Assembly: GCF_000163295.1 (NCBI RefSeq)
Contig: NZ_GG700527.1
Location: 729,867 to 793,866 of the forward strand
From: Anaerococcus vaginalis ATCC 51170
Lineage (GTDB): Bacteria > Bacillota > Clostridia > Tissierellales > Peptoniphilaceae
Direction: 5' to 3'
DNA: 64,000 nt
The translations under genes were made by a program, and so were the position numbers. This document shows positions 1 through 64,000 of this stretch, in pieces; positions within the stretch are counted from its first letter, which is position 1, and each line of letters opens with the position of its first letter. The notes beneath the pieces were generated by a model. It was not told the DNA's origin. It saw only the letters and a list, made by a program, of their open reading frames with translations, and did not search any database.

Positions 1-90
1 ACACATCATCTTTTTTTATTATATTTTAGTCTGTATTTATTATAGATTTGTGATTTTAAAATGTAAGATTAATTATTAATAATTTTAATT

Positions 91-123
91 ATCGTGAGTA
101 TTAAAACTTTACTCACGATTTTT
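91..123 (+). terminator. Hairpin with T-tract, probable terminator
   Basis: Perfect 10-bp stem, ATCGTGAGTA (91-100) against TACTCACGAT (110-119), with a 9-nt loop and a T run at 119-123. The most likely reading is the intrinsic terminator of a plus-strand gene ending left of the window; the left flank is also AT-rich, so it may work in both directions. Confidence 0.65.
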
Positions 124-204
124 AATTTGGAGATAATGACGCAAAAAAATATTAGCTTACTAAAATTAAAAAAATATTTTGATTATTTGACTTTAATAAA
201 TAAT

Positions 205-254
205 AGAGATACTAACTCACTCCCCCACAAATGTGGAAGGTGGAAAGTATCTCT
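205..254. repeat. 50-nt structured inverted repeat
   Basis: The outer stem AGAGATACT (205-213) pairs perfectly with AGTATCTCT (246-254). Inside, CCAC-AAAT-GTGG (225-236) forms a second stem, flanked by CAC (218-220) and GTG (240-242). There is no T-tract on either side, so it is not an ordinary terminator. Function is unknown; it could be a small RNA element or a remnant of a mobile-element end. Confidence 0.5.
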
Positions 255-290
255 AACATTAATAATATACTGTAAATATATGAAAAAATA

Positions 291-353
291 AACAAAGCAC
301 ATGGCGCAACCCAAAGAAAAAATTCTTTTAGGGGGTTACGTATGTGCTTTGTT
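291..353. repeat. 63-nt composite long hairpin
   Basis: AACAAAGCACAT (291-302) pairs perfectly with ATGTGCTTTGTT (342-353). The pairing continues inward through CG/CG, AACCC/GGGTT and AAGAA/TTCTT with small bulges, so most of the 63 nt is folded. On the minus strand the hairpin is followed by TATTTTTT, so it could terminate transcription that passes the tmRNA terminator. The inner conserved-looking blocks go beyond what a terminator needs. Confidence 0.55.
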
Positions 354-401
354 ATTGTAAATAATATAATATAAAATTCAAATTAAATCAATATTTTATT
401 A

Positions 402-430
402 GAAAAAAATAAAACCTTGAAAACCAAGGC
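402..430 (-). terminator. tmRNA terminator
   Basis: On the minus strand, CCTTG-GTTTT-CAAGG (429-415) is followed by TTTTATTTTTTT (414-403). It begins 13 nt beyond the CCA end of the tmRNA, as expected for its rho-independent terminator. Confidence 0.85.
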
Positions 431-442
431 TTTAAATATTTA

Positions 443-799
443 TGGTGGAGATGACGGGATTTGAACCCGTGTCCGCACGAGTCTTAATAAAAGCATCTAC
501 AAGTTTAGTAAGTATTTAATTTTCATCTAGCACTTATCTACTTACAAATAACTTACTAGACTAGCTTCATAGATACTAAATATACTCAAAGCTTTGCATA
601 TTAGTTGCCACATAAAATTATGAAACAAATAAAAACTACTGTGGCTTAATTTTTATTTGCTGCTTGCCTAAATTAGGCAGCTAATGCGAATTGTCTTTCG
701 CTATTATTGTTTGCATTTATATTTAATTTTCAATTTTACGAATTGATAAACGACTTGCAACTTAAATCTTAACAAGCACGTCGAAACCAAAACATCCCC
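443..799 (-). ncRNA. ssrA: tmRNA (transfer-messenger RNA)
   Basis: The RNA rescues stalled ribosomes: its alanine-tRNA-like part enters the empty A site and its internal frame tags the nascent chain for proteolysis. Read on the minus strand, the 5' end starts GGGGATGTTTTGGTTTCGAC (from 799). The 3' end carries the T-arm GGGTTCAAATCCC and ends ATCTCCACCA with CCA encoded (443-445). The tag frame at 714-673 reads ANNNSERQFALAA-stop, with the usual A-N start and ALAA end. The mature length of about 357 nt is normal for a one-piece tmRNA. It is an independent unit with its own consensus promoter and terminator. I am certain of the identity; the ends are certain to within a base or two. Confidence 0.97.
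673..714 (-). other. tmRNA proteolysis-tag reading frame
   Basis: Resume codon GCA (714-712), then AAC AAT AAT AGC GAA AGA CAA TTC GCA TTA GCT GCC and stop TAA (675-673), encoding ANNNSERQFALAA. The C-terminal ALAA is the degradation determinant known from other bacteria. Confidence 0.93.
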
Positions 800-816
800 A
801 TATAATCAATATAAAT

Positions 817-844
817 ATTATACTAAAATTTATTTTTATGTCAA
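817..844 (-). promoter_or_regulatory. tmRNA promoter
   Basis: Minus-strand TTGACA (844-839) and TATAAT (822-817), both perfect consensus, are separated by 16 nt. The predicted transcription start is near 810, about 10 nt upstream of the mature tmRNA 5' end, so a short leader would be removed by RNase P. Confidence 0.85.
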
Positions 845-952
845 AATCTTAATTTTTTATAAAATTATTTATAGTAAATTAAATTATTATTTTTTGGGTA
901 TTATTATATTAAGTCATTCATATTTTTTAATCATGAAGTAATAGGAGGATTT

Positions 953-2086
953 ATGAGAAATAATAATAAAATTGCAGCTATGCTTCTTGCTGGTGGTCAA
1001 GGATCTAGATTAAAGGCTCTTACTAAAGAAATGGCAAAACCTGTAGTTCCTTTTGGTGGAAAATATAAAATTATAGATTTTGCTTTGTCAAATGCAACTA
1101 ATTCAGAAATTAGAGATATTGGTGTTTTAACTCAATATAAACCACAATTATTAAATAAGCACTTGGGTATTGGTGCTGCATGGGATTATGATAGAAATTT
1201 TGGTGGTTTAAGAATTTTAACTCCTTACTACACAGAAGAAGGTGGAAGATGGTTTGAAGGTACTGCTGGAGCAATTTTTGTAAATATTAATTATCTTGAT
1301 AGTATTGACCCTGAATATGTTTTGATTTTATCTGGAGATCATATTTACAAAATGGATTATACAAAACTTCTCGCTGAGCACATGCAAAAAGGTGCTGATG
1401 CGACTATTGCAGTTATGGAAGTTGATTGGGATGAGGCATCTAGATTTGGTATTATGAATACTGATGATGAGGGAAGAATTGTTGAGTTTGAAGAAAAACC
1501 TGAAAATCCTAAATCAAATCTTGCTTCAATGGGAATTTATATTTTTAATTGGAAAGTTTTAAGACAGGCTTTGATTGAAGATCATAATAATTCTGAATCT
1601 ACAAATGATTTTGGTCATGATATAATTCCTTACTTATTAGATAATAATAGAGATTTGTTTGTTTATAAATTTGATGGATATTGGAAGGATGTAGGAACTG
1701 TAAAATCTTATTGGCAAGCTAATCTCGATTTAATTGACCCTGAAAACCCTCTAAATATTCAAGATGATTCTTGGAAAATATATACAACTGCATTAAATTT
1801 GCCTCCTCATAGAGTTGGTAAAAATGGCGTTTTAAATGATGCGCTAATAAATGAAGGATGTATTATAGATGGAGAGGTTAATAATTCTGTATTGTTTTCA
1901 AATGTAAAAATTGAAAAAAATGCTTGTGTAAATAATTGTGTAATATTATCAGGGGTTACTATAAAAGAAGGCGTAAAAGTATATAATTCTGTAATTACTG
2001 AAAATATGGAAATCAGTGAAAATATTGGAGATAAAAATTCTACATCAGTTTATCTTGTAAGCGAAGATGGGATAGAGGAGGAATAA
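953..2086 (+). CDS. glgC: Glucose-1-phosphate adenylyltransferase (catalytic)
   Basis: Makes ADP-glucose from ATP and glucose-1-phosphate, the committed step of bacterial glycogen synthesis. The nucleotidyltransferase signature [11 protein letters not shown] sits at residues 14-24, followed by [10 protein letters not shown]. The motif [11 protein letters not shown] (near 125-135) holds the catalytic Asp. The C-terminal third (from about 290) has the I/V-rich hexapeptide pattern of a left-handed beta-helix. The length, 377 residues, is typical of GlgC. AGGAGG at 943-948 sets the ATG at 953. It is the first gene of the glycogen operon, and glgD begins 1 nt after its stop. In Bacillus-type systems GlgC and GlgD form a heterotetramer. 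I did not find a convincing promoter in the 108 nt between the tmRNA promoter and this gene. Confidence 0.95.
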
Positions 2087-2087
2087 G

Positions 2088-3203
2088 ATGCAAAATATAC
2101 TTGCTTTAATTTATAGTTCAGAATTTGATGAAAAAAATTATGATACACTTTGTAAATATAGACCTGATTATATGCTACCTTTTGGTTGTAGGTATAGGGT
2201 TATAGATTTTACTTTATCTAATATAACAAATCACAATATATCAAGTGTTATTTTATATGGCGGAGAACCTTTAAGATCAACTCTTGATCATGTGGGCGAT
2301 GGAAGAAATTGGGAATTAAATAGAAGAAGTGGTGGTTTGATGATTAATCCGCCAGTATATTTAAGGTCAAGACTTGCTAATGAAATAGAAACTTACTACA
2401 ACACGATGAAACATTTTATGAGAAATAAACGTGAATATGTTTATATAACAAATCCAATGTATATTTCTAAGGTAAATATTTCAGATGCTTATGAAAAAAT
2501 GCAAGATGAAAATTTAGATGCTTTAATTTTTACTCAAAAAAAGAATGATGAGTATGGCTATTATTTGAATAGAAGAATTATTAATACTGACGAAAATGAA
2601 AATCCTGTTAGTGTTGGAATTAATCTTGGACTTGAAGAAGAAATAAATTTGTTTACAGGTTCGATATTGATTAAAAAAGATATATTCATGGATCTTCTTA
2701 GATATTCGATTGAAAAAAATAATGCTACAAATGTTCTTGATGCTTTGTTCAAATATCCAAAGAAAAAATCAATCGGTCTTTATAAATCAAAAGAGAGCTT
2801 GAGCGTTATTATGGATACCTTGACATACTTTGAAGCTAGTTTTAATTTGTTAGATAGGGACTTTTTTGATGAAATTTTCTATGAACAAGGAATGGTTTAT
2901 ACAAAAAGCAAAGACGAGCCTTCAACTGAATATTTAAAAGGTTCAAAAGTAAGAAATTCTTTGGTAGCAAATGGAGCTATAATTGAAGGAGAAATTGAAA
3001 ATTCTATTATTTTTAGAGGGGTTACAGTTAAAAAAGGTGCAGTAATCAAAAATTCTATTATTTTCCAAAATTCCGAGATAGGCGAAGGTGCGATTTTAAA
3101 TCACGTAATAACCGATAAAGACACAAAAGTTTTTGAAGATGTTAAATTATTTGGAAACAGAACCCATCCTTACTTAACAGATAAGGGAGAACACATTAAC
3201 TAA
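2088..3203 (+). CDS. glgD: Glucose-1-phosphate adenylyltransferase subunit GlgD
   Basis: Non-catalytic or modulatory partner of GlgC. The fold is shared: RPDYMLPFGCRYRVIDFTLSN near residues 24-44 matches Glg[20 protein letters not shown]. The N-terminal GGxGxRL nucleotide-binding loop is missing, replaced by LALIYSSEFDEKNYD, which is normal for GlgD. A beta-helix C-terminus (VRNSLVANGAIIEGEIENS) follows. The length is 371 residues. It is preceded by GAGGAGG inside the end of glgC, one base separates the genes, and glgA follows after 10 nt. In studied Firmicutes GlgD raises GlgC activity. Confidence 0.93.
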   Translation: MQNILALIYSSEFDEKNYDTLCKYRPDYMLPFGCRYRVIDFTLSNITNHNISSVILYGGEPLRSTLDHVGDGRNWELNRRSGGLMINPPVYLRSRLANEIETYYNTMKHFMRNKREYVYITNPMYISKVNISDAYEKMQDENLDALIFTQKKNDEYGYYLNRRIINTDENENPVSVGINLGLEEEINLFTGSILIKKDIFMDLLRYSIEKNNATNVLDALFKYPKKKSIGLYKSKESLSVIMDTLTYFEASFNLLDRDFFDEIFYEQGMVYTKSKDEPSTEYLKGSKVRNSLVANGAIIEGEIENSIIFRGVTVKKGAVIKNSIIFQNSEIGEGAILNHVITDKDTKVFEDVKLFGNRTHPYLTDKGEHIN

Positions 3204-3213
3204 GGGGTGTAAG

Positions 3214-4644
3214 ATGAAAGTATTATTTTTAACAAGTGAAGCTGATCCTTTTATAAAAACAGGTGGTCTTGCAGATGTAGCAGGTTCTTTGCCAAAAGAA
3301 CTTGCAAAAAAAGGCATCGATATAAGAGTTGTTATGCCTTTGTATTCAAGTATTGATTATGTTTATAGAAAAAAGATGAAAAAAATAAAAGATTTTTATG
3401 TAGATCTTGATTGGAAACATCAATATGCTGGAATTTTTTCTCTAAAATGGGAAGGTGTTACATTTTATTTTATAGATAATCTTGAATACTTTGACAGACC
3501 AAACGCATACGGCTATGACGATGATGCTGAAAGATTTATATTTTTCTCAAAAGCTGCTACCTTATTAGGAAAAGAAATTGATTTTAAACCTGATATAATT
3601 CATGCTAATGATTGGCACACAGCTTTGGTAAATATTTATGTAAATGATTTTAGAAAAGGCGATCACTATTTTGATGATATAAGAACTTTATTTACTATTC
3701 ACAATTTAAAATACCAAGGAGTTTTTGATTCGGGGTATTTAACTTTAACAGGTCTTGATGGATATTATTTCAACGAACATGATTTAAAATATTTTGATGC
3801 CATTAATTTTATGAAAGGTGGAATTGTTCATTCAACGGCTTTTAATACTGTAAGTGAAAATTATGCACAAGAAATTAAATATCCTTTTTATGGGGAAGGT
3901 CTTGATGGAATAATTAGAGAATATCAAAACAAGCTTTCAGGAATTGTAAATGGAATAGATTATGAATTGTGGAATCCAAAAACTGATAAAAATATTTTCA
4001 AAAATTATGATGTAAAATCTTTGGAAAATAAAATAGAAAATAAGATGAAATTACAAGAAGAATATGGACTTCCAGTTAATAAGGATGTGCCAATGATTGC
4101 AATTTGTTCAAGGCTTACATCAATGAAAGGATTTGATCTTGTAAGATATATATTGGATGAATTATTACAAGAAGATATTCAATTAGTTGTCTTAGGTACT
4201 GGAGATTATACTTACGAAGAAATGTTTAAGTATTTTGAGTGGAAATATCCTGACAAGGTTGCTGCAAGAATTTATTATGATGGAAAAGAAAGCCATAAAT
4301 TATATGCGGCTAGCGATTTATTTATGATGCCATCAATATCAGAGCCTTGTGGAATTAGTCAATTAATTGCTATGAGATATGGGTCTTTACCAGTTGTAAG
4401 AGAAGCTGGAGGTTTAAAAGATACAGTAAAACCTTACAATAAATATACTGGAGAAGGAAGTGGATTCTCATTTGAAAATATAAATGCTCACGAATTACTT
4501 TTTGCAAGCAAAAATGCAATTGATTTATACAAAAATAATAGAGAGGCTTTTGATAAACTTGTAGTTAATGCAATGAAAGAGAAAAATGACTGGGAAGAAT
4601 CTTCTAAAAAATATATAAAATTATACGAAGATATTAAGGCTTAG
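3214..4644 (+). CDS. glgA: Glycogen synthase (ADP-glucose dependent)
   Basis: Extends alpha-1,4-glucan chains from ADP-glucose (GT5 family). The ADP-glucose-binding motif KTGGLADVAG is at residues 15-24. HANDWHTAL lies in the N-terminal Rossmann domain, and the C-terminal domain carries SEPCGISQLIAMRYGSLPVVR followed by GGLKDTV. The length of 476 residues is normal for bacterial GlgA. GGGGTG just upstream sets the ATG at 3214. It is co-transcribed with glgC-glgD, and the next gene starts 1 nt after the stop, suggesting translational coupling. Confidence 0.95.
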   Translation: MKVLFLTSEADPFIKTGGLADVAGSLPKELAKKGIDIRVVMPLYSSIDYVYRKKMKKIKDFYVDLDWKHQYAGIFSLKWEGVTFYFIDNLEYFDRPNAYGYDDDAERFIFFSKAATLLGKEIDFKPDIIHANDWHTALVNIYVNDFRKGDHYFDDIRTLFTIHNLKYQGVFDSGYLTLTGLDGYYFNEHDLKYFDAINFMKGGIVHSTAFNTVSENYAQEIKYPFYGEGLDGIIREYQNKLSGIVNGIDYELWNPKTDKNIFKNYDVKSLENKIENKMKLQEEYGLPVNKDVPMIAICSRLTSMKGFDLVRYILDELLQEDIQLVVLGTGDYTYEEMFKYFEWKYPDKVAARIYYDGKESHKLYAASDLFMMPSISEPCGISQLIAMRYGSLPVVREAGGLKDTVKPYNKYTGEGSGFSFENINAHELLFASKNAIDLYKNNREAFDKLVVNAMKEKNDWEESSKKYIKLYEDIKA

Positions 4645-4645
4645 A

Positions 4646-6895
4646 ATGGAAAAAAATAATAATAATTTTATCTTAAAAAGAATACAAAATTTTTTGTATT
4701 CTTTTTATGCTAAAGAAATAGATGATGCGAGATTAAGTGAAATTTATGATGGGCTTGTAAAAGCTTTGATGCAAGATATAGGAAAAAATTGGACAAAGTC
4801 AAAAAAAATTTTTAAAAATAAAGAAGTTTACTTACTATCTTTTGAATATAATCCAGGAAAATTTATTGAAAGCGCTATTGAATCCTTAGACTATACTGAT
4901 GAAGTTAATAAGTGTCTGGATAGTTTAAATATTTCTATGGAAGATTTGGTTAATTATGAAAAAGAAGCAAGTCTTGGAAATAGCGATATAGGTATTGGAT
5001 CTTGGTATTTGATGAAAGAATTAAGTAAAAATAAAATAAAGTCAATGGCCTATGCTTTAAGATATGAAAGCGGAGGGATGAAACAGGAAATCAGAGAAGG
5101 AAGGCAATTTGTAAATCCTAACGAGTGGTTATATAGGGGAAATAAATGGGAACATAAAAAAGATTTCTCTTATATATTAAATATTCAAGATAAAGAAGTC
5201 AAAGCTGTTGCTTATGATATGCCGATTTTTAATAATGAAAATAATTTTGTTAATAGTTTAAGATTATGGAAATCTGAATCTATAAATAAAATAGATTACT
5301 TAAATTTAAAAAGTGGAGATTTAAAAAGTGCTTACGATGATTATATAAATAACAATTCTCTTACTCAATTTTTGTACTTAGATAATTCGACCTATGAAGG
5401 AAAAATTTTTAGGCTAAAACAAGAATATTTTTATTGTGTATCCTCTATTCAAGATATTTTTAGAAGATATTTTAAAAGGAATTTTGAAATAAAGAATATC
5501 AAAAATAAGATCAAAATTGTCCTTGCAGACATACATCCATCCTTGGCAATAGTAGAATTTATTAGAAGTTTGCACCAAGGTTATAATTTAGAAATTGGAG
5601 AATGTGTAGATATTTCTAGAAAAGTTTTTGATCATATTGGGTTTTTGGTTACTCCAGATTCTAGGGAGAGCTATGATATTTCAATGATAAAATCAATTGA
5701 TGAATCTTTTTTTGATATAGTTATAAAATTAAATGACTATTCAAAAATAAATTTCAACTTACCAATAATTGAAAATAACCAATTGCAATATGATAGGTTA
5801 AATTATTTTTTTGCTGAAAAATATTTTTATTTGTCTAAAACAATTGTTGAAAACTATAAGGATAAGTCAAATAATTTTTCACATTTAAATTTTGGCATTG
5901 ATAGGTATTTGTACGCAAAGTCAAACAATAAAAATTTAAAAAAGTTGCTTGAAAATTATGATATTAATATTAGCGATGAAAATAGCCTAGAAAAATTGGA
6001 AAAATTAAAAAATAATATGGATTTTTATGATGAAGTTGAAGATGTTAAATACAAAAATAAACTTCAATTAATTGATTATTTTAAAATAAATGAAACTGAG
6101 CCGATAAATCCATATTCTATATTTGATATGCAACTTACTATGTTTCATGAGGCAAAAAGACAACTTCTTAGTGCAATATGTATAGCAAGCATGTATTATA
6201 AGTTGAAAGATAATTCAAATATTTTAATTCCGCCAACAACTTATATATTTTCTGGAAAAGCCAGTGATGGATATTTTATGGCAAAAGAGATAATAAAATT
6301 TATTTTGGCATTAAAGTATATGTTGGATAAGGACAAGCTAATCAAAGAAAAATTAAAAATAATTTTTATTGAAGATTTAAATGTTGAAAAACTTAGGAAA
6401 ATTTATCCTGCTTGTGATATTTACAGCAATTTAACTCTTCCTTTATACGACAATCAAAGTTTTCATATGCTAAATGCTATTTTTAATTTTTCAAATATTA
6501 TTTCAGCAAAGGGTGGAATACTTACAAATATTCAAAAAGAAAATAAAATTTATACTTTTGCAGATGACTACAAAAAAATCGAAAAAATTAAAGAAGAAAA
6601 TTCCTATAATGCTCGCGAATTCTATTATAAAAATGATATAATCAAAACAACGATTGATAACTTAATCAACGAAGATTATAGTAATTTGCCTTATAATTTT
6701 AAAAATATATATGATTATTTAATTTCATATAATGATTCATTTTTTATTTTCAAAGATCATGAACAATTATTAGACAAAAGACTTGAAATGGGCATGGATT
6801 ACCTAGATAAGAAAAAATGGATTGTTAATGAAATTTATAATATTTTGTGGGCGAATGAATTTAATCTTGATAAAAATTTTGAAAAATTTAAATAG
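4646..6895 (+). CDS. Divergent glycogen phosphorylase homologue, PLP lysine missing
   Basis: The full-length glycogen/maltodextrin phosphorylase fold is recognisable along 749 residues. ASLGNSDIGIGSWYLMKEL matches the family's A-LGNGGLGRLAACFLDS; ALRYESGGMKQEIREGRQ matches GIRYEYGIFNQ; ADIHPSLAIVEFIRSL matches THPALAIPELMR; and FSGKASDGYFMAKEIIKFI matches the phosphate-site segment. The PLP-binding segment, normally EASGTGNMKFMLNG, here reads YDNQSFHMLNA (601-611), so the Schiff-base lysine position is Phe606 and the Gly-rich loop is gone. By family knowledge the protein could not hold PLP covalently. It is likely non-catalytic, perhaps a glycogen-binding or regulatory protein. It sits where glgP usually sits, between glgA and the debranching enzyme. 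Confidence 0.8.
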   Translation: MEKNNNNFILKRIQNFLYSFYAKEIDDARLSEIYDGLVKALMQDIGKNWTKSKKIFKNKEVYLLSFEYNPGKFIESAIESLDYTDEVNKCLDSLNISMEDLVNYEKEASLGNSDIGIGSWYLMKELSKNKIKSMAYALRYESGGMKQEIREGRQFVNPNEWLYRGNKWEHKKDFSYILNIQDKEVKAVAYDMPIFNNENNFVNSLRLWKSESINKIDYLNLKSGDLKSAYDDYINNNSLTQFLYLDNSTYEGKIFRLKQEYFYCVSSIQDIFRRYFKRNFEIKNIKNKIKIVLADIHPSLAIVEFIRSLHQGYNLEIGECVDISRKVFDHIGFLVTPDSRESYDISMIKSIDESFFDIVIKLNDYSKINFNLPIIENNQLQYDRLNYFFAEKYFYLSKTIVENYKDKSNNFSHLNFGIDRYLYAKSNNKNLKKLLENYDINISDENSLEKLEKLKNNMDFYDEVEDVKYKNKLQLIDYFKINETEPINPYSIFDMQLTMFHEAKRQLLSAICIASMYYKLKDNSNILIPPTTYIFSGKASDGYFMAKEIIKFILALKYMLDKDKLIKEKLKIIFIEDLNVEKLRKIYPACDIYSNLTLPLYDNQSFHMLNAIFNFSNIISAKGGILTNIQKENKIYTFADDYKKIEKIKEENSYNAREFYYKNDIIKTTIDNLINEDYSNLPYNFKNIYDYLISYNDSFFIFKDHEQLLDKRLEMGMDYLDKKKWIVNEIYNILWANEFNLDKNFEKFK

Positions 6896-6900
6896 GAAAT

Positions 6901-8787
6901 ATGACATATAATTACGAAGAAATTAAGGATATAAAATTAGGAGCAACATATACAAAAAAATATACAGAATTTAGAGTTTTTGCTCCAAATAGAAAAAAAA
7001 TAGATTTATTAATAACAGATGATTATAGAAAAATAAGAAAAGAAAAATTTTCTATGGTCAAAACAAAATTTGATATATTTTATTGTAAAATTGATAAAGA
7101 TTTGGATGGATTTTTTTACTCATATTTGGTTGAAGATAAATACGAAGTAACAGATCCTTACTCAAAGGCTTCATCTATCAATAGCTTGATGTCAGCTGTA
7201 GTTGATTTTGAAAAGACAAATCCAAAAAACTTTAAAAAATTTGCTCCCAAAATTTGTGAAAATAAGGCAATAATTTATGAATTAAATGTAAAAGATTATA
7301 CTGCAAATAAAAATTCAAATGTAAAATATAGGGGGAAATTTCTTGGACTTTGTGAAGAAAATACAAAATTTAAAGGCCATACAACTGGATTAAGCCATTT
7401 AAAAGAAATGAATGTGACTCACATACAACTTTTACCAGTTTATGATTTTATTTCTACATTCGAAGAAAATGAGAAATTTTTTGATGATGATAATTATAAT
7501 TGGGGCTATGATCCAGAATTGTATTTTAATGTAGAAGGTTCTTATTCTACAAACCCATACAAAATAAAAAGAAGAATCTATGAATTTAAAGAAATGGTAA
7601 ATAAAATTCACGAAAATGGAATGAATGTTGTAATGGATGTTGTATATAATCATACATTTAAAACCATAGATTCAAATTTGGAAGTTTTAGCACCAAATTA
7701 TTATCATAGAAAAAATTATGATGGGAATTTTTCTAATGGTTCGGGAGTTGGAAATGAGCTTGCAAGTGAAAAAGCTTTTGTAAGAAAATTGATCATAGAT
7801 TCCTTGAAGCATTGGGTAAATGAATATGATATTGATGGATTTAGATTTGATTTGATGGCTTTGATTGATATTGACACAATAAAAATTGCAATAAAAGAAT
7901 TGAAAAAAATAAAACCCTACATAATTATCTATGGAGAGCCTTGGATGGGAGGAGAATCAGTCTTACCTATTGAAAAACAAATTCTTGTAGGAAGTCAAAA
8001 ATCCAATGGTTTTGCGGTTTTTAATGATAGATTTAGAAATGCAATTAGGGGAGATAATGATGGATATTCAAAAGGGTTTATCCAAGGAAATTTTACATTA
8101 AAAAATGAAATTGAAATAGGAATTAGCGGAAGTATTAATTTTGATGAAAAAAGAATTGGATTTGCAGATGATGCAAGCGAAGTTATAAATTATTTTGCAT
8201 GTCATGATAATCTAATTTATTACGATAAGTTAAAAATTTCTTTAACAAATCATGAAAATATTGATTCTATATCAAGACTAGGATTTGCAATTTTGTTTTT
8301 ATCATTTGGCAAGCCTTTTATATATGAAGGAACTGAATTTAATAATTCAAAATCAAATAACAGCAATTCATATAATTCAAGCCTTGATATAAATGGAATA
8401 AATTGGCAAGATAAAATTGATAATTTGGACACTTTTACTTATGTAAAAGAGCTTATTGAATTGAGAAAAAACTTAGAAGTTTTTGACTTATATAAAAGGG
8501 AAGATATAAAAAAAGTTTTAACTTTTGTTGATGGGCTAGAAGATTTCTTGATAGCTTATAAAATAAATTTTAAAAATAAAAAAATTTATTTAGTATTTAA
8601 TGCTTTAAAAAATGATTATGAACTTGACGATATAACAAGAAATAAAATATTTAATGAGCAAAGAGAACTTGTTAAAATATTTGATAAAAAGGGTAAAATT
8701 AATAAAAGATTAAATGTTTCTGATATAAAAAAAATCAGTAAATATTCTGTAAACGTATATGTAGGAGGAAAATATTATGGATTATAA
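6901..8787 (+). CDS. Type I pullulanase-like debranching enzyme (GH13)
   Basis: Hydrolyses alpha-1,6 branch links in glycogen or limit dextrins. An N-terminal CBM48-like domain spans roughly residues 1-95. The pullulanase signature YNWGYDPELYF (about 199-209) is present. GH13 region I is DVVYNHT; region II is GFRFDLM with nucleophile Asp317; region III is YGEPW with acid/base Glu346; region IV is ACHDN. The length of 628 residues fits small intracellular pullulanases such as Bacillus AmyX. There is no signal peptide, so it acts in the cytoplasm. The ATG follows a weak AGGAAAT. Its end overlaps the next gene by 11 nt. GlgX is less likely because YNWGYDP is typical of pullulanases. Confidence 0.87.
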   Translation: MTYNYEEIKDIKLGATYTKKYTEFRVFAPNRKKIDLLITDDYRKIRKEKFSMVKTKFDIFYCKIDKDLDGFFYSYLVEDKYEVTDPYSKASSINSLMSAVVDFEKTNPKNFKKFAPKICENKAIIYELNVKDYTANKNSNVKYRGKFLGLCEENTKFKGHTTGLSHLKEMNVTHIQLLPVYDFISTFEENEKFFDDDNYNWGYDPELYFNVEGSYSTNPYKIKRRIYEFKEMVNKIHENGMNVVMDVVYNHTFKTIDSNLEVLAPNYYHRKNYDGNFSNGSGVGNELASEKAFVRKLIIDSLKHWVNEYDIDGFRFDLMALIDIDTIKIAIKELKKIKPYIIIYGEPWMGGESVLPIEKQILVGSQKSNGFAVFNDRFRNAIRGDNDGYSKGFIQGNFTLKNEIEIGISGSINFDEKRIGFADDASEVINYFACHDNLIYYDKLKISLTNHENIDSISRLGFAILFLSFGKPFIYEGTEFNNSKSNNSNSYNSSLDINGINWQDKIDNLDTFTYVKELIELRKNLEVFDLYKREDIKKVLTFVDGLEDFLIAYKINFKNKKIYLVFNALKNDYELDDITRNKIFNEQRELVKIFDKKGKINKRLNVSDIKKISKYSVNVYVGGKYYGL

Positions 8788-10468
8788 AAAAGTTTATGAA
8801 TCTTGGTTAAACAATGAATTTTTTGACCAAGACACAAGAGATGAATTGAAAAATATTGAAGATGATGAGAATGAAATTGAAGATAGATTCTATCAAGAAT
8901 TGGCATTTGGAACTGCAGGACTAAGAGGGAAATTAGGCGCTGGAACAAATAGAATGAACCAATATACAGTTGCCAAAGCAAGCCAAGCCTTTGCTGATAC
9001 AATATCAGATATGGGCGAAGATGCAAAAAAAAGAGGAGTTACAATTTGTTATGACGTTAGACACAAATCTGATGAATTTTCAAAAATAACAGCTGAAGTC
9101 TTTGCTGCAAACGGAATTAAAGTAAATATTTTCAAAGAAATTCAACCAACACCAGTTTGTTCATACGCTATAAGAAAATTAAAATCTATAGCTGGAGTAA
9201 TGGTAACAGCAAGCCACAACCCAAGAGAATATAATGGATACAAGGCTTATGGCTCTGATGGAAGTCAAATTCTTGAAGATATTGCAGTACAAATTCAAAA
9301 TTATATGAAAGAATATGATGATTATTCAAAAATAAAAAGAATTGATTTTGACAAGGCAATGGATGAAGGATTAATTTCATGGATAGACGATTCATTAATA
9401 GAAGATTATGTAAAAGAAGTTTTGGCTTGTACAATTAACGATGACGTAGACAAGAAAGTAAAAATTGTTTACACTCCATTAAATGGTTGTGGAAATAAAT
9501 TGGTAAGAAGAATACTTAATGAAAGAGGATTTGAAAATATTTATATAGTAAAAGAACAAGAAAATCCAGATCCTGATTTTACAACAGTAGGTTATCCAAA
9601 TCCAGAAGATCCAAAAGCATTTAAATTATCAGAAAAATTAGGAGAAGAAAAAGAAGCAGATTTGTTGCTTGCAACAGATCCAGACTCAGATAGATGTGCA
9701 GTTGAAGTTAAAGATGAAAAAGGAAACTATCAATTTTTAACAGGAAATCAAATTGGATCATTACTTACAAATTATATTTTGACAGCTTTAGATGAAAATA
9801 ATGAATTGCCAGAAGATGGAGCAGTTGTAAAAACAATTGTATCTACAGATTTAATTAAACCAATTGCAAAAAGCTATGGAGTAGAAGTCTATGAAGTTTT
9901 GACAGGATTTAAAAATATTTATGAAGTAGCAAATGAATTTGAAAGAAAAGGCAAAGGCGAATTTATTTTTGGATTTGAAGAAAGTATAGGATATAATTAC
10001 AAAACATTTGTTAGAGATAAGGATGCAGTAAATTCTGCTATGCTTATTAGCGAAATGACTGCATATTATAAAGACAAAGGCAAAACTTTATTAGACGTAT
10101 TGGATGATATATATGATAAATTTGGATATTATTCAAACGAAGTTCAATCAATAGTTCTTGAAGGACTTGATGGAGCAAATAAAATTAAAAGAATAATGGA
10201 AACAATAAGAAACAATCCAATTGAAGAAGTAATAGGACTTAAAGTTAAAAACATTGTTGATTACTTAAACGATGATACAGGATTGTCAAAATCAAATGTA
10301 TTAAAATATTATCTAGAAGATGATTCATGGTTTGTATTACGACCATCAGGAACAGAGCCAAAAATTAAATTATACCTAAATGTAATAGAAAAAAGTAAAA
10401 AAGAATCAGAAATTAAAAAAGATAAATTGAAAGATGAAGTAAATAAAATAATTGATAAAATTGACTAA
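8777..10468 (+). CDS. Phosphoglucomutase/phosphomannomutase (alpha-PGM)
   Basis: Interconverts glucose-6-phosphate and glucose-1-phosphate, feeding glgC and receiving phosphorolysis product. It begins with the family's GTAGLRGKLGAG substrate loop. TASHNPREYNGYK contains the phosphoserine Ser146. DPDSDR is the Mg site, GFEESIGY the sugar-specificity loop, and RPSGTEPKIKLYL the C-terminal phosphate-binding loop. The length of 563 residues matches Firmicutes PgcA-type enzymes. GTAGGAGGAAAATATT in the end of the pullulanase gene sets the ATG at 8777. It is the last gene of the glycogen operon and ends 1 nt before a strong terminator. Confidence 0.93.
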   Translation: MDYKKVYESWLNNEFFDQDTRDELKNIEDDENEIEDRFYQELAFGTAGLRGKLGAGTNRMNQYTVAKASQAFADTISDMGEDAKKRGVTICYDVRHKSDEFSKITAEVFAANGIKVNIFKEIQPTPVCSYAIRKLKSIAGVMVTASHNPREYNGYKAYGSDGSQILEDIAVQIQNYMKEYDDYSKIKRIDFDKAMDEGLISWIDDSLIEDYVKEVLACTINDDVDKKVKIVYTPLNGCGNKLVRRILNERGFENIYIVKEQENPDPDFTTVGYPNPEDPKAFKLSEKLGEEKEADLLLATDPDSDRCAVEVKDEKGNYQFLTGNQIGSLLTNYILTALDENNELPEDGAVVKTIVSTDLIKPIAKSYGVEVYEVLTGFKNIYEVANEFERKGKGEFIFGFEESIGYNYKTFVRDKDAVNSAMLISEMTAYYKDKGKTLLDVLDDIYDKFGYYSNEVQSIVLEGLDGANKIKRIMETIRNNPIEEVIGLKVKNIVDYLNDDTGLSKSNVLKYYLEDDSWFVLRPSGTEPKIKLYLNVIEKSKKESEIKKDKLKDEVNKIIDKID

Positions 10469-10469
10469 A

Positions 10470-10511
10470 AATTAAGTGCCAAGAAAAACCACTTGGCACT
10501 TAATTTTTTAT
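10470..10511. terminator. Bidirectional terminator after glycogen operon
   Basis: AATTAAGTGCCAAG (10470-10483) pairs perfectly with CTTGGCACTTAATT (10492-10505), with an 8-nt loop and a T-rich tail. The A-run on the left lets it serve the convergent minus-strand gene as well. Confidence 0.9.
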
Positions 10512-10555
10512 TTAAATTAATTGCATATATATAAATATTAATATTGAAACAGATT

Positions 10556-11026
10556 TTATTTATTAATATATCTGCCTATATTAGTATCATCAACTCTTTT
10601 GTCTAACATATAATCAATAGAATCATAAATTTCATGACATATATCTTCTTCCCATGTATAAAAATTTATTACAAAATAACTACCATTCTCCATTTCTAAT
10701 TTTATAAAATACTTTTTAAATAAAATAAGTCTACAAAGAAAATATACGGATATAAAAAATAATATAGCATTATTGAGCTTGATAAAAGCAAAAAAGAATA
10801 GAAGTAATAATAATATATGACGTTTATTACTTTTATAATGCATAATATAGGCATCGTATATTCTATCAACTCTGATTTTTCCATAGGAATTATTATTTCC
10901 AAATAATTTAGTATCATTATAATATATTACATCTTCATATACTTGAATATGTCTTTGTGCAGAAAATGGTAATGGTAAACTTTCAAAATTAAATTCTCTT
11001 ATGATATTATTATGCTCAGAACTCAT
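10556..11026 (-). CDS. Hypothetical membrane protein
   Basis: 156 residues; I do not recognise the family. A hydrophilic N-terminal half is followed by two adjacent hydrophobic segments near residues 70-83 and 85-106, a hairpin-like membrane anchor. A charged C-terminal domain (EMENGSYFVINFYTWEED) follows. The architecture looks like a PH-like or bPH2-type membrane protein, but that is only an impression. AAGGAG upstream of the ATG supports the start. It is a monocistronic minus-strand gene between two plus-strand operons. Its promoter has an unusual AT dinucleotide spacer (separate entry), so expression may vary. Confidence 0.7.
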   Translation of the reverse strand: MSSEHNNIIREFNFESLPLPFSAQRHIQVYEDVIYYNDTKLFGNNNSYGKIRVDRIYDAYIMHYKSNKRHILLLLLFFFAFIKLNNAILFFISVYFLCRLILFKKYFIKLEMENGSYFVINFYTWEEDICHEIYDSIDYMLDKRVDDTNIGRYINK

Positions 11027-11097
11027 TATTTTATCTCCTTATATAATTTTATTGTATTAAATTTTCATTATTTAAATATTTCAATTTTATTATTTTC

Positions 11098-11127
11098 ATT
11101 ATAATATATATATATATATATTGTCAA
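11098..11127 (-). promoter_or_regulatory. Promoter with (AT)9 repeat as its spacer
   Basis: On the minus strand, TTGACA (11127-11122) and TATAAT (11103-11098), both perfect consensus, are separated by exactly 18 nt that are nine AT repeats (11121-11104). It lies about 70 nt upstream of the minus-strand membrane protein. Repeat-length change would move the two boxes relative to each other, as in known phase-variable promoters. Confidence 0.75.
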
Positions 11128-11261
11128 AAAATTATCGTGGGTTTAAACTTGATTTCAACATAAATTTATCTAAGGCTTTTATATTAGATATTTTTAATAA
11201 GGATATTTTAAAGAATTTTAAATTTCTGATAAAATAAGTAAACAGGAAGTAAGGAGGTTTT

Positions 11262-11765
11262 ATGGATCAATTTTTTAACTTTATAGATAAAGTATTTTCT
11301 ATTCAAGTTTTTGGAAATTTGACTTTATATCAATTATTATCAACAATTTTAAAATATGTATTTGTTGTTATTGTTTTGTACTTTATCTATTCAATTATTA
11401 GAATAATATATTATGATGTTAGATATGCTATTAAAAAAGAGCAAATATCTGATACATATTTACAATTCATAAATCAAAATCAAGAACACAAATTTAAAGT
11501 ACAAGAATATTATTATATTGGAGACAATAATACTATTGGAAGAGATGATAAAAATACTATTTGTATAAAAGACAAATTTTTATCAAGTTTTCATGCGAGA
11601 ATTATTTTAGACCAAGGTATTTATTTTTTGGAAGATATGAACTCTTCTAATGGAACTTTTTTAAATGATGAAAGAATTAATGAAGCGATAGAATTAAAAA
11701 ACAAGGATATTATTAAATTTGGAGAACTTAAATTCTTATTTATAAACGGTGATGAAGATGATTAA
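11262..11765 (+). CDS. Membrane-anchored FHA domain protein
   Basis: FHA domains bind phosphothreonine peptides. One membrane segment near residues 25-45 is followed by a cytoplasmic C-terminal FHA domain. The FHA core motifs are GRDDKNTICIKD, then SSFHARI (strand and S-x-x-H signature) and DMNSSNGTFLND (the S-x-N-G-T-xx-N signature). The length is 167 residues. AAGGAGG before the ATG at 11262 is strong. The next gene starts within its last codons. The FHA, RodA/FtsW, PBP order resembles the actinobacterial fhaB-rodA-pbpA cluster, where a Ser/Thr kinase controls cell-wall growth. No kinase is in this window. Confidence 0.88.
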   Translation: MDQFFNFIDKVFSIQVFGNLTLYQLLSTILKYVFVVIVLYFIYSIIRIIYYDVRYAIKKEQISDTYLQFINQNQEHKFKVQEYYYIGDNNTIGRDDKNTICIKDKFLSSFHARIILDQGIYFLEDMNSSNGTFLNDERINEAIELKNKDIIKFGELKFLFINGDEDD

Positions 11766-13029
11766 AAATGAAAATATAAATATCACCAGGCAAAGACAAT
11801 ATAAAAATTCTGCTTTATTTCTTTTATTTGTATTTGAATTTTTAAGTTTAAGTTTGTCAATGATTTACAATGCTAAACATTTACAAAGCAGAGATTTCTA
11901 TTCTTATTTAACAATACTAATTACAACAATACTATCTACAGTTTTGGCTAATAAATTTACAAGAAGCGATAGTATTTTATTACTTATAGTAAATATGTTG
12001 TTTTCAATTGGTGTTGCTATGATTTATAGGCTAGATCCTGCTTTAGGAAAAAAGCAATTGTTGTTTTATATAATTGGTGTGGTTGTATTTTTTATTACCT
12101 ATTTTATATTGCCAAAAATAAAAAATTGGGATGATTACATTATTTTTTATTTTGTAATTTCTATAGTTTTGTTTATGGCAACTTTGGTATTTGGTTTTGC
12201 ATCTGGTGGTGCAAAAAACTGGATTGTAATTGGTCCTATTACCATACAACCATCAGAATTTATTAAAATTCCTTTTATATTTTTTGTGGCAAGCTTTTAT
12301 ACAAATTACAATAAATATAGAAAAAAAGCATTTGGTAAGTATTATTTGAATATTGGAATTTACTTTTTTATTTTGATGTTTTTTATTCAAAAAGAATTGG
12401 GAACAGCTTTAATATTTTTTGGAACAATGATTTTGACACAATTTGTTTATGAAAGAGATAGAAAGCTTATTCTTTTGAACGTAATATTTACAATTTTGGG
12501 AGCTATACTTGCATATTTTTTATTTTCTCATATTAGAGTTAGGGTACAAACATGGCTTGATCCATGGTCTGTTATTGACGATAAGGGTTACCAAATAACT
12601 CAATCATTATTTGCTCTTGCAAGTGGTGGATTATTTGGAACAGGAATAGGCTTGGGTAGACCTGATTATATTCCAGTTGCAGAAAGTGATTTCATTTTTC
12701 CTGCAATTTGTGAAGAGTATGGGATTTTTATGGGAATTGCAGTAGTTTTATTGTTCTTGATTTTAGTTTATAGGGCAATAAAAATTGCTCTTCAACAAGA
12801 AAATAAATTCTTTTCAATACTTGCTTTTGGTATAGGAGGGCTTTTTGCGCTTCAAACCTTGATAATTTTAGGTGGAGTTTTAAAACTTATTCCATTAACA
12901 GGGGTTACTCTTCCATTTATTTCCGCAGGAGGCTCCTCAATGGTATCAGGTTTTATTTTATTAGCTTGCCTACAATATTGCGGTCAAAAAATAGAAAATG
13001 GTGATGATAATGAAAAAGAAGAAAGATAA
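11752..13029 (+). CDS. FtsW/RodA/SpoVE family peptidoglycan glycosyltransferase
   Basis: SEDS-family membrane enzyme that polymerises lipid II with a class B PBP partner. Multiple membrane segments span the protein. Family motifs are MIYRLDPALGKKQ, GAKNWIVIGPITIQPSEF, QTWLDPWSVIDDKGYQITQS, GIGLGRPDYIPVAESDFIF and the C-terminal GVTLPFISAGGSSM. It has about 425 residues, normal length. The start is uncertain among GTG 11749, ATG 11752 and ATG 11758, all overlapping the FHA gene; no clear ribosome binding site decides. Its pairing with the next gene argues for a RodA- or SpoVE-like role, but FtsW cannot be excluded. Confidence 0.92.
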   Translation: MKMIKNENINITRQRQYKNSALFLLFVFEFLSLSLSMIYNAKHLQSRDFYSYLTILITTILSTVLANKFTRSDSILLLIVNMLFSIGVAMIYRLDPALGKKQLLFYIIGVVVFFITYFILPKIKNWDDYIIFYFVISIVLFMATLVFGFASGGAKNWIVIGPITIQPSEFIKIPFIFFVASFYTNYNKYRKKAFGKYYLNIGIYFFILMFFIQKELGTALIFFGTMILTQFVYERDRKLILLNVIFTILGAILAYFLFSHIRVRVQTWLDPWSVIDDKGYQITQSLFALASGGLFGTGIGLGRPDYIPVAESDFIFPAICEEYGIFMGIAVVLLFLILVYRAIKIALQQENKFFSILAFGIGGLFALQTLIILGGVLKLIPLTGVTLPFISAGGSSMVSGFILLACLQYCGQKIENGDDNEKEER

Positions 13030-14515
13030 AGAAAAGCCATTTATTCAAAAAATCTTAGATATGGAGAAAAAACAAAGATTAAAAGACGAAGATAACAAAC
13101 ACATATTAGAAAAATCAACAATGAATAAAAGATTAATATATGTTATGATGCTTTTTATTCTTTTGTTTTTATCTATAGTTTTATATTTAGTATATTTTCA
13201 ATTATTTAAAGCACAAACTCTAGCTGATAACAGTCATAATAAAAGAAATTGGGTAAATGAAAATGTAATTAAAAGAGGAAATATCTACGATAGAAATGGA
13301 AATCTTTTAGTATATAACGAAAAAGATGATAATGGAAATAACATAAGAGTTTATAAAAATGGAAAAATAAATTCGGCTTTTACTGGATATAATTCAATTA
13401 AGTATGGGAAAAGTGGTTTAGAAAAAACTTACAATAAAGAATTATTAGATATTTCAGACCAACCAACATCAAAAATTAGAGATATGGTAGAGAAATCTGG
13501 AGTAGGAAATAATTTAAATTTAACAATTGACCAAACGATTCAAAAAATTGCTTATGAAAGCTTGGGTGATCATATTGGCTCTATTGTCGTTATGGATCCA
13601 AGAAATGGAGAAGTTTTGGCAATGGTTTCAAAACCATCTTATGATCCAAACAGTCTAGACCAAGATTGGGATATGTTAATTCAAAATACAAATGCACCTT
13701 TACTTAATAGATCCAGTCAAGGAATTTATAGACCTGGTTCTTCAATGAAGATTGTTACTGCTAATGCAATATTAGAGAGTAAATTAAATACTCATTATAA
13801 CGATACAGGAAAAGTTAAAATTCAAGGCTATGATATAGAAAATTATGGTGGATATTCTTACGGGAATTTAAATTTAAGATCAGCGTTTTTAAATTCTGTT
13901 AATACTTATTTTGCATCAAAAACAGATGAATTAGGTAAAGATTTTTATAAACAAATAGCTGAAAAATATATGTTCAATAAGGATTATAAGTTCGATATAG
14001 AAAAAATAAATTCCAAAATTCCATTTGATGATTTAAATCAAGTTGATTTAGCGATGACAGGATTTGGATATGGTAAGACAAAAGTTACTCCGCTTCACAT
14101 GGCAATGATTGCATCTACAATCGCTAATAATGGAAAAATGATGCAACCAAGACTTGTAAAAAATGTAGTAAATAAAGATGGAAAAATAATTAAAGAAAGT
14201 GAAAGTAAAGTTATATCAGATGTTACAAGTGTAGAAAATGCTAATTATATTAGAGATTTTATGGTGGATGTTGTAAATAGAGGAACGGGAACAAATGCAT
14301 ACACCAGAATTGTACAAATAGCAGGAAAAACTGGAACAGCTGATAAAAAAAATGGAGCAACAGATGCTTGGTTTGTTGGATTTGCTCCAGCTTATCAACC
14401 TAAATTAGCCTTTGCTATTGTTATTGAAGATTCTGATGATACAGCAGGAATCACAGCTGCTCCAATTGCAGGAGAGTTAATTACAAGTATTGTAAATAAC
14501 GTCAATCTAAATTAG
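13010..14515 (+). CDS. Class B penicillin-binding protein (transpeptidase)
   Basis: Cross-links peptidoglycan as partner of the SEDS protein encoded just upstream. A charged cytoplasmic N-terminus is followed by one membrane segment near residues 41-62. A short non-penicillin-binding region (RGNIYDRNGNLL) precedes the transpeptidase domain. Active-site Ser244 lies in PGSSMKI, the SxN motif is SVN, and KTG is in AGKTGTADKKNGATDAWFVGFAP. About 500 residues, like mycobacterial PbpA or short PbpA-type proteins. Of the possible starts at 12998, 13004 and 13010, the last has GGTGATG just upstream; all overlap the SEDS gene. Confidence 0.92.
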   Translation: MKKKKDKEKPFIQKILDMEKKQRLKDEDNKHILEKSTMNKRLIYVMMLFILLFLSIVLYLVYFQLFKAQTLADNSHNKRNWVNENVIKRGNIYDRNGNLLVYNEKDDNGNNIRVYKNGKINSAFTGYNSIKYGKSGLEKTYNKELLDISDQPTSKIRDMVEKSGVGNNLNLTIDQTIQKIAYESLGDHIGSIVVMDPRNGEVLAMVSKPSYDPNSLDQDWDMLIQNTNAPLLNRSSQGIYRPGSSMKIVTANAILESKLNTHYNDTGKVKIQGYDIENYGGYSYGNLNLRSAFLNSVNTYFASKTDELGKDFYKQIAEKYMFNKDYKFDIEKINSKIPFDDLNQVDLAMTGFGYGKTKVTPLHMAMIASTIANNGKMMQPRLVKNVVNKDGKIIKESESKVISDVTSVENANYIRDFMVDVVNRGTGTNAYTRIVQIAGKTGTADKKNGATDAWFVGFAPAYQPKLAFAIVIEDSDDTAGITAAPIAGELITSIVNNVNLN

Positions 14516-14523
14516 AATAATTA

Positions 14524-14565
14524 AAAAATGCTTTGGTATAAAAAATACATCCAAAGCATTTTTAT
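14524..14565. terminator. Terminator between convergent pbp and nadK
   Basis: AAATGCTTTGG (14526-14536) pairs perfectly with CCAAAGCATTT (14551-14561), then more T. The A-run on the left makes it bidirectional. Confidence 0.9.
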
Positions 14566-14591
14566 TGTGAATATATAATTATAATAAAAAA

Positions 14592-15377
14592 TTACAAAAG
14601 CTTATTTTTTATATTAGACCAATAATGGTTTTTATTTAAAATAAGCTTTTTTAGTTCCTTATTAGAAATTCTTGTGCTTATTTTAAAACTATTTGTCTTA
14701 TATTCTTTGCCATCAAACAAAAAAACTGTGTGGTAATTATCTCTTTTGCTGACGTTAATTTCGATTTCAGCATTTTTTGGCAAAATTATTGGTGCTTTTA
14801 ATGACCTATTTAAACTTGAAAAAATAGGCGCAATTGGTGTAAGTTGAAAACCCTCAAGAGATTGATGCAAAATTGCTCCGTTTGATGATAAGTTATAAGC
14901 TGTTGAACCATGAGGAGTAGATATTATTAGACCATCTCCTGAAAAATTTTCTATAAAATTTCCATCAATGAAAAGCCTAAGCCTTACAATTTGATTTCTG
15001 TTGCTTTTTACTACAACTTCATTTACAGCATTAATTTTATTATTACCAATATTTGATTCGAGAATTGCAAGTTTTTCCATATAATAATTTTTTTCAGATA
15101 ATCTTCTTACAAAATCTTCAATATTATCAGGATTTACTTCTTGATAGAAACCTAAGTGTCCTGTGTTTATACCTATAAAAGGAATTTGAGAAAATTTTGA
15201 AAGCTTTACAGCGTTTAAAAATGTTCCATCTCCTCCAATAACAAGGTTTAAGCAAGCGTTTGGATCATAGTTATTAGAAATTTCATATCCAAAATCTTTT
15301 AATATTGCTCTAGTTTTATTATAAATATTTTTAGTATATCTAGATTTATTTTTGAAAATATTAATCGTTTTATTCAT
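14592..15377 (-). CDS. nadK: NAD kinase
   Basis: Phosphorylates NAD to NADP. The diagnostic GGDGTFLNAV (near 47-56) contains the catalytic Asp. IGINTGHLGFYQEV follows, then NEVVV, and the conserved GDGLIISTPHGSTAYNLSSNG. The length of 261 residues is usual for Firmicutes NadK. AAGAAAGG upstream supports the ATG at 15377. It is divergent from the next pseudouridine synthase gene. TATAAT-like hexamers lie back to back in the 60-nt gap (15399-15412), without good -35 boxes. Confidence 0.95.
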   Translation of the reverse strand: MNKTINIFKNKSRYTKNIYNKTRAILKDFGYEISNNYDPNACLNLVIGGDGTFLNAVKLSKFSQIPFIGINTGHLGFYQEVNPDNIEDFVRRLSEKNYYMEKLAILESNIGNNKINAVNEVVVKSNRNQIVRLRLFIDGNFIENFSGDGLIISTPHGSTAYNLSSNGAILHQSLEGFQLTPIAPIFSSLNRSLKAPIILPKNAEIEINVSKRDNYHTVFLFDGKEYKTNSFKISTRISNKELKKLILNKNHYWSNIKNKLL

Positions 15378-15437
15378 TGTTACTTACCTTTCTTAAGATA
15401 TAATTAATTATAACATAAAAAAATTTTTGAGGAAAAA

Positions 15438-16298
15438 ATGACATATATTGAATTTAAAGCAGATAGAAAGATTAGTTTAAAAAAATTCTTGCTAGATAGG
15501 AATATTTCAAATAGGGCTTACAAAAAAATAATAAAAAATTCTATCTTGGTTAATGACAAAAAAATAGAAAAAAATATTAAATTAAATTCAGACGATAATA
15601 TTAAAATAATTATTGAAGATGAAATTCTTAATTATGAGCCGATAAATAAAGAGCTTGAAATTTTATATGAAGATCAAGATATAATTGCTATAGATAAAGA
15701 CGCAAATCTTACTGTAAATTCTAAAGGTCAAGAAAGTTTGGCAAATTATATTAGCTATTATTTTTGGAAAAATAATATAAAATCGCAAGTTAGATTTATA
15801 AATAGACTTGATATGAATACATCAGGAATTATTTTGATTGCAAGAAATCCTTATGCCCAAGCATATTACCAAAAATTAATAGAAAATAATGATTTTGATA
15901 AAGAATATTTGGCACTTGTAGAAGGAAATCTAGAAATAGATAAAACAATTGTTTTGAAGATAAATTATGATGAAAATAAAAAAAAAATGAAAATAGCAGA
16001 TGAAGGCTATGAAATAAAAACATATTTTAAAAATATAAAATTATACGATAAATTTTCCTTGATTTATTGCAAAATTTTTACAGGCAAAACTCATCAAATT
16101 AGAATTTCCTTATCAAATTTAAATCATCCAATAATTGGAGATAAACTTTATGGTTCAAAATACAAATTGGATAGGTTTTTATTGCATTCATACAAGGTAA
16201 GTTTTATAAGATTTAGAGATGGAGAAAAAATAACGATATTATCACGACCAAATTTTGATAATTATTTAAATTCTAGCCTTTTAAGAAGCGATAGCTAA
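15438..16298 (+). CDS. RluA-family RNA pseudouridine synthase
   Basis: Converts uridine to pseudouridine in rRNA or tRNA. An N-terminal S4-like region (FLLDRNISNRAYKKIIKNSILVNDKKI) is followed by the catalytic domain. NRLDMNTSGIILIARN holds the catalytic Asp, and KTHQIRISLSNLNHPIIGDKLYG is the family's C-terminal motif. The length of 286 residues is typical of RluA/RluD proteins. Target site cannot be told from sequence. GAGG lies 7 nt before the ATG. A second family member is at 27954-28913. Confidence 0.9.
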   Translation: MTYIEFKADRKISLKKFLLDRNISNRAYKKIIKNSILVNDKKIEKNIKLNSDDNIKIIIEDEILNYEPINKELEILYEDQDIIAIDKDANLTVNSKGQESLANYISYYFWKNNIKSQVRFINRLDMNTSGIILIARNPYAQAYYQKLIENNDFDKEYLALVEGNLEIDKTIVLKINYDENKKKMKIADEGYEIKTYFKNIKLYDKFSLIYCKIFTGKTHQIRISLSNLNHPIIGDKLYGSKYKLDRFLLHSYKVSFIRFRDGEKITILSRPNFDNYLNSSLLRSDS

Positions 16299-16328
16299 TT
16301 TGCAATTATGCTTTTCATGATATATAAT
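16299..16328 (+). promoter_or_regulatory. Putative promoter of the 6S-like RNA
   Basis: TTGCAA (16299-16304) and TATAAT (16323-16328) are separated by 18 nt, placing the transcription start near 16335, where the RNA's closing stem begins. Confidence 0.55.
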
Positions 16329-16333
16329 AAAGG

Positions 16334-16500
16334 TATTCCAAGGGGCAAGGTCCAAATTTAAACCTACAACATTTATAAGGGATTGCGGAGTTTTGACTTT
16401 GATGGCAAGCCTCCTTTGAGTGGAAGTCAGATATTTCAAACAGCAAACCCACCTTCACTTACGCGAAGGTATTAAATAATAGGGCCGCCTTGGATTTTTT
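16334..16500 (+). ncRNA. ssrS: Candidate 6S RNA
   Basis: 6S RNA mimics an open promoter and binds the housekeeping RNA polymerase holoenzyme. Here a closing stem joins TCCAAGG (16337-16343) to CCTTGGA (near 16488-16494), with GGTCC/GGGCC just inside. A second stem pairs GGG-TTGC (from 16379) with GCAA-CCC (to 16450). An apical arm holds GACTT/AAGTC around GGCAAGCC. A small hairpin, CCTTC-ACTTACGC-GAAGG, sits in the 3' strand of the large central bubble, as in E. coli 6S RNA. It ends in TTTTTTTT. The order and size (about 167 nt) fit 6S RNA; identification rests on structure, not on a covariance search. Confidence 0.72.
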
Positions 16501-16576
16501 TTATATTTTGTTGTTTTTATCCAATAGTGGGTATAAATTTATAAGAACGAAAATTTAAAAAATAAGGAGAGTTATT

Positions 16577-17152
16577 ATGAGTATAGCTGATTATATTGAA
16601 AGTAAAGCACAAAGAAAACAAAGAGAAATTAAATATGAAATTTGGAAAATGAAAAATCACGATAGCAGAATGAGAGCTCAAGGAGCTTTGGTTGGAGCTG
16701 TTGCAGGAGTTGCTGCTGGTTTATTACTTGCACCAAAATCTGGTAAAAATTTAAGAAAAGATATAGTTAATTCTGTTGATAACACAATTAATCAAGTTAA
16801 AGATACAACAAATGATTTTGTAGAAAGTGCTAAAGAGTCATACGTTGATTTTAAAGATAGAGCATATACAGAACTACAACCAATTGAAGAAGGCTTTGAA
16901 GAAGGAAAAAAAGTAGTTAAAGATACTTATGAGAAAACAAAAGCAAATCTAAAAGATAATGCAAAAGATGTTAAAGAAGAAGCTGAAAAATTAAAAGAAG
17001 ATGCTAAAGACGTTAAAGATGCTGCAAAAGAAGGCGCAAAAGAAGCGAAAAAAGACGTCAAAGAAGGCAAAGAAGAAGTTAAAGAAGTAGCAGAAGATAC
17101 TAAAAAGAAAGCTGGAGAAGTAAGAAGAGCAGAAGATAAAAAAAATAAGTAA
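16577..17152 (+). CDS. YtxH domain-containing protein
   Basis: The GALVGAVAGVAAGLLLAPKSGKNLRKDI segment (residues 35-62) is the signature of YtxH/gas-vesicle-like small envelope or stress proteins: a glycine/alanine-rich membrane-associating helix ending in LLAPKSGK. The rest, about 130 residues, is a lysine/glutamate-rich helix of repeated KEDAKDVKDAAKE-type units resembling LEA proteins, probably a long coiled coil. AAGGAGAG before the ATG is clear. It pairs with the next gene, a membrane protein with a similar predicted coil. Exact function is unknown; a general-stress or envelope role is inferred. Confidence 0.85.
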   Translation: MSIADYIESKAQRKQREIKYEIWKMKNHDSRMRAQGALVGAVAGVAAGLLLAPKSGKNLRKDIVNSVDNTINQVKDTTNDFVESAKESYVDFKDRAYTELQPIEEGFEEGKKVVKDTYEKTKANLKDNAKDVKEEAEKLKEDAKDVKDAAKEGAKEAKKDVKEGKEEVKEVAEDTKKKAGEVRRAEDKKNK

Positions 17153-17162
17153 GGAGTAGATA

Positions 17163-17606
17163 ATGGTTACCATAAATTTAAGATTAATAGGAGATATTAT
17201 CTTAGTATTAGTAGGCATAATCGCTATTGTATTTCTTGCTATGTTTTTGAAAAAAGCATCAGGTTTGGTTCAATCTATTCAAAAAATTGTTGACAAAAAT
17301 GAAGATAATTTAGATAATGTAATAAATAAACTACCAAACTTGGTTGATCAAGCAAATATTTTAGTAGAAAATGTAAATGGATTAGTTTCTGATCCTAACC
17401 TAAAAATGGCTATATCCAATGCAAATCTAGCTATTTCTAATGTAAGTGATATAACTGTAGATATAAAAGATACAGTAAACTATTTTGGAGAAAGCGTAAT
17501 AGATACAACTGATACATTTGGAGAAGGAATTGCTTCAATAAATGATTATGCGTCATTAATTATGGATGTGTTTGATATAGTTAGAAGCGTAATATCAGGA
17601 AGATAA
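17163..17606 (+). CDS. DUF948-like small membrane protein
   Basis: 147 residues with one N-terminal membrane segment (LIGDIILVLVGIIAIVFLAM) and a long amphipathic region rich in Asn, Ile and Val. YtxH genes are often followed by a DUF948-type gene, and size and layout fit, so I use that name with caution. AAGGAG lies 5-10 nt before the ATG. It is co-transcribed with the YtxH gene (10 nt gap), and a terminator follows directly. Confidence 0.7.
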   Translation: MVTINLRLIGDIILVLVGIIAIVFLAMFLKKASGLVQSIQKIVDKNEDNLDNVINKLPNLVDQANILVENVNGLVSDPNLKMAISNANLAISNVSDITVDIKDTVNYFGESVIDTTDTFGEGIASINDYASLIMDVFDIVRSVISGR

Positions 17607-17630
17607 GGCCATCAATTGATGGTCTTTATT
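17607..17630 (+). terminator. Terminator after the YtxH pair
   Basis: GGCCATCAA/TTGATGGTC (17607-17624) form a near-perfect palindrome, followed by TTTATTATTGTTT. The T-tract is interrupted, so strength is moderate. Confidence 0.6.
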
Positions 17631-17656
17631 ATTGTTTAATAATGAAAGGAGCGTAT

Positions 17657-18664
17657 ATGGCACAACCTACAATTAAAGATGTAGCAAAACTTGCAGGTGT
17701 ATCAATTTCCACTGTATCAAGAGTAATGAATGATTCAAAACCTGTTAGTCCTGAAGCAAGAAAAAAAGTACTAGATGCAATTAACAAATTGGATTTTAAA
17801 CCAAACGAATTAGCAAGAAGTTTGGTTATGAAAAAATCTAATCTAATTGGTGTAATAGTTGAAGATATTGGAATTGAATATATGGCTCAACTAATTAGAG
17901 GTGTTGAAGAAATTGGTCACTTGTATAAATATGATATAATTCTTTCAAGTACTTATGGAGATGATAATTCTCTAGAAAACGCAATAGACTTTTTGTCAAC
18001 AAAACAAGTTGAAGGAATTGTAGTGATAAGTGAAGATATTTCTGCAGAAATTCTAGTTAAATTGAGAGATAATAAAATACCATTTTTATTATTAGATAAA
18101 TTCCATGATTTCAAAAAAATAAATACTGTAAAAATAGATTATGAAAAAGAAGAATATGAATTAACAAAATACTTATATGAACAAGGGCATGAAAATATTG
18201 CTTACGTTACTTTAAAAGAACATAATTATTTAACTGATATAAAAATCAAAGGATATGAAAAATTTGTTAATGAAAATAATTTAAAATCTATTATTATAGA
18301 AGCTGATGGAAAAAATAGTGATGATGGGTATAATATTGGGGAAGAAGTTATATCTCAAGCTAAAAGTGAAAATGTAAGTGCTATAAGCTTTTATAACGAT
18401 CAAACTGCGGTTGGATTTATTTCATATTGCTATGATAATAATATAAAAATTCCAGAAGATTATTCAGTAGCAGGATTTGGAAATTTTGAAATTTCTAGAG
18501 TATATAGACCAAAATTAACTACAGTTTCTATACCAAATTATGATATAGGAGCAATAGGAATAAGAGCTTTGATTAAAAGAATAAGGGGCGAAGAAGATAT
18601 ACTAGAAAATGATTGGGTTTTGGATGCTCAATTAATAGAAAGAGATAGTACAAAAAAGCATTAG
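17657..18664 (+). CDS. LacI-family regulator, CcpA-like
   Basis: Transcription factor with an N-terminal helix-turn-helix (TIKDVAKLAGVSISTVSRVMND) and hinge helix (KPNELARSLVMKKSNLIGVI). A periplasmic-binding-protein-like core follows, ending in TTVSIPNYDIGAIGIRALIKR. This C-terminal motif and MYKYNIILSN-like HLYKYDIILSS are close to CcpA, which binds HPr phosphorylated at Ser46. The location directly before ptsH and ptsI supports carbon catabolite control. The start is ATG 17657, not the in-frame ATG 17642, because AAAGGAGC (17645-17652) lies between them. About 335 residues. It could instead be a local sugar-operon repressor. Confidence 0.85.
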   Translation: MAQPTIKDVAKLAGVSISTVSRVMNDSKPVSPEARKKVLDAINKLDFKPNELARSLVMKKSNLIGVIVEDIGIEYMAQLIRGVEEIGHLYKYDIILSSTYGDDNSLENAIDFLSTKQVEGIVVISEDISAEILVKLRDNKIPFLLLDKFHDFKKINTVKIDYEKEEYELTKYLYEQGHENIAYVTLKEHNYLTDIKIKGYEKFVNENNLKSIIIEADGKNSDDGYNIGEEVISQAKSENVSAISFYNDQTAVGFISYCYDNNIKIPEDYSVAGFGNFEISRVYRPKLTTVSIPNYDIGAIGIRALIKRIRGEEDILENDWVLDAQLIERDSTKKH

Positions 18665-18693
18665 TTGAATGTAACTTATTTAAATGTTAAAAT
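18665..18693 (+). promoter_or_regulatory. ptsH promoter
   Basis: TTGAAT (18665-18670) and TAAAAT (18688-18693) are separated by 17 nt, with TG one base before the -10 (extended -10). The AGGAGG of ptsH follows 18 nt further on. Confidence 0.6.
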
Positions 18694-18720
18694 AATAATA
18701 TAATAATTTAGGAGGCAATT

Positions 18721-18981
18721 ATGGCAGAAAGAAAAATTGTTGTAACTAACGAAACAGGTCTTCACGCAAGACCAGCAGCATCTTTGGTTCAATTTGTAAA
18801 AAATTACCCAGGTGATGTAAAATTAGTTAAAGATGGAAAAGAAGCTAACGCAAAAAGCATTTTCAATGTTATGAGTCTTGGAATTTCAAAAGGTACAGAA
18901 ATTGGTATCATAGTTGAAGGCGAAGACGAAGAAGCATTTGCAGATAAATTAACTGATTTTATAGATAACTTATCAGAATAA
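18721..18981 (+). CDS. ptsH: Phosphocarrier protein HPr
   Basis: Carries phosphate from enzyme I to the sugar-specific EII proteins. His15 in GLHARPA is the phosphotransfer site. Ser46 in AKSIFNVMSLGI is the HPr-kinase site used for CcpA-dependent catabolite repression in Firmicutes. The 86-residue length is standard. AGGAGG lies 6 nt before the ATG. It has its own promoter after the CcpA-like gene and a hairpin before ptsI. HPr kinase itself is not in the window. Confidence 0.97.
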   Translation: MAERKIVVTNETGLHARPAASLVQFVKNYPGDVKLVKDGKEANAKSIFNVMSLGISKGTEIGIIVEGEDEEAFADKLTDFIDNLSE

Positions 18982-18989
18982 TTAATTAA

Positions 18990-19018
18990 GGGGTACATCA
19001 AGTACCCCTATATTTTTA
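18990..19018 (+). terminator. Hairpin between ptsH and ptsI (partial terminator)
   Basis: GGGGTAC (18990-18996) pairs with GTACCCC (19002-19008), loop ATCAA, followed by TATATTTTTATA. Because ptsI follows 22 nt later without an obvious promoter of its own, the hairpin probably lowers readthrough so that HPr exceeds enzyme I, or protects the ptsH mRNA 3' end. Confidence 0.75.
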
Positions 19019-19040
19019 TAATAGAAAGGAAATTTAAGAT

Positions 19041-20750
19041 ATGTCTAATAAACTAAAAGGTATTATAGCTTCAAATGGAGTTGCTATTGCAAAGCTTTTT
19101 CTATTTAATAAAGAAGAATTAGTTATTGATAAGTCAAATATTAGTGATCAAGATAAAGATTTACACATCAAAAAAGTAGAAGATGCTATCAGTTCCTATT
19201 TCAACGACTTAGATTACAAAGAAAAAAATGAACAAAATGAAGAAGTTTTAAATATTGTTAGAGCTCATAAGGAATTATTACAAGATCCTTATTTTGTAGA
19301 TACAATCAAAGAAAAAATTCAAAATGAAAATAAAAATGCTGAGCTTGCAACAAATGAAACAGTTGAGCAAATGGTAATGGTTATGTCAGCTCTAGAAGAT
19401 GAATATTTAAAAGAAAGAGCTGATGACTACAAAGATATAGGATTTCAAGTTCTTTGCAAAATTAAAAATGTTGTACCTAAAGATTTGTCAAAATTAGATG
19501 AAGAATGCATTATTATTTCTAAAGAACTTACACCTTCTGATACATCAAATATGGATAAGGAAAAAGTTTTGGGTTTTGCAACAGACCTTGGAGGAAAAAC
19601 TTCTCACGTTTCAATAATTGCACAAAACTTAGATATTCCTGCACTTGTAGGTATGCAAGATGTTTCAAGTAACATTAAAGGCGAAGAGCTAGCAATAATT
19701 GATGGAAATCAAGGAATTTTAATTGTAGATCCTAGCGAAAAAGAAATAGAAGATTATAAAAATTTAATTGAAAAGGAAAAAGAAGAAAAACAAAGACTTG
19801 AAAAAGTTAAAAATCTAGAAGCTAAAACTTTGGATGGTAAAGTTTGTGAAGTTTCTGCAAATATTGGAAATATTGAAGATTTAAAAGTAGCAATTGAACA
19901 TGGTTGCGATGGGGTTGGTTTATTTAGAACAGAATTTTTATATATGGAAAATGATCATTTCCCAACAGAAGAAGAACAATATGAAGTTTACAAAGAAGCT
20001 ACACAAATGCTTGGAGAAAAACCTTTGGTTGTAAGAACCTTAGATATAGGTGGAGATAAGGGACTTGATTATTATGATTTCCCAAAAGAAGAAAATCCAT
20101 TCTTAGGTTACAGAGCAATTAGGTTTTGCTTAGACCACCAAGATATTTTTAAAGACCAATTAAGAGCTTTACTAAGAGCATCAGCTTATGGAAATTTAAA
20201 AATAATGCTTCCTTTTGTAATTTCAACTGATGAAATAAAACAAACTAGAATAATCCTTGAAGAATTGAAAAAAGATCTAGATAAAGAGGGAATTGCTTAT
20301 AATAAAGACATAGATCTTGGAATTATGGTTGAAACATCAGCTTCAATTATTATGGCAGATAAATTAATAAAATATTCTGATTTCTTTTCAATAGGAACAA
20401 ATGACCTCACTCAATATACCTTAGCTTGTGACAGGGGAAATGAAAATATTTCAGATATTTATAACAATTTCAATCCAGCAGTAATTAGATCTATTAAACA
20501 TGTTATTGATGAAAGTCACAAAGCTGGAAAATGGACCGGAATGTGTGGACAATTTGCCTCAGATACAAAGGCAACAAAACTATTGTTAGGACTTGGATTA
20601 GACGAATTTTCAGGCTCAGCTTCAAAACTTCCAAAAGTTAAAGATATTATTTTAAATTCTAATTTTAAAGAAGAAGAAAAATTTGCCTTAACTATTTTAG
20701 ATTTAGAAGATGTTAAAGATGTTGAGGAGTCAATAGAAAAACATAATTAA
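19041..20750 (+). CDS. ptsI: Phosphoenolpyruvate-protein phosphotransferase (enzyme I)
   Basis: First PTS enzyme: takes phosphate from PEP and passes it to HPr. The N-terminal HPr-binding domain is followed by the swivel domain with phospho-His189 in GGKTSHVSIIA, which is exactly the usual position. A PEP-binding barrel with GLFRTEFLYM and the C-terminal cysteine motif GMCGQFASD follow; most enzymes I read GMCGEMAGD, so Glu to Gln and neighbouring changes are seen. The length of 569 residues is normal. GAAAGG upstream supports the start. The next gene overlaps its stop codon by one base. Confidence 0.96.
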   Translation: MSNKLKGIIASNGVAIAKLFLFNKEELVIDKSNISDQDKDLHIKKVEDAISSYFNDLDYKEKNEQNEEVLNIVRAHKELLQDPYFVDTIKEKIQNENKNAELATNETVEQMVMVMSALEDEYLKERADDYKDIGFQVLCKIKNVVPKDLSKLDEECIIISKELTPSDTSNMDKEKVLGFATDLGGKTSHVSIIAQNLDIPALVGMQDVSSNIKGEELAIIDGNQGILIVDPSEKEIEDYKNLIEKEKEEKQRLEKVKNLEAKTLDGKVCEVSANIGNIEDLKVAIEHGCDGVGLFRTEFLYMENDHFPTEEEQYEVYKEATQMLGEKPLVVRTLDIGGDKGLDYYDFPKEENPFLGYRAIRFCLDHQDIFKDQLRALLRASAYGNLKIMLPFVISTDEIKQTRIILEELKKDLDKEGIAYNKDIDLGIMVETSASIIMADKLIKYSDFFSIGTNDLTQYTLACDRGNENISDIYNNFNPAVIRSIKHVIDESHKAGKWTGMCGQFASDTKATKLLLGLGLDEFSGSASKLPKVKDIILNSNFKEEEKFALTILDLEDVKDVEESIEKHN

Positions 20751-21670
20751 TGGATAAAAAAATGAATGATAAATCTCTAGATATTATTAAAAGAACCAAA
20801 TTTTTTACAGATAAAATTAAAAATATATCTTCAATTGAAGATATTTCATCTAATAAAATTAGAGTGATTTCAAATGAAAAATCTTATGTTTTGGGTTTGT
20901 ATTCGATGGATGATTTTGATAAATTAAAAAAAGAAGAAATTATTAATAATTATCTAAAAAGTATAGATTTATTAGATACTTTGGATTTATTTGAAATAGG
21001 AATAATGCCAGATATTAACAAATCTTACAAAATATTTGAGTACAGGGATGAAATTTCCTTGGGAGATTATTTAGATAAGCTTAAAAAAGATGAAATATAT
21101 AATATTGGTATAAAATTTGGTAAAATTCTAAAAAATATTCATATCAAAAAAATTGATGAGTATGATGGATTTGATTGGTATAAAAATGTAGATACAAAAG
21201 TCAATTTCTTACTTTATAGGCATGGGTTAAATAAGATTAATGATAATAACGATTATATTTTGATTGATTATTTGACTTCAAATAAATATATATGCAAAAA
21301 TACTGCCTTTAATTCTTTGTATCAAAATATAAGTGAAAAAAATATTAGGATATTTGATGATGGAGAAATTGATATTAGAGGTCTAAAAGAAATTAAAATT
21401 GGCGATGGAGTTAGTGATTTTGTAAATATAAATAAAATTGCTATAAAATATCCTGAATTTGCCAAAGGAGTTCTTGATTCTTATCATAACGATGAAGTGA
21501 TTTCAAGAAAATTTTATAGGCTATTAAGTTTCTATCAAGTTTATTATATTCTAGAATCTTTGGTTGATATTAGAGATAAAAAAGAACCGTATTTAAATGA
21601 GCAAGAAATCGAAGCTATTTTAAATATGTATGATAATTTTTCAGAAATCATTCCTACATGGGCAAAATAA
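20750..21670 (+). CDS. Degenerate APH/choline-kinase-fold protein
   Basis: 306 residues. Weak similarity to the aminoglycoside phosphotransferase fold: a helix GIKFGKILKNIHIKKIDEYDGFDWYKN resembling the L-x-x-LH segment, a catalytic-loop-like stretch AFNSLYQNIS (186-195) and GEIDIRGLKEIKIGDGVSDFVN (from 205). In active relatives the loop is HGDxxxxN. Here it reads AFNxxxxN, so the catalytic Asp is Asn188, while the metal-site Asn193 and perhaps Asp208 remain. Nucleotide binding may persist without normal phosphotransfer. The start codon overlaps the ptsI stop (TAATG), implying translational coupling and a link to the PTS. Identification is by fold pattern only. Confidence 0.65.
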   Translation: MDKKMNDKSLDIIKRTKFFTDKIKNISSIEDISSNKIRVISNEKSYVLGLYSMDDFDKLKKEEIINNYLKSIDLLDTLDLFEIGIMPDINKSYKIFEYRDEISLGDYLDKLKKDEIYNIGIKFGKILKNIHIKKIDEYDGFDWYKNVDTKVNFLLYRHGLNKINDNNDYILIDYLTSNKYICKNTAFNSLYQNISEKNIRIFDDGEIDIRGLKEIKIGDGVSDFVNINKIAIKYPEFAKGVLDSYHNDEVISRKFYRLLSFYQVYYILESLVDIRDKKEPYLNEQEIEAILNMYDNFSEIIPTWAK

Positions 21671-21681
21671 ACTTTATAAAG

Positions 21682-21720
21682 AGGCTAAGAAAGTATATTT
21701 TCTTAGCCTTTTAATTTTTT
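21682..21720 (+). terminator. Terminator of the pts operon
   Basis: AGGCTAAGAAA (21682-21692) pairs with TTTCTTAGCCT (21699-21709), followed by a TTTTAATTTTTTTT tail. Confidence 0.9.
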
Positions 21721-21747
21721 TTGAAATAAAAAATGAATTTCCATTTA

Positions 21748-21776
21748 TTGTAGAAAATTAAAAAATATGATAAAAT
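21748..21776 (+). promoter_or_regulatory. Putative promoter of yitT
   Basis: TTGTAG (21748-21753) and TAAAAT (21771-21776) with a 17-nt spacer, 32 nt before the start codon and downstream of the pts terminator. Confidence 0.5.
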
Positions 21777-21808
21777 TTATATAAATATTTACAAAAGGGA
21801 AAGATAGT

Positions 21809-22660
21809 ATGGTAAAAAATTTCAAAAAAGTTTTTAATATTGGATTTAATTCAATATTATTAGCATTCGGCTTATATTTTTTTTTAGTTCAACATAATAT
21901 TGCACCAGGTGGTGTTACTGGAATTTCTTTAATTATGGCAAAACTTTTTAATTTTTTCACGGTTGGACAATGGTATTTAATTTTAAATATAATTTTATTT
22001 ATTATGGCTTTTTTACTTATGGGAAAAGATTTTGGAAAAAAGACGGTCTTGTCTGCATCAATAATTTCTTTGGCTATAATGTTTTTTGAAAGATATTTTC
22101 CACAAACAATTTTAACTGATGATTTGATAATAAACGTATTCTTTGGTGCAGGTATTGTATCTTATTCTTTAAGTTGTATTTTTTTTAATGATGCATCTTC
22201 TGGAGGAACAGATATAATTGCTGCAATCATAAATAAATATTTTAATATGACGGTAGCAAAATCTTTATTTATAATTGACTCTCTTGTAGTTTTGATGGCA
22301 GTCAAAGAATTTGGAGTAGAAACTGCTTTGTATGCGGTTTTATCTGTTATTATTCAATCATTTGGTTTTAATTATTTCATACAAGGATTAGGAAGAAAAA
22401 TTGCCATTACTGTTATTAGTGATTATAGTGATGAAATTAATAAAATGATTTTGGGTAAATATAGAAGAGGAGTAAGCCTTTACAAAGCAGAAGGGGGTTT
22501 TTCTCATAAAGAAAGAAATATAATACTAACTGTAGTTCCTTTTAGAAAATACATACCTATTAGAGATGATATATTAAAAATTGACAAAAATGCATTTGTT
22601 TTTACTCATGCTATATCAGAAGTGCTAGGAGAAGGATTTACATATCAAGTTTTTGAATAA
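21809..22660 (+). CDS. YitT family membrane protein (DUF161/DUF2179)
   Basis: 283 residues: about five membrane segments in the first 200 residues, with family motifs HNIAPGGVTGISLI and FNDASSGGTDIIAAIINKYF. A cytoplasmic C-terminal domain (KIAITVISDYSDEINKMILG, then KERNIILTVV) of the DUF2179 type follows. Such proteins are common in Firmicutes; substrate or role is unknown. AAGGGAAAG lies before the ATG. It is followed closely by cvfB. Confidence 0.9.
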   Translation: MVKNFKKVFNIGFNSILLAFGLYFFLVQHNIAPGGVTGISLIMAKLFNFFTVGQWYLILNIILFIMAFLLMGKDFGKKTVLSASIISLAIMFFERYFPQTILTDDLIINVFFGAGIVSYSLSCIFFNDASSGGTDIIAAIINKYFNMTVAKSLFIIDSLVVLMAVKEFGVETALYAVLSVIIQSFGFNYFIQGLGRKIAITVISDYSDEINKMILGKYRRGVSLYKAEGGFSHKERNIILTVVPFRKYIPIRDDILKIDKNAFVFTHAISEVLGEGFTYQVFE

Positions 22661-22675
22661 TTGGGAGTGATTTAA

Positions 22676-23482
22676 ATTAAAAATTTAAAAATAAAAAGAT
22701 TTAATAAAAATAAGGCATACATACAAACAAAGTATGGCGATGCTGTAATTGATAAAAATCAAGTAAAAGAATACAAACAAGGCGATGAAATAAAGACATA
22801 TATTTATTTTGACAAGAATAATACTTTAAGAGCAAGCTTAAATCTTGATATTCAAAGTGGAAAAATATATAGTCTAAAGTGTATAGATGTCAAAAAAAAT
22901 GGCGCATATTTTTTATACCAAGATAAAATAAAATTATTAATGCCAGCTAGTGAGAAAACTTATAGAGTTATAAAAGATATGACTTATCCAGTTGGACTTA
23001 TCATAGATGATCAAAATATGCCAATTCTTACAAGCAAAATTAGAGATATGTTATCGTTTGACCATGATTTTAAAGAAAATGATATTGTTGAAGGAAGAAT
23101 TTATTCTATAAATAAAAATATAGGAGCTTTCATTGCAATTAATAATCAATTTGACTCGTTAATAAGAATTAAAGAATTAAATGGAGTTCATATTGAGGGA
23201 GAACTTTTGAAATTAAGGGTCAAAGAAGTAAGAGAAGATGGAAAAATTGAATTATCTAATAGAAAAAGGTCTTATCTTGAAATAGATGATGATTGTCAAA
23301 AAATTTTAGATTATTTAGAAGAAAATAATGGTTTCTTAAATTTGGGAGATAAGTCATCTCCTGATAAGATTTATAAAATATTTGGATTTTCAAAATCTGC
23401 CTATAAAAGAGCTATAGGTAGGCTTTATAAAGATAAATATATTAAGATTTATCCAAAAAAAATACAATTATTGGAGAGGTAA
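22676..23482 (+). CDS. CvfB/YitL-like S1 RNA-binding protein, apparent AUU start
   Basis: The part from ATG 22940 (180 residues) is only the C-terminal two thirds of a CvfB-like protein. The same frame stays open upstream to a TAA at 22673-22675 and encodes a fitting N-terminal OB/S1 domain (KAYIQTKYGDAVIDKNQVKEY). No ATG, GTG or TTG exists in that extension. The frame begins ATT AAA AAT at 22676, and GGGAGTGA (22662-22669) lies 6 nt before that ATT, the only ribosome binding site present. The full protein would be 268 residues, near the usual CvfB length. The later part has an S1 domain (ENDIVEGRIYSINKNIGAFI) and a C-terminal winged helix (DKIYKIFGFSKSAYKRAIGRLY). Confidence 0.75.
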   Translation: MKNLKIKRFNKNKAYIQTKYGDAVIDKNQVKEYKQGDEIKTYIYFDKNNTLRASLNLDIQSGKIYSLKCIDVKKNGAYFLYQDKIKLLMPASEKTYRVIKDMTYPVGLIIDDQNMPILTSKIRDMLSFDHDFKENDIVEGRIYSINKNIGAFIAINNQFDSLIRIKELNGVHIEGELLKLRVKEVREDGKIELSNRKRSYLEIDDDCQKILDYLEENNGFLNLGDKSSPDKIYKIFGFSKSAYKRAIGRLYKDKYIKIYPKKIQLLER

Positions 23483-23483
23483 A

Positions 23484-24230
23484 ATGACAGAAAAAAATAA
23501 CGATATATTAGCAGAAGTAAATGGTAAAAAAATTAGTCAAAAAGAAGTTGTAAGCTTTATTACACAAATGCAAGGTGGACAACAATTTTTGAATCCACAA
23601 GGAATTCATCAAATTACAGACGAATTAGTTAATCAAGAATTAATGTATATAGATGCATTAGAAAATAAACTAGACGAAGATGAAGAATTTACCAAAGAGT
23701 TAGAAATAACAAAGGAAAATATGCTCAAAAATTATGCAATGCACAAATTATTTGAAAGCATAGAAGTAAGCGACGAAGAAATTAAAAATTATTATGATAA
23801 CAATAAAGAAGTAGTAAAAAAACCAAAATCTTACAGAGCAAGTCATATTTTAGTAGATGATGAAGAAAGTGCCAAAAATATTTTAAATGAAATAAATGAT
23901 GGTTTAAGTTTTGAAGATGCTGCTAATAAATATTCAAAAGATAATGGTTCAAAAAATGGAGATTTGGGAGAATTTCCTAAAGGAACTATGGTTAAAGAAT
24001 TTGAAGAAGCCCTTGATAAACTAGGAGAGGGAGAAATTTCAAAACCAGTAAAGACACAATTTGGTTATCATATAATAAAATTAGACCATACACATGATGA
24101 GTATTTACCAGAATTTGATGAAATAAAAGATAGAATTCATGATACACTTTTGATGATAAAAAGACAAGAAAAATATTTAGAAAAAACAAGAAAAATCAAA
24201 GAGAAGGTAGAAGTTAAAAAATATTACTAA
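23484..24230 (+). CDS. Cytoplasmic parvulin-type peptidyl-prolyl isomerase
   Basis: An N-terminal SurA/PrsA-like chaperone region (ILAEVNGKKISQKEVVSFI) is followed by a parvulin domain with RASHILVDDEESAKNIL, GDLGEFPKGTMVKEFEEAL and KTQFGYHIIKL. Unlike PrsA there is no signal peptide or lipobox, so it acts in the cytoplasm. The length is 248 residues. GGAGAGG precedes the ATG. The stop of cvfB is 1 nt upstream, so the two are likely co-translated. Substrate unknown. Confidence 0.9.
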   Translation: MTEKNNDILAEVNGKKISQKEVVSFITQMQGGQQFLNPQGIHQITDELVNQELMYIDALENKLDEDEEFTKELEITKENMLKNYAMHKLFESIEVSDEEIKNYYDNNKEVVKKPKSYRASHILVDDEESAKNILNEINDGLSFEDAANKYSKDNGSKNGDLGEFPKGTMVKEFEEALDKLGEGEISKPVKTQFGYHIIKLDHTHDEYLPEFDEIKDRIHDTLLMIKRQEKYLEKTRKIKEKVEVKKYY

Positions 24231-24242
24231 GAAGGAAATTTT

Positions 24243-25643
24243 ATGGAAAAGTCGAATTATTCCAATAAGCTAAGGGCAATTTCAAAAGATTTAAGTGAAT
24301 ATATTAAAGTAATTGATGATAAAAAATCACTTATAAAATTTGTTTTGTCAAAAGCTAAGGAAAGAAAATTAGTTATACTTTTAATAAATGATTGTTATTA
24401 TATAAAAAATGAAAATTCGAAAGCTGTTTTACACCTAAATATTAGTGATAAAATAAACCAATCTTCTTTTATTAAAATTAAGGAAGATGAAGATTTTTCA
24501 TTTGAAACAAATTTAAATCCAACTGAAATAAGCGGGATTTTATCGATAACAATGCTACTTGAAGAAGGTATAAATAATTTTGATATTTTATTAACAAATA
24601 ATTATATAAATGATTATAATAAAGATTTTTCTGTTTTAAGATCCGTTATAAGATCAAAAAATATTATTAATTTAAATTTAAATGAATCTGATTGCATAGC
24701 AGAAAGTTTCGCTTCACATACGATTAGTACAGTTGGAATTCCTATAAATAGGAAAGAAATTGACGAAGAAAGTTTCTTAGAAAATAATTTAATTTATAGA
24801 ATAAGTCTTAAAAATATAGCTGGCGATAATTTTTCTAATGATTTCAATAATGTTTTCAAAAATACAATAAAAATGTTGATGACTTTTATTAGAAAAATAA
24901 AATCAAAAGTTGATTTAGATGTAATTAATATTGAAGGCGGAGGTAAGCACGACAAAACACCATCTTATTGTTTTGTAGACTTAGTTTGTAAAAATGAATT
25001 CGAAAATGATTTATTGGATGTATTTTATTTATTTGAAAGCGAATATTTAACTGCAAATTTAAAAATTGAACCAAATTTAAAATTTGAAATTAAAAAAATA
25101 GATAAATTAAAATTTTATCCAATGACTCAAGAATCATACAATCACATATCTTCTTTCGTTGAATTATCATTAAATGGAACATTTTCTGTAGATAGTAATA
25201 CAAAAACTACAATCTCTTCTTCGGTATTAACAAAAGTAAGAACTTCAAGTTATAAATTAAATGCTGTTATGATTTTTAGATCCTTATCTGAAGAAAGTTT
25301 AAGCAGAATGTTAGAACAAACTAAGCTCGCTAGTGATATTAATGGAGGAGAATTTACAAATAGGTTATCAATTCCTTCATGGCAAAACAAAGAAAATGAT
25401 CTGGCTCTTATATTTAAAGATACATATGATTATTTATATAAGAGCAATTTAGAGATAATAAAAACACAATATTCTTTAGACTGCAACCTGATTTTTTATA
25501 AATTTAATGTTAATATGATATCAATTGGGGTAAAATATAAACAAGTGGATATGATAAATTCTGCTTGTGATTTTAAAGATATTTTAAAAACTTTTTCTTT
25601 AATTAAGGAAGTTTTATTTAAACTAAATAAAAATTTGGAGTGA
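24243..25643 (+). CDS. PepD-like (M20C) dipeptidase homologue lacking metal ligands
   Basis: 466 residues with the layout of the cytosolic Xaa-His dipeptidase PepD. The N-terminal helix and strand pattern is kept. RISLKNIAGDNFSNDFN stands where PepD has the GLKGGHSG segment, and INIEGGGKHDKTPSY stands for GG-x-AHNAIPR. Then come TISSSVLTKVRTSS, LSIPSWQNKENDLALIF and TQYSLDCNLI (for GYPxWxxxxxSxL and IHAGLECG). All expected zinc ligands are replaced: the HMD site is LHLNIS (63-68), ADNG is near TEISG, the EE pair is TNN (118-120), and the final His is Gln or Tyr. It is probably non-hydrolytic. AAGGA lies before the ATG. Confidence 0.65.
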   Translation: MEKSNYSNKLRAISKDLSEYIKVIDDKKSLIKFVLSKAKERKLVILLINDCYYIKNENSKAVLHLNISDKINQSSFIKIKEDEDFSFETNLNPTEISGILSITMLLEEGINNFDILLTNNYINDYNKDFSVLRSVIRSKNIINLNLNESDCIAESFASHTISTVGIPINRKEIDEESFLENNLIYRISLKNIAGDNFSNDFNNVFKNTIKMLMTFIRKIKSKVDLDVINIEGGGKHDKTPSYCFVDLVCKNEFENDLLDVFYLFESEYLTANLKIEPNLKFEIKKIDKLKFYPMTQESYNHISSFVELSLNGTFSVDSNTKTTISSSVLTKVRTSSYKLNAVMIFRSLSEESLSRMLEQTKLASDINGGEFTNRLSIPSWQNKENDLALIFKDTYDYLYKSNLEIIKTQYSLDCNLIFYKFNVNMISIGVKYKQVDMINSACDFKDILKTFSLIKEVLFKLNKNLE

Positions 25644-25645
25644 AG

Positions 25646-26002
25646 ATGTCAAAAAAATTAGAAATTCATAATCATGAAATTGAGTTTGAAAAAAATGAAG
25701 GAAAAGCAATAATTGAATTGCAATTGGATGAGAATCCTATTCAATGTTATTTAATTGATATATTTTCTGTAGATGGCGTTGATTATATAGCCTTAGTTGA
25801 TTCTGAAAATAGCGAACTTATTATTCTCTTGTATGAATTAGAGGATGAAGAAAGCGGAGAAATCAAATTAAATTCTTTAGAAGATGAAGATAAACTTGAT
25901 GAAATATATCATTTATTTTCACATTATTGGGATTACGATACAATTGATGAGATTGTAAGTGAATACGAAAGTGATTTAGAAGATAGTGATTTAAATGAAT
26001 AG
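25646..26002 (+). CDS. DUF1292 family protein
   Basis: 118 acidic residues with the DUF1292 pattern: strand-rich CYLIDIFSVDGVDYIALVDSENSELIILLYEL, then an acidic helix EDEDKLDEIYHLFSHYW. Function unknown; such genes are scattered in Firmicutes, often near translation or recombination genes. The start is ATG 25646, since GGAG (25637-25640) fits it; an in-frame GTG at 25640 falls inside that GGAG. It overlaps the next gene by 8 nt. Confidence 0.75.
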   Translation: MSKKLEIHNHEIEFEKNEGKAIIELQLDENPIQCYLIDIFSVDGVDYIALVDSENSELIILLYELEDEESGEIKLNSLEDEDKLDEIYHLFSHYWDYDTIDEIVSEYESDLEDSDLNE

Positions 26003-26951
26003 GGATTTACCATATTTTCCTATATCAGAATATTACAAACTAGAATATGGACAAAAGGTATATAAACTACCTGTAAAATTATCTTTATCTTGTCCAAACA
26101 GAGATGGAGAAAAAAGTACAAAAGGATGTATTTTTTGCTCTGAAAGTGGGGGAAGTTTTGAAAACTTACCTTCATTTTTGACAGTCGATAGGCAATTAGA
26201 GATAAATAAAAATTATATAGGTAGTAGATATAAAGCAAAAAAGTTCATTGCTTATTTTCAAAACTTTTCAAATACTTATGTAGAGTTCGAAAAATTCAAA
26301 AATATTATTGAAGCTTGCAACAAAGAATATATTGTAGCTATATCAATATCAACTAGAAGTGATTGTATAACTTATAAAAAATTAGATTTTTTAAGTGATT
26401 TTTCAAAAAAAACAGGGATTGATATAATCATAGAATTGGGTTTACAAACTGCAAATTATAAAACTCTAAAGATTCTTAATAGATGTGAAGATTTGGCTGA
26501 CTTTATAAAAGCTTGCAATATGATTAATGAATATGGATTTAGGATTTGTACTCATGTTATATTATCACTTCCTTGGGATGATGATGAAGATATAATTGAA
26601 ACTGCTAGGATTATTAATGTACTTAGAGTAAAAGAGGTTAAAATTCATTCCTTGTTTGTAATAAAAAATACAAAACTTGAAATGATGTATCAAGACAATG
26701 AGTTTAAAATGCCCTCAAAAGAAGATTATCAAAAAAATGTTATTTTGTTTTTGAGATATATTAATAAGGATATAGCAATACAAAGACTTGTAGGAAGAGC
26801 ACCTAAAGAAGATTCCGTTTTTTGTAATTGGAACTGTTCATGGTGGATGATTAGAGATGAAATTATAGATTATATGAACGAAAATAATATTTTTCAAGGC
26901 GATATGAGTTGCCAAAAAGAATATAAAAAATTAAAGGGAGAGATGAAATGA
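25995..26951 (+). CDS. Radical SAM protein (TIGR01212/YhcC-like)
   Basis: Iron-sulfur SAM enzyme of unknown substrate. The cluster-binding cysteines are in SCPNRDGEKSTKGCIFCSESG (about residues 32-50), the long-spaced C-x(n)-CxxC form typical of the YhcC group. Further family features are IAYFQNFSNTYV, IIELGLQTANYKTLKILNRC and THVILSLPWDDDEDIIETA. The length of 318 residues fits. The start codon lies inside the end of the DUF1292 gene. YhcC-type proteins are widespread; no reaction is established that I can state. Confidence 0.88.
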   Translation: MNRDLPYFPISEYYKLEYGQKVYKLPVKLSLSCPNRDGEKSTKGCIFCSESGGSFENLPSFLTVDRQLEINKNYIGSRYKAKKFIAYFQNFSNTYVEFEKFKNIIEACNKEYIVAISISTRSDCITYKKLDFLSDFSKKTGIDIIIELGLQTANYKTLKILNRCEDLADFIKACNMINEYGFRICTHVILSLPWDDDEDIIETARIINVLRVKEVKIHSLFVIKNTKLEMMYQDNEFKMPSKEDYQKNVILFLRYINKDIAIQRLVGRAPKEDSVFCNWNCSWWMIRDEIIDYMNENNIFQGDMSCQKEYKKLKGEMK

Positions 26952-27376
26952 TTTATTTAGTATTAGGACCATCAGGAAGTGGAAAAACAAAATGGTTAAT
27001 AGACCAAGCTAATGATGAAAAAGGTAAAGGAAACACAAATATAGTATTTGTTGATAGTGATAATGAACAAATTTATTCACTTGACCATTCTGTAAGACTA
27101 ATTGATGCTTCAAACTTTTTTATAGATTCTGTAGAATCTTTTAGAGGATTTATAGCTGGAATATTAGCAAGAGATTATGATATTGGAAAAATTTATATTG
27201 ATGGTATCTACGATATAATTGATATTAATAGTGAAAATATTGAGAAACTTTCAGATGACTTAACTAAACTTTCAAATGAATGTAATGTAGATGTTTATCT
27301 TGGCCTAGATTGTAAGTCAAGTGATATACCTGAATCTCTTGATGCAGAAATTCACGAAACAAAATTATTAGATTAA
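26948..27376 (+). CDS. Small P-loop NTPase, unknown role
   Basis: 142 residues beginning MIYLVLGPSGSGKTKWL, a clear Walker A motif at residues 7-14. KIYIDGIYDI is a possible Walker B. DVYLGLDC and EIHETKLLD end the protein, as in adenylate-kinase or thymidine-kinase-like compact P-loop folds. I do not recognise a named family. ATG overlaps the stop of the radical SAM gene (ATGA), and AGGGAGAG is just upstream, so it belongs to the same transcript, ended by the terminator at 27384. Confidence 0.75.
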   Translation: MIYLVLGPSGSGKTKWLIDQANDEKGKGNTNIVFVDSDNEQIYSLDHSVRLIDASNFFIDSVESFRGFIAGILARDYDIGKIYIDGIYDIIDINSENIEKLSDDLTKLSNECNVDVYLGLDCKSSDIPESLDAEIHETKLLD

Positions 27377-27383
27377 ATATAAG

Positions 27384-27406
27384 CCGTCTCTAAGAGACGG
27401 TTTTTT
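27384..27406 (+). terminator. Intrinsic terminator
   Basis: CCGTCTC-TAA-GAGACGG followed by six T (27401-27406). It is textbook in form and closes the parvulin to P-loop transcript. Confidence 0.92.
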
Positions 27407-27412
27407 GATATT

Positions 27413-27952
27413 ATGTTAGATGAAGTAAAAAAATTAGAATCTTTCAATAAATGGAGAAAGGAAAGCATTGATTTATTAACTAATCAAAAAATTGGTAAAG
27501 ATGAATTTTTAGAATTAAATTATAGGTATTTGGTAAAGCTCGATTTAAAACCATTTTCAAATATTTCTTCTGTTTTAGAAGCTGTATATAATTATCAGTA
27601 TTACAATATAATGGCAAAAAGATCTAATCAAGTGGCTCTTACTTTTATTTCTAAAAAAAAGAAAAAATATCAACAAGAAATAAACAATAGGGAAAATTAT
27701 TATTATTTAAAAGATTTAGCAACAAAAAAATTGCTTGAATTGATAGATTATAAGGACATAGAAGCTTATTTCATAAAGTTAAAATCAAAAAGATTAACAG
27801 GTGAAATATTTGAGATATATCTAAAAGATTTTGATAAGTTGATACTGCATTCAAAAAATAAAAATCTTCTTCAAAAATTAAAAGAGAAAAAATGTTTTTT
27901 GGATGAATCCAAAATATCTATGATTGATTCCTATGTTAATAAATCATATTAA
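27413..27952 (+). CDS. Hypothetical protein
   Basis: 179 residues, mostly helical by composition (ESFNKWRKESIDLLTNQKIGKDEFLELNYRYL at the start), with no motif I recognise. It starts 6 nt after the preceding T-tract and has no visible ribosome binding site, so the first codon is uncertain. It ends 1 nt before a pseudouridine synthase gene, with which it is probably co-transcribed. Codon use matches its neighbours and the open frame is long, so it is very likely real. Confidence 0.7.
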   Translation: MLDEVKKLESFNKWRKESIDLLTNQKIGKDEFLELNYRYLVKLDLKPFSNISSVLEAVYNYQYYNIMAKRSNQVALTFISKKKKKYQQEINNRENYYYLKDLATKKLLELIDYKDIEAYFIKLKSKRLTGEIFEIYLKDFDKLILHSKNKNLLQKLKEKKCFLDESKISMIDSYVNKSY

Positions 27953-27953
27953 T

Positions 27954-28913
27954 ATGATAGAAGTTAAAATTAATGAAAATGATGCAAATCAAAGATTTGA
28001 CAGATTTTTAAGAAAATATTTACAAAATGCTCCCTTATCACTTATTCAAAAAAATATTAGAAAGAAAAATTTTAAAATAAATGATAAAAGAGCAAAAAAA
28101 GATGATTTCGTCAAAAATGGCGATATTATTACAATGTATATTAAAGATGAAGATTATAAAAAATGGGTTAGAAAAAAAGAATTTAAAGCTAGTGATTTTG
28201 ACCTTGATATAATATATGAAGATGAAAATATTATTATAATCGACAAAAAATCTGGAGTATTATCTCATGCTGCCAATAAAAATGATTATGGAAATAATAT
28301 AGTAGATCAGATGACTTCGTATTTATATAAAACAAACAAGGTAAACAGTAGAGATTTAACTTTTAAACCAAGTATAGTAAATAGACTTGATAGGAATACA
28401 GCAGGGCTTATTATTGGAGCGAAAAATGCAAAAGCACTTAGAAGTCTTAACAAAGCAATTCGTCAAGGAAAAATAAATAAATATTACCTTACTATAGTTG
28501 AAGGAGAAATTCATAAAGATTTTGAAATTGATACTAGAATTTCAAAAAATGAAAATAAAAATATGGTAAAAGAAAAAGAAGATGGAAAAAGGATTATTAC
28601 AAAATTTCATCCTCTAGAAACAAAAAATAATTTTACTTTACTAGAGTGTAAGCTAATAACTGGAAAAACCCATCAAATTAGATATTCATTAAACAAAAAT
28701 TCTACACCAATAATTGGCGATAGAAAATATAGTAAATCAAGTATAGATTATAAAAAAATAAATCTTAATAATCAAGCTCTATTAGCCTACAAATTAGAAT
28801 TTGATTTTATTGAAGATTTATCATATCTAGATAAAAAAATATTTATTTCAAGACAAGTAGGAATGATTAATGACATAAAAGAGGAAGTCTTCTATGGAAA
28901 TCTTATTAAATGA
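27954..28913 (+). CDS. RluC/RluD-type 23S rRNA pseudouridine synthase
   Basis: Modifies uridines in large-subunit rRNA. An N-terminal S4 domain (QRFDRFLRKYLQNAPLSLIQKNIRKKNFKINDKR) is followed by the catalytic domain with VNRLDRNTAGLIIGAKN (catalytic Asp) and GKTHQIRYSLNKNSTPIIGDRKY. The MIEVKINENDANQRFDRFLR start is typical of RluC proteins, so ATG 27954 is preferred to the upstream in-frame ATG 27924, which lies deep inside the previous gene. 319 residues. The next gene overlaps its last 20 nt. Confidence 0.9.
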   Translation: MIEVKINENDANQRFDRFLRKYLQNAPLSLIQKNIRKKNFKINDKRAKKDDFVKNGDIITMYIKDEDYKKWVRKKEFKASDFDLDIIYEDENIIIIDKKSGVLSHAANKNDYGNNIVDQMTSYLYKTNKVNSRDLTFKPSIVNRLDRNTAGLIIGAKNAKALRSLNKAIRQGKINKYYLTIVEGEIHKDFEIDTRISKNENKNMVKEKEDGKRIITKFHPLETKNNFTLLECKLITGKTHQIRYSLNKNSTPIIGDRKYSKSSIDYKKINLNNQALLAYKLEFDFIEDLSYLDKKIFISRQVGMINDIKEEVFYGNLIK

Positions 28914-30522
28914 TAAGTTTTTAAAAACAAATAAAAAATTTTTATATGAAATTATAAAAGAAAAATACCCAAATAATTTTAAAGATTATATTTTAGCAAA
29001 TGTGAATGGAAAAATTGTAGATCTTAATTATAGAATTTTTCAAGATGACAAAATAGATTTAATAAAAAAATATACTCACATAGCAAATTTATCCTATGAA
29101 TCTACCATAGCTTTGATTTGTATGCTTGCAATAGAAAAAATTTATAAAAACAAAAAAGTTAATATAGAATATTCTGTTAATAATTGTTTATACTTATCAG
29201 TTGAAAATTTTAAAATCTTGCATAAAGATATAGAAAAAATAAAAAAAGAGATGAAAAATCTAATAAAAGAAGATTTTCCAATTGTTAAAAAAACTTACAA
29301 AAAAACCGAAGCTCTTAAAATCTTTAAAGAAAATGATGACTTAGATAAGTACAATTTATTAAATAGTTTGGATTTAAATGAAATAAATATATACGACGTA
29401 AAAGATAAATTTTATTTTTTTACTAATTATTTATGCCCAAAATCATCTTGGATAGAAGATTTCGATATAATTTATTACCATCCAGGAATTTTAATAAATT
29501 ATAAAAAATCTGAAAATTCAAAATTATTAGATTTTAAAGAGCAAATTAATATACCAAAAATATATGAAAGATCAAAAAGATGGACAAATCTACTGGGTGT
29601 TAATTTTGCAAGCGACTTAAATGAATTAGTAATAAATGATAAAATTGAAAGCTTGGTTAATGTTAATGAAACATATTATAATAATCAGTTAAATAAATGT
29701 GCCAAAGATATTATTGCAAATAATATGAATATAGTTATGCTTGCAGGACCTTCCTCATCAGGAAAGACAACTACAGCAAAAAAATTAGCAATTCAACTTG
29801 CGGTATTGGGAAAAGATGCTTATGTAATTTCGACTGATGATTATTTTGTAGATAGGAATAAAACGCCCTTAGATGAAAATGGAAATAAGGATTTTGAAAG
29901 TATTGATGCCATAGATCTACATAGTTTAAATGAAGATTTATTAGATCTTTTAGAGGGCAAAGAAGTTATTTTACCTTCATTTAATTTTATAAAAGGAATT
30001 AGAACCTTATCAAATAAAAAAATAAAAATGAAAGATAATACGATTTTGATAATAGAAGGAATTCATGCTCTAAATCCAAAACTTACTGACTATATACCAG
30101 AAAAAAATAAATACAAAATTTACGTTTCAGTTTTAACAGGTATAAATATAGACTCAACAAATAGAATTTCATCAACTGAAACGAGACTTATAAGAAGAAT
30201 AGTTAGAGACAACAAGTACAGAGGATATGATACTTTGGAAACTTTAAAATCTTGGGATAAGGTAAAATTAGGAGAGCAAAAATATATTTTCCCTTATCAA
30301 AATAGGGCAGATTTTTATGTTGATTCATCACTTATATATGAATATAATGCATTAAAAAAATACGCCATAGAATGTTTCAAACAAGTTTCAAAGAATTCTA
30401 AATATTATTATATGGTTGATAGGCTAGAAAATATTCTGTCATATTTTGTAGAAATTGAAAATACAAAAATAATTGACGATCACTCAATACTTAGAGAATT
30501 TATAGGAGAAGATAATGACTAA
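28894..30522 (+). CDS. TGS-linked uridine-kinase-like nucleoside kinase
   Basis: Modular protein of 542 residues. Residues 1-60 resemble a TGS domain. About 65-180 resemble the threonyl-tRNA synthetase second additional domain, but its usual His motif is degenerate (EYSVNNCLYLSV). From about 280 on there is a phosphoribulokinase/uridine-kinase domain with Walker A AGPSSSGKTTTAKKL, STDDYFVDR and IIEGIHALNPKL. Proteins with this layout are annotated as nucleoside kinases in Firmicutes; the substrate is not settled by sequence. GAGGAAG upstream supports the start inside the previous gene. It overlaps the ROK gene by 8 nt. Confidence 0.87.
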   Translation: MEILLNDKFLKTNKKFLYEIIKEKYPNNFKDYILANVNGKIVDLNYRIFQDDKIDLIKKYTHIANLSYESTIALICMLAIEKIYKNKKVNIEYSVNNCLYLSVENFKILHKDIEKIKKEMKNLIKEDFPIVKKTYKKTEALKIFKENDDLDKYNLLNSLDLNEINIYDVKDKFYFFTNYLCPKSSWIEDFDIIYYHPGILINYKKSENSKLLDFKEQINIPKIYERSKRWTNLLGVNFASDLNELVINDKIESLVNVNETYYNNQLNKCAKDIIANNMNIVMLAGPSSSGKTTTAKKLAIQLAVLGKDAYVISTDDYFVDRNKTPLDENGNKDFESIDAIDLHSLNEDLLDLLEGKEVILPSFNFIKGIRTLSNKKIKMKDNTILIIEGIHALNPKLTDYIPEKNKYKIYVSVLTGINIDSTNRISSTETRLIRRIVRDNKYRGYDTLETLKSWDKVKLGEQKYIFPYQNRADFYVDSSLIYEYNALKKYAIECFKQVSKNSKYYYMVDRLENILSYFVEIENTKIIDDHSILREFIGEDND

Positions 30523-31414
30523 AACAATAGGACTTGATATAGGTGGAACAAAAATCCAAGGTGCTGTAATTGATGAGAATGGAGAAATTTTAAAAACTTA
30601 TAGACTTGAAACTTGTGCTAGAGAAGGAAAAGATAAAGTTTTAGAAAATATTTCAAAAATTATAGAGTTTTTAAAAACTGATGAAATTGAAGCTATTGGT
30701 GTTGGAACACCTGGTTTTATAGATTCAGAAAATGGAATAGTTACTTTTGCAGGAAACATTGATGGTTGGACAGGTCTTAATTTAAAAAAAGAACTTGAAA
30801 ACATATCAGGACTTCCTGTATTTGTAGAAAATGATGCAAATATAGCTTTGGTTTGTGAAAAATGGCTAGGGGCTGGTAAAGGTTATAATGATATAGTTAT
30901 GATTACAATTGGAACAGGACTTGGCGGTGCTGTTTATAATGAAAAAATGGGATTATTATCTGGAAGTAATTTTCAAGGAGCAGAGCTTGGACATATAATT
31001 TTACATCCTGATGGAGAATATTGTACATGTGGACAAAGTGGTTGTGCAGAAAGTTATTGTTCTGGAACTGCTATTGTAAGACATTATGAAGAATTAACAA
31101 GAAATGAATTAAATGGGGAAGAAATATTTAAACTTGCTAATGATGATGAAAATGCAAAAAAAGTTATTGAAAGATTTACAAGCGATTTGGCTTGGTTTTT
31201 AACAAGTTTGAGAAATATTTTTGATCCTCAATTAATAATTGTTGGTGGTGGAGTAATAAATTCTAAAGATTTTTGGTGGAATGAAGTTTTGAAAAATTTC
31301 AAAAAATATTGCCATTTATCTGATAAAATTGAAATTAAATCAGCTAAATTTTTAAATGAAGCTGGCGTTATTGGTGCAGGAAGAATTGCAATGGAAAGGT
31401 TAAAAAATGAGTGA
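30515..31414 (+). CDS. ROK family glucokinase
   Basis: ATP-dependent sugar kinase, most likely glucose to glucose-6-phosphate. ATP-binding DIGGTKIQGAVI is at residues 8-19, followed by GVGTPGFID and VENDANIAL. IGTGLGGAVY is the second phosphate loop, and EYCTCGQSGCAESYCSG is the ROK zinc motif (CxCGxxGCxE). The length of 299 residues is that of bacterial ROK glucokinases. It would supply glucose-6-phosphate to the phosphoglucomutase of the glycogen operon. It overlaps both neighbours and is translationally linked to the response regulator. Confidence 0.92.
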   Translation: MTKTIGLDIGGTKIQGAVIDENGEILKTYRLETCAREGKDKVLENISKIIEFLKTDEIEAIGVGTPGFIDSENGIVTFAGNIDGWTGLNLKKELENISGLPVFVENDANIALVCEKWLGAGKGYNDIVMITIGTGLGGAVYNEKMGLLSGSNFQGAELGHIILHPDGEYCTCGQSGCAESYCSGTAIVRHYEELTRNELNGEEIFKLANDDENAKKVIERFTSDLAWFLTSLRNIFDPQLIIVGGGVINSKDFWWNEVLKNFKKYCHLSDKIEIKSAKFLNEAGVIGAGRIAMERLKNE

Positions 31415-32102
31415 TAAAATTTTAATTTGCGATGACGAAGAACATATCAGACAATTTATGAAAATAAATCTTGAATATGCAGGATTTAATATTATTGAGG
31501 CTGGTAGTGGAGAAGAAGCATTGAAATTAGCAGATGAAGAAGAACCTTTGGTTTGTATTTTAGATATAATGCTACCAGGAATTAGTGGCTATGAAGTTTG
31601 CGATAGCATAAGAAAAAAATATCCAAAAGTTGGGATAATTATGGTCTCTGCAAAAAGTCAAGATATTGATAAAATTTTAGGTCTTGAAAGAGGGTGTGAT
31701 GATTACATTATAAAACCGTTCAATCCTCAAGAGCTAATTTTAAGAGTTAAATCTTTGATGAGAAGAGTTAAATTTATTGATGTAGAAAAAGAAGAAAAAA
31801 ATGAAAATGTTCTTGAAGATGGTGTATTCAAATTAGATTTGTATTCTAGAAATTTTTATAAAAATAATATAGAAATTGATGTTACACCAACTGAGTTTAC
31901 AATATTAAAAAACTTTATTTTAAATAAAGGTAAGGCAATGAGTAGAATGGAAATAATGAAAGATACTTGGGGCGATAATTATAGCACAGATACAAAAATC
32001 GTAGATGTAAATATAAGAAGAATTAGAGCAAAAATTGAAGAAAATCCAGCAAGACCCGAGTATATAGAAACAGTTTGGGGAACAGGTTATAGATGGAGAT
32101 AG
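31407..32102 (+). CDS. OmpR-family response regulator
   Basis: Receiver domain with acidic pocket Asp9/Asp10, phosphoacceptor Asp53 in CILDIMLPG, and the conserved Lys in YIIKPF. A C-terminal winged helix (VTPTEFTILKNFILNKGKAMSRMEI and TVWGTGYRWR) follows. The length of 231 residues is standard. It overlaps the ROK gene by 8 nt and the histidine kinase by 10 nt, so the three are co-expressed. Target genes are unknown; the adjacent lipoprotein gene is one candidate. Confidence 0.94.
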   Translation: MSDKILICDDEEHIRQFMKINLEYAGFNIIEAGSGEEALKLADEEEPLVCILDIMLPGISGYEVCDSIRKKYPKVGIIMVSAKSQDIDKILGLERGCDDYIIKPFNPQELILRVKSLMRRVKFIDVEKEEKNENVLEDGVFKLDLYSRNFYKNNIEIDVTPTEFTILKNFILNKGKAMSRMEIMKDTWGDNYSTDTKIVDVNIRRIRAKIEENPARPEYIETVWGTGYRWR

Positions 32103-33532
32103 AAAAAAAGAAAAAATCATTATTTAAAATAAATTTTAATAGCATAATTTTTAGTATTATGAAAATAATAATGATTTTTGTAACTTTAGTTGTTGTAGGA
32201 TTTGAAATTTTTTCATATAGGTCAATTACTAATTATTATGAATCTGCACTTGTTGGAGCTATGCTTAATCAAGCAAAATACAATCAGGTTTTATATTCAA
32301 ATTATTTGTCAAGATATGATCTTTCGGAGATTGTAATTGGAGATAAAAATTCTTTTTATAGAAATAATGTTAGCCAAGTTCAAATCTTAGATAATTCTTC
32401 CAATGTTTTATTTGATTCACTTGGCTCTTCAAAAATTGGAACTAAAATAAAATCAACTGATGTCATCAATGCAAATAAAGGGGAATATTCTTACCAAAAA
32501 ATAATAAACAAAAAAACAGGAGAAGAAGTTATAGCTCTTTCATATCCATTAAGCGATAACCAAAAACAAATTGGCATTATAAGGCTAATTTCTTCTACTG
32601 CAAAAGTAAAAGAAAATGTAAATAATCAAATGATTATATTTTTATTTTTTGGATTTACAATTTTTCTTTTTGCGCTGGTGGTTTCTTTTTATGCATCAAA
32701 AAGATGGATTGTCCCAATTAAAAATTTGACAAAGGTTGGAGAAAAATTAGCTCAGGGAGATTTTAAAGTAAAAGCCAGTGAGGATGGAAAAAATGAAATT
32801 TCCGAACTAGGGCAAACTCTTAATTATATGAGTGAAAATATAGTCAAAAGAGAAGATATGAAAAATGAATTTATATCTTCTGTTTCACATGAGCTTAGAA
32901 CTCCACTTACTTCTATTAAAGGTTGGGCAATAACTTTACAAGCAAAAGAAATTCAAAAAAATGAAGATATGCTAAATCAAGGATTAACTATAATTGAAAA
33001 TGAGGGAGAAAGATTATCACTTATGGTAGAAGATCTTCTTAATTTTTCAAGATTATCTTCCACATCTTTTCAATATGAAAAAGAAGATCTTAATATTGTT
33101 GAGATTGCAAAAGAAGTTTATCAACAACTTTATCCTAGAAGTTTAAACGAAAAAATAAATTTTGATTTTAAAACTGCTTACGAAGAAATTATTGTTAATT
33201 GTGATAAAAATAGAATGAAAGAAGTCTTTATAAATATCATTGACAATGCCATGAAATTTACTCCAAAAGATGGACATATTGATATTTTTATAAGCAAAGA
33301 AGACGAAAATGTAAATATTGAAGTTAAAGATGATGGAGAAGGAATAAAAGAAGATGAAATTTCTTTTGTTTCTAGTAAATTTTTCAAAGGTTCTTCATCA
33401 AAAAGCCAAACTGGATTGGGCTTATCTATTTGTGAGGAAATAGTAAAAGCTCATGATGGAAAACTTGTAATAAAAAGTAAATATACAGTTGGGACTTCTG
33501 TCATTGTAGTTTTACCGAGGGCTAAAGTATGA
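32093..33532 (+). CDS. Membrane sensor histidine kinase
   Basis: Two membrane segments (near residues 18-40 and 180-203) bracket an extracellular sensor region of about 140 residues that resembles a CACHE/PAS-like domain (VQILDNSSNVLFDS, ALSYPLSDNQKQIGIIRL). HAMP follows, then HisKA with phospho-His266 in SVSHELRTPLTSIKGWA. The HATPase domain has N box DNAMKFTP, G1 DDGEGI and G2 TGLGLSI. The length is 479 residues. It is the partner of the upstream response regulator. The signal is unknown. Its stop overlaps the start of the lipoprotein gene (ATGA). Confidence 0.93.
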   Translation: MEIEKKKKSLFKINFNSIIFSIMKIIMIFVTLVVVGFEIFSYRSITNYYESALVGAMLNQAKYNQVLYSNYLSRYDLSEIVIGDKNSFYRNNVSQVQILDNSSNVLFDSLGSSKIGTKIKSTDVINANKGEYSYQKIINKKTGEEVIALSYPLSDNQKQIGIIRLISSTAKVKENVNNQMIIFLFFGFTIFLFALVVSFYASKRWIVPIKNLTKVGEKLAQGDFKVKASEDGKNEISELGQTLNYMSENIVKREDMKNEFISSVSHELRTPLTSIKGWAITLQAKEIQKNEDMLNQGLTIIENEGERLSLMVEDLLNFSRLSSTSFQYEKEDLNIVEIAKEVYQQLYPRSLNEKINFDFKTAYEEIIVNCDKNRMKEVFINIIDNAMKFTPKDGHIDIFISKEDENVNIEVKDDGEGIKEDEISFVSSKFFKGSSSKSQTGLGLSICEEIVKAHDGKLVIKSKYTVGTSVIVVLPRAKV

Positions 33533-35004
33533 AAAAATTTAAAAAATTAATACTCTTAATATTTCTTTTTGTTTTAACTGCTTGTAGTTTTGGAAGACCT
33601 GAAGATGTAACAGAATTAATTGAAGCTCCAAAAGTAGAAGATCCAATTTTAAAAGGAACATGGCAAGTAAGCGAAATAAAAAAGGCACCAGGTGCAAGTG
33701 ATTTATCAAATGTAAAAATAAATGACAAATTATATATTGATAAAAATTTAGTAGCTTTAAATGATGATTATGCTTATCCACCAAAATTTTCTACAAAATA
33801 TGTAAATTTAAAATCCTATTTAGAAAGTAGGTCTTTAGATTTAGATTTATCATCAAAATCATACGTAAAAATCTTATCAGCAAATCAAGGACAATTGTAT
33901 TCTAGAGATTTTGTTGTTTTAGACAAAGATACTATCTTTTATATTCAAGAAGATTGTGCAGTTATTTTAAAGAAAATAGATAAATCTGTAAAAAGAAATG
34001 TTATAAAAAAATATGCAAAGAGAGCGTCAAAAGAAAGAACTACTACAAAAACTGGAGAAAAAGTAGAAGAAGATACAAGTGTATTAATTGGCGTAAGGGA
34101 AAGAGTAGATAATAATACATCAAGTCCAAATTATTATTACTATACTTATTGTATAAGACTTGAGCCAAATAAAATGGCGAGAATTGAAAAAGCTGAGCAT
34201 ATATTTTTCCCTTTAAAAGAAGAATTTTGGCGTTTAAAATGTGAAATAAATACTAAAAATAAAAAATACGATAATATTTTAGCTTATCCAATAAAATTAG
34301 AAAACAAGATGAATGATAAAAAAAATAAGGATAAGTATAAGTTTGAAAACAGTGATATTGATTTAAAAATCAATTATGTAGATGAAGATTATATTTCTTT
34401 TGACTACAACTTAGTTTCTGATAAACTTCCAATAAATAAATACGCTATGTTAAAAACTGACCAGTTATCAAATGATTCTTTTCTTACAATTAAAGAATTT
34501 ACAGGAGAAAGTAAGAGCAAGGATATATTTAAAAATGTAGTTTATGATCAAATTAGTCAAAATGTAGGCTCTCTTGATGACAATAAAATATCTTACGATT
34601 TTACAAATTTTGGTTTTATAAGAAATTTTGGTTTGTGGCAATTGGAATCTTCTTATCAAATGAAAAAGGATGAAAATTTAGAACAAAAATCATTTCCTAT
34701 AGATATGGCAATAACAGAAGAGCTTTTAGAGCAAAATAAAAAGGACATAACAGTTGATATGATAAAAAATATTAACAGTCATGCAAAAGATTATTTTGAG
34801 CTTGTTAATGGACAATATGTTGCGGTACAAACTCCAGATGAAATTTTATTTTATAATGTAAGAAGTGGACTAATAGATCCAAATCCTAAATTTTCAATTC
34901 AACTATCAAATTCAACAGATATTATTATGTTTGAACAAGGTTTGGGTTCGTATGCTGAAAAATGGGAGAAATTATTCAGCGATAATAATATAATAATACA
35001 TTAA
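33529..35004 (+). CDS. Putative lipoprotein, unknown function
   Basis: 491 residues with an N-terminal lipoprotein signal peptide: KKFKKLILLIFLFVLTAC, lipobox LTAC, cleaved before Cys19. The mature part is hydrophilic and rich in Asp, Lys and Tyr, and I recognise no domain. KGTWQVSEIKKAPG near residue 43 and FIRNFGLWQLESSY near 365 look like repeated beta-strand segments. It overlaps the histidine kinase by 4 nt, so it may supply a signal to, or respond to, that kinase at the cell surface. This link is inferred from position only. Confidence 0.82.
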   Translation: MKKFKKLILLIFLFVLTACSFGRPEDVTELIEAPKVEDPILKGTWQVSEIKKAPGASDLSNVKINDKLYIDKNLVALNDDYAYPPKFSTKYVNLKSYLESRSLDLDLSSKSYVKILSANQGQLYSRDFVVLDKDTIFYIQEDCAVILKKIDKSVKRNVIKKYAKRASKERTTTKTGEKVEEDTSVLIGVRERVDNNTSSPNYYYYTYCIRLEPNKMARIEKAEHIFFPLKEEFWRLKCEINTKNKKYDNILAYPIKLENKMNDKKNKDKYKFENSDIDLKINYVDEDYISFDYNLVSDKLPINKYAMLKTDQLSNDSFLTIKEFTGESKSKDIFKNVVYDQISQNVGSLDDNKISYDFTNFGFIRNFGLWQLESSYQMKKDENLEQKSFPIDMAITEELLEQNKKDITVDMIKNINSHAKDYFELVNGQYVAVQTPDEILFYNVRSGLIDPNPKFSIQLSNSTDIIMFEQGLGSYAEKWEKLFSDNNIIIH

Positions 35005-35016
35005 TAAAACAAAAAA

Positions 35017-35046
35017 TTGACTTAACTTTAAAATATTTGATAAGAT
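35017..35046 (+). promoter_or_regulatory. Promoter of the rdgB operon
   Basis: TTGACT (35017-35022) and TAAGAT (35041-35046) with an 18-nt spacer and TGA just before the -10 (extended -10), 10 nt upstream of the rdgB start region. Confidence 0.6.
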
Positions 35047-35056
35047 TTATTAAGAG

Positions 35057-35671
35057 GTGAATATGAAGATAGTATTAGCAACATCTAACAAAGATAAGGT
35101 TAGAGAAATTAAAGAAATTTTAGGGGAAAATATAAAAATATATACGACTAAAGATTATAATATAAATAATTTTGAAGTTGAGGAAGATGGAGAAACATTA
35201 AAAGAAAATGCTTATAAAAAAGCAAAAACTTTGTATGATATTTTAAAAGTACCAACACTTGCTGATGATACAGGTTTATTTGTAAAATCACTAGATTTAA
35301 GACCAGGCGTTTATTCTCATAGATATGCTGGAGATAATCCAACATATAAAGACAATAGGGATAAACTATTAGATGAATTAAAAAATTGTGAAAATAGAGA
35401 TGCTTATTTTAAAACTACCGTTTGCTTTATAGATGATAAAGGAAAAGATTATTATTTTGATGGTCAAATAAATGGAGAAATAAGCAAAAAAGAATATGGC
35501 GATAAGGACTTTGGATATGATCAAATTTTTAAAGTTAAAGAATTGGATAAAACGTTTGGTCAAATGACTGATGAAGAAAAGAATTTATACAGTCATAGGT
35601 CCTTGGCTTTAGAAAAATTCAAAAAATTTTTGTTGAAAGAAGAATTTAATGAGGATATTGGTAACAAGTGA
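35057..35671 (+). CDS. XTP/dITP diphosphatase (RdgB/HAM1)
   Basis: House-cleaning nucleotide pyrophosphatase removing dITP and XTP. Family motifs are LATSNKDKVREIKEIL, LADDTGLFVKSL, RPGVYSHRYAG, FGYDQIFKV and YSHRSLALEKFKKFL. An in-frame ATG sits at 35063; GAGGTGAAT upstream fits either. The length of about 203 residues is normal. It overlaps the following phosphodiesterase gene by 23 nt, as in many Firmicutes where the two form a conserved pair. Confidence 0.94.
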   Translation: MNMKIVLATSNKDKVREIKEILGENIKIYTTKDYNINNFEVEEDGETLKENAYKKAKTLYDILKVPTLADDTGLFVKSLDLRPGVYSHRYAGDNPTYKDNRDKLLDELKNCENRDAYFKTTVCFIDDKGKDYYFDGQINGEISKKEYGDKDFGYDQIFKVKELDKTFGQMTDEEKNLYSHRSLALEKFKKFLLKEEFNEDIGNK

Positions 35672-36131
35672 TACTCATGGAGATTATCATTCTATAGTGA
35701 ATTTTATTAAAAAAAATCATGTAGATTTTATGATACACGCTGGAGATTATACCAGTGATGCATATAATATTTCAAAAATTACTGGTATAAATTATATAAC
35801 AGTTAAGGGAAATAATGATTATGGAGATTATAAAAATCCGTTTGAACAAATAATACCTCTAGGAGATAATAATATCTTGTTAGTTCATGGTCACAAAGAA
35901 GGAGTTTATTTTTCTAAAGAAAAACTTCTTCAAAAAGCCCTAGATTATGATTGTAATATTGTAATTTTCGGTCATACTCACACTTATTTTTTTGATTATT
36001 TAAAAGATTTTAACTTATATTTACTAAATCCAGGTTCTCCGACTCTTCCAAGAGATAATAAGGCTGGATTTGTAATTTTAGAATATGATAAAAAAATAAA
36101 ATTTAATAGAATAGATTTAAAAAAGGAATAA
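35649..36131 (+). CDS. YfcE/MJ0936-family phosphodiesterase
   Basis: Small calcineurin-like metallophosphoesterase of 160 residues. All metal-binding blocks are present: TSDTHGD (7-13), HAGDYTSD, KGNNDYGD, VHGHKEG and GHTHTYF. Family enzymes hydrolyse phosphodiester bonds; the natural substrate is unknown. It is placed directly after rdgB, with overlap, a common arrangement. AAAGAAGAA is the only ribosome-binding-like sequence, so it may depend on coupling to rdgB translation. Confidence 0.92.
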   Translation: MRILVTSDTHGDYHSIVNFIKKNHVDFMIHAGDYTSDAYNISKITGINYITVKGNNDYGDYKNPFEQIIPLGDNNILLVHGHKEGVYFSKEKLLQKALDYDCNIVIFGHTHTYFFDYLKDFNLYLLNPGSPTLPRDNKAGFVILEYDKKIKFNRIDLKKE

Positions 36132-36133
36132 AT

Positions 36134-36481
36134 ATGGCAGGTTTAATAACTTTAGTAGCAAATAATATATCAAAGCTTATTGTTTTGCCAATCTTAGCGT
36201 TAGTGATAATAGGGTTGACATATTTTATAAGCAAAAATAATGACGATAAAATTGTAAAATTTTACCCATCTTTTATAATAGGAATTGTTGGATTGGCTAT
36301 TGGAATTATAGCTTTTGTAAATTTAACAACAGCAATAGGACTTAATTTGGCTTGGATAGGAGTGATTTTACTCTCAAATGCCTTTATAGGAATTTTTGCT
36401 GCAATTATAATCGATTTGGTTAATGGTGTAAAAGAAGATAGCAATCAGCAAAAAAAGGTGAAAAAAAATGCAAAAAAATAA
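36134..36481 (+). CDS. Small membrane protein
   Basis: 115 residues with three predicted membrane segments (about 13-32, 46-66 and 72-96) and a lysine-rich cytoplasmic tail (QQKKVKKNAKK). It resembles YesK-type small membrane proteins in size and layout, but I would not assign it. AAAAGGAATA precedes the ATG, 2 nt after the phosphodiesterase stop. It overlaps the following HAD gene by 14 nt. Confidence 0.72.
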   Translation: MAGLITLVANNISKLIVLPILALVIIGLTYFISKNNDDKIVKFYPSFIIGIVGLAIGIIAFVNLTTAIGLNLAWIGVILLSNAFIGIFAAIIIDLVNGVKEDSNQQKKVKKNAKK

Positions 36482-37211
36482 AGCGGCATTTTTTGATATA
36501 GATGGAACCTTATTTAGAAATTCATTATTAATAGAACATTATTTTTTGATGACAAAAGATGGAATTTTAGATAAGGAAAATTGGGAAAAAAATGTGAAAC
36601 CCTTATATCAAAAATATCAAGATAGAAAAGGTCCTTATGAAGATTACCTTGATAAAGCATCATTGCTTTATCAAAAAAATTTAAAAGGAATAGATAAAAA
36701 AACTATAAATATATATGCAAAAAAAGTTATCGAAAATAATCAAAGTAAAATTTATAGAGTGACAAAAAATGCCTTAGAATATCACAAAAAAATGGGATAT
36801 AAAATATTTGTTATCTCAGGCTCTCCAGATTTTTTGGTTAGAGATTTTGCAAAAATTTATGGAGCTGACCATACTATCGCAACAAAATATATTTTTGATG
36901 ATAAAGATAAATTTACAGGCAAAATATTGCCAATGTGGGATAGCAAAAATAAGAAAAAATCAATTGATTTTTTGACAGAAAAATATAATATAGACTTAGA
37001 AAATTCACATGCTTATGGAGATACTAATGGGGATTTTTCTATGTTTGAAAAAGTTGGAAATGCTCATGCTATAAATCCAAGCTATGAACTTATAGAAAGA
37101 TTATATAATAATAAAAAATTAAGAGAAAAAACGAAAATTCATGTTGAAAGAAAAGATGTAAACTATACTTTTTTGTTAAGTGATTTGAATGTAGATTTTC
37201 ATCAATTTTAA
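36468..37211 (+). CDS. HAD-IB family phosphatase (SerB-like)
   Basis: Haloacid-dehalogenase-type hydrolase of 247 residues. Motif I is FFDIDGTLFRNSL with nucleophile Asp10 and Asp12. Motif II lies in VISGSPDFLVRDFAK, and motif III/IV is AYGDTNGDFSMFEKVG. The HAD-IB layout with a helical cap between motifs I and II matches phosphoserine-phosphatase-like proteins. The true substrate cannot be read from sequence. AAAAAAGGTG precedes the ATG inside the previous gene. A non-coding gap with a long hairpin follows. Confidence 0.9.
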   Translation: MQKNKAAFFDIDGTLFRNSLLIEHYFLMTKDGILDKENWEKNVKPLYQKYQDRKGPYEDYLDKASLLYQKNLKGIDKKTINIYAKKVIENNQSKIYRVTKNALEYHKKMGYKIFVISGSPDFLVRDFAKIYGADHTIATKYIFDDKDKFTGKILPMWDSKNKKKSIDFLTEKYNIDLENSHAYGDTNGDFSMFEKVGNAHAINPSYELIERLYNNKKLREKTKIHVERKDVNYTFLLSDLNVDFHQF

Positions 37212-37249
37212 TAAATTTTTCAATGAATAAAATTAAATTGAATTTTTTT

Positions 37250-37324
37250 AAATAGCTAATTTACAAATAATTTATACAATATTTAGGAAATATTGCATAA
37301 ATTATTCATTTATTTTAGCTATTT
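37250..37324. repeat. 75-nt long imperfect hairpin
   Basis: AAATAGCTAA (37250-37259) pairs with TTAGCTATTT (37315-37324). AATAATTTAT pairs with ATAAATTATT, and CAATATTT with AAATATTG, so 28 of 35 left-arm bases pair around a 3-nt loop. The right side runs into TTTATTTTTC. It may be a long terminator for the rdgB operon or a small inverted-repeat (MITE-like) element. Confidence 0.6.
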
Positions 37325-37408
37325 TTATTTTTCGGTAAATAAATATAAATAAATTTATTTGATTTTATGTTAAAATTTATTTACAGACTAAGAAGAGGGA
37401 TAAGAAAT

Positions 37409-37555
37409 ATGACATCAAGTGCGGAAAAAAAACCAATAATTGAAAAACTTGAATATGATTATTTAATTAATGAAGATATATCTTCATTAAATACATTGAT
37501 GTCATTATATGATAATAAAAATTTTAGAAATTATAAAAAAATAAATTTTTCATAA
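37409..37555 (+). CDS. Upstream fragment of a likely frameshifted gene
   Basis: 48 residues from ATG 37409, with AGAGGGA 6 nt upstream; the longer frame from 37367 has no ribosome binding site. The frame stops just after an A7 run (37535-37541). Adding one A there would continue without a stop into the next open frame, which has no proper start of its own. The product is unrecognised and hydrophilic (EKKPIIEKLEYDYLINEDIS). Confidence 0.5.
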   Translation: MTSSAEKKPIIEKLEYDYLINEDISSLNTLMSLYDNKNFRNYKKINFS

Positions 37556-37575
37556 AACCATACATATTAAAAAAT

Positions 37576-38115
37576 TTGAAAAAGAATTTTTGGTATTTAT
37601 CTGATATAGATCAAATCATTATTAGCTTAGATAAAACAATAGGAAATGATTTGGACAGGTTTGAATTTTTATTGACTTTAAAAAGTGAATATGAAGCTTT
37701 TAAAGATAAAAAATTAATTGATGATTTAGAGTATCTTGCTATTAATTATTATGGGGATGTTTTTTTATTTGAGGAAAATGAAATTTTTACAGAAGATAAT
37801 CCTTATGTTAATCAAGAGAAAAATAATTATATAAAAAAGATTTATGACAATAAAGATTTGGTTTCAAATATAAGAAAAAGTGTAAAAATATATTCTGATA
37901 CATATTTAAAGTTAAAAGTTTTAAATCTTGATGTGAACACTAATAAGCAATTAGCTTTTGATATTGATATGATTTATACCGAAGATATTACATTAAAGCA
38001 GGCTCAAGAAATTAATGATAAATTAGTAAGCCTACTTTACAATATAGCTATTGATGTCTATGCTAATTATTATTGGAAGGGACTTTGTATAGAAGTTGTT
38101 AATAGGTATCATTAA
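37576..38115 (+). CDS. Downstream fragment of the same gene, unknown function
   Basis: 179 residues, acidic and helical, with no family I recognise (DLDRFEFLLTLKSEYEAF; DIYTEDITLKQAQEIN-like spacing near 135). The first possible start, TTG 37576, has no ribosome binding site, and the frame is open back to 37537 within the A7 tract. With one extra base in that tract, the fused protein would be about 240 residues. A terminator follows the stop by 3 nt. It is either a real frameshift, a slippery phase-variable gene or a sequence error. Confidence 0.55.
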   Translation: MKKNFWYLSDIDQIIISLDKTIGNDLDRFEFLLTLKSEYEAFKDKKLIDDLEYLAINYYGDVFLFEENEIFTEDNPYVNQEKNNYIKKIYDNKDLVSNIRKSVKIYSDTYLKLKVLNLDVNTNKQLAFDIDMIYTEDITLKQAQEINDKLVSLLYNIAIDVYANYYWKGLCIEVVNRYH

Positions 38116-38118
38116 AAC

Positions 38119-38141
38119 AAAAGGGCAATTAGCCCTTTTTT
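38119..38141 (+). terminator. Intrinsic terminator before ruvC
   Basis: AAAGGGC (38120-38126) pairs with GCCCTTT (38132-38138), loop AATTA, with a T tail. Confidence 0.9.
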
Positions 38142-38166
38142 AATTGTAAGTTTAAGAAAGGTTAGT

Positions 38167-38661
38167 ATGATTATTTTAGGGATTGATCCAGGAATTGCTA
38201 TTATGGGTTATGGAGTTTTAGAAGTTAATGGAAATAGGTATAAGGTTTTGGAAAATGGTGTTGTTACAACTTCTTCAAAAACTAAAACTCCTGAAAGGCT
38301 CAAAATTTTATATGATAATTTAAATGATATAATTAAACAGTATAAGCCAGATGAATTTGCCATAGAGGAATTATTTTTTAATCAAAATGTTAAAACGGCT
38401 ATTACTGTAGGACATGCAAGAGGAGTGCAAGTTTTGTGTGCTCAAGTAAATAATCTTCCGATTTATGAATACACTCCTTTACAAATAAAACAAGCTATTA
38501 CTGGATTTGGTAGGGCGAATAAAAAACAAATGCAAGAAACTGTTACAACTTTACTAAATTTAAGTGAAATTCCAAAACCAGATGATGCTGCTGATGCTTT
38601 GGCAGTATCTTTAACTCACGCTTTTAGTCAAAGATTTAAAGAACAATTTAGGATGAATTAA
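38167..38661 (+). CDS. ruvC: Holliday junction endonuclease RuvC
   Basis: Resolves four-way DNA junctions with RuvAB. The RNase-H-fold catalytic acids are Asp7 in GIDPGIAIMGYG, Glu in AIEELFFNQNVKTA and the Asp pair in KPDDAADALAVSLTHA. The length of 164 residues is normal. AGAAAGG lies before the ATG. It heads the ruvC-ruvA-ruvB-queA-tgt-yajC cluster and overlaps ruvA by one base. RuvC is absent from many Bacilli, which use RecU, but is common in Clostridia-like lineages. Confidence 0.95.
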   Translation: MIILGIDPGIAIMGYGVLEVNGNRYKVLENGVVTTSSKTKTPERLKILYDNLNDIIKQYKPDEFAIEELFFNQNVKTAITVGHARGVQVLCAQVNNLPIYEYTPLQIKQAITGFGRANKKQMQETVTTLLNLSEIPKPDDAADALAVSLTHAFSQRFKEQFRMN

Positions 38662-39260
38662 TGATTAGTTATATAATTGGAGAAATAAAATATATAGGAG
38701 AAGATAATTTTGTAATTGAAAATAACAATATAGGTTACTTTATTAATTCTTCTTTTAATACTATAAAAACTCTTGAAATAAATAATGAATTTAAAATTTT
38801 TACAAAAATGAATGTAAGAGAAGATGATATATCTTTATTTGGTTTTTCGTCAAAAGATGAATTAGAAGTTTTTGAGCTTTTGACAAGTGTATCTACAATA
38901 GGACCCAAAAACGCTATAGCAATTTTGTCAACTTTAAATGTAGATAAGATTAAACTTGCTATAGTAAATAATGATATTGATACTTTAACCAAGGCTAAGG
39001 GGATTGGTAAAAAAACTGCATCAAGAATTATTCTTGAGCTTGTTGATAAGGTTAAGAAAATGGCTATTAATGATGATATTTCAATTTCTAATCAAGATTT
39101 TGATAATATTACTTCTAATGGAGAAATTGAAGTTGCAAGAGAGGCTTTACTTAATCTTGGCTATCAAAGAAATAGCATAGATAAAGTTTTATCTAGTTTA
39201 AAAGATAGTGATCTTAGTCTTGAAGAAATTATTAAAGAGTCTTTGAAGCGAATGATTTAG
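38661..39260 (+). CDS. ruvA: Holliday junction protein RuvA
   Basis: Tetrameric junction-binding protein that loads RuvB. The N-terminal OB domain is followed by paired helix-hairpin-helix motifs (LLTSVSTIGPKNAIAIL and LTKAKGIGKKTASRIILELVDKV). A C-terminal three-helix RuvB-binding domain (EVAREALLNLGYQRNSIDKVL) follows. 199 residues, usual length. It overlaps ruvC by one base (TAATG), and ruvB starts 9 nt after its end. Confidence 0.95.
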   Translation: MISYIIGEIKYIGEDNFVIENNNIGYFINSSFNTIKTLEINNEFKIFTKMNVREDDISLFGFSSKDELEVFELLTSVSTIGPKNAIAILSTLNVDKIKLAIVNNDIDTLTKAKGIGKKTASRIILELVDKVKKMAINDDISISNQDFDNITSNGEIEVAREALLNLGYQRNSIDKVLSSLKDSDLSLEEIIKESLKRMI

Positions 39261-39269
39261 GGTGATTAT

Positions 39270-40279
39270 ATGTATGACCAAAATGAAAGAATAGTTGGCT
39301 CTAATGAGCAAATAAATGATAAATATAAGGAAATGACGATAAGGCCAAAGTGGCTGAAAGATTATATAGGTCAAGATAAGGCTAAAGAAAAATTGAAAAT
39401 TTTTATTGAATCATCAAAAAAAAGACAAGAAGCTCTTGACCATGTTTTATTACAAGGCCCTCCAGGACTTGGTAAGACAACTCTTTCAAATATAATTGCC
39501 AATGAATTGGGAGTAAATATTAGAATTACAAGTGGTCCTGCTATTGAAAGACCATCCGATCTTGCAAGCATTCTCACAAATCTTGACAAGGGAGATGTTT
39601 TATTTATTGATGAAATTCATAGAATAAATAGGTCTGTTGAAGAAATTTTATATCCTGCTATGGAAGATTTTGCTCTTGATATTATTGTAGGAAAAGGACC
39701 AAATGCTCAGTCTATTAGAATAGATTTGGAAAAATTTACTTTGGTTGGCGCTACAACAAGAGCTGGTATGCTTTCTGCACCATTAAGGGATAGGTTTGGA
39801 GTTTTGCTATCCTTAAATTTATATGATACAAAAGATTTAACAAAAATTGTAAAGAGGTCTGCTGATATTTTAGAAATTCCAATAGAGGATAAGGGAGCTT
39901 TTGAAATAGCTAGAAGAAGCAGAGGAACGCCAAGAATTGCAAATAGACTTTTAAGAAGAGTAAGAGATTATGCAATAGTAAAAAAAGATGAAATTATAGA
40001 TTATGAAACATCTTGTGAGGGCTTAGAATTATTAGAAGTTGATCCTATGGGACTTGATAATATGGATAAAAAAATAGTTCTAACTATGTATGAAAATTTT
40101 TCAGGAGGTCCTGTTGGAATTGATACTATTGCAGCATCAACAGGAATTGAAAATATAACAATAGAAGATGTTTATGAGCCATATTTATTACAAATTGGGT
40201 TTTTAACAAGAACTCCAAGAGGAAGAATTTTGACAAGAAAAGCTTATGAACATTATGGATTAAAATATGAGGATAAATA

Positions 40280-40280
<1 letters not shown>
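39270..40280 (+). CDS. ruvB: Holliday junction helicase RuvB
   Basis: AAA+ motor driving branch migration. Walker A is [12 protein letters not shown], Walker [11 protein letters not shown], sensor [18 protein letters not shown], and a C-terminal winged helix ([17 protein letters not shown]) binds DNA. 336 residues, as usual. The start ATG is preceded by AGGGTGAT. It overlaps queA by one base. Confidence 0.97.
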
Positions 40281-42694
<2,414 letters not shown>

Positions 42695-42697
42695 AAT

Positions 42698-42750
42698 AAA
42701 AAAAGCTTGGCTTAGACCTTAATTAATTTGGTCTAAGCTAGGCTTTTTTT
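42698..42750. terminator. Bidirectional terminator
   Basis: AAAAAAAGC-CTTAGACC on the left (42698-42718) pairs with GGTCTAAG-GCTTTTTTT on the right (to 42750), with a 4-nt internal mismatch. A- and T-runs at both ends serve the converging yajC and symporter genes. Confidence 0.9.
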
Positions 42751-42771
42751 ATTGGGGATTATATAAATATT

Positions 42772-44166
42772 TTATTTTATATCTATACATGATTTATATT
42801 CTTCTGGACTTTTTCTGATTTTTTCTGGATTTTTAAAGAAATCTTTACTTAGTTTCACTACAACAGGACTAAGAGTGACAACTGCAAAAAGATTTGGCAA
42901 AGCCATAAAACCATTTAAAATATTTGCCACAATCCAAGCTACACCAAGATCAATATTTGCTCCAACAAAAACGAAAATAACATACAAAATTCTATAAGGA
43001 ATTATAATTTTATCTCCAAATAAATAAGTAAGAGCTGTTTCTCCATAATATGCCCAGCCAAGGATTGTTGATAAGGCAAAAAGACTTAAACCAACACATA
43101 CTATAATATTTCCAAAACTTGAGCCTGTTGCAAAAGCTCGTGCAACAAGGCTTGCTGCGTTATTTGTATCACTAACATCTACATTTGTAGAAAGAATTAC
43201 TAAAGCTGTCATGGTACAGATTATAATTGTATCTACAAAAACTTCACTAATTCCCCAAAGACCTTGACGTACAGGATGGTCAGTTGTTGCACACGCATGA
43301 GCCATAGGAGATGAACCTAACCCAGCTTCGTTTGTAAAAACTCCTCTAGCAACACCAGCAGATATAACTGCTTTAATAGAAAGACCAGCAAAAGAACCGC
43401 CAAGACTTTTTGGACTAAAAGCTCCTAGAAAAATTGATTTAAAAGCTGGCAAAATATTTGCTTTGTTTAAAAATAAAATCCATAAACAACCAAGAATGTA
43501 AAGAAGGGACATTAATGGAACCAACTTTTCAGTAACTTTTGTAATTGAATTTATTCCTCCAACTATTACAATACCTGCTATAATCGATAAAATTATTCCA
43601 CTAATTATTGTATTTACTCCAAAAGTATCTTTAAGAACACCTGAAATTGCATTTGATTGGGTAGAATCTCCAATTCCAAAAACGGCAATTCCTGCAAAAA
43701 TTGCAAAAGTTTTTGCAAGTTTTTTATTATTTAGACCCTTTTCTATATAATACATTGGTCCGCCAACATATTTTCCATTTTTCTTTTCCCTATAAGCAAC
43801 TGCTAAGGTTACTTCAGAAAATTTTGTAGCCATTCCTAATAAGGCTGCAATCCACATCCAAAATATTGCACCAGGTCCTCCCAAAATAATTGCAAGAGAA
43901 ACACCAACAATATTTCCAGTTCCAACTGTAGCTGCAAGAGCCGTTGCTAAAGCACCAAAAGGACTTATATCTCCCTTGGCATGATGGCTATTTTTTTCAA
44001 AAATTTTTCCCAAAGTATTTTTTAAAGCGTATCCTAATTTTCTAAATTGAATTGCTTGAGTTTTTATGCTTATGTATATTCCTGTTCCAGCAATTGCCAA
44101 AATCAAAGGCAACCCCCATAGCAAATCATTAAAACTTTTTAATATATTTATCATATAATTCTCCAT
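42772..44166 (-). CDS. Alanine/glycine:cation symporter (AGCS family)
   Basis: Sodium-coupled amino-acid carrier of about ten membrane helices. Family signatures are GDISPFGALATALAATVGTGNIVGVS (the Na+ site region), GGPGAIFWMWIAALLGMATKFSEVTLA and GVARGVFTNEAGLGSSPMAHA. 464 residues, typical. GGAG lies 6 nt before the ATG. It is a monocistronic minus-strand gene between the tgt operon and recJ. Likely substrate is alanine or glycine; a glutamine-type AgcS cannot be excluded. Confidence 0.94.
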   Translation of the reverse strand: MENYMINILKSFNDLLWGLPLILAIAGTGIYISIKTQAIQFRKLGYALKNTLGKIFEKNSHHAKGDISPFGALATALAATVGTGNIVGVSLAIILGGPGAIFWMWIAALLGMATKFSEVTLAVAYREKKNGKYVGGPMYYIEKGLNNKKLAKTFAIFAGIAVFGIGDSTQSNAISGVLKDTFGVNTIISGIILSIIAGIVIVGGINSITKVTEKLVPLMSLLYILGCLWILFLNKANILPAFKSIFLGAFSPKSLGGSFAGLSIKAVISAGVARGVFTNEAGLGSSPMAHACATTDHPVRQGLWGISEVFVDTIIICTMTALVILSTNVDVSDTNNAASLVARAFATGSSFGNIIVCVGLSLFALSTILGWAYYGETALTYLFGDKIIIPYRILYVIFVFVGANIDLGVAWIVANILNGFMALPNLFAVVTLSPVVVKLSKDFFKNPEKIRKSPEEYKSCIDIK

Positions 44167-44296
44167 TAAATTTTATTTTATTATTTTATCATCATTTAAA
44201 ATAAATGCAAAATAATTTATAATTTATCAAAATTTTTAACTTTGCATTTTATAACTAACAATGCTTTTATCCATATCTTTATATTGATTCTAAAAA

Positions 44297-44305
44297 TGGT
44301 ATAAT
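44297..44305 (+). promoter_or_regulatory. Extended -10 promoter of recJ
   Basis: TGGTATAAT is a consensus extended -10. A weak -35 (TTTATA, 44278-44283) lies 16 nt upstream. The ribosome binding site GAGAGAGG follows from 44314. Confidence 0.6.
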
Positions 44306-44326
44306 TTATTCATGAGAGAGGAAATT

Positions 44327-46057
44327 ATGACCAAGTGGTATATATATAATAAAAAAAATAATTATTTATCAAATTTAAAAAATAAAAATATTACCAAATT
44401 AGAAGCATTAATACTTGCAAATAGAGATATAGTTGATCCAAAAGTTGTTGATAGTTTTATTAATCCTACTTTAGCAAAACTTCACGATCCTTTTTTATTA
44501 AAAGATATGGAAAAAGCTATTGATTTAATTATTGAAACTATGGAAAACGGAGAATCTATTAGGATTTTTGGAGATTATGATCAAGATGGTATAAGCTCAA
44601 CTATGACACTTTTGGATGGCTTATTATATTTTTATGATGATATAAGCTATGATATTCCGGATAGGGTTATTGATGGCTATGGAATTAGCGATAGGATGAT
44701 TGATAGGGCGATTGAAGCAAATGTAAGTCTTGTGATTACTTGCGATAATGGAATTACTGCTATTGATCAGGTTAAAAAATTAAAAGAAAATGGAATTAAA
44801 GTTATAGTAACCGACCACCATCAAGTTTCAAAAAAAGAAGATGGGGAATGGGTTGAGCAAATTTTACCTCAAGCTGATTGTGTTATAAATCCAAAAAGAC
44901 TTGACAATACTTATCCATTTGATGATTTGTGCGGAGCAGGAGTTGCTTTTAAATTAATACAAGCTTTGTACCAAAGACTTGATGGAGATATGGAATATTT
45001 ATATGGTTTATTGGAATATGTAGCTATGGGAACGGTCTGTGATGTTGTTTCACTTACTGATGAAAATAGAATTTTTGTAAGAGAAGGTCTAAAAAGAATT
45101 AATAATACTGAAAAACTAGCTATAAAAGCCTTGGTTGAAGAAAATTCTTGGAATAGAGAAGTTAGTGCTTATACGCTAGGATTTATAATTGGACCATGTA
45201 TGAATGCTACTGGCAGACTTTCTACTGCAAAACTTGCTATTGATATGCTAATGGAAGATGATATAGAAAAAATTCGAACTTATGCAAAAAAACTTGTTAG
45301 CTTAAATACTGAAAGAAAAGAATTAACCAATATAGGTCTTGAAAAAACTTTAGAAATTATAAAAGATAAAAAATATTATAATGATGATATTATTATTGTA
45401 GATGTTGAAAATATTGAAGAAAGTATTTGTGGAATTATAGCAGGAAGAATTAAAGAAAAGTTTAATAAACCTACTATAATTATGACTCAGTCAAGTCAAA
45501 ATGGGATTTTAAAAGGCTCTGGAAGAAGCATAGAGGCTTATAATATTTATAAGGAAGTTTTTGAAATAAAAGACATACTTGAATCATTTGGTGGACATCC
45601 TATGGCTTGCGGACTTTCTATAAGAAGTGATAAGGTTGAGGAATTTAGGCAAAAATTAAATGATAAATCAAAATTAAAAAAAGATGATTTTGTAAATATT
45701 ATAAATATTGATGCTCAAATACCTATAGACAAACTTTCACTGGAATTTGCCGAAAGTTTACAAAGACTAGAACCTTTTGGCAAAGATAACCCAAAAGCAA
45801 AATTTGCCGATAAAAATCTATTTATAAAAAATATAAATATGATTGGAAAAAACAATAATACCATGAAAATGATCTTAAATAAAAATGGTCGTGATATAGA
45901 AGCTATAAAGTTTAACGCACAAAAAGATTATAAATATTTAAGTGATAAATTTAAGGCAAATATAATAGGAAATAGAATTGATGCTGTATTTTATCCAGAT
46001 ATAAATGAATTTAATGGTAGAAGAAATTTACAAGTGAAATTAATAGATATAAGGTAG
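44327..46057 (+). CDS. recJ: Single-stranded-DNA exonuclease RecJ
   Basis: 5' to 3' exonuclease in recombination and mismatch repair. DHH-family motifs: FGDYDQDGISSTM (near 80), TCDNGI, VTDHHQ, then NPKR and CGAGVAFKL. The DHHA1 domain carries SGRSIEAYNIYKEV and FGGHPMACGLSI. 576 residues from ATG 44327. I prefer this start to ATG 44312 because AGAGAGG lies between them. It is followed by rsh and dtd, a conserved Firmicutes order; the apt gene often found between recJ and rsh is missing here. Confidence 0.94.
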   Translation: MTKWYIYNKKNNYLSNLKNKNITKLEALILANRDIVDPKVVDSFINPTLAKLHDPFLLKDMEKAIDLIIETMENGESIRIFGDYDQDGISSTMTLLDGLLYFYDDISYDIPDRVIDGYGISDRMIDRAIEANVSLVITCDNGITAIDQVKKLKENGIKVIVTDHHQVSKKEDGEWVEQILPQADCVINPKRLDNTYPFDDLCGAGVAFKLIQALYQRLDGDMEYLYGLLEYVAMGTVCDVVSLTDENRIFVREGLKRINNTEKLAIKALVEENSWNREVSAYTLGFIIGPCMNATGRLSTAKLAIDMLMEDDIEKIRTYAKKLVSLNTERKELTNIGLEKTLEIIKDKKYYNDDIIIVDVENIEESICGIIAGRIKEKFNKPTIIMTQSSQNGILKGSGRSIEAYNIYKEVFEIKDILESFGGHPMACGLSIRSDKVEEFRQKLNDKSKLKKDDFVNIINIDAQIPIDKLSLEFAESLQRLEPFGKDNPKAKFADKNLFIKNINMIGKNNNTMKMILNKNGRDIEAIKFNAQKDYKYLSDKFKANIIGNRIDAVFYPDINEFNGRRNLQVKLIDIR

Positions 46058-46065
46058 GTGATATT

Positions 46066-48243
46066 ATGGCAAAAGATTTTCAAAAAGAATTTTTAAATTT
46101 CAAAAAAATTATTTTAAAAAATAATGAACATGCAGATATTAATTTAATAAAAAAGGCTTATGATTTTGCTGAATATCATCACAGAGGTCAAAAAAGAAAT
46201 TCTGGAGAAGATTATTTTATTCACCCAATAGCTGTTGCAACAACTATATCTAATATGCAGTTAGATGACCAAACAATTTGTGCTGGATTGATGCATGACG
46301 TTTTGGAAGATACACCTGTAACGGAAGAACAAATGAAGGAAAATTTCGGGGAAGAAATTACTTTTTTAGTAGATGGGGTTACAAAACTTAAAAAATTAAA
46401 TTACAAAACAAAAGAAGAAAAACAAGCCGAAAATATAAGAAAAATGGTTTTGGCTATGAGTAATGACATTAGGGTTATTTTGATAAAGCTTGCTGACCGT
46501 TTGCATAATATGAGAACTTTGGAATATAAGACTGAAAAAAAACAAAAGCAAACTGCAAGTGAAACTTTGGAAATTTATGTTCCCTTAGCACATAGGCTTG
46601 GAATATATACTATGAAATGGGAGCTTGAGGACTTATGTTTTAGGTATCAAAAACCTGAAGAATATTATGAGCTTGCTCAAATGGTTCACAACAAAAGAAG
46701 AGAAAGAGAAGCCTACATAAATCAAATAATTGAAACTTTGGATAAGGCTCTTTCTTCATCAAATATAAATTATGAAATTTCTGGAAGACCAAAAGGTTTA
46801 TTTTCGATTTATAAAAAAATGAGTAGAAATAAAATTGAATTTAACGAAATTTATGATTTAACTGCCGTTAGGGTTTTGGTTGATACAGTTGCAGATTGCT
46901 ATGAAGTTTTAGGAAAAGTTCATTCGATTTGGAGACCAATTCCAAATAGGATTAAAGATTATATTGGTCAGCCAAAACCAAATGGTTATAGGTCTTTGCA
47001 TACAACAGTATTTGGAGAAGATTCTAAGCCATTTGAAGTTCAAATAAGAACAAGGCAAATGCATTATGAATGCGAATATGGAATTGCAGCTCACTGGAAA
47101 TACAAAGAAAATAAAAGTAAATCAACAGAATTTGACGAAAAACTTACTTTTATTAGACAAATTATGGAATGGCAAAAAGAAGGTGGCAAGGATGTAGATA
47201 GTAAGGAATTTTTGGACACCTTAAAAGGAGATTTTTTCTCAAAAGAAATATATATTTATTCTCCAAAAGGAGAAATTTATTCTTTGCCAGTAAATTCTTG
47301 CGCAATTGATTTTGCTTATAGAGTTCACACAGAAGTTGGAAATAAATGCGTTGGAGCCAAAGTAAATGGAAAAATTGTTCCATTTTCCCACAAGCTAAAT
47401 ACAGGAGATGTAGTTGAAATTCTTACAAGTAAGAATTCTCAAGGCCCATCAAGAGATTGGCTAAATATGGTCCAATCAAACCAAGCCAAAAGCAAAATCA
47501 AACAATTTTTCAAAAGATATAGAAAAGAAGAAAATATTGAAATAGGAAAAGATTCCTTATACAGAGAACTAAGAAAATCAAACGAGATTTACAAAAAAGA
47601 TATAAAAGATGATTGGCTAATAGAAATTGCAAACGACTTAGGTTATCCAACAAAAGATGAAATGTTTGCATCAATTGGATTTGGCAAAACAAATACAGAC
47701 CAAATAATTCAAAAATTGATAAAAAAACACAAAGATGAATTGCCTAAAAAAATTGAAGATTTAGATATAAATAAGGAAAAACCAAAAAAATCTTTTTCTA
47801 ATGAAGTAAGGGTAAGCGATCTTGATGACCAAGTGGATGTAAAATTTGCAAAATGTTGTAATCCAGTACCAGGAGATCAAATTGTTGGATATATTACAAA
47901 AGGAAATGGCATAAGCGTTCATGTAAGGACTTGCCCAAATATAACAAGCTTAAAATCTCCAGAAAGATTAATTGATGTATATTGGCAAAATAATTCTGAT
48001 GATATGTTCCCTGTAAGAATACAAATTACAACAAAAGATAAAACTGGAATTATTTTTGAAATAACTAAATTAATTTCAACAGAAAATGTAAGCATTGAAG
48101 CGATGAATGTAAGAAGCAATGAAAATCACGAGGGAATTATTGATCTTACAGTTTCAGTTCCAAATACTGAAAAACTTAATGAATTAATTATGAAATTGAA
48201 AACAATAAAAATGATTGAAAGTATTTATAGGGTGAAAAGTTAA
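46066..48243 (+). CDS. Bifunctional (p)ppGpp synthetase/hydrolase (RelA/SpoT)
   Basis: Stringent-response enzyme. The HD hydrolase domain is intact (HHRGQKRNSGEDYFIHPIAVA, then GLMHDVLEDT). The synthetase domain has GRPKGLFSIYKKM, DLTAVRVLV and PKPNGYRSLHTTVFG. A TGS domain (IYSPKGEIYSLPVNSCAIDFAYRVH), a zinc-finger-like segment (FAKCCNPVPGDQI) and a C-terminal ACT domain follow. 725 residues. Both active sites look complete, so it should make and degrade (p)ppGpp. RBS GGTGAT precedes the ATG. It overlaps dtd by one base. Confidence 0.95.
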   Translation: MAKDFQKEFLNFKKIILKNNEHADINLIKKAYDFAEYHHRGQKRNSGEDYFIHPIAVATTISNMQLDDQTICAGLMHDVLEDTPVTEEQMKENFGEEITFLVDGVTKLKKLNYKTKEEKQAENIRKMVLAMSNDIRVILIKLADRLHNMRTLEYKTEKKQKQTASETLEIYVPLAHRLGIYTMKWELEDLCFRYQKPEEYYELAQMVHNKRREREAYINQIIETLDKALSSSNINYEISGRPKGLFSIYKKMSRNKIEFNEIYDLTAVRVLVDTVADCYEVLGKVHSIWRPIPNRIKDYIGQPKPNGYRSLHTTVFGEDSKPFEVQIRTRQMHYECEYGIAAHWKYKENKSKSTEFDEKLTFIRQIMEWQKEGGKDVDSKEFLDTLKGDFFSKEIYIYSPKGEIYSLPVNSCAIDFAYRVHTEVGNKCVGAKVNGKIVPFSHKLNTGDVVEILTSKNSQGPSRDWLNMVQSNQAKSKIKQFFKRYRKEENIEIGKDSLYRELRKSNEIYKKDIKDDWLIEIANDLGYPTKDEMFASIGFGKTNTDQIIQKLIKKHKDELPKKIEDLDINKEKPKKSFSNEVRVSDLDDQVDVKFAKCCNPVPGDQIVGYITKGNGISVHVRTCPNITSLKSPERLIDVYWQNNSDDMFPVRIQITTKDKTGIIFEITKLISTENVSIEAMNVRSNENHEGIIDLTVSVPNTEKLNELIMKLKTIKMIESIYRVKS

Positions 48244-48692
48244 TGAGAGCAATTGTACAAAAAGTAAAAAAAGCAAGTGTAAAAGTTTCTGATAAGTTGA
48301 TTTCAGAAATAGGAGAAGGGTTATTAGTTTTTGTGGCAGTAACAGATTCTGATACAAAAAAAGATATTGATTATATAAAAAAGAAAATTGAAAAATTAAG
48401 AATTTTTGAAGATGATCAAGGTAAAATGAATTTGTCTGTAGAAGATGAGGGGGGCGAATTATTAATTGTAAGCCAATTTACCTTATATGGCGATGCAAGA
48501 AAAGGAAATAGACCTTCATTTATTAATTCATCAAGTGCAGATAAGGCAGAAGAATATTATGAAATATTGATTAATGAGTTAAAAGATGATGGATTTAGTG
48601 TAAAAAGTGGAAAATTTCAAACACATATGGAAGTTTCATTAATAAATGATGGACCTGTTACTATACAGCTTGATAGTGAAAGGTTGTATTAA
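48243..48692 (+). CDS. dtd: D-aminoacyl-tRNA deacylase
   Basis: Removes D-amino acids mischarged on tRNA. Both family signatures are present: SQFTLYGDARKGNRPSF (about 79-95) and the C-terminal NDGPVTIQL carrying the cross-subunit GP motif. 149 residues, typical homodimer subunit. It is overlapped by one base on each side, between rsh and the metallo-hydrolase gene. Confidence 0.96.
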   Translation: MRAIVQKVKKASVKVSDKLISEIGEGLLVFVAVTDSDTKKDIDYIKKKIEKLRIFEDDQGKMNLSVEDEGGELLIVSQFTLYGDARKGNRPSFINSSSADKAEEYYEILINELKDDGFSVKSGKFQTHMEVSLINDGPVTIQLDSERLY

Positions 48693-49297
48693 TGAATATT
48701 AAAAAAATCACAGAAGGGCCAATGATGGCTAATTGTTATGTAGTTTATGACGAAAATAAAAATGGATTTTTGATTGACCCAGTTTATCCAGGTGGAAAAA
48801 TTGAAAATTATATAGATAAGAATAAAATTAATATAGAGTTTATTTTATTAACTCATACACATTTTGATCATGTGTTGGGACTTGAATATTTTAAAAACAA
48901 ATTGAATGTAGATGTTTACGCTAGTGATGATAGTAAAAATATTGCAAATGATCCAGACTATAATTTATCTAGAGGATATTGCAATATAAATGTAGAAATT
49001 GATTCATATTTAAAAGATGGAGAAGTTTTTTCTCCATTCAAAATAAAAGCTATCAAAACTTCTGGTCATAGTTTAGATTCAATGTCATATAAAATTGAAG
49101 ATGATATTTTTTCTGGAGATACTTTATTTAATTTATCAATTGGAAGAAGTGATTTTCCAGGAGGAAATTTTAACACTTTGATTAATTCTATAAAAAATAA
49201 AATATTTATATATGATGAAAAAACAAGGATCCATCCAGGACATGGAGAATCAAGTAATATTGGTTTTGAAAAAGAAAATAATCCATTTTTAAATTAG
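48692..49297 (+). CDS. Metallo-beta-lactamase-fold hydrolase (glyoxalase II-like)
   Basis: 201 residues with the zinc motif THTHFDHVLG (HxHxDH), a second His in TSGHSLDSMSY, the bridging Asp in SGDTLF and the final His in HPGHGES. This small YcbL/YqgX type is often annotated hydroxyacylglutathione hydrolase, but glutathione use in such organisms is doubtful, so the substrate is open. It is placed between dtd and aspS, where related genomes usually also carry hisS. Confidence 0.9.
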   Translation: MNIKKITEGPMMANCYVVYDENKNGFLIDPVYPGGKIENYIDKNKINIEFILLTHTHFDHVLGLEYFKNKLNVDVYASDDSKNIANDPDYNLSRGYCNINVEIDSYLKDGEVFSPFKIKAIKTSGHSLDSMSYKIEDDIFSGDTLFNLSIGRSDFPGGNFNTLINSIKNKIFIYDEKTRIHPGHGESSNIGFEKENNPFLN

Positions 49298-49306
49298 GAG
49301 GTTAGT

Positions 49307-51064
49307 ATGGAATTTAAAAGAAGTCACATGTGTGGCGAACTTAGAGAAGAAAATATTGGAGATGAAGTTGTACTTATGGGCTGGGTTGCCAAAAAAAGAA
49401 ATCTAGGCTCATTGGTGTTTATAGACCTTAGAGATAAAACCGGCATAACACAAATTGTAACACGTGAAGATGATAATGAAAATTATAAAATAGCAAAAGA
49501 TGTAGCTGGAGAATATGTTTTGGAAGTTAAGGGAGAAGTAAGAGAAAGAGAATCTAAAAATCCTGAAATTCCAACAGGAAACATAGAAATAATAGCTAGT
49601 AAAATCAATATTTTAGATAAGGCAAAAACACCTCCTATTTATATTAAAGAAGATGATGATGTAAGTGAAAATTTAAAATTAAAATACAGATACCTTGATA
49701 TGAGAAAACAATCAGTTCAAAAAAATCTAAAATTAAGATCTGATATTGTTAGGTGTATGAGAGAGTATATGTATGATAATGGATTTACAGAAGTTGAAAC
49801 ACCATTTCTTACAAAACCAACTCCAGAAGGAGCTAGAGATTATTTAGTTCCATCAAGAGTTAATCAAGGAAAATTTTATGCATTGCCACAATCTCCACAA
49901 TTAATGAAGCAATTGTTGATGATTGGTTCATTGGATAGGTATTTTCAAATAGTAAAATGTTTTAGAGATGAAGATTTAAGAGCAAATAGACAACCAGAAT
50001 TTACACAACTAGATCTTGAATTAAGTTTTGCTGATCAAGATGATGTTATTAAAGTGAATGAGGGATTATTAAAAACACTTTTTGATAATTTTACTGACTA
50101 TGATTTAAAACTTCCAATCCAAAGAATGGATTATTCAGAAGCTATGAATTCATACGGATCTGATAAACCAGATTTAAGATATGGATATAAGATAAATGAT
50201 ATTTCAGAAATATTTAAAGATTGTGATTTTAAAGTTTTCACAGATAATATCAAAGAAGGTCATTCAGTAAGAGCAATTAATTTTAAAGGACAAGCAGGAA
50301 ATTATTCAAGAAAGCAATTAGATAAACTAACAGATTTTGTAAAAGATTATGGCTTAAAAGGATTGAGTTTTATTAAATTTAATTCAAAAGATGACATAAA
50401 TTCTTCTATTAAAAAATTCTTAACTGACGAAATTGTTAAAAATTTAATTGAAAAATTAGATATTTCTGATAATGATTTGATTTTAATTGGAGCTGATAAA
50501 AATAAAACAGTTCTTGAAGGACTTGGAGCTTTAAGAAGAAAAGTTGCAAAAGATCAAAATCTTTATGAAAAAGAATATGCTTTTTGTTGGGTTGTAAACT
50601 TCCCTATGTTTGAATATAGCGAAGAAGAAGACAGATACGTTTCACAACACCATCCATTTACAATGCCAAACGAAGAAGACATTGATTTATTACTTACAGA
50701 ACCTGAGAAGGTAAGAACTCAAGCTTATGATATTGTAATAAATGGAGATGAGATGGGTGGAGGTTCAGTAAGAATAAACAATCAAGAACTTCAAGAAAAA
50801 GTATTTAAGGCTTTGAAATTATCTGATGATGACATAGAACAAAAATTTGGTTTCTTTATAGAAGCTTTACAATATGGAACACCTCCTCATGCAGGACTTG
50901 CTTATGGACTTGATAGGTTGGTAATGTTATTTGCGAAAACTGAAAATATTAAAGATATTATTGCATTTCCAAAAACTCAATCAGCAACTTGCCCATTAAC
51001 TCAAGCTCCAAGTATAGTTGATGAAAAAAGTTTAAATGAATTAAGCATTGAGGTAAAAGAATAA
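49307..51064 (+). CDS. aspS: Aspartyl-tRNA synthetase (class II)
   Basis: Charges tRNA-Asp. The N-terminal OB anticodon-binding domain (GDEVVLMGWVAKKRNLGSLVFIDLRDKTG) is followed by motif 1 around FTEVETPFLTKPTPEGARDYLV and motif 2 FRDEDLRANRQPEFTQLDLELSF. The bacterial GAD insertion spans about 280-420. Motif 3 is GLAYGLDRLVMLF. 585 residues, normal bacterial type. AGGAGG upstream. Whether it also charges tRNA-Asn cannot be told here. Confidence 0.96.
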   Translation: MEFKRSHMCGELREENIGDEVVLMGWVAKKRNLGSLVFIDLRDKTGITQIVTREDDNENYKIAKDVAGEYVLEVKGEVRERESKNPEIPTGNIEIIASKINILDKAKTPPIYIKEDDDVSENLKLKYRYLDMRKQSVQKNLKLRSDIVRCMREYMYDNGFTEVETPFLTKPTPEGARDYLVPSRVNQGKFYALPQSPQLMKQLLMIGSLDRYFQIVKCFRDEDLRANRQPEFTQLDLELSFADQDDVIKVNEGLLKTLFDNFTDYDLKLPIQRMDYSEAMNSYGSDKPDLRYGYKINDISEIFKDCDFKVFTDNIKEGHSVRAINFKGQAGNYSRKQLDKLTDFVKDYGLKGLSFIKFNSKDDINSSIKKFLTDEIVKNLIEKLDISDNDLILIGADKNKTVLEGLGALRRKVAKDQNLYEKEYAFCWVVNFPMFEYSEEEDRYVSQHHPFTMPNEEDIDLLLTEPEKVRTQAYDIVINGDEMGGGSVRINNQELQEKVFKALKLSDDDIEQKFGFFIEALQYGTPPHAGLAYGLDRLVMLFAKTENIKDIIAFPKTQSATCPLTQAPSIVDEKSLNELSIEVKE

Positions 51065-51076
51065 GAGGAGCATCGG

Positions 51077-51490
51077 ATGCAAACTATTAGTAAAAAAGGA
51101 ATAGTCGTAGAAAACTTAAATGGCAATGTAAAAGTAATGATTCAAAAGGAATCAGGATGTGGATCTTGCTCTTCATGTGGTGGTTGTGAAATAAAACCAT
51201 CTTACTACACTACATTTACTAATGAAAATCTAAATCCTGGAGACTTTGTTTATCTAGATTCAGATGTAAAAACTGTAAATAGACTTTCTTATTTCACTTA
51301 TTTATTTCCAGTTTTTATGATGATATTTGGAGCTGTTTTAGCTAATACAATATTTAAAGATAAGTTTCTAGATAATAATTTACTTACTGTTTTGTTTATA
51401 TTTTTATTTTTAGCAATATCTATTTTTATTTTAAGAATGATGGATAAGAGATATGAAAATAAGGATATAATTACAATAAGAAAAGCCTAA
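51077..51490 (+). CDS. RseC/MucC-like SoxR-reducing family protein
   Basis: 137 residues: an N-terminal cysteine cluster GCGSCSSCGGC (residues 30-40) of the RseC type, then two membrane segments (about 76-96 and 103-122). The family includes E. coli RseC and RsxC-associated proteins that take part in redox control of Fe-S factors; in Firmicutes the role is not established. AGAGGAG before the ATG, and 12 nt after aspS, so co-transcribed with it. Confidence 0.85.
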   Translation: MQTISKKGIVVENLNGNVKVMIQKESGCGSCSSCGGCEIKPSYYTTFTNENLNPGDFVYLDSDVKTVNRLSYFTYLFPVFMMIFGAVLANTIFKDKFLDNNLLTVLFIFLFLAISIFILRMMDKRYENKDIITIRKA

Positions 51491-51492
51491 TA

Positions 51493-51530
51493 TAGATAAG
51501 GTTAGCTTTGCTAACTTTATCTATTTATTT
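51493..51530 (+). terminator. Terminator after the aspS operon
   Basis: TAGATAAGGTTAGC (51493-51506) pairs with GCTAACTTTATCTA (51510-51523) with one G-T wobble and a 3-nt loop, followed by TTTATTTATC. Confidence 0.85.
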
Positions 51531-51554
51531 ATCTTAAAATTAATGGAGAATATA

Positions 51555-52871
51555 ATGAACGCACCAATAGTTACACTGGTAGGAAGAACTAATGTTGGGA
51601 AATCGACATTATTTAATAAATTAGTTGGAAAAAGAAAAGCTATTACAGAAGATGTGAATGGAGTCACTAGAGATAGGGTTTATGACAAAGTTGAATGGAT
51701 AGGTCATGAATTTATACTAGCAGATACAGGTGGACTTGACATTTCAAATAAAGAACTTATGAATCAAGAAATAAAGTCTCAAGTTGAAAAAGCCTTATTA
51801 GAAAGTGATTTAATTCTTTTTGTTGTAGATGGAAGAGAAGGAATAAATCCACACGATTATGAAATAGCTGATGAAATTAGAAAATATAATAAAAAAGTTA
51901 TAGTTGTAGCAAACAAAATTGATGGAGCAAATATACCAGATCATATTTATGATTTTTATCAATTTGGTTTTGATGATTTGATTAGTACATCTGCAGAAGG
52001 TTCAAAAAATCTTGGAGATTTGTTAGATAAAATTGTTAGTTTTATAGATTTTTCTAAATTCGATACGGATTTAGATGCTACAAGAATTGCAATAATTGGA
52101 AAACCTAATGCTGGTAAATCATCTCTTGTAAATCATCTTTTGAATGAAGAAAGAATGATTGTTACCGATATTGCGGGAACTACAAGAGATGCCATAGATA
52201 CTTATTGGCAATATAAAGATAATAACTATGTTTTGATTGACACAGCAGGACTTAGGAGAAAAAATAAAGTAAGCGATAATATAGAATATTATGCTAATCA
52301 AAGAACTTTTGATGCTGTTGATAGCTCAGAAATTTGTTTGTTTTTAATAGATGCAACAGTTGGAGTAACTGAGCAAGATACAAAAATTGCAGGATATGCT
52401 CACAATCAAAAAAAAGCAATTATAATTGCTGTTAATAAATGGGACAAAGTAGAAAAAGAAACAAATACAATGAAAAATATGGAAAAAGAAATTAGAAATA
52501 AACTTTCTTTTGCTTTATATGCCCCAATTATCTTTATTTCAGTTCTAAAAGGACAAAGAATTACAGACCTTTTGAATTTAATTGAAATTGTAAATAGCAA
52601 TTATCACACAAGAATAAAAACTGGAGTATTAAATACTATCTTGCAAGATGCAATAATGATGACGGCACCTCCTCAAGATAAGGGAAAAAGATTGAAAATA
52701 TTTTATATCTCACAAGTTCAAACAGCTCCACCAAAGTTTTTATTGCATGTAAACGACAAAGAGTTGATGCATTTTTCATATCAAAGATATTTGGAAAATC
52801 AAATTAGACAAAATTATAGTCTTCAAGGAGTACCTTTTACTTTTGAAATTAGAGAAAGGAAAGAAAAATGA
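51555..52871 (+). CDS. der: Double GTPase Der (EngA)
   Basis: Ribosome assembly GTPase with two tandem G domains and a C-terminal KH-like domain. The first P-loop is GRTNVGKS (most relatives read GRPNVGKS) with DTGG and NKID. The second is GKPNAGKS with DTAG and NKWD. The KH part includes TAPPQDKGKRLKIFYISQVQTAPPKFLLHVN. 438 residues from ATG 51555. I prefer this start to ATG 51543 because GGAGA (51545-51549) lies between. It overlaps plsY by 4 nt; der-plsY-gpsA is a conserved Firmicutes order. Confidence 0.97.
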   Translation: MNAPIVTLVGRTNVGKSTLFNKLVGKRKAITEDVNGVTRDRVYDKVEWIGHEFILADTGGLDISNKELMNQEIKSQVEKALLESDLILFVVDGREGINPHDYEIADEIRKYNKKVIVVANKIDGANIPDHIYDFYQFGFDDLISTSAEGSKNLGDLLDKIVSFIDFSKFDTDLDATRIAIIGKPNAGKSSLVNHLLNEERMIVTDIAGTTRDAIDTYWQYKDNNYVLIDTAGLRRKNKVSDNIEYYANQRTFDAVDSSEICLFLIDATVGVTEQDTKIAGYAHNQKKAIIIAVNKWDKVEKETNTMKNMEKEIRNKLSFALYAPIIFISVLKGQRITDLLNLIEIVNSNYHTRIKTGVLNTILQDAIMMTAPPQDKGKRLKIFYISQVQTAPPKFLLHVNDKELMHFSYQRYLENQIRQNYSLQGVPFTFEIRERKEK

Positions 52872-53446
52872 AATTTGTTTTAGTTGCACTTTTTTCATAT
52901 TTAATTGGTTCTATCCCTTTTTCTTATATAATAGCTAAAGTTTTTTTCAAAAAAGATATAAGAAGTATGGGAAGTGGAAATCCTGGAACTACAAATGTAT
53001 TTAGAAATTTTGGAGCTCTTGCAGGTTGCTTTTGCTTGTTTTTAGATATGGCTAAGGGATTAGTAGCAGTTTATTTTTCCATGTTTTTCCTTGGTGAAAA
53101 ATACGCATTAACTGCTCTTATTTTTGTGGTTTTAGGTCATATATTTTCAATTTTTTTAAAATTTAAGGGTGGAAAAGGAGTAGCAACATCTGCTGGAGCA
53201 TTGTTTGCTTATGATTTGAGAGTATTCTTGTGTCTATTAATTTTATTTTTAATAGTTTTCTTACTTACAAGAACAGTTTCAAAAGCATCATTAAGTGCAA
53301 GTTTACTTGCTCCATTTATTTCTTATTATTTTCAAGGTCTAAGTGCCTTTACACTAATTATATTATTTGTTGCAATTACTATTATAATTGAACATAGGTC
53401 AAATATAATTAGAATTAAAAATCACGAAGAAAAGAAAATGTTTTAA
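52868..53446 (+). CDS. plsY: Acyl-phosphate:glycerol-3-phosphate acyltransferase
   Basis: First acylation step of phospholipid synthesis in the membrane. The three PlsY motifs are present: GSGNPGTTNVFRNFG, KGGKGVATSAG and, late, IEHRSNIIRI. About five to six membrane segments. 192 residues, usual length. The neighbour gpsA supplies its acceptor glycerol-3-phosphate. AGGAAAGAAAA precedes the ATG inside the end of der. Confidence 0.95.
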   Translation: MKFVLVALFSYLIGSIPFSYIIAKVFFKKDIRSMGSGNPGTTNVFRNFGALAGCFCLFLDMAKGLVAVYFSMFFLGEKYALTALIFVVLGHIFSIFLKFKGGKGVATSAGALFAYDLRVFLCLLILFLIVFLLTRTVSKASLSASLLAPFISYYFQGLSAFTLIILFVAITIIIEHRSNIIRIKNHEEKKMF

Positions 53447-53455
53447 AGGAGTATT

Positions 53456-54436
53456 ATGAAAATTTCAATTATTGGTGCAGGAAGTTGGGCAAGTGCTATT
53501 GCTGATTTCCTTTCAAAAGACAATGAAGTTTTAATGTATGCTAGAAATATTGAAGATGTAGATAATATAAATAATTTTCATATCAATAAAAAATATTTTG
53601 CTGATATAAAATTAAGTGAAAATATAAAGGCTACTAATAAAATAGAAGACTTATTAGAAAATAAAATTATAATAAATGCTATACCAAGTCAAAAGACAAG
53701 AGAAGTATTAAGCAATATAAAAGATGGCCTTGATGGAAAAATTTTGATTAATTTATCCAAAGGAATAGAAATTAAAACATTAAAAAGAATATCACAAGTA
53801 ATTTACGAATTAAATCCAAATTGCACTTATGCAGTTTTGTCAGGGCCAAGTCATGCTGAAGAAGTGATTAGAAAAATGCCTACAGCTTTGGTTTGTGCTT
53901 GTGAAGATGAAAAAATCGCAAAAGAAATACAAGATATATTTTCAAAATATTATCTAAGAGTATATACTTCAACTGATGTAATAGGATGTGAAATTGGTGG
54001 AGCTATAAAAAATGTACTAGCTTTTGGTATAGGAATGGTTACAGGTTTAGGATTTGGAGATAATACCAAGGCTGCGATTATGACTAGAGGAATCTATGAA
54101 ATGAATAAATTTGCCATAAGCCAAGGAGCAGATAGAAAAACAATAAATGGACTTTGTGGAATAGGAGATTTGATTGTTACTGCTACAAGTATGCATTCAA
54201 GAAATAATAGGTGTGGAATATTATTTGGAAAAGGCTATTCATTAGATGATGCTTGTAAGGAAGTTAAAACAGTTGTTGAGGGAATACCAACTACAAAGGC
54301 TCTTTATAATCTATCTAAAAAAGAAAATATAGAGCTACCTATTACAAACGAAATTTATAAGGTGATTTTTGAAAATAAAAATCCAAAAGATTCTGTAGAA
54401 GTTTTGATGAATAGAGATAAGAAAAGTGAATATTAG
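53456..54436 (+). CDS. gpsA: Glycerol-3-phosphate dehydrogenase (NAD(P)+)
   Basis: Reduces dihydroxyacetone phosphate to glycerol-3-phosphate. N-terminal Rossmann motif GAGSWASAIADFLS (residues 7-20), then NLSKGIE, LSGPSHAEEV, the catalytic Lys in GGAIKNVLAFGIGM and C-terminal NGLCGIGDLIVTATSMHSRNNR. 326 residues. AAGGAG upstream. It acts with plsY just before it. Confidence 0.96.
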   Translation: MKISIIGAGSWASAIADFLSKDNEVLMYARNIEDVDNINNFHINKKYFADIKLSENIKATNKIEDLLENKIIINAIPSQKTREVLSNIKDGLDGKILINLSKGIEIKTLKRISQVIYELNPNCTYAVLSGPSHAEEVIRKMPTALVCACEDEKIAKEIQDIFSKYYLRVYTSTDVIGCEIGGAIKNVLAFGIGMVTGLGFGDNTKAAIMTRGIYEMNKFAISQGADRKTINGLCGIGDLIVTATSMHSRNNRCGILFGKGYSLDDACKEVKTVVEGIPTTKALYNLSKKENIELPITNEIYKVIFENKNPKDSVEVLMNRDKKSEY

Positions 54437-54448
54437 ATTGGATGTGTT

Positions 54449-55123
54449 ATGAGTATAAAAGATAATATTGATGATTTAAAAAAAGACTTAGAAAATTATG
54501 ATGCTAATCTTTTGGCTGTAACAAAAACTCATGGAATAGATAAAATTATGGAAGTTTACAATTACGGTTTAAGGGATTTTGGAGAAAATAAAGTTCAAGA
54601 ATTAATAGAAAAAAAAGAAAAAATGCCAGAAGATATTAATTGGCATTTGATAGGTCATTTACAAACTAATAAGGTTAATAAAATTGTAGGAGAGGTTTCT
54701 TTAATTCATTCTGTTGATTCTTTAAAAATTTTAAAAAAGATTAATAGCCGTGCAAAATCTTTATCAATTGTTCAAGATTGTTTGATACAAGTAAATATAT
54801 CAAAAGAAGAAACAAAGTCAGGTTTTTTTGTTGATGAGATTGATAAAGTGATTGAAGAGGCTTCAAAATTAGATAATATTAACATAAAAGGTTTAATGAC
54901 TATGGCTCCTAATACAGAAGATGAAAATCTTATTAGAAATTGCTTTAGGGAACTTAAAAAAATATTCGAAAAATTATCCAATTTAAGTTATAATAATATT
55001 GAAATGAAATATCTTTCTATGGGAATGACTCATGATTATAAAATAGCTCTTGAAGAAGGGGCTAATATAATTAGAGTTGGATCAAAAATATTTGGTAAAA
55101 GGATGTATAAAAATGTTAGATAA
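54449..55123 (+). CDS. YggS-family PLP homeostasis protein
   Basis: Alanine-racemase-fold PLP-binding protein without known catalysis. AVTKTHGIDKIMEVYNYGLRDFGENKVQEL carries the PLP lysine, then WHLIGHLQTNKVNKI and C-terminal LSMGMTHDYKIALEEGANIIRVGSKIFG. 224 residues. In Firmicutes it is YlmE, located as here next to sepF (YlmF) and ylmH. It overlaps sepF by 11 nt. Confidence 0.93.
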   Translation: MSIKDNIDDLKKDLENYDANLLAVTKTHGIDKIMEVYNYGLRDFGENKVQELIEKKEKMPEDINWHLIGHLQTNKVNKIVGEVSLIHSVDSLKILKKINSRAKSLSIVQDCLIQVNISKEETKSGFFVDEIDKVIEEASKLDNINIKGLMTMAPNTEDENLIRNCFRELKKIFEKLSNLSYNNIEMKYLSMGMTHDYKIALEEGANIIRVGSKIFGKRMYKNVR

Positions 55124-55688
55124 ATTTAAAGAATTTATAGGAATTGACGATGATTACGATGAATATGATGAGGAAGTTGATGAAGAGGAAGAAGTAGAAA
55201 AAACTAGCGAAAAAACTGAAAAAACTTATAGCCCTAGCTCAACTTATGATTTTAGTAGTACAATGAGCTCAGATAACGCTAAGACAAGCTCCTATTCATC
55301 ATTTTCAAATGATTATTCTTCTAATAACAAAGCTAGAAAAATTAGAGGAGGAGACAATATAGTTAGTATGAATAGTAATAATAGAAGCTTCGGAAAAAGC
55401 ACATCAAATTCTTTTAGAATTTCTATTCAGGAACCATTAAGCTACGATGAAGATGGTCCAAAAATTGTTGATGATATTTTAGATAAAAAAGTTGTAGTAT
55501 TAAATCTTGAAATGCTAGAAGTTGACAAGAAAAGACAAATTTTAGATTTTGTATCTGGTGCTGTTTATGCTCTTGAAGGAACAGTAGAAAAAGTTTCTAA
55601 AGGAATTTTTGTAATTTGTCCAAAGGGCGTAGATATTGATAATTATGTAGAAGATCAAATTTCTAGCGGAAATTACAATCAATTATAA
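55113..55688 (+). CDS. sepF: Cell division protein SepF
   Basis: Membrane-tethering partner of FtsZ. An N-terminal amphipathic helix (MLDKFKEFIGI) is followed by an acidic and Ser-rich linker and the C-terminal SepF core (KIVDDILDKKVVVLNLEML, RQILDFVSGAVYALEGTVEKVSKGIFVICP). 191 residues. The start is ATG 55113, after AAAGGATG, because the SepF N-terminal helix begins there; the longer frame from 55077 lies in yggS. Context yggS-sepF-ylmH confirms the name; ylmG is absent between sepF and ylmH. Confidence 0.94.
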   Translation: MLDKFKEFIGIDDDYDEYDEEVDEEEEVEKTSEKTEKTYSPSSTYDFSSTMSSDNAKTSSYSSFSNDYSSNNKARKIRGGDNIVSMNSNNRSFGKSTSNSFRISIQEPLSYDEDGPKIVDDILDKKVVVLNLEMLEVDKKRQILDFVSGAVYALEGTVEKVSKGIFVICPKGVDIDNYVEDQISSGNYNQL

Positions 55689-55710
55689 TTTGTAATTTAA
55701 TAAATCTTTT

Positions 55711-56478
55711 ATGAAATTAGAATATAATATTGATTTTGTTGAAGATAAATCTGTCAAAGCAAATATAAAAAAAGCTATCTCTTTATTAGAAAAATCATTT
55801 TATACTAGAAAGGAAGTTTCAAGTTTTTTCTTAAATCCATTTGAGATTTCTGTATTAAATGATATAGCAAAAATTAATAATATAGAGATAGTTTTTTTGT
55901 CATGCAATGAATCTAGCGAAAGACAAATATTTGTTGCAAATCCTTATTCAAATGAAATTAATACTAGAGACTACATAAGTGTATTAAAATTTAAAAAAAA
56001 TAATATAAAACATCCAGATGTCCTTGGAGCTCTTTTAAATTTAGGTCTTGAAAGAAATGATATTGGGGATATTTATGTTGGAGATGATATTTGCGAATTT
56101 GTGGTTTTAAATAAGGATAAGGATTTTGTTAAATTTAACCTAAGTAAAATAAAAAATGAAAGAGTAAATATTGATTTTAAAAAAGATAATATTTTAAATT
56201 TGCCAAAAATTGATTATATAGAAAATAGAGGATTTGTTTCTTCGCTTAGACTTGATAATATTGTTAGTGAATTTATAAATCTTTCAAGGTCAAAGGCAAA
56301 AATTTTAATTCAAAGAAGGTTAGTGAAGGTTAATTATCAAATTATTGATAATCCTTCAAAAATTATTGATGAGAATTCTTTAATATCGATTAGAAAAGAA
56401 GGCAGATTTATTTTTGATAAGGTAATAGGAAAGAGTAAAAAAGATAATTATCACATAAAATATAGGAAGTACAAATGA
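55711..56478 (+). CDS. YlmH-like RNA-binding S4 protein
   Basis: 255 residues. The N-terminal part matches the YlmH layout (ALLNLGLERNDIGDIYVGDDICEFVVL), and the C-terminal S4 domain (SLRLDNIVSEFINLSRSKAKILIQRRLVKVNYQ) binds RNA. YlmH is associated with the ribosome and tRNA in stalled-chain rescue in recent work on Bacillus. No good ribosome binding site is seen before ATG 55711. It overlaps lspA by 4 nt; the divIVA gene usually following ylmH is missing. Confidence 0.9.
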   Translation: MKLEYNIDFVEDKSVKANIKKAISLLEKSFYTRKEVSSFFLNPFEISVLNDIAKINNIEIVFLSCNESSERQIFVANPYSNEINTRDYISVLKFKKNNIKHPDVLGALLNLGLERNDIGDIYVGDDICEFVVLNKDKDFVKFNLSKIKNERVNIDFKKDNILNLPKIDYIENRGFVSSLRLDNIVSEFINLSRSKAKILIQRRLVKVNYQIIDNPSKIIDENSLISIRKEGRFIFDKVIGKSKKDNYHIKYRKYK

Positions 56479-56942
56479 TTTACACAATTTTAATAATTAT
56501 TGGAATAATACTAGATAGGTTTACAAAAGCTTATGCAATATCACATTTTATTGAAAATCCAGTTTTTACAAATTTTATTAATTTTCTTTATGTAGAAAAC
56601 AGGGGGGCGGCTTTTGGAATATTGCAAAATAAGAGAATATTTTTTCTTATATTGACTTTAGTTGTTGTTATTTATTTATTGTATTATTTCATTAGAAACA
56701 TAAAAAGCAATCCAAAATTATTAAACATTTCATTATCATTAATTGTTTCTGGAGCTTTAGGTAATTTTTATGACAGATTATTTCATGGATTTGTTGTAGA
56801 TTTTATAGAATTTTCTTTTTTTGATTTTCCAGTTTTTAATGTAGCAGATATTTTAGTTACAACTGGATCGGTTTTGTTGATTATTTTTATAATTTTCGGA
56901 AAAATGGATGGAGAAGAAAATGTCAGTTCAAATAGGAAATGA
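56475..56942 (+). CDS. lspA: Lipoprotein signal peptidase (signal peptidase II)
   Basis: Integral membrane aspartyl protease that cleaves prolipoproteins before the lipidated Cys. Four membrane segments. Motifs are [37 protein letters not shown] and [15 protein letters not shown], which hold the two catalytic Asp. 155 residues. It would process lipoproteins such as the one encoded at 33529-35004. It overlaps ylmH by 4 nt and ung by 23 nt. Confidence 0.95.
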
Positions 56943-57603
56943 TTGGGATGAGATTTTAAAAGATGAATGGAAAAAAGATTATTATATTAGATTAAGAAAA
57001 AATCTTATTAATGAATATAAAAATTATACAATTTATCCAAATATGTATGATATTTTTAATGCACTAAAAAAAGTTTCTTATGAAGATACAAAAGTTGTAA
57101 TATTAGGGCAAGATCCTTACCATGGTGTGGGGCAAGCCCACGGCTTTTCTTTTTCTGTTCAAAAAGGTATAAAAACACCTCCATCATTGTTGAATATTTA
57201 CAAAGAATTACAAGATGATTTAGGCTTATATATACCTGATAATGGAAATTTAATTAAATGGGCTAATCAAGGAGTTTTGTTATTAAATTCTACATTAACA
57301 GTTAGAGCTCATCAAGCAAATTCTCACAAGGACATAGGGTGGACAATTTTAACTGATAATATAATAAAATTATTAAATGAAAGAGAAACACCTCTTGTAT
57401 TTATTCTTTGGGGAAAGTTTGCTCAATCTAAAGAAGAGCTAATAACAAATAATAGGCATTTAATTTTAAAAAGTGCTCACCCATCTCCTTTTGCAGCTCA
57501 TAGAGGATTTTTTGGTTCAAAACCATTTTCAAAAACTAATAAATTTTTAATAAAAAATAATATGAGTCCAATTGATTGGCAAATAGAAAACCTAGACTTA
57601 TAA
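56920..57603 (+). CDS. ung: Uracil-DNA glycosylase (family 1)
   Basis: Excises uracil from DNA. Catalytic Asp65 in [31 protein letters not shown], and the minor-groove loop [21 protein letters not shown] with its catalytic His. 227 residues from ATG 56920 after GGAGAAGAA; an in-frame ATG at 56908 is less likely. Its stop codon overlaps the stop of the convergent exonuclease gene. Confidence 0.96.
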
Positions 57604-57618
57604 ATCTAGGTTTTTTTC
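57587..57618. terminator. Bidirectional terminator spanning both stop codons
   Basis: AAAACCTAGA (57587-57596) pairs with TCTAGGTTTT (57605-57614), with an 8-nt loop. The loop contains the stop codons of ung (57601-57603) and of the convergent minus-strand gene (57600-57598). T-runs exist on both sides. Confidence 0.88.
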
Positions 57619-58515
57619 AATTAAAAATTTCATAATATTTAAGATGTTTTCACAAGAAAAAATCTTATCTTCCATTATGGATATTAAATTTTTATTTATT
57701 TTATACTTTCCTTTATTTTCGATATTAAAATTATTAACTGTTACAAAACCCGATGAATTTTTTGATAACTTCCCATACAAAACTATAATTTTTAATTCAA
57801 TAGAATAGTTGCTAATATTTAATGAATAGTTTTCTCCACGAAAATATGATTTTTTTAAAATTTTGTTTGAAAAAAAATTTATATAGGCAATATCCTTATC
57901 AATATAAGCACTGTCTAAGTGAATTTTGTAATTATTTATTTCAAATGAAAGTTCATTATTAATAATTTCTTCTATATTAGCAATAGCTTCTGTTGCTATT
58001 AGGTCATTTTTATTATGAATTAATATAGGCCATGGATTGTTCCTGTTTTTAATATCATCACTTAATTTACTAATAACCTTGTATCTAGATGGGTCATTTC
58101 TTTCTATTCCAACAATTTTTTCTATATTTGTAAGTTTCATAGAATCAAATTCTATTAATTTTCTTTTATTCTTTATAATTTTATAAAGGTCCAAATTAAT
58201 TTGCCAGATTGGTTCTTCTTTATTTTCTATTAATCTAATATTTAAAAAAGGTAGATCAAAAATATCTCCATTATAGGTTATTAATTTTTTGTTTTGAATT
58301 TTTTCTTTATAAATTTTTAATAATTTTACTTCTTCTTTATCATTTTTTGAAAAATATTGGTCTATATAAAATTTATTTTTTTTATAATCAAAATAGATTA
58401 GTCCTAAAACTACAAGCTTATCTATTTTTGGGTCAAGTCCTGTAGTTTCAATATCTAAAATACATTCATCTTTTTTTAAATTTTTCCCATAAAAAGGGTA
58501 TCTAACACATAACAT
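57598..58515 (-). CDS. YprB-like DEDD ribonuclease H-fold exonuclease
   Basis: 305 residues. The first half holds a DEDD exonuclease pattern: [22 protein letters not shown] (DxE), [17 protein letters not shown] (Asp) and [12 protein letters not shown] (final Asp). This is the YprB RNase-H-like domain. The C-terminal third is unrecognised. The substrate is unknown. The ribosome binding site is weak. It is transcribed divergently from nifS and convergently with ung. Confidence 0.82.
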
Positions 58516-58535
58516 ACTTATACTATACCTTATAT

Positions 58536-58564
58536 TTGATTTATTTTCTTTATAATAATATAAT
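58536..58564 (+). promoter_or_regulatory. Promoter of nifS-thiI
   Basis: TTGATT (58536-58541) and TATAAT (58559-58564) with a 17-nt spacer, in the gap between divergent genes, 24 nt before the nifS start. Confidence 0.65.
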
Positions 58565-58588
58565 AAATAAGTTAAAGGATGTGATAAA

Positions 58589-59707
58589 ATGATATATTTA
58601 GATAATGCTGCTACAACAAAAATGTATGATGAAGTTATTGATATAGAAAAAGATTTTGAAAAAAATTTTTTTGCAAATCCATCTGCCTTACATAGTTTTG
58701 GTATGGATGTGGAAAATAAAGTAAAAGAGGCTAGAGAAATTATTTCCTCTTACATAAATGCAAATGAAAGTGAAATTTATTTTACAAAGGGAGCAACAGA
58801 ATCCAATAATATAGTAATAAATTCATTAGCAAGCGAAAATAATAAGGCGATAACTACAAAATTAGAACATTCGTCTGTTATTGATGCTTTTGATAATTCA
58901 ATTTATAAGGAAGTAAAACTTATTTCAAATGATGAATTTGGATTTGTTGATATTGATAAATTAGAAAAAGCTATTGATGAAAAAACAAAATTAGTATCAA
59001 TAATTTACGTTCAAAATGAAATAGGAAGTATTCAAGATATAAGAAAAATTTCTGATATCATTAAGAAAAAAAATAAGGATATTTTATTTCATATAGATGC
59101 AACTCAAGCATTAGGTAAAATTTCATGTGATGTTAAAAAATTAGGAGTTGATGCTATGAGCTTTTCATCACATAAAGTTCATGGACCAAAAGGAATTGGT
59201 GGTTTATATATTAAAAATTCCTTTAAAAATAAAATTAAACCCTTAATGTATGGGGGAAGGCAAGAAATATTTTCTTCAGGAACAACCAATGCTCCTGCAA
59301 TTTACAGCTTTGCTAAGGCGTTAGAATTATCAAAAGAAAAAGAAGATTTTTCTTATGTTAAAAATTTAAATATTTATTTAAGAAATAAAATTTTGGATAA
59401 ATTTTCTGATATTCACGTAAATTCTCCATTAGAAAATTCAAGCCCTTATATTTTAAATATATCTTTTGGTAAAATAAAATCAGAAGTTTTACTTCACATG
59501 CTAGAATCAGATGAAATTTTTGTATCAAGCGGTTCAGCTTGCTCAAAAGGAAATAATAGCAGGATACTTTCAGCGCTTAATTTAAATGAAAAATATATGG
59601 ATGGAGCTATTAGATTTTCTTTTTCAAATGATATTTCCATGGAAGATTTGGATTTTGTAGCTAGTAAATTATATACTTATGTAGAAGAAATAAGAAAGGT
59701 GTTTTAA
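58589..59707 (+). CDS. Cysteine desulfurase (NifS-like)
   Basis: PLP enzyme that takes sulfur from cysteine. YLDNAATTKMYDEV at the start, TKGATESNN, PLP-binding Lys196 in SFSSHKVHGPKGIGG, and the sulfur-carrying Cys318 in SSGSACSKGN. 372 residues. It overlaps thiI by one base; in Firmicutes the NifZ-ThiI pair makes 4-thiouridine in tRNA, with this enzyme feeding ThiI directly, so that role is the best guess. AAAGGATG precedes the ATG. Confidence 0.94.
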   Translation: MIYLDNAATTKMYDEVIDIEKDFEKNFFANPSALHSFGMDVENKVKEAREIISSYINANESEIYFTKGATESNNIVINSLASENNKAITTKLEHSSVIDAFDNSIYKEVKLISNDEFGFVDIDKLEKAIDEKTKLVSIIYVQNEIGSIQDIRKISDIIKKKNKDILFHIDATQALGKISCDVKKLGVDAMSFSSHKVHGPKGIGGLYIKNSFKNKIKPLMYGGRQEIFSSGTTNAPAIYSFAKALELSKEKEDFSYVKNLNIYLRNKILDKFSDIHVNSPLENSSPYILNISFGKIKSEVLLHMLESDEIFVSSGSACSKGNNSRILSALNLNEKYMDGAIRFSFSNDISMEDLDFVASKLYTYVEEIRKVF

Positions 59708-60873
59708 TGGAAGATTTACTATCAGTAAGCTTTGGGGAATTGTTTTTAAAAGGGAAAAATAGAAATAAGTTTTTCAAAGCTGCAATCGATAATATAAAAA
59801 GAAATATAAAAGACATTGGCTATGAAGATATGTATCTTGAAAGCTCAAAATTATATATAAAAGCCGATAAAAATGATTTTGATGATCTTATTAGAGAAAT
59901 AAAAAAAGTTTTTGGAATAATTTATATTTCAGAAATTAAAAGATGCGACAAAAATAAAGAATCTATAGAAAATGGTCTAAAAGAAATTTTAGATAATATG
60001 GATATAAAAAATAAAACTTTTAAAGTCACAACAAATAGAGTTGATAAAACATTTGAAATTAAATCTCCAGAATTTTCACAAATGATGGGTGGATTTATCT
60101 TAAAAAATTATGCCAAAAAAAATAATTTAAAAGTTGACGTTCATAATCCAGATTTTAAAGTTTTTATAGATATAAAAAAATACGCCTATGTTTATGCAAA
60201 TAGACACGAAGGAATGGGAGGACTTCCACTAGGCTCAAGTGGAAATGGACTTTTGTTATTATCAGGAGGAATTGATTCGCCCGTTGCAGGTTTTATGATG
60301 GCAAAAAGAGGAATGAGAATTAATTGTCTTCATTTTCATTCTTATCCATTTACATCAAAAAGAGCCTTGCAAAAAGCTATAGATTTAGGAAAAATATTAT
60401 CCCAATATACTGGGAAAATGAGAATATATTCTGTAAATATGGCAGAAATTTATAAGGCAATAAATAAAAATTGTCATAGAAATCAAACAACAATTTTATC
60501 GAGAAGATTTATGATGAGAATAGCTGAAAAAATTTCAGAAAAAAATAGTTATGATGCTTTAATTACAGGAGAAAGTTTAGGTCAAGTTGCAAGTCAAACG
60601 GTTGAGTCTATGACTGTAATAGAAGATGCAACAAAACTTCCAATTTTTAAACCACTAATTGCGCTTGATAAAACAGAAATTATTGATAGGGCACTATTCA
60701 TTGGTTCTTATGAAAAAAGTATTGAACCTTATGATGATTGTTGCTCAATTTTTGCACCATCAAATCCAATTACAAAACCAAAATTAAAATATATAAAAGA
60801 AAGTGAAAGCAATTTAGATATTGAAAATCTAGAAAATAAGGCGATTGAAAATATGGAAATATTTGATATATAA
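59707..60873 (+). CDS. thiI: tRNA 4-thiouridine synthetase ThiI
   Basis: Adenylates U8 of tRNA and inserts sulfur. An N-terminal ferredoxin-like and THUMP region (about 1-170) is followed by the PP-loop LLLLSGGIDSPVAGFMMAKRG, LITGESLGQVASQTVESM and PIFKPLIALDKTEI. 388 residues; the C-terminal rhodanese domain of E. coli ThiI is absent, which is usual in Firmicutes, where the partner desulfurase supplies sulfur. The start overlaps the nifS stop. Confidence 0.95.
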   Translation: MEDLLSVSFGELFLKGKNRNKFFKAAIDNIKRNIKDIGYEDMYLESSKLYIKADKNDFDDLIREIKKVFGIIYISEIKRCDKNKESIENGLKEILDNMDIKNKTFKVTTNRVDKTFEIKSPEFSQMMGGFILKNYAKKNNLKVDVHNPDFKVFIDIKKYAYVYANRHEGMGGLPLGSSGNGLLLLSGGIDSPVAGFMMAKRGMRINCLHFHSYPFTSKRALQKAIDLGKILSQYTGKMRIYSVNMAEIYKAINKNCHRNQTTILSRRFMMRIAEKISEKNSYDALITGESLGQVASQTVESMTVIEDATKLPIFKPLIALDKTEIIDRALFIGSYEKSIEPYDDCCSIFAPSNPITKPKLKYIKESESNLDIENLENKAIENMEIFDI

Positions 60874-60874
60874 G

Positions 60875-60903
60875 TTGACAAAACTTGTATTTATTGGTAA
60901 TAT
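60875..60903 (+). promoter_or_regulatory. Promoter of the rplU operon
   Basis: TTGACA (60875-60880) and TAATAT (60898-60903) with a 17-nt spacer and TGG before the -10. It starts 2 nt after the thiI stop. A leader of about 60 nt follows before rplU. Confidence 0.8.
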
Positions 60904-60907
60904 ATTA

Positions 60908-60968
60908 AGGTAAACCGCTCAGTATGGGTACTGATCACCTTGACTGGCGAGAATCTAAATAGGAGGTG
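60908..60968 (+). promoter_or_regulatory. L21 leader (candidate autoregulatory element)
   Basis: The untranslated leader of the L21-L27 operon. ACCGCTCAGTATGGGTACTGATCACC (60914-60939) forms CAGTA/TACTG with a short loop, and CACCT (60936-60940) can pair with AGGTG (60964-60968) of the ribosome binding site. GACTGGCGAGAATC follows, a pattern like the L21 leaders known in Firmicutes. Regulation by L21 protein is inferred from that resemblance. Confidence 0.7.
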
Positions 60969-60972
60969 TACT

Positions 60973-61284
60973 ATGTACGCTATAATTAAGACAGGTGGAA
61001 AACAATATAAAGTATCAGAAGGCGATCTAGTTAGAGTTGAAAAACTTAATGCAGAAATAGGAGATAGTGTAAGCTTTGAAGATGTACTATTAGTAAAAAG
61101 CGATAGTGATTTAAAAGTTGGAACTCCAATAGTTGAAAATGCAAAAGTTGAAGCTACTGTAAAAGATCAAGCTAAAGACAAAAAAATAGTTGTGTTTAAA
61201 TATAGACCTAAAAAAGCATCAAAAACTAAAAAAGGTCATAGACAACCATATACTTTAGTTGAAATTAACAATATTTCTTGTTAA
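60973..61284 (+). CDS. rplU: 50S ribosomal protein L21
   Basis: Begins MYAIIKTGGKQYKVSEGDLVRVEKL, the L21 signature, and ends with the KxxxxKTKKGHRQPYTLVEI tail. 103 residues. AGGAGGTG at 60961-60968 sets the start at ATG 60973; the earlier in-frame ATG-like codon at 60940 lies in the leader. It overlaps prp by one base. L21 binds 23S rRNA near L20. Confidence 0.98.
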   Translation: MYAIIKTGGKQYKVSEGDLVRVEKLNAEIGDSVSFEDVLLVKSDSDLKVGTPIVENAKVEATVKDQAKDKKIVVFKYRPKKASKTKKGHRQPYTLVEINNISC

Positions 61285-61595
61285 TGATTGATGTTACTTT
61301 ATTAATAAAAAAGGAAAAAAGATTAGGATTTGCAATAAAAGGTCATGCAAATTTTGATCAACACGGATATGATATAGTTTGTGCTGCAGTGTCTATTTTA
61401 TCATACACAGCGGTAAATACCCTAGATTATTATGAAATAGATTTTGATTTTTTTGATGATGAAAACGAAATGAAAGTTTCGCTAAAAAATTCAAATGAAA
61501 AATCTGAAATTATTTTAAATAATTTTGAAATTGGTATTAAAACTTTACTCACAAATTATAATGAATATGTTAATTTAAATTATAGGGAGGTTTAG
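61284..61595 (+). CDS. prp: Ribosomal-processing cysteine protease Prp
   Basis: Cleaves the N-terminal extension of ribosomal protein L27. Catalytic His21 in KGHANFD and Cys33 in [19 protein letters not shown]. 103 residues, encoded as always between rplU and rpmA. The start overlaps the rplU stop (TAATG). Its presence matches the extended L27 next door. Confidence 0.95.
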
Positions 61596-61596
61596 G

Positions 61597-61890
61597 ATGT
61601 TTTTAAACATAAACTTACAAAGATTTTCTAGTAAAAAAGGAGTTTCTTCTTCTAAAAACGGTAGAGATTCTAATGCAAAAAGACTTGGCGTTAAAAGAGC
61701 TGATGGACAAACAGTAAATGCTGGAACAATTATCGTTAGACAAAGAGGAACAAAAATTCACCCTGGCGAAAATGTAAAAAAAGGTGGAGATGACACACTT
61801 TTTGCTGTATGCCAAGGAGTAGTTAAATTTGAAAGAAAAGGAAAAAATAGAAAACAAGTTTCTGTATATCCAAAGCAAGACATTGCTTAA
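61597..61890 (+). CDS. rpmA: 50S ribosomal protein L27, Prp-cleaved precursor
   Basis: 97 residues. The N-terminal extension [10 protein letters not shown] precedes mature [23 protein letters not shown], which reaches the peptidyl-transferase centre. Prp is expected to cleave between Phe10 and Ser11. The usual Firmicutes motif is LxLQFFASKKG; here it is [11 protein letters not shown], with Arg for the first Phe. Other L27 features, [18 protein letters not shown], are normal. AGGGAGG precedes the ATG 1 nt after prp. Confidence 0.97.
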
Positions 61891-61899
61891 TAGAGAACT

Positions 61900-61926
61900 A
61901 GCTTGCCCACGGGCAAGCTTTTTTTG
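61900..61926 (+). terminator. Terminator after rpmA
   Basis: AGCTTGCCC-AC-GGGCAAGCT (61900-61919) followed by T7. It separates the ribosomal protein operon from obg, though obg starts 21 nt later and may rely on readthrough. Confidence 0.9.
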
Positions 61927-61946
61927 TAAAAAGGAAATTTACACCA

Positions 61947-63230
61947 ATGATTGATTATGCAAAAATCGAACTTCAAGCGGGAAAAGGTGGAGATGGAGCT
62001 GTTGCCTTCAGAAGAGAAAAATATGAACCTACAGGAGGCCCTGCAGGTGGAGATGGAGGAGATGGAGCAAGCATTTATATAAAAGCTACAAATTCCCTTT
62101 CAACCCTTGAAGAATATAGATATAAAACAAAATATAAAGCAACAAATGGCGAAGACGGTATGGGTAAAAAAAGATTTGGAAAAAAAGGAGAAGATCTTTA
62201 TTTATATGTACCAGTTGGAACAATTGTTAGAGAAAGTACAAGCGGAAAAATTATAAAAGATTTGAAAAAAAATGGAGAAGAATTTCTAATAGCAAAAGGT
62301 GGCAAAGGTGGAAAAGGAAATGTTCATTACAAATCTTCCACAAGGCAAGCTCCACGTTTCGCTCAAAAAGGAAAAGAAGGTCAAAAAATAATTATAAGCC
62401 TTGAGCTTAAAATTCTGGCTGATGTTGGTTTGGTTGGACTTCCAAATGTAGGAAAATCAACCTTGATTTCTGTAATTTCTAAAGCAAAACCAAAAATTGC
62501 AAATTACCATTTTACAACTCTTGATCCAAATCTAGGAGTAGTTAAAATTGATAAAGAAAGATCTTTTATAGTCGCTGATATTCCAGGACTAATAGAAGGG
62601 GCCAATGAAGGTTTAGGTCTTGGTCATGATTTTCTAAAACATGTTCAAAGATGTAAAATTCTTGTTCATTTAGTAGATATTTCAGGTTTTGAAGGACGTG
62701 ATCCTATTGAAGATTTTGAGCTTATAAATAATGAATTAAAATTATTTGATGAAAATCTTTATAACAAATATCAAATAGTTGCTCTTAATAAATCAGACTT
62801 AGATTTTAATGGAAATTATAAAAAGTTTGAAGAAAAATACTCAGATAAATATAAAATTTTTAAAATTTCAGCTGCTACGACAAATGGAATAAAAGATTTG
62901 ATTGATGAAGTTTCAAGAGTTTTATATAATTTTGAAGATGAACAATACGATCTTGATGAAAAAGTTGATGAAGCTTATCTTGAAGAATTTTATGATAAGT
63001 CAATTGCAAGTGATGAATTAAACTTTGAAATAGAAGATGGGATTTATGTTTGCAATGGATATAGAATCGATAAGCTTTTGGAAAAAGTTAATTTAGATGA
63101 TTATGATAGTCGTATGTATTTTGAAAAAAATCTGAGAGAAATGGGCGTTTTTGAAAAGTTTGTAGAAATGGGAATCCAAGAAGGAGATTCTGTTGCTATA
63201 GGAGATATAGTTTTTGATTATTATGAATAG
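61947..63230 (+). CDS. obg: Obg GTPase (CgtA)
   Basis: 50S assembly and stress-linked GTPase. The N-terminal glycine-rich Obg fold (QAGKGGDGAVAFRREKYEPTGGPAGGDGG, GGKGGKGNVHYKSS) is followed by the G domain with GLPNVGKSTLISVIS, DIPGLIEGA and NKSD. A C-terminal OCT domain (about 350-427) ends in EGDSVAIGDIVFDYYE. 427 residues. Gene order rpmA-obg-yhbY-nadD is the standard Firmicutes one. AAAAGGAAAT precedes the ATG. Confidence 0.97.
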   Translation: MIDYAKIELQAGKGGDGAVAFRREKYEPTGGPAGGDGGDGASIYIKATNSLSTLEEYRYKTKYKATNGEDGMGKKRFGKKGEDLYLYVPVGTIVRESTSGKIIKDLKKNGEEFLIAKGGKGGKGNVHYKSSTRQAPRFAQKGKEGQKIIISLELKILADVGLVGLPNVGKSTLISVISKAKPKIANYHFTTLDPNLGVVKIDKERSFIVADIPGLIEGANEGLGLGHDFLKHVQRCKILVHLVDISGFEGRDPIEDFELINNELKLFDENLYNKYQIVALNKSDLDFNGNYKKFEEKYSDKYKIFKISAATTNGIKDLIDEVSRVLYNFEDEQYDLDEKVDEAYLEEFYDKSIASDELNFEIEDGIYVCNGYRIDKLLEKVNLDDYDSRMYFEKNLREMGVFEKFVEMGIQEGDSVAIGDIVFDYYE

Positions 63231-63238
63231 GAGATAAA

Positions 63239-63526
63239 ATGATTTCAGGAAAACAAAGATCATATTTAAAATCTTTAGCTCATGATTTAAAGCCAATAGT
63301 TAATATTGGAAAAAATTCATTAACTGATGAAGTAATCACATCAATTGATGAGGCTTTAGAAAAAAGAGAGCTTATAAAAATAAAAATACTAAATAATAAC
63401 TTAGACGATAACGATGAAATTGTTGATGAAGTTATTGAAAAATTAAATTGTGAATTTGTTTCTCATTTAGGTAATATTTTTACCATATATAGAGAAAGCA
63501 AGAAAAATAAAAAGATAGATTTATAA
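63239..63526 (+). CDS. YhbY/CRS1-domain RNA-binding protein
   Basis: 95 residues with the KH-like CRM fold: LKSLAHDLKPIVNIGKNSLTDEVITSIDEALEKRELIKIKIL, containing the GxxG-type loop IGKNSL. It binds pre-50S rRNA in other bacteria. It is placed between obg and nadD, with its last base shared with the nadD start. AGGAGATAAA before the ATG. Confidence 0.93.
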   Translation: MISGKQRSYLKSLAHDLKPIVNIGKNSLTDEVITSIDEALEKRELIKIKILNNNLDDNDEIVDEVIEKLNCEFVSHLGNIFTIYRESKKNKKIDL

Positions 63527-64000
63527 TGAAAATTGGTCTATTTGGTGGTACATTTGACCCAATTCATATTGGGCATATGATATTGATGGAAAATGTGATT
63601 AATAATTTGGATTTGGATAAAATATATGTTCTTCCAAATTCAAATCCACCACACAAATTAGAAAATAAAAAAACAGCCTTAAATTTAAGGCTAAAAATGG
63701 TAAATGAAGCAATAAAAGACAATCCAAAACTTGAAATTAATGATTATGATTATAGAGATAATGAAATTCACTATACCTTTGATACGATTAATTATTTTAA
63801 AAAATCTTATCCCGATGATGAAATTTTCTTTATAATGGGCGAAGATTCATTTCTTGATATTGAAAAATGGAAAAATTACAAAGAAATATTAAAAGAAAAT
63901 TTGATTATTTTTAAAAGATATAGCAACAAAAATTTTTCTCTTATATCTAAAATAAATCAAGTAAGAAAGTATAATAAAAATATATACCTAATTGATAATA
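63526..64000 (+). CDS. nadD: Nicotinate-nucleotide adenylyltransferase (cut by window end)
   Basis: Makes deamido-NAD from nicotinate mononucleotide and ATP. The first 158 residues are present, with no stop before the window end. MKIGLFGGTFDPIHIGHMILME has the nucleotidyltransferase signature GGTFDPIHxGH. NSNPPHKLENK binds nucleotide, and FIMGEDSFLDIEKWKNYKEI is typical NadD. The ATG overlaps the yhbY stop (TAATG). Usual neighbours further right would be yqeK and rsfS. Confidence 0.95.
   Translation, partial: MKIGLFGGTFDPIHIGHMILMENVINNLDLDKIYVLPNSNPPHKLENKKTALNLRLKMVNEAIKDNPKLEINDYDYRDNEIHYTFDTINYFKKSYPDDEIFFIMGEDSFLDIEKWKNYKEILKENLIIFKRYSNKNFSLISKINQVRKYNKNIYLIDN

Follow-up and report, generated by a model that had tools for sequence, protein, structure and literature searches.

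The cvfB locus

The window analysed here is a stretch of 64,000 nucleotides of the forward strand of Anaerococcus vaginalis ATCC 51170 (NCBI RefSeq assembly GCF_000163295.1, contig NZ_GG700527.1, positions 729,867 to 793,866). It contains a cvfB gene flanked by two genes on the same strand: upstream an open reading frame for a yitT-like membrane protein (21809..22660, +; Pfam YitT_membrane and DUF2179), and 3' of cvfB a gene for a PrsA-like peptidyl-prolyl isomerase with an ATG start (23484..24230, +). The cvfB coding sequence as delimited here spans 22676..23482 (+) and comprises 268 codons and a stop codon (23480-23482). Its predicted start codon is ATT (22676..22678, +), an assignment based on comparison of the corresponding column in 31 Anaerococcus loci, and this ATT follows the yitT stop at a distance of 15 nt. 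A predicted Shine–Dalgarno (SD) site, GGGAGTGA, can be read from the sequence at 22663..22670 (+), and an in-frame TAA (22673..22675, +) is located immediately 5' of the ATT. Both elements had been described in an earlier note on this DNA, which proposed the AUU start. The stop codon directly before the ATT is confirmed, and the ribosome binding site is indeed present, although with a slip of one base in its position (22663-22670 rather than 22662-22669).

The first in-frame ATG of the gene lies 88 codons downstream of the ATT, at 22940..22942 (+). The intervening codons had been read as the N-terminal RNA-binding part of CvfB, and the domain matches bear this out. When the frame is translated from the ATT, residues 2-55 (22679..22840, +) match S1_2 (PF13509), the first S1 domain, with E = 7.2e-9, and residues 208-265 (23297..23470, +) match the CvfB winged-helix domain (PF17783) with E = 4e-25. 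Both matches are above the cut-off, and residues 132-194 match the Pfam S1 domain 0.1 bit under it. The protein thus has the S1-type N-terminal part and the C-terminal winged helix of the CvfB/YitL family; 3go5 was the only solved relative found in the PDB (E = 2e-15). A start at ATG 22940 would cost CvfB its first S1 domain.

Start codon of cvfB in the genus Anaerococcus

The cvfB gene is present in all 31 Anaerococcus genomes searched, and the start regions of all 31 were read. The column of the predicted start codon contains ATT in 18 loci, ATA in 8, ATC in 4 and GAT in 1. Here we use AUH for AUU, AUA or AUC, and we assign to the class of fixed AUH starts those loci in which a non-canonical codon at SD distance is conserved across the clade; 30 of the 31 cvfB loci belong to it. 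The distance from the end of GGAG to the start column is 6-8 nt in every locus. The yitT stop is found 12-23 nt 5' of the AUH codon in 30 loci, the end of yitT being unrecognised in the remaining one (L009), and an in-frame stop occurs within 30 nt 5' of the column in 28 (the exceptions are L008, L017 and L030).

The earlier note had suggested looking for relatives that also lack ATG at this codon, and had allowed that an ATG in sister strains would betray a sequence error. No ATG occupies the column at any of the 31 loci, 30 of which have ATT, ATA or ATC, and with 31 separate assemblies in agreement on this point sequencing error is rejected as the cause of the missing ATG. The comparison strongly backs the AUU start of cvfB; on the sequences compared, the AUH start is genus-wide in Anaerococcus, which is a stronger result than had been claimed.

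A canonical start codon accompanied by an SD-like 4-mer is found near the column in 2 of the 31 loci. In A. ihuae (G003) a TTG lies one codon 5' of the column with an SD site within reach, and in a second genome (G014) an ATG with an SD-like 4-mer lies nine codons 5' of it, within yitT. Three loci (L003, L004 and L009) have a GTG three codons 5' of the column, inside the SD. The single GAT belongs to A. vaginalis PH9 (G029; L005, about 1480-1520), where it is in frame and no AUH codon is present at the column; by the look of the sequence, it apparently stems from a run of A whose length differs from that in A. ihuae.

Because ATT, ATA and ATC are exactly the isoleucine codons, the column alone is also compatible with an internal residue and does not by itself prove initiation. 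The alternative that translation begins at ATG 22940, or that an ATG was lost through sequence error, can draw on the fact that 22940 is the earliest canonical in-frame start codon of the window cvfB, and that an ATG is found in the same column (one codon earlier in L035) in 26 of the 31 loci. However, 5 loci lack this internal ATG, and of the 26 with it, 18, the window included, show no SD-like 4-mer in front. Furthermore, the ratio dN/dS in 21 pairs drawn from 7 of the 31 loci is 0.09-0.44 for codons 2-88, compared with 0.04-0.18 for the remainder of cvfB. The low ratios indicate purifying selection on the upstream part, if looser than on the C-terminal part, which argues against an internal start, as the 31 separate assemblies argue against an error. 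We therefore reject ATG 22940 as the start of cvfB and regard this alternative as highly improbable.

Equally hard to credit is a fusion of YitT to CvfB by stop readthrough or frameshifting, which would make a start codon unnecessary: the two genes share one frame in the window, but two stops separate them there, and the offset between the yitT and cvfB frames differs among the 31 loci (0 in 16, +1 in 5, +2 in 9, undetermined in 1), which excludes a conserved readthrough product.

Origin of the AUH start

A family-level search matched cvfB in 125 of 130 genomes, leaving five without a match, and all 94 loci from outside Anaerococcus, representing 38 genera, were read. Accepting any in-frame ATG between about -21 and +15 codons of the expected place, as in all our counts outside Anaerococcus, an ATG is present near the expected start in 93 of the 94, and the remaining locus (G072) has a TTG. 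When ATG is required to be accompanied by an SD-like 4-mer, the count is 89 of 94 outside Anaerococcus versus 1 of 31 within the genus. The nearest genera (g14 and g17) have cvfB with ATG. An order-wide search matched 175 of 198 genomes, and all 20 loci that were hand-picked from other families have ATG.

In a tree of 41 CvfB proteins, consisting of the 31 from Anaerococcus and 10 chosen outgroup loci, the Anaerococcus proteins occupy one side of a branch with support 97/96. With the GAT row left out, a single change from AUG to AUH suffices on this tree, and at least eight substitutions among T, A and C, with none to G, fell on the third position of the AUH codon. These changes without a G, together with the absence of ATG from all 31 loci, would favour selection for a non-AUG codon, although a count of eight is too small to settle the matter. 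As far as comparison of sequences can tell, the position of the AUH codon, its conservation and its single origin are well founded, as is the coding nature of codons 2-88.

Other genes with AUH starts

Every one of the 31 Anaerococcus genomes has infC, and the 30 infC loci read all start with ATA. Its product, IF3, exceeds the TIGR00168 cut-off in all 31. An infC start of ATT, ATA or ATC was likewise found in 30 of 30 other genera, each represented by one genome.

An AUH start was also found in smc. The start column of this gene in 30 Anaerococcus loci (L200-L231) contains ATT in 29 and ATA in 1, and coincides with the beginning of the conserved SMC N-terminus. In 23 of the 30 loci an in-frame stop precedes the column by 3 or 9 nt; in the other 7 the SD contains two GTG codons. 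The final T of the ATT in the source genome (L166:9087-12608; G000:C6, about 573087) doubles as the first base of the preceding gene's stop codon. Among 30 other genera, again with one genome each, smc starts with ATG, GTG or TTG in 27 and with ATA in 2, and the start is unclear in 1 (G078). The two genera with ATA (G065 and G069) are the nearest ones.

The third case is a prophage gene (L167:13364-13954, +) with the extended SD AGGAGGTGAT and an ATC start (AGGAGGTGAT-ACT-ATC). We call it small-terminase-like, as a putative name, after the N-termini of such proteins. It is labelled hypothetical in phage records, and the three phage homologues read start with TTG, GTG and ATG.

The screen of the source genome for AUH starts covered 389 predicted genes in 464 kb at first and 714 in 864 kb after extension. 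Four AUH starts were kept: those of cvfB, infC, smc and the prophage terminase-like gene. The remaining flagged rows were judged by eye to represent chance, internal codons, broken frames or the vicinity of a canonical start. The number four is a lower bound, because the screen overlooks genes that happen to have a canonical codon upstream, and it includes infC from a stretch that was picked deliberately. Nevertheless, with four starts kept among 714 predicted genes, widespread use of AUH in Anaerococcus is rejected. Judging from these sequences, AUH starts are rare yet not confined to translation genes; nor are they tied to RNA-binding genes, because smc has one.

Within the window, 62 of the 66 predicted genes were ranked against five other Anaerococcus genomes, and start regions were read for 14 of the 21 genes scoring below 6 of 6. 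Among these 14, the ATG start is missing in the source genome only for 37537-38115 (+). This gene has no early start and its frame is apparently broken, and in two other genomes (G003 and G004) the frame is open further upstream.

Codons 2-7 of cvfB in the window (22679-22696) share 15 of 18 bases with codons 2-7 of infC (L137), a likeness noted post hoc. The infC codons were also compared with 984 SD-plus-ATG starts in the sample, where the number of matches has a maximum of 14 and a mean of 7.6. Over 30 genomes the cvfB and infC codons match on average at 12.6 bases, compared to 8.4 for permuted letters, and permutation values for single genomes range from <0.0005 to 0.24. Part of this likeness is due to base composition and to the older IKR motif of CvfB. 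It is possible that cvfB and infC have a sequence context for AUH initiation in common.

Relation to known non-canonical starts

The earlier note had presented infC as the known case of an AUU start. It is a valid example and one of several: pcnB and lepA are older AUU-start cases (PMC1780047), Borrelia pncA is another (PMC13398362), sigR starts with GTC, and starts identified by Ribo-Ret in S. aureus include infC (AUA), ccpN (AUA), cvfC1 (AUU) and citZ (AUA) (PMC13009471). The similarity of cvfB to infC consists in an AUH codon that follows a strong SD and is fixed in a clade, Anaerococcus infC itself starting with ATA. The two genes differ in that the AUH start of cvfB is limited to Anaerococcus, whereas that of infC is found in all 30 other genera read, and in that IF3 inspects codons itself, whereas the cvfB product is not the inspector.

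Like cvfB, sigR of Streptomyces combines a fixed non-canonical start with a strong SD, lies in a translationally coupled operon and is distinct from infC (PMC5472188). The start of sigR is GTC and the effect of IF3 on it was shown by experiment (PMC5472188), whereas the start of cvfB is AUH and we infer the IF3 effect. Staphylococcus ccpN (AUA) and cvfC1 (AUU) resemble cvfB as chromosomal genes of Firmicutes with a conserved AUH codon and an extended SD (PMC13009471). They are unrelated genes, cvfC1 being no relative of cvfB by its description, and their starts are conserved among staphylococci or as far as B. subtilis (PMC13009471), whereas that of cvfB is conserved within Anaerococcus. The lepA gene of Borrelia and B. 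licheniformis and Borrelia pncA provide a parallel of a different kind, as the AUU start alone restores the full N-terminal domain, which annotation otherwise drops (PMC1780047, PMC13398362); these are other genes in other lineages than cvfB.

For a non-canonical cvfB start, for AUU in Anaerococcus and for start codons in Peptoniphilaceae, searches of the open-access literature gave nothing relevant among the matches listed. A preprint by Gvozdjak and Samanta (arXiv, 2020) reportedly deals with genes that prefer non-AUG starts. By the evidence of the alignments, cvfB is a new genus-wide gene in the known class of fixed non-canonical starts, and smc would be a second.

A probably weak start under proposed control by IF3

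We consider it probable that cvfB in Anaerococcus is read from AUU, AUA or AUC, that it is read weakly and repressed by IF3, and that the AUH start arose once and was then kept. The SD just behind, or overlapping, the yitT stop would select AUU (AUA or AUC in other species) as the start of cvfB. Rejection by IF3 of codons other than AUG, GUG and UUG would lead to poor initiation at the AUH codon, with the strong SD and the ribosomes coming off yitT assisting it. The level of CvfB would consequently be low, dropping when IF3 is plentiful and climbing when it is scarce. A single exchange of AUG for AUH would have taken place at the base of the genus, with AUH retained since. Initiation at the AUH codon, its low yield, control by IF3 and any benefit from it are what we infer from this reasoning. 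IF3 is described to repress sigR through its GTC start (PMC5472188), and with infC and sigR as precedents, control of cvfB by IF3 appears the likelier situation. Reporters of cvfC1, ccpN and citZ in S. aureus reached about 10% of the AUG level in poor medium, and that of ccpN up to 30% in rich medium (PMC13009471). The points against this reading are the TTG of A. ihuae and the ATG of G014, which could serve as starts, the GTG in three loci, and A. vaginalis PH9 without an AUH codon.

The earlier note had instead suggested a feedback similar to that of infC, here taken as repression of the AUU start by CvfB bound to the cvfB mRNA. The S1 RNA-binding domains of CvfB-type proteins are the sole point in favour of this proposal. 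On the other hand, the same type of start occurs in the same genus in smc, a gene concerned with neither RNA binding nor translation. Moreover, infC is described to be autocontrolled by virtue of IF3 itself inspecting start codons (PMC5472188). There is no hint of such a function for CvfB, and as cvfB does not encode the inspector, a closed loop through its own product is not expected. Folding of four 101-nt stretches around the cvfB start in three genomes gave z from -1.42 to 1.11, with no unusual fold and no conserved RNA structure seen at the start, a result that addresses structured sites only. The suggestion of CvfB feedback is thus unsupported and we hold it to be very unlikely; control by IF3 would be the more economical explanation.

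Another scenario fares better. The AUH codon could be merely a fixed low-yield start aided by coupling to yitT, with no regulation by IF3, either because little CvfB suffices or through drift. The yitT stop at 12-23 nt ahead of the cvfB start in 30 of the 31 loci fits coupling, an AUH start is likewise found in the unrelated smc, and E. coli pcnB, described as simply limited by its AUU (PMC1780047), provides a precedent. The third-base changes, at least eight with none to G, and the lack of ATG in all 31 loci nevertheless suggest that a non-AUG codon is selected, even though they are not evidence that IF3 makes use of it. We find this scenario unlikely, without regarding it as far-fetched, and retain weak initiation under IF3 as the preferred reading.

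These considerations lead us to speculate, tentatively and with more doubt than confidence, that Anaerococcus widened the class of AUH starts inspected by IF3 beyond infC to a small set with cvfB and smc among its members, forming a start-codon regulon. The smc gene, which has ATA in the two nearest genera as well, would have joined earlier and cvfB later. If so, a shift in the amount of IF3 relative to ribosomes would alter how much of an RNA-binding regulator and of a chromosome-segregation protein is made, both at once.

The list of fixed AUU, AUA and AUC starts in bacteria is short, and cvfB and smc are two chromosomal additions to it. Gene finders that accept only ATG, GTG and TTG would trim the CvfB of the window to 180 residues and drop its first S1 domain. 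Both starts arose at points that can be located within a single family, which allows species that have the trait to be compared with species that lack it, and the two genes make it testable whether IF3 controls genes besides its own in these bacteria.
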